From contig JAJRSX010000043.1 of assembly GCA_024278555.1 (NCBI GenBank), positions 1 to 18,236 on the forward strand: a stretch of DNA of 18,236 nucleotides, in the 5' to 3' direction. This document shows positions 1-18,236 of the stretch, in pieces. Position numbers and translations under genes: made by a program. Source of the stretch: a bacterium. Lineage in GTDB: Bacteria; CG2-30-53-67; CG2-30-70-394. Below the pieces are notes generated by a model. That model had not been told where the DNA came from. It did no database searches and saw only the letters and a program-made list of their open reading frames with translations. Within the stretch, counting starts at the first letter, position 1. The number at the start of each line of letters is the position of its first letter.

Positions 1-46
1 CAACCCCCATTCTCCACCGAACCCCCGCCCTCCCCGCTGAATGCAG

Positions 47-109
47 TTCGCTGAAAGCTGTTCGCTGTTCGCTGAAAGCTCTTCGCTCTTCGCTGAAAGC
101 TGAAAGCTC
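47..109. repeat. 21-base tandem repeat array, three units
   Basis: The 13-mer TTCGCTGAAAGCT occurs at 47-59, 68-80 and 89-101, an exact 21-base period. The remaining 8 bases of each unit vary but keep the same TTCGCT or GAAAGCT vocabulary. The array ends 8 bases before the stop codon of the minus-strand glycosyltransferase, so it lies in that gene's 3' flank. Bases 1-46 hold nothing I can identify. Sequences of this kind (CAGCGAA/AGCTTTC on the other strand) are familiar as intergenic spacer repeats in diverse bacteria; no function is known to me. Confidence 0.8.
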
Positions 110-117
110 GACGGCGC

Positions 118-1350
118 CTAAAACTCCGGCTCCAGCTCCACGCAGCTTCGCGTGCGTACCGCCTCGCGGGCGAGGGCGTAGGCCTCGTTGTATTGGCCGG
201 CCACCACCTCCCACGCCACCACCTCGTCGAGGTACCGCTTCAGGTGGTCGCCGAGGTCCATGCGCAGCTCCGGGTTGCACGCCAGGCGGATCACCTTCTC
301 CTTCAACATCGGCTTGGTGGTGAAGAGGAGGCCGCCGTCGCTCTCCAGGGTCTGGGCGGTGAGCCCCTCCATGGGGGCGCTGGTGATGTACGGCTTGTTG
401 AGGGCGATGATCCGCGCCAGGGTCCCCGACTGGGTCTCGTCGGTGGAGGGGAGGACCACGAAGTCGCACACCGCCATGACCTTGTAGTAGATCTCGCCGC
501 GCGGCACGAACTCGTAGTAGTGGGCGAGCCCCTTGGACTCCAGGAGCTCCAGCTCCTCCCGGTACCGCTCATAGTCCTTCAGGTGGTTCGGGTCGCGCAT
601 GGTACCGGCGGCGAGCAGGTCCCACTCCTCGCCGGTGCGCGCCTGGATCTCCGCCTGGATCTCCTCCCACATGGAGGTGAGGATGTCCCACCGCTTGTTC
701 GACTGGATCCACCCCACCAGCCCCACCAGGTGGGGGCCGAGGTGGGCCACCTGGTCGAGGCCGAGCTCGGCGCGCAGCTTCGGGACCTCATCGATTCCCC
801 AGCGGCGGTCGGAGCGGGCGCCGTGGGGCACCACCATGATGTTGCGCGGCACCGGCCAGCCGTAGCCGGGGAAGGTCCAGTCGAGGCGCCACTTCTGGTA
901 GTGGCACTTGAGGAGGACCACGTCCGCCGCCTCGCACGTCTGGTAGATGAACTCCGCCTCGGTGTCGCGCAGGCGGCCGTGAACCGTGTGCGGCTCCACC
1001 ACCGTGGGGACGTCGGCGAGGGCCTGGAGGAGGGCGATGAAGCCGCGGTTGTGGTCGCCGATGCCGCGCTCATCCACGTACTCGTAGAGGCCGTACTCGT
1101 GCTCCAGGTGGACGCAGTAGGGGTCGAGGTCGCGGATCTTCTCCACCACCGGCCGCCACCAGTCGGCGCGCTGCATGTCGATGATCGGGAAGACCCCCTC
1201 ACCGGCGCCGTCGGTGTGGGAGATGACCACCACCTCGCGGCCGGGGTTCGCCCTGGCGATGAACTCCCGCGCCTCCTCGGTGAAGGTGCCGATGCCGCAC
1301 AGCCGCGGCGGGTAGCTGGAGACCAGGCAGATAGGACCGTCGTGGGACAT
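118..1350 (-). CDS. GT4-type glycosyltransferase, 410 aa
   Basis: A predicted cytoplasmic GT-B fold glycosyltransferase that moves a sugar from a nucleotide-sugar donor; donor and acceptor are not known. The N-terminus reads VSSYPPRLCGIGTFT (about residues 10-24), the opening strand and glycine-rich loop of the family. HLEHEYGLYE follows at 81-90, the acceptor-side HGA at 176-178, and the donor-domain segment PSTDETQSGTLARI at 301-314. In the last segment the usual second glutamate of the EX7E motif is not evident and the core is SGTLA. I chose ATG at 1350 because the homologous domain begins there and GGAG lies 5 bases upstream; the frame is open for another 75 codons but that part looks non-coding. 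The neighbouring gene 1698-3992 has a related N-terminal domain. Family assignment is firm, substrate unknown. Confidence 0.85.
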   Translation of the reverse strand: MSHDGPICLVSSYPPRLCGIGTFTEEAREFIARANPGREVVVISHTDGAGEGVFPIIDMQRADWWRPVVEKIRDLDPYCVHLEHEYGLYEYVDERGIGDHNRGFIALLQALADVPTVVEPHTVHGRLRDTEAEFIYQTCEAADVVLLKCHYQKWRLDWTFPGYGWPVPRNIMVVPHGARSDRRWGIDEVPKLRAELGLDQVAHLGPHLVGLVGWIQSNKRWDILTSMWEEIQAEIQARTGEEWDLLAAGTMRDPNHLKDYERYREELELLESKGLAHYYEFVPRGEIYYKVMAVCDFVVLPSTDETQSGTLARIIALNKPYITSAPMEGLTAQTLESDGGLLFTTKPMLKEKVIRLACNPELRMDLGDHLKRYLDEVVAWEVVAGQYNEAYALAREAVRTRSCVELEPEF

Positions 1351-1527
1351 GGGAGCTCCGGGAGAGGGGACGCGGCCGGCCACTGTCAGCCTCCCCTTTT
1401 GTAACGGCAGGGGACGAGCACGCAAGGGGGGACCATAGTCCATGATCGTCGGGTGGATTCTCGCGTAGAGAGGCGGCGGCGCGGTCTCGAACGTGTGCTC
1501 CAGTCGCCAAATCGCTTCGGCCGAGTG

Positions 1528-1552
1528 GGTTGTCCACGAAGGCACACGAAGA
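1528..1552. repeat. short degenerate spacer repeat (CTTCGTG type)
   Basis: On the minus strand this reads CTTCGTGTGCCTTCGTGGAC followed by AACC: two CTTCGTG units in tandem. It resembles short CTTCGTG(T/G) repeats commonly seen between genes in many bacterial genomes. It is comparable in style to the CCGTG-type repeat at 17251-17280. Confidence 0.5.
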
Positions 1553-1632
1553 GCGGGCCGCTTGGCGGCGCGCACTTCCGCCCGCTCCCCCCGCGGATTG
1601 CGCCGGCGCCCACCCCGCTCGGAGGCGACCTC

Positions 1633-1659
1633 GGTGCGCCGCGCTGCGCTTGGCGCACC
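1633..1659 (-). terminator. possible hairpin after the fusion glycosyltransferase
   Basis: GGTGCGCC (1633-1640) and GGCGCACC (1652-1659) form a perfect 8-base stem with an 11-base loop, 39 bases beyond the stop codon of the gene ending at 1698. There is no U-tract on the minus-strand transcript side, so if it ends transcription it is not a classical intrinsic terminator. It may only stabilise the 3' end. Confidence 0.3.
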
Positions 1660-1697
1660 CTAGGGAGGCTTCCCGGAGGTTGTTTTTTCGCCGACCC

Positions 1698-3992
1698 CTA
1701 CCCCACATCCGGCTGCCTCCGGTGGCCGAGGGCGAGGCGGGCGAGCAGGTAGCAGAGGGTCGACTCGGCCCCCTGGTTGCGGTTCACCCCGCCTGCCTCC
1801 AGGCCGTCTCCACAAGCGCCGGTACGGAAGGCGTAGACCGGCTCCCCCACACGGTTGCGGCCGAGGAACCACTCAAACGCCGTGTGGGCGAGCTCCATGT
1901 ACCGCTCCTCGCCGGTCACCTGGTGCGCCATCACATACGCCTCCACCAGGTAGCCGGCGTCGATGGGCTGCTGATCGAAGAGGGCCTTATCGCCGCCACG
2001 GCGATACCAACCGCGGTTGCCCACCAGGTCGAAGTAGGGCTCCCCCCCCGCCCCCTCGGTGAGCTGGCAGGCGGTGAGGTGGTCCAGGGCCGCCAGGGCG
2101 ACTTCGCGGCAGCGCCCCTCACCGGTGCGCCGGTGGGCATGGAGCAGGGCCTCGCACACCTTCGCGTTGCCGTAGGTGAGGCTCTCCTCGAACCACGGCC
2201 ACGCCTCGTCGGCGGTGGCGTCGAAGGCGGCCACCATGCCGTCGGCGAGGCGGCGGATGAGCCCCTCGTGGGCCGCGTCGCGGGTGGCGGCGAGGCCACA
2301 GAGGGCGTAGGCGCGGGAGCGCAGAGGGGTGAGGCGCGCGAGGTGAGGGAGGGCGGCGGCGATCATCTCTCGGGCGAGTGCCCGTGCCCCCTCGGTGGGG
2401 GCGATGCGCTCGGCCCATCCGAGCCCCCACACCACCCGCCCGAGGGTGTCGCCGCCACCGCCCTCGTCGAGGAAGCGGCGGTCGTACCCCATGAAGTTGT
2501 GGAAGTGGCCGTCGCCGGTCTGGGCGTGGCGGAGAAAGGCGAGGTAGGTGGTGGCCAGGGGCAGGAGGCGACGGCGTGCCGCGCCGCCGGTGGTCTCCCG
2601 CCACAGACGGCAAACCACCGCCAGGGCGCGCCCCACGTCATCGGCGGAGTAGCCGTGGGCGCGATCGGGGATGCCGCGGACGGTGTGTTGGATGATCCCC
2701 ACGTCGTCGGTGAGCAGCCGCAGGTGGTCGAGACGCAGCTCCGGTAGGGTGGCGCGCGGCGGCCGCGGCGATGGCCGGGCCGGGCGGGCGCGGTCCTCCA
2801 CCACCTCCCGGCAGACCGCCAGGTAGCGCTCCGCCACCCGGCTCCACGCCATCTCCGCGCCGAGGGCGGTGACGCGCTCGCGCATCTGCGCGCGCATCTC
2901 CTCCTCTTCGATGAGGCGACGGATCGCCGCCGCCAGCCCGGCGTGGTCGCCGAAGTCGACAAGCAGACCACGCCCGTCGGCGAGCATCTCCCGGGCGTAC
3001 CAGTACGGCGTGGAGACCACCGGCAGCCCCATGCCGATGGCGAAGGCGAGGGTACCGCTCGCCACCTGCGCCGCGTGGCGGTATGGGGTGCAGTAGGCAT
3101 CCGCCGCCGCGAGGTAGCGGCCCAACTCCTCCTGGCTCACAAAGCGGTCGTGGAAGGCGACGTGGCCGGTGAGGTGGAGGTCGCGCACCCGCCGCTCCAA
3201 CGACAGGCGGTAGCGCTCCCCCTCCTTGCGCCGCACCGCCGGGTGGGTGGCGCCGAGGACCACGTAGAGGAGCTCCGGATGGTCCGCCACCAGGGGCGGG
3301 AGCGCCTCGATCACCGTCTCGATGCCCTTGTTCTCCGAGAGCAGCCCGAAGGTGAGGAGGACGAAGCGGTGGTCCACCCCGAAGTGGCGGCGGCACTCGC
3401 CACGGTCGATCCCGGGCAGCTCCGGCACCCCGTGGTGGATGTGGCGGATACGCTCCCCTGAAACCCCGCAGACCTGCTGGAGGATCTCCCCGCCCACCCG
3501 GCTGAGGACCACCAGCCGGTCGGACCAGCGGGCCACCTCCTCCATGCTCCGCCTGTAGGTGGCGTCCGGGTCGCGCAGGGCGGTGTGGCAGACGGTGACC
3601 ACCGGCTTGGTGAGGCGGGAGAGGAGGGAGGTGAGGTAGCTGCCGGCGTCGCCCCCGAAGATGCCGAACTCGTGCTGCACCACCACCACCTCGGCGCGCG
3701 AGAAGTTGATCGCCTCCGCCGCCTGCCGGTAGTCCGCCACCCGGGGTGCGAGGATCCTGCCTGCCACCTCCGGCGGGTAGTCATACCCCTCGGGCCGGTC
3801 ATCGAGGGCGTAGACTCGGCACCGCTCCGGCCCGGCGATCCGGTGAAGCGACACCACCAGGTCATGGGCGAAGGTGGCAATGCCGCAGGCACGCGGCACG
3901 TAGGTGGAGACCACCGCCAGGCGCGGGCCGGCGGCCCGTACCTCTCTCTCCCGTCCCTGACCTGTCGCCACGTCCAGCTCCTCGGTGTGCAC
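1698..3992 (-). CDS. GT4-type glycosyltransferase fused to helical-toroid glycosidase-like domain, 764 aa
   Basis: Two-part enzyme. Residues about 24-400 are a GT-B glycosyltransferase: VVSTYVPRACGIATF at 27-41, QHEFGIFGG at 106-114, HHGVPELPG at 186-194, and LTFGLLSENKG at 213-223. The donor-side region has YRHAAQVASGTLAFAIG at 304-320 and VSTPYWYAREMLADGRGL at 326-343. After a Pro/Arg-rich linker (about 401-416), residues 417-755 are helical and aromatic-rich (HFHNFMGYDRRF, EAWPWFEESLTYGNAK, GWYRRGGDKALFDQQPID, NRNQGAESTLCYLLA). This looks like an (alpha/alpha)6-toroid domain of the kind found in glycosidases and sugar epimerases. The start is GTG at 3992 with GGAGGT 5 bases upstream. The fusion suggests synthesis and trimming or remodelling of one glycan, which is inference. 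No signal peptide is seen. Confidence 0.85.
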   Translation of the reverse strand: MHTEELDVATGQGREREVRAAGPRLAVVSTYVPRACGIATFAHDLVVSLHRIAGPERCRVYALDDRPEGYDYPPEVAGRILAPRVADYRQAAEAINFSRAEVVVVQHEFGIFGGDAGSYLTSLLSRLTKPVVTVCHTALRDPDATYRRSMEEVARWSDRLVVLSRVGGEILQQVCGVSGERIRHIHHGVPELPGIDRGECRRHFGVDHRFVLLTFGLLSENKGIETVIEALPPLVADHPELLYVVLGATHPAVRRKEGERYRLSLERRVRDLHLTGHVAFHDRFVSQEELGRYLAAADAYCTPYRHAAQVASGTLAFAIGMGLPVVSTPYWYAREMLADGRGLLVDFGDHAGLAAAIRRLIEEEEMRAQMRERVTALGAEMAWSRVAERYLAVCREVVEDRARPARPSPRPPRATLPELRLDHLRLLTDDVGIIQHTVRGIPDRAHGYSADDVGRALAVVCRLWRETTGGAARRRLLPLATTYLAFLRHAQTGDGHFHNFMGYDRRFLDEGGGGDTLGRVVWGLGWAERIAPTEGARALAREMIAAALPHLARLTPLRSRAYALCGLAATRDAAHEGLIRRLADGMVAAFDATADEAWPWFEESLTYGNAKVCEALLHAHRRTGEGRCREVALAALDHLTACQLTEGAGGEPYFDLVGNRGWYRRGGDKALFDQQPIDAGYLVEAYVMAHQVTGEERYMELAHTAFEWFLGRNRVGEPVYAFRTGACGDGLEAGGVNRNQGAESTLCYLLARLALGHRRQPDVG

Positions 3993-4251
3993 GATTTACC
4001 TCCGGGGTGGATACCGGCACCCGTCTCTCTGCGTGATGGTGCCTGCCCCCCAGACCGGGCGAGGTATCGCACCGACCGGGGGCCGGTGCACCTGACTCCA
4101 AGATGGGCGGGATGGTGCTCGGTGTCTACTCCCGGCGGAGGCCCCCACCACCCCGACCAGCCCCCACTCCCCGAGGTGCAAGGGAGAGGGATGGGGGAGG
4201 CCGAACCTCGTCGCCCTTCCCGTCTCCAGGTACACCCGGCACCCTCTCCCC
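3993..4251. promoter_or_regulatory. divergent intergenic region between fusion glycosyltransferase and mqnA
   Basis: This 259-base gap must contain promoters for both divergent genes. The Shine-Dalgarno of the minus-strand gene is visible at 3998-4003 (GGAGGT on the minus strand). No Shine-Dalgarno precedes mqnA at 4252. No convincing -35/-10 pair stands out in this GC-rich sequence. Confidence 0.5.
4161..4197. repeat. C-rich/G-rich inverted repeat
   Basis: CCCCCACTCCCC at 4161-4172 faces GGGAGAGGGATGGGGG at 4182-4197, giving an imperfect hairpin around GAGGTGCAA. It resembles the CCCTCTCCC/GGGAGAGGG intergenic hairpins common in proteobacterial genomes. It lies 54 bases ahead of mqnA, so it would sit in the mqnA leader or in its promoter. 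Confidence 0.45.
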
Positions 4252-5043
4252 ATGCTCCGACTCGGCGAGATCGCCTATGCCAACTGCGTCCCGGTACAGG
4301 CGCCCTTCCGCGACCGCTGGGGCGCAGCCTACCGCTTTGCCGCGGGCGAGCCGGCAGAGGTCAACCGGCTCCTGGCCGCCGGGGAGATCGACTGCGGGCC
4401 GGTCTCCTCCATCGAGCTCGCCCGCCGCCCGGAGCGCTACCAAATCGTCCCCGACCTCGCCATCGCCGCGGCCGGCGAGGCGCGCTCGGTCCTCCTCCTC
4501 ACCCCGGTGGCGGTTACCGAGCTCGGCGGCGTGGAGGTGTGGCTCACCCCCGCCTCGGCCACCTCGGTGGTCCTCCTGCGCATCCTCCTGGAGCGGTTCG
4601 CCGGAGTCACCCCGCGCTACCGCGACGGGGAGCCGGACGACCCGCACGCCCCGCGCCTGCTCATCGGCGATCGCGCCATGGCCGCCGCCGCCACCGCCAC
4701 CGCCGGAGTGGAGGTGGTCGACCTCGGCACCTGGTGGCGTGAGGCGACCGGCCTGCCCATGGTCTTCGCCCTCTGGCTCCTGCGCCGCGACACCGCCGCG
4801 CGTGAGCCCGAGGCGTGCGCCGAGCTCGCCCGGCGGCTGGCGGCGGCGCGCGACGCCGGGTGTACCGATCTCGACACCCTCGCCCGCGACCACGCCTCCG
4901 CGGCCCTGCCGGCGGACCGCCTGAGCGCCTACTGGCGCACCCTCTCCTACCGCCTGGGGCCGGAGGAGCGGGCCGGCCTGGAGCGATTTTTCACCCTCGC
5001 CGCCGAGATCGGCGCGGTCGGGGGCGCGGCGCGCGCCCAGTAG
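4252..5043 (+). CDS. mqnA: Chorismate dehydratase MqnA (futalosine menaquinone pathway)
   Basis: MqnA removes water from chorismate to give 3-[(1-carboxyvinyl)oxy]benzoate, the first step of the futalosine route to menaquinone, in the cytoplasm. Family marks are clear. The start is MLRLGEIAYANCVPV (usual form: I-x-Y-x-N-C-x-P), GEIDCGPVSSIE lies at 44-55, LLIGDRAM at 136-143, and DLGTWWREATGLPMVFALW at 157-175. The length of 263 aa is normal for the family. ATG at 4252 is chosen because the conserved N-terminus begins there, although no Shine-Dalgarno is visible. It is the only confident plus-strand gene, divergent from the glycosyltransferase and convergent with the SH3 protein gene (16 bases between stops). 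No other mqn gene is in the window, so the pathway must be completed elsewhere. Confidence 0.93.
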   Translation: MLRLGEIAYANCVPVQAPFRDRWGAAYRFAAGEPAEVNRLLAAGEIDCGPVSSIELARRPERYQIVPDLAIAAAGEARSVLLLTPVAVTELGGVEVWLTPASATSVVLLRILLERFAGVTPRYRDGEPDDPHAPRLLIGDRAMAAAATATAGVEVVDLGTWWREATGLPMVFALWLLRRDTAAREPEACAELARRLAAARDAGCTDLDTLARDHASAALPADRLSAYWRTLSYRLGPEERAGLERFFTLAAEIGAVGGAARAQ

Positions 5044-5059
5044 GCAGTGAGCAGCGCGC

Positions 5060-5878
5060 CTAAAACAGCCGCGCCTGGCGCGGCGTGGCGCTGCCGACGA
5101 CCGTATTCGAGGGGTCGGTGACCACCACCAGGGGGCGGTTGCGGTAGCGCCGGCGGTAGGCGGCGTGGTCCCGCAACAGATCGGCGAAGCCCTGCGCCGC
5201 CTGGCGCAGGAAGGCGAGACGCTGCTCCTCGGCGAGGTAGTGCCACGACGACTCCACCACCACGTCGAGCTCCGCCTCATGGTAGTGGTCGAGGACCACC
5301 TCATTCACCGCCCCCCACCGCACCACCCCGGGGTAGTCGCGCCTGAGCGCCGCCAGGAGCGGCGCCACCGGGTCCGGGGGGACAAGGCGCGCGACCTCGG
5401 CGGCGACCCACACCCGCCGGCCGTCGGGCCGCTCCACCTGGATCCAGTCGCCGTCACGCCCCACCGCCGCCAGGGACTCACCCCGTTTGAGCCTCCCGGC
5501 CCGCCTGGCGCGGCGCGACGGTCGTGCCCGCAGGTTGGCGTACCGCCCCTTCGGTCGCACCCGGCTCCCCGCCTCCACCGGGGTCACGGTCGGGCGCACG
5601 AGGCGCTTGAAGATCCACGCCCGCTTGCCCCCCGGCAGGCGGATCTCGTACCAGTCGCCCTGGTGGTCGAGGACCGGAAAGCGCTCTCCCCTTTTCGCCC
5701 GCCCCACCTTCGGGGCGCCGGTAGAGGGCGCCCCGCGCAGGTTGACCACATCACGCCGTACCTCCACCCGCTCCGGTACCGCTGCCCGGGCGGGCGCGGC
5801 CACCATGAGGAGGACGACACACGCGACGATCGCGGCGGCGGCGCAACGCAAGGAGACGGAACAGCGGCGACCGATCAC
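5060..5878 (-). CDS. Secreted protein with two bacterial SH3 domains, 272 aa
   Basis: Residues 1-32 form a signal peptide: basic start, hydrophobic core AAAAIVACVVLLMVAAP, and a likely cut after ARA. Two SH3b-type domains follow, about 36-95 (VVNLRGAPSTGAPKVGRAKR, GDWYEIRLP, AWIFKRLV) and 104-165 (YANLRARPSRRARRAGRLKR, GDWIQVERPDGRRVWVAAEV). Such domains usually bind peptidoglycan or other cell-wall ligands. The last ~105 residues (168-272) form a separate domain I do not recognise, with WHYLAEEQRLAFLRQAAQGF and a closing VVVTDPSNTVVGSATPRQAR. The start is GTG at 5878, whose GTGA overlaps the TGA stop of the PrcB-like gene, so the two are probably translationally coupled. Its place is likely the periplasm, near the wall. 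Confidence 0.8.
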   Translation of the reverse strand: MIGRRCSVSLRCAAAAIVACVVLLMVAAPARAAVPERVEVRRDVVNLRGAPSTGAPKVGRAKRGERFPVLDHQGDWYEIRLPGGKRAWIFKRLVRPTVTPVEAGSRVRPKGRYANLRARPSRRARRAGRLKRGESLAAVGRDGDWIQVERPDGRRVWVAAEVARLVPPDPVAPLLAALRRDYPGVVRWGAVNEVVLDHYHEAELDVVVESSWHYLAEEQRLAFLRQAAQGFADLLRDHAAYRRRYRNRPLVVVTDPSNTVVGSATPRQARLF

Positions 5879-6417
5879 GGCGTGGGCAGGGCGACCTCGG
5901 CGAGACGGTGGCCCTCCGGATCAACGAAGCGCACCGCCCGCCAGTTGCCGCGGGTGAGGCGCACCAGGCAGTAGGGCGAGGTGATCACCTGGGCGGTGAT
6001 CGCCCCAGCGGGTGGCGCCTGCCGCTCCACGGTCACCACCAACCGGTCGCCGTCGCGCACCGCGCCGGTGAGGTGAATCCCGTAGCCGGCGGAGGGCCGC
6101 CGGCCGAGGAAGGCGGCGGCCACCACCGCATGGTCGAAGTCCACCGCCACCACCGGCGGCGGCGGCAACTGGCCGGCGTGGATGGCGACGTAGGCGGCGG
6201 CAAAGGTGGGCGGATCGCCGTAGAGGGCGAAGCCGCTTCGCTCCCCCACCGCCCCCGACTGGCCGCCGCACTCAATCTGCTCCATGGGCGAGCCGTCGCG
6301 GGTGGCCCCGGCAGTGGCACAGGCGGTCAGGGTGGCGGCGAGGGCGATGACGAGAAAGAGGAGGGTGCGCGCAGGTGCGGGGGTGAGGGATGAGAGATGA
6401 GGGATGGGGGGTGGCAC
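5875..6417 (-). CDS. PrcB-like lipoprotein, about 180 aa
   Basis: The C-terminal ~110 residues match the PrcB C-terminal domain pattern (protease complex-associated). VAVDFDHAVVAAAFLGRR, PSAGYGIHLTG and AITAQVITSPYCLVRL are the characteristic blocks, followed by VRFVD near the end. In Treponema denticola PrcB belongs to the dentilisin protease complex; most homologues are uncharacterised. The N-terminal hydrophobic stretch TLLFLVIALAATLTAC ends in a lipobox (LTAC, Cys about residue 33), so it should be lipid-anchored. The start is uncertain: GTG at 6417 is the nearest acceptable start to the signal peptide. The upstream in-frame ATGs lie inside a repeat element and give an unusually long leader. 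No Shine-Dalgarno is visible. The stop overlaps the start of the SH3 gene by 4 bases. Confidence 0.75.
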   Translation of the reverse strand: MPPPIPHLSSLTPAPARTLLFLVIALAATLTACATAGATRDGSPMEQIECGGQSGAVGERSGFALYGDPPTFAAAYVAIHAGQLPPPPVVAVDFDHAVVAAAFLGRRPSAGYGIHLTGAVRDGDRLVVTVERQAPPAGAITAQVITSPYCLVRLTRGNWRAVRFVDPEGHRLAEVALPTP

Positions 6418-6542
6418 CGGCGGGCGACCGGCGAGTGGACGATCAACATGCGAGATTCCCGACACAACCATCGGCTCGCAGGGCCGTCCACCCCTCATCC
6501 CCCATCCCTCGACCCTCATCCCCGCGAGCAAAGCGAGCCCCC
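6390..6542. repeat. MITE-like intergenic element, copy A
   Basis: Purine-rich arm GATGAGGGATGGGGGGTGG (about 6396-6414) faces a pyrimidine-rich arm near 6490-6520 (CCACCCCTCATCCCCCATCC), an imperfect inverted repeat flanking an ~80-base core. The core ends in CGGCTCGCAGGGCCGTCCA, nearly the same as CGGCCCGCAGGGCCGTCCA in the element at 11599-11747. Both elements run up to the stop codon of a minus-strand gene with a similar tail (CATCCC, GC-rich doublet, CCCC). It overlaps the 5' end of the PrcB-like gene if the GTG start at 6417 is right. Confidence 0.5.
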
Positions 6543-8084
6543 TCACCGGTACACCCTCATCTCACCGCTCCGATACCGTCGCCAATAGTCGTCGGCCAGG
6601 GTGCGAACCTTGGGGGCGAGGAGGCAGGCGCCGAGGATGTTCGGGAAGGCCATGGCGAGGATCATCATGTCGGAGAAGTCGAGGACGTTGGTCAGCGACG
6701 AGACCGTCCCGACGACGATGCAGCCGAGGAAGCAGATGCGGTAGCCGAGGGCGACGCGCCGCGTCTGGCCGAAGAGATAGCACGCCGCCTTCTCCCCGTA
6801 GTACGACCACGAGATCATCGTCGAGTAGGCGAAAAGAAAGACGCACACCGCGAGGACATCGGGGAACCACGGGAAGACGGTGGCGAAGGCGTAGCTGGTC
6901 ATCCGCACCCCCTCCCCGGCGGCCGGGTCGTTCCAGGCGCCGGTGACGATCACCACCATGGCGGTCATCAGGCAGACGACGATGGTGTCGATGAACGGCC
7001 CCATCATCGCCACGATCCCCTCACGCACCGGCTCGTCGGTGCGCGCCGCCGCGTGGGCGATCGCCGCCGAGCCGATCCCCGCCTCGTTGGAGAAGGCGGC
7101 GCGCTTCACCCCGGTCACCACCACCCCGAGGAAGCCGCCGAACCCCGCCTTCAGGGTGAACGCCTCAACAACGATCTGGTGCAAGACATCGGGCACGGCG
7201 CCGAGGTGGCGGACGATGATCGAGATGCAGGTGAGACAGTAGAGGAGGGCCATGAACGGCATGATCCGCACGGTCACCTCGCCGATCCGTTCGATGCCCC
7301 CGAGGATCACCAGGCCGACGAGGAAGGCGAGGCCGAGGCCGAAGAGCCACGGTGCCAGGGGTGCGCTGCACAGCCCCGGAAGCTGCCCGGCCACCTCCTG
7401 GTACGCCTGGTTCGCCTGGAACATGTTGCCGCCGCCGAACGAGCCGCCGATGCACAGGACCGCGAAGAGGAGCCCCATGAAGCGGCCGAAGCGCTTGAGA
7501 CCGCGCTCGGCGAGCCCGATCTCCAGGTAGTACATGGGGCCGCCGTGGACCGTGCCGTCGGGGAGGATGCGGCGGTAGAGCTGGGCGAGGGTGCACTCGA
7601 CGAACTTCGAGGTCATCCCGAAGGCGGCCACCGCCACCATCCAGAAGACCGCCCCGGGCCCGCCGGTCCCCACCGCCACCGCCACCCCGGCGATGTTCCC
7701 CAGCCCCACGGTGGCCGACAGGGCGGCGGTGAGCGCCTGGGCGTGGGTGATCTGGCCCGCATCCCCGGGCCGATCGTAGTGGCCGCGCACCACGGCGATG
7801 GCGTGGCGAAAGGCGCGGATGTTGATAAAGCGCATGTAGAGGGTGAAGAAGATCGCCCCCCCCACCAGGACCAGGATGATCAACGGCACCCCGTGGCGCA
7901 CCCCTGCATCGCTGCCGATCCCGGCCACCGAAAAGGGCTCCCAGAAGAGGGCCGTGCCGACCACCGCCACCAATCTGCCGACCGCACCATCGACGCGATC
8001 CGCCAGGCTCTCCGCCGCCGCCACCCCCGGCAGGGCAACCACGAGGAGGGCAAGGGCGGCGAGCCGGTGCAGTGGTCGGTGCAT
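6543..8084 (-). CDS. Sodium:alanine/glycine symporter, AGCS family, 513 aa
   Basis: A multi-spanning inner-membrane carrier that imports alanine or glycine with Na+. AGCS hallmarks are plain: TLYMRFINIRAFRHAI at 81-96, HAQALTAALSATVGLGNIAG at 114-133, GTGGPGAVFWM at 139-149, TSKFVECTLAQLYR at 158-171, GGPMYYLEIGL at 181-191, then FSNEAGIGSAAIAHAAA in the second half. About ten hydrophobic segments can be counted. The N-terminus is longer than usual and looks like a cleavable signal peptide (LAALALLVVALPGVAAA, likely cut before ES) ahead of the first conserved segment at ~40. ATG at 8084 is used; no Shine-Dalgarno is visible. Substrate specificity between alanine and glycine cannot be told from the sequence. 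Confidence 0.92.
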   Translation of the reverse strand: MHRPLHRLAALALLVVALPGVAAAESLADRVDGAVGRLVAVVGTALFWEPFSVAGIGSDAGVRHGVPLIILVLVGGAIFFTLYMRFINIRAFRHAIAVVRGHYDRPGDAGQITHAQALTAALSATVGLGNIAGVAVAVGTGGPGAVFWMVAVAAFGMTSKFVECTLAQLYRRILPDGTVHGGPMYYLEIGLAERGLKRFGRFMGLLFAVLCIGGSFGGGNMFQANQAYQEVAGQLPGLCSAPLAPWLFGLGLAFLVGLVILGGIERIGEVTVRIMPFMALLYCLTCISIIVRHLGAVPDVLHQIVVEAFTLKAGFGGFLGVVVTGVKRAAFSNEAGIGSAAIAHAAARTDEPVREGIVAMMGPFIDTIVVCLMTAMVVIVTGAWNDPAAGEGVRMTSYAFATVFPWFPDVLAVCVFLFAYSTMISWSYYGEKAACYLFGQTRRVALGYRICFLGCIVVGTVSSLTNVLDFSDMMILAMAFPNILGACLLAPKVRTLADDYWRRYRSGEMRVYR

Positions 8085-8145
8085 AACGGCGCGGAGGATG
8101 CCACGGAGACGGTGGTGGCGGGAGGGGCAACCGGGGCGCGCCCCC

Positions 8146-8550
8146 TCACGGCAATGCCGTCACCTCCGCCTCCAGATCGGTGACAAAGGCCTCGATCGCC
8201 GCCGCCTCGACGACCACGGGGTAGGCGTCGGGGGCGGTACCGGCAGCGGCCTCGTGGAGCAGGGTGAGGTGCAGGCGGTCGCCCTCCACGTCGCCGCGCA
8301 CCGACACCGCCCAGCCGAGGGTGAGGCCGGCGAACAACGACCGCTCCCGTGCCAGGCGGCGCAGGGCGCGCGCCAGGCGGGCGATCTCCCGCATCTCGGC
8401 GCCGGCCCGGTAGCTGAGGCGCAACTCGCCGCCCGCGGCCACCTCCAACAGATAGAGGACGATCCGCTGGTCCGGCCCGTCGTGGCGCCCCTCGGGGGTC
8501 AGGGTAACCCGCACGCTCTTGCCGCCGCCCTCTCCCGCCAACAAAGCCAT
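8146..8550 (-). CDS. Hypothetical protein, 134 aa
   Basis: I do not recognise this protein. It has no signal peptide or membrane segment. It reads as strands at the N-terminus (KSVRVTLTPEGRHDGPDQ), a strand-rich middle (IVLYLLEVAAGGELRLSYRA), one long Arg/Ala/Leu helix (MREIARLARALRRLARERSL), then strands and a terminal helix (AAIEAFVTDLEAEVTALP). Codon use is GC-rich at third positions like its neighbours, which supports a real gene. It lies 61 bases upstream of the symporter on the same strand and may share its transcript. ATG at 8550 lacks a Shine-Dalgarno. Likely cytoplasmic. Confidence 0.6.
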   Translation of the reverse strand: MALLAGEGGGKSVRVTLTPEGRHDGPDQRIVLYLLEVAAGGELRLSYRAGAEMREIARLARALRRLARERSLFAGLTLGWAVSVRGDVEGDRLHLTLLHEAAAGTAPDAYPVVVEAAAIEAFVTDLEAEVTALP

Positions 8551-8584
8551 GACCGAAAGGTTACCGGCGCTCCGCCCACGATGG

Positions 8585-8660
8585 GAGGGGGGTGGGCCCG
8601 CGGCGCGAGCGGGGGTGGGGGGTGATGCCGGCCTGTGGACGACGATGTGGGGCCGGGGAA
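8585..8660. repeat. Partial intergenic element, copy C
   Basis: GGGTGGGGGGTGATGCCGGC followed by CTGTGGACGACGATG matches the left half of the element near 11601 (GGGTAGGGGTGGTGCCGGCC then TGCGGCCGGCGATGATCG), with the same order of a G-rich arm, a GCCGGCC block and a CGATG block. The right half with GCAGGGCCGTCCA is missing; a REP-like pair begins immediately after. It is judged to be a decayed or truncated copy. Confidence 0.35.
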
Positions 8661-8662
8661 AC

Positions 8663-8750
8663 GGTAGGAACGGGTTGCACCCGCGATCCGGGGCCGCCGG
8701 CCCCGGCCGGCCCTCCGGGTCGGAATCGGGGGTACAACCCCCTCCTACCG
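8663..8750. repeat. Back-to-back pair of REP-like hairpins
   Basis: The left unit, GGTAGGAACGGGTTGCACCC then GCGATCCG (8663-8690), and the reverse complement of the right unit, GGTAGGAGGGGGTTGTACCC then CCGATTCCG (8720-8750), are two copies of one sequence facing each other. Each carries its own small hairpin (CGGGTtgcACCCG and GGGGGTacaACCCCC), with a GC-palindromic linker of GGCCGG blocks between. This is the architecture of paired REP/BIME elements. It lies 78 bases downstream of the stop codon of the Omp85 gene and upstream of the small hypothetical gene, and may end transcription or protect mRNA. Confidence 0.75.
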
Positions 8751-8827
8751 GAGGCTAGGAGCCTGTCGGCCATTGGCCCGATCTACTGCGGGAAAGCGGA
8801 TCTCGGCCCGGATCACGCCCCGCTCGG

Positions 8828-11527
8828 CTAAAACGCCTGCCCCAGCGAGAGGTGGAGTTCGCCCCGCCCCTCGCTGCCGCGGCGGTTGAGCTTGATCCCG
8901 TAATCCAGCCGCAGGGGGCCCACCGGGGTACGGATACGCAGGCCGAGGCCAAGGGTGCGACGGAGGCGGCCCAGCCGCTCCAGCGGGTCGCGGTTGGCGA
9001 AGACGTTGCCGATGTCGGTGAAGACGACACCGCGCAGGAGGCGGTAGATGGGGAACCGCTCCTCCACGTTGAGGAGCAAGAACGAGGTGCCGCCGAGCTG
9101 GTCGCTGGAGTCGCCGGCGAGTTCGTCCTGGCGGAAGGCGCGCAGGGTCGAGGCGCCGCCGAGAAAGTAGCGCACCTGGATCGGCTCGTCCTCGCCGGCG
9201 CGGGTGGTGACGATGGAGCCGGCGCGCACCCCGAGGGCGGTGGTCCAGCCCGGGCGCGGGGTGAAGTAGGCGGCCGCCTGGCCGCCGACCTTCACGAAGT
9301 TGCGCTCCGACAGGAGCAGATCGGTGGACCACTGGACGTCGCTCCCCACCACCCAGCCGTGGGTCGGGTCCAGCGGGTTGTCGCGCCCCTCCCAGAGGAG
9401 GGAGGCGATGCCGCTCGCCAGGCCGATGCGTCCGAGGTCGGCGTCGGTCACCCGCACCTCGCCGGTGACGTTGGAGAGGCTGGAGTTGTCGTACTGGAAG
9501 CCGAGGGAGGCGTGGAGGTGGGGGAAGATCTCCCGTTCGAGGATCGCCGAGGTACCGATGGTGGTCTTGGTGAAGTTCTCGAACTCGCGGTTCACCTGTA
9601 CCGCGTTGACGAGCAAGCCGGTGTGGCTGTCCAAGAGGCGCGGCTCGCGCCCCGACAGCGACACGGTCCGCTCGATCGCCGACAGACGGGTAAGGAAGGC
9701 GACCGGCCGACTGTGGCCGAAGGGGCTGAGGTGGGAGATCTCGACGGTGGTCCGGAGGTTCTCGGCGCTGCCGAAGCCGATCGACCACGCCACCGCCCCC
9801 TGCTTACCCTCGTCCAGGTCGACCACCACGTCGCGGACGGCGGCGCCGGCCAGCAGCGGGTCGGGTGCCACCTCCACCTGCTCGAAGAGGCCGAGGCGGG
9901 CGAGGGCCTGGCGGGTCTCGTGGAGGCGGGCCGGGTCGAGGGGGTCGCCCTCCCGGTAGCGCAGCTCACGCCGCACCACCGCCTCGGCGGTGCGGTCGAG
10001 GCCGCGAATGTGGGTCGCGCCGATGCGCGATTGCACCCCCTCCTCGACGGTCAGCTCCAGCCGCCACCGCCCCTCTCCCAGGGGGGCGAGGTGGCTCTGC
10101 ACCCGCGCCTCCAGAAAGCCTCGCTGGCGGTAGGTGGTGACCATCTTCCGGCGCAGGTCGCGCAGGGCCGGGAGGAGCAGGGGTGACGGCGTCTTGAGGC
10201 CGGCGAGCAGGGTGTCCCGGTCGATGGCGTGGGCGCCGGTGAGGGTGACCTCCGCCACCATCGCCACCGGCCCCGGCTCCACTGCCACGTCGACCACCAT
10301 GCCCGCGTCGGTGCGGTGCGCCTCGTAGCGGACCAGGCGCGCCTGGTAGTGGCCCAGGAGGCGCAGGCGGGCCTCGATCGCCGCCCGGTCCGCCTCGAAG
10401 AGGTCGCGCCGAAACCACGCCGGACGGCCGAAGGAGCGATGTCGGGCCAGGGCCATCACCTGACGGATCGTCTCCCCGTCGACCTCGCCACCGGCATCGA
10501 TGTGGATCGCCGCCACCGGGATCCGCCGCCCCTCGTGGCAGCGCACCACCAGCCGCTGCTCGCCGGGCCGCGCCCCCGGCCGCACCTCCTGGACCTCAAC
10601 CCGGGCGTCGTACCCCTCGCCCCGGTAGAGCGCCACCAGGGCTGCGGCCATCTGCTTGCGACCGGCACCATCGAGGTTGGTGTGGCGCGCCAGGTCAAGA
10701 CCGTCGACCACCTCCCGTCGCGACAGGGCATGGTTTCCCTCCACCTCCACCACGGTCCGGATCCCCGGTTCGATGGGGACCACCAACCGCCCCCAGCGGC
10801 TCCCCGCCTCCGCCTCCACCATAATCGGTCCCACCGTCGCATCCAGGTAGCCGCGCCGCCGCAGGACCTCGGTGAGCCGCGCCGCGTGGTCGTCGAAGGC
10901 GACCGGCCTGAGGTGGTCACCGAAATGGAGGCCGAGGGTCCAGCGCAACCGCCACCGGGCCATCGGTAGGGGGCCGGTGAAGCGGACCCCGGTGAGACGC
11001 AGGGGTGGCCCCGGCTCGATACGGAAGGTGACCGACACGGCGCGCTCCGCCGCCACCTCCTCCACCTCCGTTGCCACCAATGCCTGGGGATACCCCTCCC
11101 CGTGATAGAGGGCGCGCAACTGCTCCGGCGCCGCCGCCAGAACAGCGCGATCCAGCGGCCTGCCCGCCGCCAGCCCCACCGCCTGGCGCAGGGTCTGGAG
11201 CGGGAAGTGGCGGTCGGTGAAACGGAGGCGACGGAGGAAGGTCCGGTCGACACCGTGGTAGACGAGGCGGACCCCGTCGCCCTCCTCCACCACCTCAAGG
11301 CGAACATCGTCAAAGGCGCCGGTGGCGTAGAGCCGCTTCAGGTCCGCGTCCGCCAGCTCCGCCGAGTACGGGTCGCCGGGACGCTGGTGGAGGATCGCCT
11401 GGAAGGCGGCGGGCGGCCGCCGCACCGCCTCCACCTCCACCGCCACGATCCGCGGGGTCGCCGCCGCCGGGGTCACCACCCCGAGCAGCAACGCCACCCC
11501 GACCCATCCGCGAACGATCCATCCCAT
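8828..11527 (-). CDS. tamA: Omp85-family outer-membrane protein (BamA/TamA type) with seven POTRA domains, 899 aa
   Basis: A beta-barrel assembly or translocation protein of the outer membrane. Residues 1-23 are a signal peptide (WVGVALLLGVVTPAAA). Seven POTRA-like units follow, each starting with a strand and ending in GYxxA/VxFxVxEG-type blocks: about 26-97, 98-174, 175-256, 257-334, 335-419, 420-498 and 499-573. The barrel spans ~578-899. It has FLGGASTLRAFRQDEL at 788-803 (the loop-6 motif, here RAF where RGF or RGY is usual), FTDIGNVF at 836-843, RTPVGPLRLDYGIKL at 866-880, and a terminal phenylalanine, the usual barrel C-terminal signal. BamA has five POTRAs and TamA three, so this is a longer variant. 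Its position next to tamB favours a TamA-like role. ATG at 11527 has no clear Shine-Dalgarno. Family is certain; TamA versus BamA is inferred from context. Confidence 0.88.
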   Translation of the reverse strand: MGWIVRGWVGVALLLGVVTPAAATPRIVAVEVEAVRRPPAAFQAILHQRPGDPYSAELADADLKRLYATGAFDDVRLEVVEEGDGVRLVYHGVDRTFLRRLRFTDRHFPLQTLRQAVGLAAGRPLDRAVLAAAPEQLRALYHGEGYPQALVATEVEEVAAERAVSVTFRIEPGPPLRLTGVRFTGPLPMARWRLRWTLGLHFGDHLRPVAFDDHAARLTEVLRRRGYLDATVGPIMVEAEAGSRWGRLVVPIEPGIRTVVEVEGNHALSRREVVDGLDLARHTNLDGAGRKQMAAALVALYRGEGYDARVEVQEVRPGARPGEQRLVVRCHEGRRIPVAAIHIDAGGEVDGETIRQVMALARHRSFGRPAWFRRDLFEADRAAIEARLRLLGHYQARLVRYEAHRTDAGMVVDVAVEPGPVAMVAEVTLTGAHAIDRDTLLAGLKTPSPLLLPALRDLRRKMVTTYRQRGFLEARVQSHLAPLGEGRWRLELTVEEGVQSRIGATHIRGLDRTAEAVVRRELRYREGDPLDPARLHETRQALARLGLFEQVEVAPDPLLAGAAVRDVVVDLDEGKQGAVAWSIGFGSAENLRTTVEISHLSPFGHSRPVAFLTRLSAIERTVSLSGREPRLLDSHTGLLVNAVQVNREFENFTKTTIGTSAILEREIFPHLHASLGFQYDNSSLSNVTGEVRVTDADLGRIGLASGIASLLWEGRDNPLDPTHGWVVGSDVQWSTDLLLSERNFVKVGGQAAAYFTPRPGWTTALGVRAGSIVTTRAGEDEPIQVRYFLGGASTLRAFRQDELAGDSSDQLGGTSFLLLNVEERFPIYRLLRGVVFTDIGNVFANRDPLERLGRLRRTLGLGLRIRTPVGPLRLDYGIKLNRRGSEGRGELHLSLGQAF

Positions 11528-11575
11528 GGCGCGCGGGAGCGTAGCGTGGCAGGAGGGCGGCGGACAGCCGGTGTA

Positions 11576-11609
11576 GGGAGTAGGGAAATAGGGAAATAGG
11601 GGGTAGGGG
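11576..11609 (+). repeat. G-quadruplex-capable GGG array
   Basis: Four G-tracts at 11576-11578, 11583-11585, 11591-11593 and 11599-11603, with loops of 4, 5 and 5 bases (AGTA, AAATA, AAATA), meet the canonical G3N1-7 rule; a fifth tract follows at 11606-11609. The AAATAGGG unit is a direct repeat. It is 49 bases upstream of the Omp85 start codon; the gene is on the minus strand, so its transcript would carry the C-rich complement. Confidence 0.6.
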
Positions 11610-11747
11610 TGGTGCCGGCCTGCGGCCGGCGATGATCGTTTCGTGGGCGCCTTCCAGCGGCATGTTCATTCGGCCCGCAGGGCCGTCCATCCCCCCATCC
11701 CTCATCCCCCACCCCCCATCCCTGCGCGCGCAGCGCGCCCCGCGCGC
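11599..11747. repeat. MITE-like intergenic element, copy B, with two perfect hairpins
   Basis: It contains GCCGGCC-tgc-GGCCGGC (11614-11630) and CGGCCC-gca-GGGCCG (11671-11685), both perfect stems with three-base loops. G-rich sequence lies on the left and C-rich CCCATCCC sequence on the right, again complementary in outline. The 3' part shares GCAGGGCCGTCCA and the CATCCC-GC-rich tail with the element at 6390-6542. It fills the gap between tamB and the Omp85 gene, right up to the tamB stop, so it could act as a terminator or processing site between them. Confidence 0.6.
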
Positions 11748-14700
11748 CTAAAAGCGGAACTCGTACCGGAGATCCCCCCCCACCGAGCCGATCTCGTTCT
11801 TGCCGCCGCGCGCCTCCCAGGCGGGGGAGAGGCGGTAGCGGAGCTCGATCACCGGCTCCTCGTTGGAGACGAAGCTGGTGGAGTAGATGAGCGACAGGCG
11901 GTCGGCGAGGTCCTTGCCGAGGGTGAGGCGGGGGGAGACGACGTTCGTCTGGGAGACGGCAAAGGGGTCCACGTCGATCCGGTCGAGGGTCAACAGCCGC
12001 TCCAGCGGCGCCCCGAGGAGCTCACCCCCCGACCCGAAACCGCGGCGCAGGCCGTGGGTGACCATGGAGAGCAGCCGCTCGGTCGCCTCTTCCCCCACCG
12101 CCCCCCCCACCGCGCCGCCCGCCACCGCGGCGAGGATGACCGACTCGTCCAGGGGCGGCGTCGAGCTCGCCTGCAGGGCGAGGTCATCCACCGGGCCGCT
12201 GGCGGTGAGGGTGACGTGGTAGTTCCGCGGTGCCCCGCCCACCATGGTGGCGGTGGTACCGCCGAAGGGCGCGGCGCTGAAGTCCCGCAGGACCGTCTCC
12301 CCCTGGGCGTCGATGAGCGGCTCGATCCCCTCCGGATCGACGAAGGTGACCGACACCGAGGTGAGGTGGATGTCGCGATCGCGCAGGTGCAGGGTGCCGC
12401 TGGAGCCGCTGAGGGATCCCACCACCCCGGGGGCGGTGACCGGTCCGAGGAGGGTCACCTCACCACCGAGGATCAGGTCGAGGAGGTCATTGTTGACCTC
12501 CACCGTCTGCGGCGCGCGCAGGCGCAGGTCGAGGGTGGCCCCCCCGGCGGCCGACGGCGCCGCCCCGCGGGCAAGGGCGCCGGTGTCGAACCCCTTGGTG
12601 TAGCGCAGACGGCGCACCACCAGGTCGCCGCCGACCACCAGCGCCGCAGGCGGACCGCGCAGGGCCAGGTCGCCCTCCACCATCGCCTCGGCCCCCCCAA
12701 TCTCCACCCCCACGCCGGCGAGGCGGGTGTCGAGGACCAGGTGGTCGACCCCGGTGGGGCCGAGGCGGACGAAGCCGTCTCCCTCCACCGTGCCGTCGCC
12801 GAGGCGGCCGTGGAGGCCGTCGATGAGGAGGTGCTGGCCGGAGAAGATCCCCTCCGCCGCCACCCCCTCCAGGCGCAGGTCGAGGCCGGGCACCGGCGCG
12901 CTCCCGTCACGGAGGACGGCGCCGCCGGAGATCTCCGGCAGCGCCGTGGTCCCGGCCACCTCGGCGTAGACCGACAGCCCCCCCTCCACCCCGGCGAGGC
13001 GTGGGTCGCGGCGGGCGAGCGCCGCGAGGTCTGCGTCCGCCTGCACGGTGACCGCGAGGGGGCCACCGGGATTGAACCAACCATCGATCGTCCCGCCGAC
13101 GCCGACGCCGGCCACCGCCAGGTCGTGGAGGTGGAGCCCCCCCTCCTGCCACACCACCTGCGCCGGGGTGTCGATGGCCACCAGGGTGGTCCCGGCGGCG
13201 TGCGCCTTCAGCCCGTCGAGCTCCACCTCCACCCGCAGCGCCTCGGCCGGCTCGATCCGCCCGCCGACGCGAAAGGTCCCGGTCGCCTCACCCCCCACCC
13301 CGAGGGCAACCAGCCGCGCCGGCAGGGCGCCCCGGAGACGGCCGAGCTCGAAGTAGTCGAAGCGGCCTCCGCCGCTCGCCGAGCCGTCCGCGGCCACCGC
13401 GCCGTCGCCGATGAGGGTGGCGCCCGCCGCCCGCGCCTGCCAGCGCACCGCCCCATCCGCCCCGGTCACGGTGAGCTCCATGGGGGCGAGGTCGATCCCC
13501 CATGCCGACACCTTCGGCAGGTGGCCGGTCACCGCCACGCGCACCGGTGCCGGGGTGTGCAGGCGAAAGTCGATGTCCCCGTGGCCGGCGAGATAGGGCC
13601 ACCGGTCGAGGTAGCGGATCGCCGCGAAGTCGATCCCCTTGGAGCTCAGGCGGAGGTCGACGCCGTCGTGGCCGGCGACCAGCTCACCGCGCACCGGCGG
13701 GCCGCCGGCGGCCGGCCACCCCACCATCTCCCCCACCCTGCCCCCCTCGCCGTCGAGGTGCAGGCAGCCGGCGAAGCGCGCCAAGTTCTCCCCCTCAACG
13801 GCGATCCCCTCACCGCCGATCGGGCCGTCGAAGCGCCACCCGCCGCCGCGGCCGGTGACCCGCCCCTCCCCCCACGTCTCCCCGTGCAGGGGGATCCCCA
13901 GGAGCTGCGCCAGATCGCGGCTCTCCGCCGAGGCGATCGCCACGTCGAGGTCGAGGGCGGCGTGGGCGCCGATGGTGCCGGAGACCCTCCCCTCGCCGGT
14001 GGCCATGCGGACGATCCCATCGCGCAGGGTAAGCGGCCCGGCCGCTGGCCGCGCAAAGGCGACGGTGACCCTGGCCGGGGGGAGGCGGTTGAGGATCGCG
14101 CCGGGGTGGCCGGCCGCCTCCGCCTCGCTCAGGCCGCGGCCGCGGATCAACCCCGACGCCTCTCCCTCCACCGTCGTACCCGTGCCGCGCCGATAGTCGA
14201 AGCGGCCGGACAGGGTGGTGGACATCTGAAACGGCAGGTCCGGGAGCGGCTCGCCCCAGCGGGCGCAGGCGGTGCGCAGGTTCGCCCAGGTGAGGTCGGC
14301 GACGGTGAGCTCCCCGTCGGCGGCGCCGGGAGCGATCGTCGCCGCCCCGGTCACCCGCGCCCCCTCCACCACCCCGTCGATATTGGTGAGCCGCACCCCC
14401 CGGCGATCGCCGTCGACGGCCGCCACCACCTGCTGGAGCTCGACGGCGCCGCGGCGCACCTCGGCGAGGCCGATCCGGCCGGCCACGTGCGGATCCGCCA
14501 GGGGCCCGCCACCGGTAACCTGGAGGTGGAGGGTGCCGGCCAGGGGCGCCACCTGCGGCACGATCGGGACCACCTCGGCCAGGTCGACCGAGCCCCCAAG
14601 GCGCCACGTCGCCTCACCCTCCGCCCAGCGGCCGCCGCCGGTGAGGCGGCTACCGTGGCTCGCCACCACCAGGTGGGAGAGGCGCACCCCCTCCGTTCCC

Positions 14701-15281
14701 CCCTCCACGGTCGTCGCCACCGCCACCGCCGGCAGCGGACGACCGTCGACGGTCGCCCGCAAGGCGCCGACCTCCAGATCGACGGTGGCGCGGCCGTCGC
14801 GGATCCGCGCCTGCGCCTCGATGGAGGCCAGGAGGAGGGCGGAGGTGTCGCCGAAAAAGAGGGCCGCCTCGCCGCCGCTCACCTCCACCGCCGCTGGCGG
14901 TGACCCCGTCGGCGACCGCGGGATCAGCGCCGCCAGCGCCGTCGGCTCGGTACAGCTCAGGGTGGGGCGGTGGAGGCGGAGACGGTCGAGGCGAAGGTGG
15001 CCATGAAACAGCGGCGCGGCGGCGAGATCGGCGACCAGCTCCTCCACCCGCACCTCCCCCACCCCCTCACGGGCAAGGGACAGGTCGTCCACCACCAGGC
15101 GCAGGCGCAGGAGGTTGAAGCGCACCCCCCCCACCGCCACCTCGGCGTCGAGGCGCGGTGCCAGCCACCCCCCGAGGCGGGGCGCGGCCACGACGCTGAA
15201 TACCTCCGTGGAGAGGAGGTAGCCGCCGCCGAGGAGGAGAAAGGAGACGCCGAAGAGGGCGCGGAGGAGGAGCCTGCCCAT
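11748..15281 (-). CDS. tamB: TamB-family inner-membrane/periplasmic assembly protein, 1177 aa
   Basis: A member of the AsmA-like/TamB (DUF490) superfamily: a long beta-groove protein anchored in the inner membrane and spanning the periplasm. It is paired with an Omp85 protein and implicated in outer-membrane protein insertion and lipid transport. One N-terminal signal anchor (LLLRALFGVSFLLLGGGYLL, about 4-23) is followed by ~1100 residues of repetitive, strand-rich, glycine-rich sequence typical of the groove. The C-terminal TamB domain is about 920-1177: VNNDLLDLILGGEVTLLG, GTLHLRDRDIHLTSVSVTF, GIEPLIDAQGETVLRDFS, SPRLTLGKDLADRLSLIYST, then ELRYRLSPAWEARGG and a final FRF. Length is close to E. 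coli TamB (about 1260 aa). ATG at 15281 begins the anchor; no Shine-Dalgarno is visible. Here tamB precedes its Omp85 partner, the reverse of E. coli tamA-tamB. Confidence 0.92.
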   Translation of the reverse strand: MGRLLLRALFGVSFLLLGGGYLLSTEVFSVVAAPRLGGWLAPRLDAEVAVGGVRFNLLRLRLVVDDLSLAREGVGEVRVEELVADLAAAPLFHGHLRLDRLRLHRPTLSCTEPTALAALIPRSPTGSPPAAVEVSGGEAALFFGDTSALLLASIEAQARIRDGRATVDLEVGALRATVDGRPLPAVAVATTVEGGTEGVRLSHLVVASHGSRLTGGGRWAEGEATWRLGGSVDLAEVVPIVPQVAPLAGTLHLQVTGGGPLADPHVAGRIGLAEVRRGAVELQQVVAAVDGDRRGVRLTNIDGVVEGARVTGAATIAPGAADGELTVADLTWANLRTACARWGEPLPDLPFQMSTTLSGRFDYRRGTGTTVEGEASGLIRGRGLSEAEAAGHPGAILNRLPPARVTVAFARPAAGPLTLRDGIVRMATGEGRVSGTIGAHAALDLDVAIASAESRDLAQLLGIPLHGETWGEGRVTGRGGGWRFDGPIGGEGIAVEGENLARFAGCLHLDGEGGRVGEMVGWPAAGGPPVRGELVAGHDGVDLRLSSKGIDFAAIRYLDRWPYLAGHGDIDFRLHTPAPVRVAVTGHLPKVSAWGIDLAPMELTVTGADGAVRWQARAAGATLIGDGAVAADGSASGGGRFDYFELGRLRGALPARLVALGVGGEATGTFRVGGRIEPAEALRVEVELDGLKAHAAGTTLVAIDTPAQVVWQEGGLHLHDLAVAGVGVGGTIDGWFNPGGPLAVTVQADADLAALARRDPRLAGVEGGLSVYAEVAGTTALPEISGGAVLRDGSAPVPGLDLRLEGVAAEGIFSGQHLLIDGLHGRLGDGTVEGDGFVRLGPTGVDHLVLDTRLAGVGVEIGGAEAMVEGDLALRGPPAALVVGGDLVVRRLRYTKGFDTGALARGAAPSAAGGATLDLRLRAPQTVEVNNDLLDLILGGEVTLLGPVTAPGVVGSLSGSSGTLHLRDRDIHLTSVSVTFVDPEGIEPLIDAQGETVLRDFSAAPFGGTTATMVGGAPRNYHVTLTASGPVDDLALQASSTPPLDESVILAAVAGGAVGGAVGEEATERLLSMVTHGLRRGFGSGGELLGAPLERLLTLDRIDVDPFAVSQTNVVSPRLTLGKDLADRLSLIYSTSFVSNEEPVIELRYRLSPAWEARGGKNEIGSVGGDLRYEFRF

Positions 15282-15318
15282 GGAAAAACGCTTGTTACCG
15301 GCGGCGCAGGGGGGAGCG

Positions 15319-15339
15319 TGTGGACAACCGTGTGGACAA
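15319..15339 (-). promoter_or_regulatory. Two DnaA-type boxes (TTGTCCACA) in tandem
   Basis: TGTGGACAA occurs at 15319-15327 and 15331-15339, 12 bases apart; on the minus strand both read TTGTCCACA. This is one mismatch from the E. coli DnaA box TTATCCACA and equals the box common in high-GC actinobacteria. They lie 38 and 50 bases upstream of the tamB start, between it and the promoter-like pair. Alternatively they may be chance repeats. Confidence 0.45.
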
Positions 15340-15377
15340 GAGGGTCGTTAGTCGAGCACTGCTTGAAGAGTCGTCGC

Positions 15378-15409
15378 TAACCCATTGGTTCGTTCATAAC
15401 CCATTGGTT
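15378..15409. repeat. Two 13-base direct repeats TAACCCATTGGTT
   Basis: TAACCCATTGGTT occurs identically at 15378-15390 and 15397-15409, 19 bases start to start, close to two helical turns. Each copy contains the inverted ends AACC/GGTT. The repeats lie in AT-richer sequence and overlap the -10 and spacer of the proposed tamB promoter, which is the geometry of a tandem operator; iteron-like repeats at an origin are the alternative. Confidence 0.6.
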
Positions 15410-15421
15410 TTTATAGCTCAA
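15393..15421 (-). promoter_or_regulatory. Candidate sigma70-type promoter for tamB
   Basis: On the minus strand TTGAGC (15421-15416), a 17-base spacer and TATGAA (15398-15393) match the -35/-10 consensus 4 of 6 each with ideal spacing. It would give a leader of about 105 bases before tamB. It is the best such pair in the gap, but promoters in high-GC genomes are hard to call by eye. Confidence 0.4.
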
Positions 15422-15504
15422 AACGGGATGACGATGGTCCCCAATACTGACCCGAGGCACCACGACCCTCACCGTGGCAGCACCTTATCTCCCTTTTCCA
15501 GCGG

Positions 15505-15513
15505 TTATCCACA
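15505..15513 (+). promoter_or_regulatory. Perfect DnaA box TTATCCACA
   Basis: TTATCCACA at 15505-15513 is an exact match to the strong E. coli DnaA box. It faces opposite to the two TTGTCCACA copies at 15319-15339 and lies 166 bases from the nearer one. With only three boxes it is not proof of an origin; DnaA also acts as a transcription factor. Confidence 0.5.
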
Positions 15514-15588
15514 AGGTATGCACCGCCGGACCTCCCCCTTTCACCGGCACGACGAAGGGGGAACCGCCCCCCCTCGATCCAATCTGCG

Positions 15589-15602
15589 TTGATTCAAATC
15601 AA
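15589..15602. promoter_or_regulatory. FNR/ANR/DNR-type operator
   Basis: TTGATTCAAATCAA is a perfect match to the FNR-family site TTGAT-N4-ATCAA. CRP/FNR regulators with this specificity sense oxygen or nitric oxide. The site lies 44 bases beyond the tolC-like stop codon and 307 bases ahead of tamB. No good -10 lies at the class II distance on either strand, so activation from here would need a distal (class I-like) or unseen promoter. Confidence 0.6.
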
Positions 15603-15646
15603 ACCGGCCAATGGCAACAATTCGCACGGCAGATCCCCGCAGGCAC

Positions 15647-17161
15647 TCACCCCCCACCGGGGTCGCCACCGGGCGCGTCCGCCGCCTCCACCCGCAGGTG
15701 GTGGCGCTCCAGCAACATCCCCTCGGCATCCCACAGGCGGGCGACCGCCAGGAGGTAGGCGGTACGCGACGCCACATTGCGCTCGCGCGCCTCGGTGAGG
15801 TCGCGCTGCGCCTCCAGGACATCGTGGGGGGTGGCGACACCCACACGGAACTTCTCCTCCTCCGCGTCGAGGCGCGCCGCCCACGAGGCCACCGCCTTGG
15901 CGGTGGCGGCGATCCGTCGCCTGCTCGTCGCCACCTCGCGCACCGCGGCACGCACCGCCGCCACCACCGACGCCGCAGCATCCCGCAGCGCCAGATCGGC
16001 CTGCCGGTGGCGGTGGTGGGCCTGCTCGGCGGCGGCGCGGCCGGCCCGGTTGCCCAGGGGATAGGTGAGGGCGAGACCAACGCCATAAGAGAAGAAGTCG
16101 CGGCGACCGAGCTGGTCGGCGAGCTCCTGGACCCGCTGGTCACCGGTAAGGCCACCGGCCCCCACCCGGCCGGTGAGGGCGAGGTCCGGGAGGCGCAGGT
16201 TGTCCGCCCGCGCCGCCTCCAGGCCGCGCCGCTCCCGTGCCAGGCGGGCCAGGGCCAGGTCGGTGCGATGCTCGCGGGCGCGCGCCAGGGCGACGTCGAG
16301 GTCCGGATCCTGCGCCTCGATCGGCGGCAGGGGCGCCGGTACCGGCCGCAGCTCCCAGCTCTCATCCTCCTCCGTCCCCACCCCGGTCACCTCCAGCAGC
16401 CGGTCCTGGGCGTCGGCGAGTGCCTGCTCCGCCACCGCCACCCCCTCCTCGCGCAGGGCCACCTCCGCCTCCGCTCCGAGCCGCTCGTAGGGGGGCAGCC
16501 CCCCCACCCGCACCCGCTCCCCCACGTTCTCCGCCAGGGAGCGCGCCAGCTCCCGGGAGGCGCGCGCCACCTTCAGCCGCTCCCCCGCCTCCACCAGGTG
16601 CCAGTAGCCCTCCTCGGTGGCCAGCACCACCTCCTCCATCGCCGCCCGCAGGCGCACCGCCTCCACCTCGGTCGCCACCCGCGCCAGGCGCACCGGCGCG
16701 AGGTTCACCGCGGTGCCGCCGCCGCGCAGGAGCGGCTGGGTGATGGCGAGGTCGAGGGCGGCGTCGAAGCGCGGGTTGAGGGTGGAGAAGGGAAAGTTGT
16801 CGCGCTGGCGATCACCGGTGAACTTCAGGCTCGCCTCGGTGCCGAGGGCGAAGCGACGGGTGAGCCCGAGGCTGACCGCCACCGACTCCCGGGTCGTCCC
16901 GAAGAGATCGGAGGCGGTGGGGGTCTCGGTGTGGTCAAAGTCGACGCCGGCGGTCACCGTGGTATCGAAATCGGCCGCCGCCTCCACCTCGCTCCCCGTG
17001 GCGATGGGCAACGCCTCCGCCGCCAGGGCGACCCCGAGGTTGCGCGCCACCGCCCACTCCACCGCCTCCTCCATCCCCACCGACCGCGCCACCGGCGTGG
17101 CCGTGGCGACCGCAGCCGAGAGGACAGCGACACAGCCAAGGAGGGGGGTGATCCGCACCAT
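15647..17161 (-). CDS. TolC-family outer-membrane channel protein, 504 aa
   Basis: An outer-membrane efflux protein: a trimeric channel with a periplasmic helical barrel, used by tripartite efflux pumps or type I secretion. The signal peptide is about residues 1-22 (LLGCVAVLSAAVATATP). Two homologous halves are visible. The first begins MEEAVEWAVARNLGVALAAE at 30-49, with the hallmark ALDLAITQPLLRGGG and a long helix EVVLATEEGYWHLVEAGERL. The second starts LDVALARAREHRTDLALARL, with SYGVGLALTYPLGNRAGR and closing helices ending LLAVARLWDAEGMLLERHHL. The frame continues open upstream to 17788, but that part is antisense to the toxin-antitoxin genes, so ATG at 17161 is the start. No RND pump, membrane-fusion protein or ABC exporter is next to it; tamB follows downstream on the same strand. 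Confidence 0.88.
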   Translation of the reverse strand: MVRITPLLGCVAVLSAAVATATPVARSVGMEEAVEWAVARNLGVALAAEALPIATGSEVEAAADFDTTVTAGVDFDHTETPTASDLFGTTRESVAVSLGLTRRFALGTEASLKFTGDRQRDNFPFSTLNPRFDAALDLAITQPLLRGGGTAVNLAPVRLARVATEVEAVRLRAAMEEVVLATEEGYWHLVEAGERLKVARASRELARSLAENVGERVRVGGLPPYERLGAEAEVALREEGVAVAEQALADAQDRLLEVTGVGTEEDESWELRPVPAPLPPIEAQDPDLDVALARAREHRTDLALARLARERRGLEAARADNLRLPDLALTGRVGAGGLTGDQRVQELADQLGRRDFFSYGVGLALTYPLGNRAGRAAAEQAHHRHRQADLALRDAAASVVAAVRAAVREVATSRRRIAATAKAVASWAARLDAEEEKFRVGVATPHDVLEAQRDLTEARERNVASRTAYLLAVARLWDAEGMLLERHHLRVEAADAPGGDPGGG

Positions 17162-17250
17162 CCGCCGAGTATCAACGACCGGGCCGGAGGGGGCGAGGGG
17201 GGGGCGACAAGCGAGTCGCCCGCGGATCCCATGCCTCCCGGCAGGGAATT

Positions 17251-17280
17251 GGCCACGGAATCCACGGAACCACACGGAAG
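17251..17280. repeat. Short degenerate spacer repeat (CCGTG type)
   Basis: On the minus strand it reads CTTCCGTGTGGTTCCGTGGA followed by TTCCGTGGCC: three TTCCGTG units in 30 bases. It lies in the 157-base gap between the toxin stop and the tolC-like start, so it could fall in the tolC-like leader. Similar TTCCGTG strings are common intergenic repeats in many bacteria. Confidence 0.5.
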
Positions 17281-17318
17281 GGGCGAGAACGCACGGCGGG
17301 GGGGGAGAGAGCCAGGGC

Positions 17319-17627
17319 TCACGGCTCCGACGGGAGCTTGAGGAGGCGCTCGCTACGCCAGACACGGACGATACGCACGCGATGAGGTTGGCGTTGGTAG
17401 ATGATACGGAAAGGCGGGCGGATGAGCTCCCGGAGGTGGGGAAGGTTGAGTTCGGGGACGACGCGGCCCATGTCGGGCTGCTCGGCGAGCGCCTCGACCT
17501 GTTGAACCACGCGGGCCACGAGGCGTCGGCCAACCTCGGGGACCTCCCCCGCGACGTAGTGGGCGAGCACCGCCTCGAGGTCGCCGATGGCGGAGTCGGC
17601 AAAGGAGATGCGGATCTCAGCGCCCAT
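17319..17627 (-). CDS. RelE/ParE-family toxin, 102 aa
   Basis: Type II toxin of the RelE/ParE superfamily. The typical order is present: an N-terminal strand (IRISFADSAIGDLEAVLAHY), a helical hairpin (VGRRLVARVVQQVEALAEQP), and then the diagnostic strand run MGRVVPEL, LRELIRPPFRIIYQRQP, HRVRIVRVWRSERLL. ParE-branch members poison DNA gyrase and RelE-branch members cut mRNA at ribosomes. The sequence favours ParE-like, since a clear RelE catalytic set is not evident. It starts at ATG 17627, 3 bases after the antitoxin stop codon, consistent with coupled translation, and depends on the antitoxin for neutralisation and repression. Codon use is slightly less GC-biased than neighbours, as often in mobile toxin-antitoxin pairs. 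Confidence 0.85.
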   Translation of the reverse strand: MGAEIRISFADSAIGDLEAVLAHYVAGEVPEVGRRLVARVVQQVEALAEQPDMGRVVPELNLPHLRELIRPPFRIIYQRQPHRVRIVRVWRSERLLKLPSEP

Positions 17628-17630
17628 GGG

Positions 17631-17900
17631 TCAGCCGAGCCCCAGGCGCGCCTTGACCTCCGGGAGATCCACCTCTCTCCCCGCCTCCAGATCGAGGAGC
17701 CCCTGGACCACCGCCCGCATGAAGTCACGCTCCTCCTCCGCCGCCTCGAAATCGTCAAGGGCCTGGACCACCGCCACCCCGCGGCCACGGCTGGTGAGGA
17801 GGACCGGCCGGTGCACCTCTCCCACCTGTTTCACGACCCGGCCAGGGTTGACCTTCAGGTCGGTGAGGGGGATGACATCCGTGGAAAATCGGATCTCCAT
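17631..17900 (-). CDS. Phd/YefM-family antitoxin, 89 aa
   Basis: The N-terminal DNA-binding fold of Phd/YefM is recognisable: DVIPLTDLKVNPGRVVKQVG at about 8-27, PVLLTSRGRGVAVVQALDDF at 32-51. A helical, acidic C-terminal tail follows (EEERDFMRAVVQGLLDLEAG), the part that usually wraps the toxin. It should neutralise the adjacent ParE-like toxin and repress the operon by binding the palindrome at 17926-17945. ATG at 17900 is supported by GGAG 5 bases upstream. Length is normal for the family. The gene order antitoxin-toxin and the 3-base spacing are standard. Confidence 0.88.
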   Translation of the reverse strand: MEIRFSTDVIPLTDLKVNPGRVVKQVGEVHRPVLLTSRGRGVAVVQALDDFEAAEEERDFMRAVVQGLLDLEAGREVDLPEVKARLGLG

Positions 17901-17922
17901 GGGAACTCCATATGGTGTTGTT

Positions 17923-17948
17923 AATAGGTGCTAATGATAGCACCTGTT
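17923..17948 (-). promoter_or_regulatory. Palindromic operator of the toxin-antitoxin operon
   Basis: AGGTGCT (17926-17932) and AGCACCT (17939-17945) are perfect inverted arms around AATGAT; outer bases extend the symmetry to 10-base arms with one mismatch. The site is 26 bases upstream of the antitoxin start, in locally AT-rich sequence. TATCAT and TATTAA on the minus strand are possible -10 hexamers within or next to it, so bound antitoxin would block the promoter. Autoregulation by Phd/YefM proteins at such palindromes is established for the family. Confidence 0.7.
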
Positions 17949-18023
17949 GTCGCACCGCACCCATACGATGCCGCGGGAGCTCCTGATGCCCGATCCGCGT
18001 CACTCGAAAGAGAATCTCATCTC

Positions 18024-18047
18024 AGAGGACGCAAAGAGGATCAGCGG
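18024..18047. repeat. Short degenerate spacer repeat (TTTGCGTCCTCTG type)
   Basis: On the minus strand it reads CCGCTGATCCTCTTTGCGTC then CTCTG. It resembles TTTGCGTCC/CTCTGCG intergenic repeats known from many genomes. It is a single copy in this window. Confidence 0.35.
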
Positions 18048-18078
18048 AAATAGCAATGCAGGCCAAGATGGGACCGTC

Positions 18079-18101
18079 CGTAGGGCGGGCTTCAACCCGC
18101 C
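18079..18101 (+). repeat. Single REP-like hairpin
   Basis: CGTAGGGCGGGCTTCAACCC followed by GCC forms a perfect six-base stem GGCGGG/CCCGCC (18084-18089, 18096-18101) around CTTCAA. The plan (TAGG, G-rich arm, TTxxACCC) matches the REP-like units at 8663-8750 in outline, but the sequence differs, so it is probably a related subfamily. Confidence 0.55.
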
Positions 18102-18236
18102 GAGCACCGTAACTTCTTGAGAACTCCCTATCCCCCTTGCCCATGACGGACAGCGTGGTTCGTCCTGAACGCAAGAGGTCGAGGATGGCGAGTGGCATCC
18201 TATCCACCAGGGAGGGGGGAGCCGTTTTCAGGTACG

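Follow-up and report, generated by a model that had tools for sequence, protein, structure and literature searches.

A conserved core of divergent DnaA boxes between tolC and tamB is a candidate replication origin of an uncultured bacterium

The intergenic gap between the tolC and tamB genes of an uncultured bacterium carries a well-supported, conserved DnaA site, at which DnaA is predicted to bind. Its 195-bp core consists of two divergent double DnaA boxes on either side of an AT-rich patch that overlaps two IHF-like sites. As judged from its sequence, the core is the best candidate for the replication origin of this bacterium, and it appears to be a DnaA/IHF-type nucleoprotein site built like known DnaA/IHF assemblies. 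The likeliest reading, to which we assign about even confidence, is that the core is the oriC of the lineage, with a position in the tolC–tamB gap and not beside dnaA. The window analyzed here (18,236 nucleotides) covers all of contig C12, one of the 211 contigs that make up a 3.06-Mb draft genome.

DnaA boxes of the tolC–tamB gap

The gap (15282-15646) separates two co-directional neighbors, tolC (which ends at 15647) and tamB (which starts at 15281), both of which are on the minus strand (Table 1). Genes around the gap point away from it, with the exception of tolC, mqnA, and a toxin-antitoxin pair. The latter, made up of a ParE-type toxin gene and an apparent antitoxin gene, is found at 17319-17900 of the window, between tolC and the contig end. 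A TolC search of genome contigs matched one relative, the MAG Nitrospirae bacterium CG2_30_70_394, and the same-genus comparison presented below comprises these two genomes of the family. A GTDB phylum bearing this name is present in the literature (PMC12501874). The relative has tolC and ubiD as immediate neighbors, and the toxin-antitoxin pair thus looks like an insertion, at which the assembly also breaks. As ubiD was found on contig C60, this contig is the probable right-hand neighbor of C12.

The earlier note had reported an exact TTATCCACA at 15505-15513 and two TTGTCCACA 12 bases apart on the minus strand, and all three boxes are exactly as described: TTATCCACA is on the plus strand, and the copies of TTGTCCACA occupy 15319-15327 and 15331-15339. 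The count of three was nevertheless short by one, as a fourth, weaker box, TTTTCCAGC (15494-15502), which had been overlooked, is positioned 2 bp from TTATCCACA and is kept in the relative. Scanning for box pairs that are 2 or 3 bp apart resolved the four boxes into two double boxes, which face opposite ways, outward from the AT-rich patch. E. coli DnaA binds preferentially to box pairs with a spacing of 2-3 bp at oriC, DARS, nrdA, and other sites (PMC11317965). The motif TTRTCCACA was observed three times in the gap, compared to at most one in 5000 dinucleotide shuffles of the gap.

Table 1. Features of the tolC–tamB gap and its flanking genes, in window coordinates
Feature	Position	Strand	Basis
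tamB	11748..15281	-	Pfam TamB PF04357, E 3.6e-27
Conserved core (AT-rich patch with a double DnaA box on either side, the two being divergent)	15319..15513		Alignment with relative; non-coding
Double DnaA box TTGTCCACA-cgg-TTGTCCACA, 3-bp gap, core left end	15319..15339	-	Exact; identical in relative
AT-rich patch (GC about 42%) that overlaps both IHF-like sites; putative unwinding element	15366..15425		GC scan
IHF-like site AACCAATGGGTTA (first 13-base repeat)	15378..15390	-	8/9 consensus positions of WATCAANNNNTTR; pattern scan
Second IHF-like site AACCAATGGGTTA (second 13-base repeat)	15397..15409	-	8/9 consensus positions of WATCAANNNNTTR; pattern scan and alignment
Double DnaA box TTTTCCAGC-gg-TTATCCACA, 2-bp gap, core right end	15494..15513	+	Boxes and spacer identical in relative
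FNR-type palindrome TTGATTCAAATCAA, outside core	15589..15602		One of three such sites in genome
tolC-type outer membrane efflux protein	15650..17161	-	Pfam OEP PF02321, E 1.4e-31

Alignment with the same-genus relative, which the earlier note had proposed as a check, shows that the boxes are kept, and the lack of conservation in close relatives that was to speak against the earlier interpretation is not seen. The core is collinear in the two species, contains no indel, and is identical at 137 of 195 positions (70%). The identical blocks match the boxes: the TTATCCACA end agrees at 23 of 23 bases and the TTGTCCACA pair at 21 of 21, with the weak half-box TTTTCCAGC explaining the conserved flank of TTATCCACA. 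The AT-rich stretch ATAAAAACCAA is also identical, and both species space the boxes by the same 12 and 174 bp. The core is non-coding: no frame stays open in both species, and the mismatches display no codon periodicity. A tRNA scan found none. In the relative, the DNA that separates the core from tamB is longer by about 440 bases and that on the tolC side by about 220, and the core–tamB distance is accordingly about 475 bp, compared to about 40 bp here. Because the flanking DNA differs in length on both sides, the core is independent of tolC and tamB and is itself the conserved unit, which is unlikely to be a promoter of either gene. In class-level relatives (family f2, the other family of the phylum), tolC is present, and neither tamA/tamB nor a box cluster was detected beside it; the conservation of the core is thus shown at the genus level only.

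The clustering of boxes in the gap is exceptional in both genomes. Three of the 16 genome-wide TTRTCCACA sites fall inside the 195 bp (rough probability 7e-6), as do three of the six sites of the relative at the homologous gap (rough probability 3e-7). Furthermore, the gap is the only spot in the genome where two of its 50 TTNTNCACA sites are found inside 1 kb, and the 31 such sites of the relative form one true cluster, at the homologous gap. The proposed scan for DnaA-box clusters therefore leaves the gap as the sole TTNTNCACA cluster of both drafts, which, together with its double boxes, gives it the prominence in the genome expected of an oriC. In the contigs sampled for box and parS scans (~1.6 Mb of the 3.06-Mb genome, about half), the TTGTCCACA pair is the sole zero-mismatch double box, and three other groups of boxes with one mismatch are present, two in coding-like DNA and one at the nrdJ promoter.

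AT-rich patch and IHF-like sites

Between the two arrays, the local GC content drops to 40-42% over 45-60 bp, compared to about 75% around it, in agreement with the relatively AT-rich stretch described earlier. The patch ties with a site at 17.88 kb for the lowest 60-bp GC content of the window. It is a candidate for the AT-rich unwinding element that an oriC carries next to its boxes, with a melting potential that is predicted from composition.

The 13-mer TAACCCATTGGTT, previously noted as two direct repeats, is indeed exact at 15378-15390 and 15397-15409, within a 19-nt direct repeat; its copies are, however, better read as two IHF-like sites. The relative carries CTTCAAAGGGTTA at the position of the first and AACCAAAGGGTTA at that of the second, with CAA and TTA kept in both copies and the spacer letters changed. 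An A-tract precedes the second site on the minus strand. IHF-like matches occur at 0.1 per kb in the genome, and two in the 195-bp core, where about 0.02 would be expected, are thus unusual, with the caveat that both are copies of one repeat. Genes of the IHF/HU family are found on contigs C157 and C192. We had also considered CAANGGGTTR as an origin-specific iteron, which was ruled out by its 50 copies genome-wide; the motif was re-read as IHF-like. The FNR box of the earlier note is present as TTGATTCAAATCAA, outside the core, but is absent from the gap of the relative.

The dnaA region, replication skew, and other DnaA-box sites

The dnaA gene resides on a different contig, C123, where rsmG, mnmG, mnmE, and yidC are followed by dnaA, dnaN, recF, and gyrB in what is the ancestral order (gene names, except that of DnaA, were read by eye). 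Domain IV of the encoded DnaA aligns to the structure of its E. coli counterpart (1J1V, E 2.5e-27) and is a canonical DNA-binding domain. No TTNTNCACA was found in the 51.8 kb of C123, and no conserved box within one mismatch is present upstream of dnaA (rpmH-dnaA) in the two species. In genomes of the other family (L041-L046), dnaA is preceded by two or three weak boxes, whose spacing of 12 and 11 bp is constant; these boxes are missing in the genus of the window.

Replication skew was estimated from fourfold-degenerate sites, at which it is weak, with a regional noise of 0.09 (sd) and a steady sign along most long contigs. At the gap, the skew does not switch (-0.08 on the left, -0.23 in tolC, and about -0.01 in the probable right neighbor C60), in a comparison of about 15 kb on the left with 12 kb on the right that has high noise. 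The GC-skew check envisaged by the earlier note, carried out here on draft contigs, does not support an origin exactly at the gap. On C123, one of nine contigs tested, the sign of the skew changes from minus to plus at about 20-26 kb (p < 0.001 in a within-contig permutation test). A local inversion would be another possible cause of this switch, at which no alternative box cluster was found. The only two perfect parS sites of the sampled half of the genome are at C123:611 and C123:3091, beside rsmG/mnmG. Hence dnaA, dnaN, and parS, which serve as indicators of a nearby oriC, are all on C123, a draft contig separate from C12. Normally, parS is near oriC (PMC3899335). An oriC that is both beside dnaA and near the skew switch is found in only 60% of chromosomes (PMC2275245).

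DnaA boxes are also found elsewhere in these genomes. The nrdJ gene, which encodes a class II, vitamin B12-dependent ribonucleotide reductase, is preceded by a conserved double box, TTTTCCACA-3bp-CTATCCACA, at 8243-8263 of L053 (G000:C184), with the gene at 8487, and at 4145-4165 of L153 (G001:C57). The boxes are next to a conserved TTGACC-TATAAG promoter, the promoter region carries, like the gap, a AACCCATTGTTTTTAT stretch (AACCCATTG-TTTTTAT), and there is no opposed second array. Going by these motifs, nrdJ is likely to be controlled by DnaA, as nrdA is in E. coli, and the conserved double box with its promoter indicates that the lineage also employs double boxes to control genes. An imperfect double box, TTGTCCGAA-2bp-TTATCCACA, is present at 9786-9805 of L062 (G000:C68). 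The f2 genomes have box clusters of their own, elsewhere than at tolC. In the other family of the phylum, three DnaA boxes spaced by 23 and 100 bp, together with repeated CCACATATTGT, are conserved upstream of gap-pgk-tpi (L032:9273-9381, L033:8117-8225, L034:9331-9439) and are possibly the origin of that family.

Interpretation of the core and comparison with known systems

Considering (i) that the core holds the only TTNTNCACA cluster, (ii) its conservation over 195 bp, (iii) its double boxes and IHF-like sites, (iv) its AT-richness for this genome, (v) the combination of a canonical DnaA domain IV with a usual rpmH-dnaA site that has no conserved box, (vi) the genes that mostly diverge from the gap, and (vii) the limited share of chromosomes with oriC beside dnaA, we favor its assignment to oriC. 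In such an origin, cooperative binding of DnaA would take place at both outward-facing double boxes. The arrays would be joined by an IHF/HU-type protein that bends the intervening DNA at its two tandem sites, and the 40%-GC patch would melt, giving rise to replication origin activity. The assignment is disfavored by the small number of boxes, by arrays that point off the AT-rich patch, by a comparison limited to two genomes of the family, and by the lack of a DnaA-trio, with no NTN run of three found within 16 bp of a box with up to two mismatches, while the E. coli control was found. The DnaA-trio is a usual, not universal, feature of oriC: it is predicted in about 85% of origins (PMC8287927) and is absent in some, such as that of C. 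jejuni (PMC6052347). As no trio was found and the skew and parS results are not decisive, membership of the core in oriC is not established. The origin proposed by the earlier note stays a live reading, with conserved boxes that form the sole cluster in both drafts and with no support from skew at the gap. More tentatively, the origin of this candidate phylum may have relocated to the compact tolC–tamB site, leaving dnaA and parS behind in the ancestral rsmG-mnmG-rpmH-dnaA-dnaN region. It is with similar reserve that we picture the relocated site as a minimal origin, in which two divergent double boxes around two IHF-like sites would be split from the centromere region.

The absence of a skew switch at the gap counts against oriC, as do parS and an origin-like switch on C123, which agree with a control locus of the datA/DARS type, at which DnaA and IHF would hydrolyze or exchange the DnaA nucleotide or titrate DnaA, with oriC being elsewhere, perhaps near dnaA and parS. 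We regard such a locus as a serious possibility that falls short of even. The datA and DARS loci of E. coli have few DnaA boxes, datA and DARS2 have an IHF site, and clusters resembling datA have been reported for B. subtilis and Streptomyces (PMC5742627). In pattern scans, the core has this layout of boxes with IHF-like sites; a datA/DARS locus would in addition be outside oriC. However, a datA/DARS-type core would leave both species without a recognizable box cluster at oriC, given that C123 has no TTNTNCACA and that a conserved box is missing upstream of dnaA. Control of a tamB promoter by DnaA, or read-through control of tolC-tamB, which would link envelope assembly to the cell cycle as the earlier note had suggested, is improbable. 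Both species do have the core upstream of tamB, and DnaA does regulate genes, with nrdJ carrying its conserved double box in this lineage; but the place of the boxes relative to tamB is not kept, no sigma-70 promoter was found in the gap, compared to the conserved one at nrdJ, and four boxes in a rigid 174-bp geometry are not obviously needed for such a role. Least probable, and very unlikely, is a structured small RNA or leader that would account for the conservation of non-coding DNA and make the box matches incidental: the core has no Rfam match, its folding z-score is only -1.5, and the invariant blocks fall on DnaA boxes.

If the core is oriC, it provides a lineage of phylum rank, for which metagenomes are the only source, with a candidate origin whose set of boxes is unusually small and whose location is not linked to dnaA. 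Such an origin would help to ask what the minimum number of DnaA sites per origin is and how an origin can relocate when parS does not. If the core is instead datA/DARS-like, it represents a DnaA-control locus in a lineage distant from the Gammaproteobacteria, in a form open to tests by sequence.

The core shares with an oriC of the E. coli type its opposed DnaA arrays that include double boxes, the IHF-like sites between boxes, the AT-rich patch, and an intergenic location with one copy per genome; in E. coli, an IHF site is found between the DnaA boxes of both oriC and datA (PMC5742627). It differs from that oriC in having only four boxes, in having its arrays enclose the AT-rich patch, which in that oriC is outside them, and in that neither a DnaA-trio nor a skew switch was seen. 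The genes that usually indicate an oriC (dnaA, dnaN, hemE, gidA, and hemB; PMC2275245) also do not include its neighbors, tolC and tamB. With datA and DARS2 of E. coli, the core has in common a few boxes of mixed orientation, an IHF-like site, and an intergenic position away from dnaA; the DARS core contains three DnaA boxes, one of which is opposite to the other two (PMC5742627). Unlike datA and DARS2, the core has perfect boxes, a wide 174-bp spacing, and an AT-rich center, and its genome would have no other strong cluster of boxes. Finally, its 3-bp-gap double box beside a AACCCATTG(G)TTTTTAT stretch resembles the double-box promoters of E. coli nrdA and of nrdJ in its own genome, from which the gap is set apart by a second, opposed double box, the lack of a detected promoter, and an unconserved distance to the gene.
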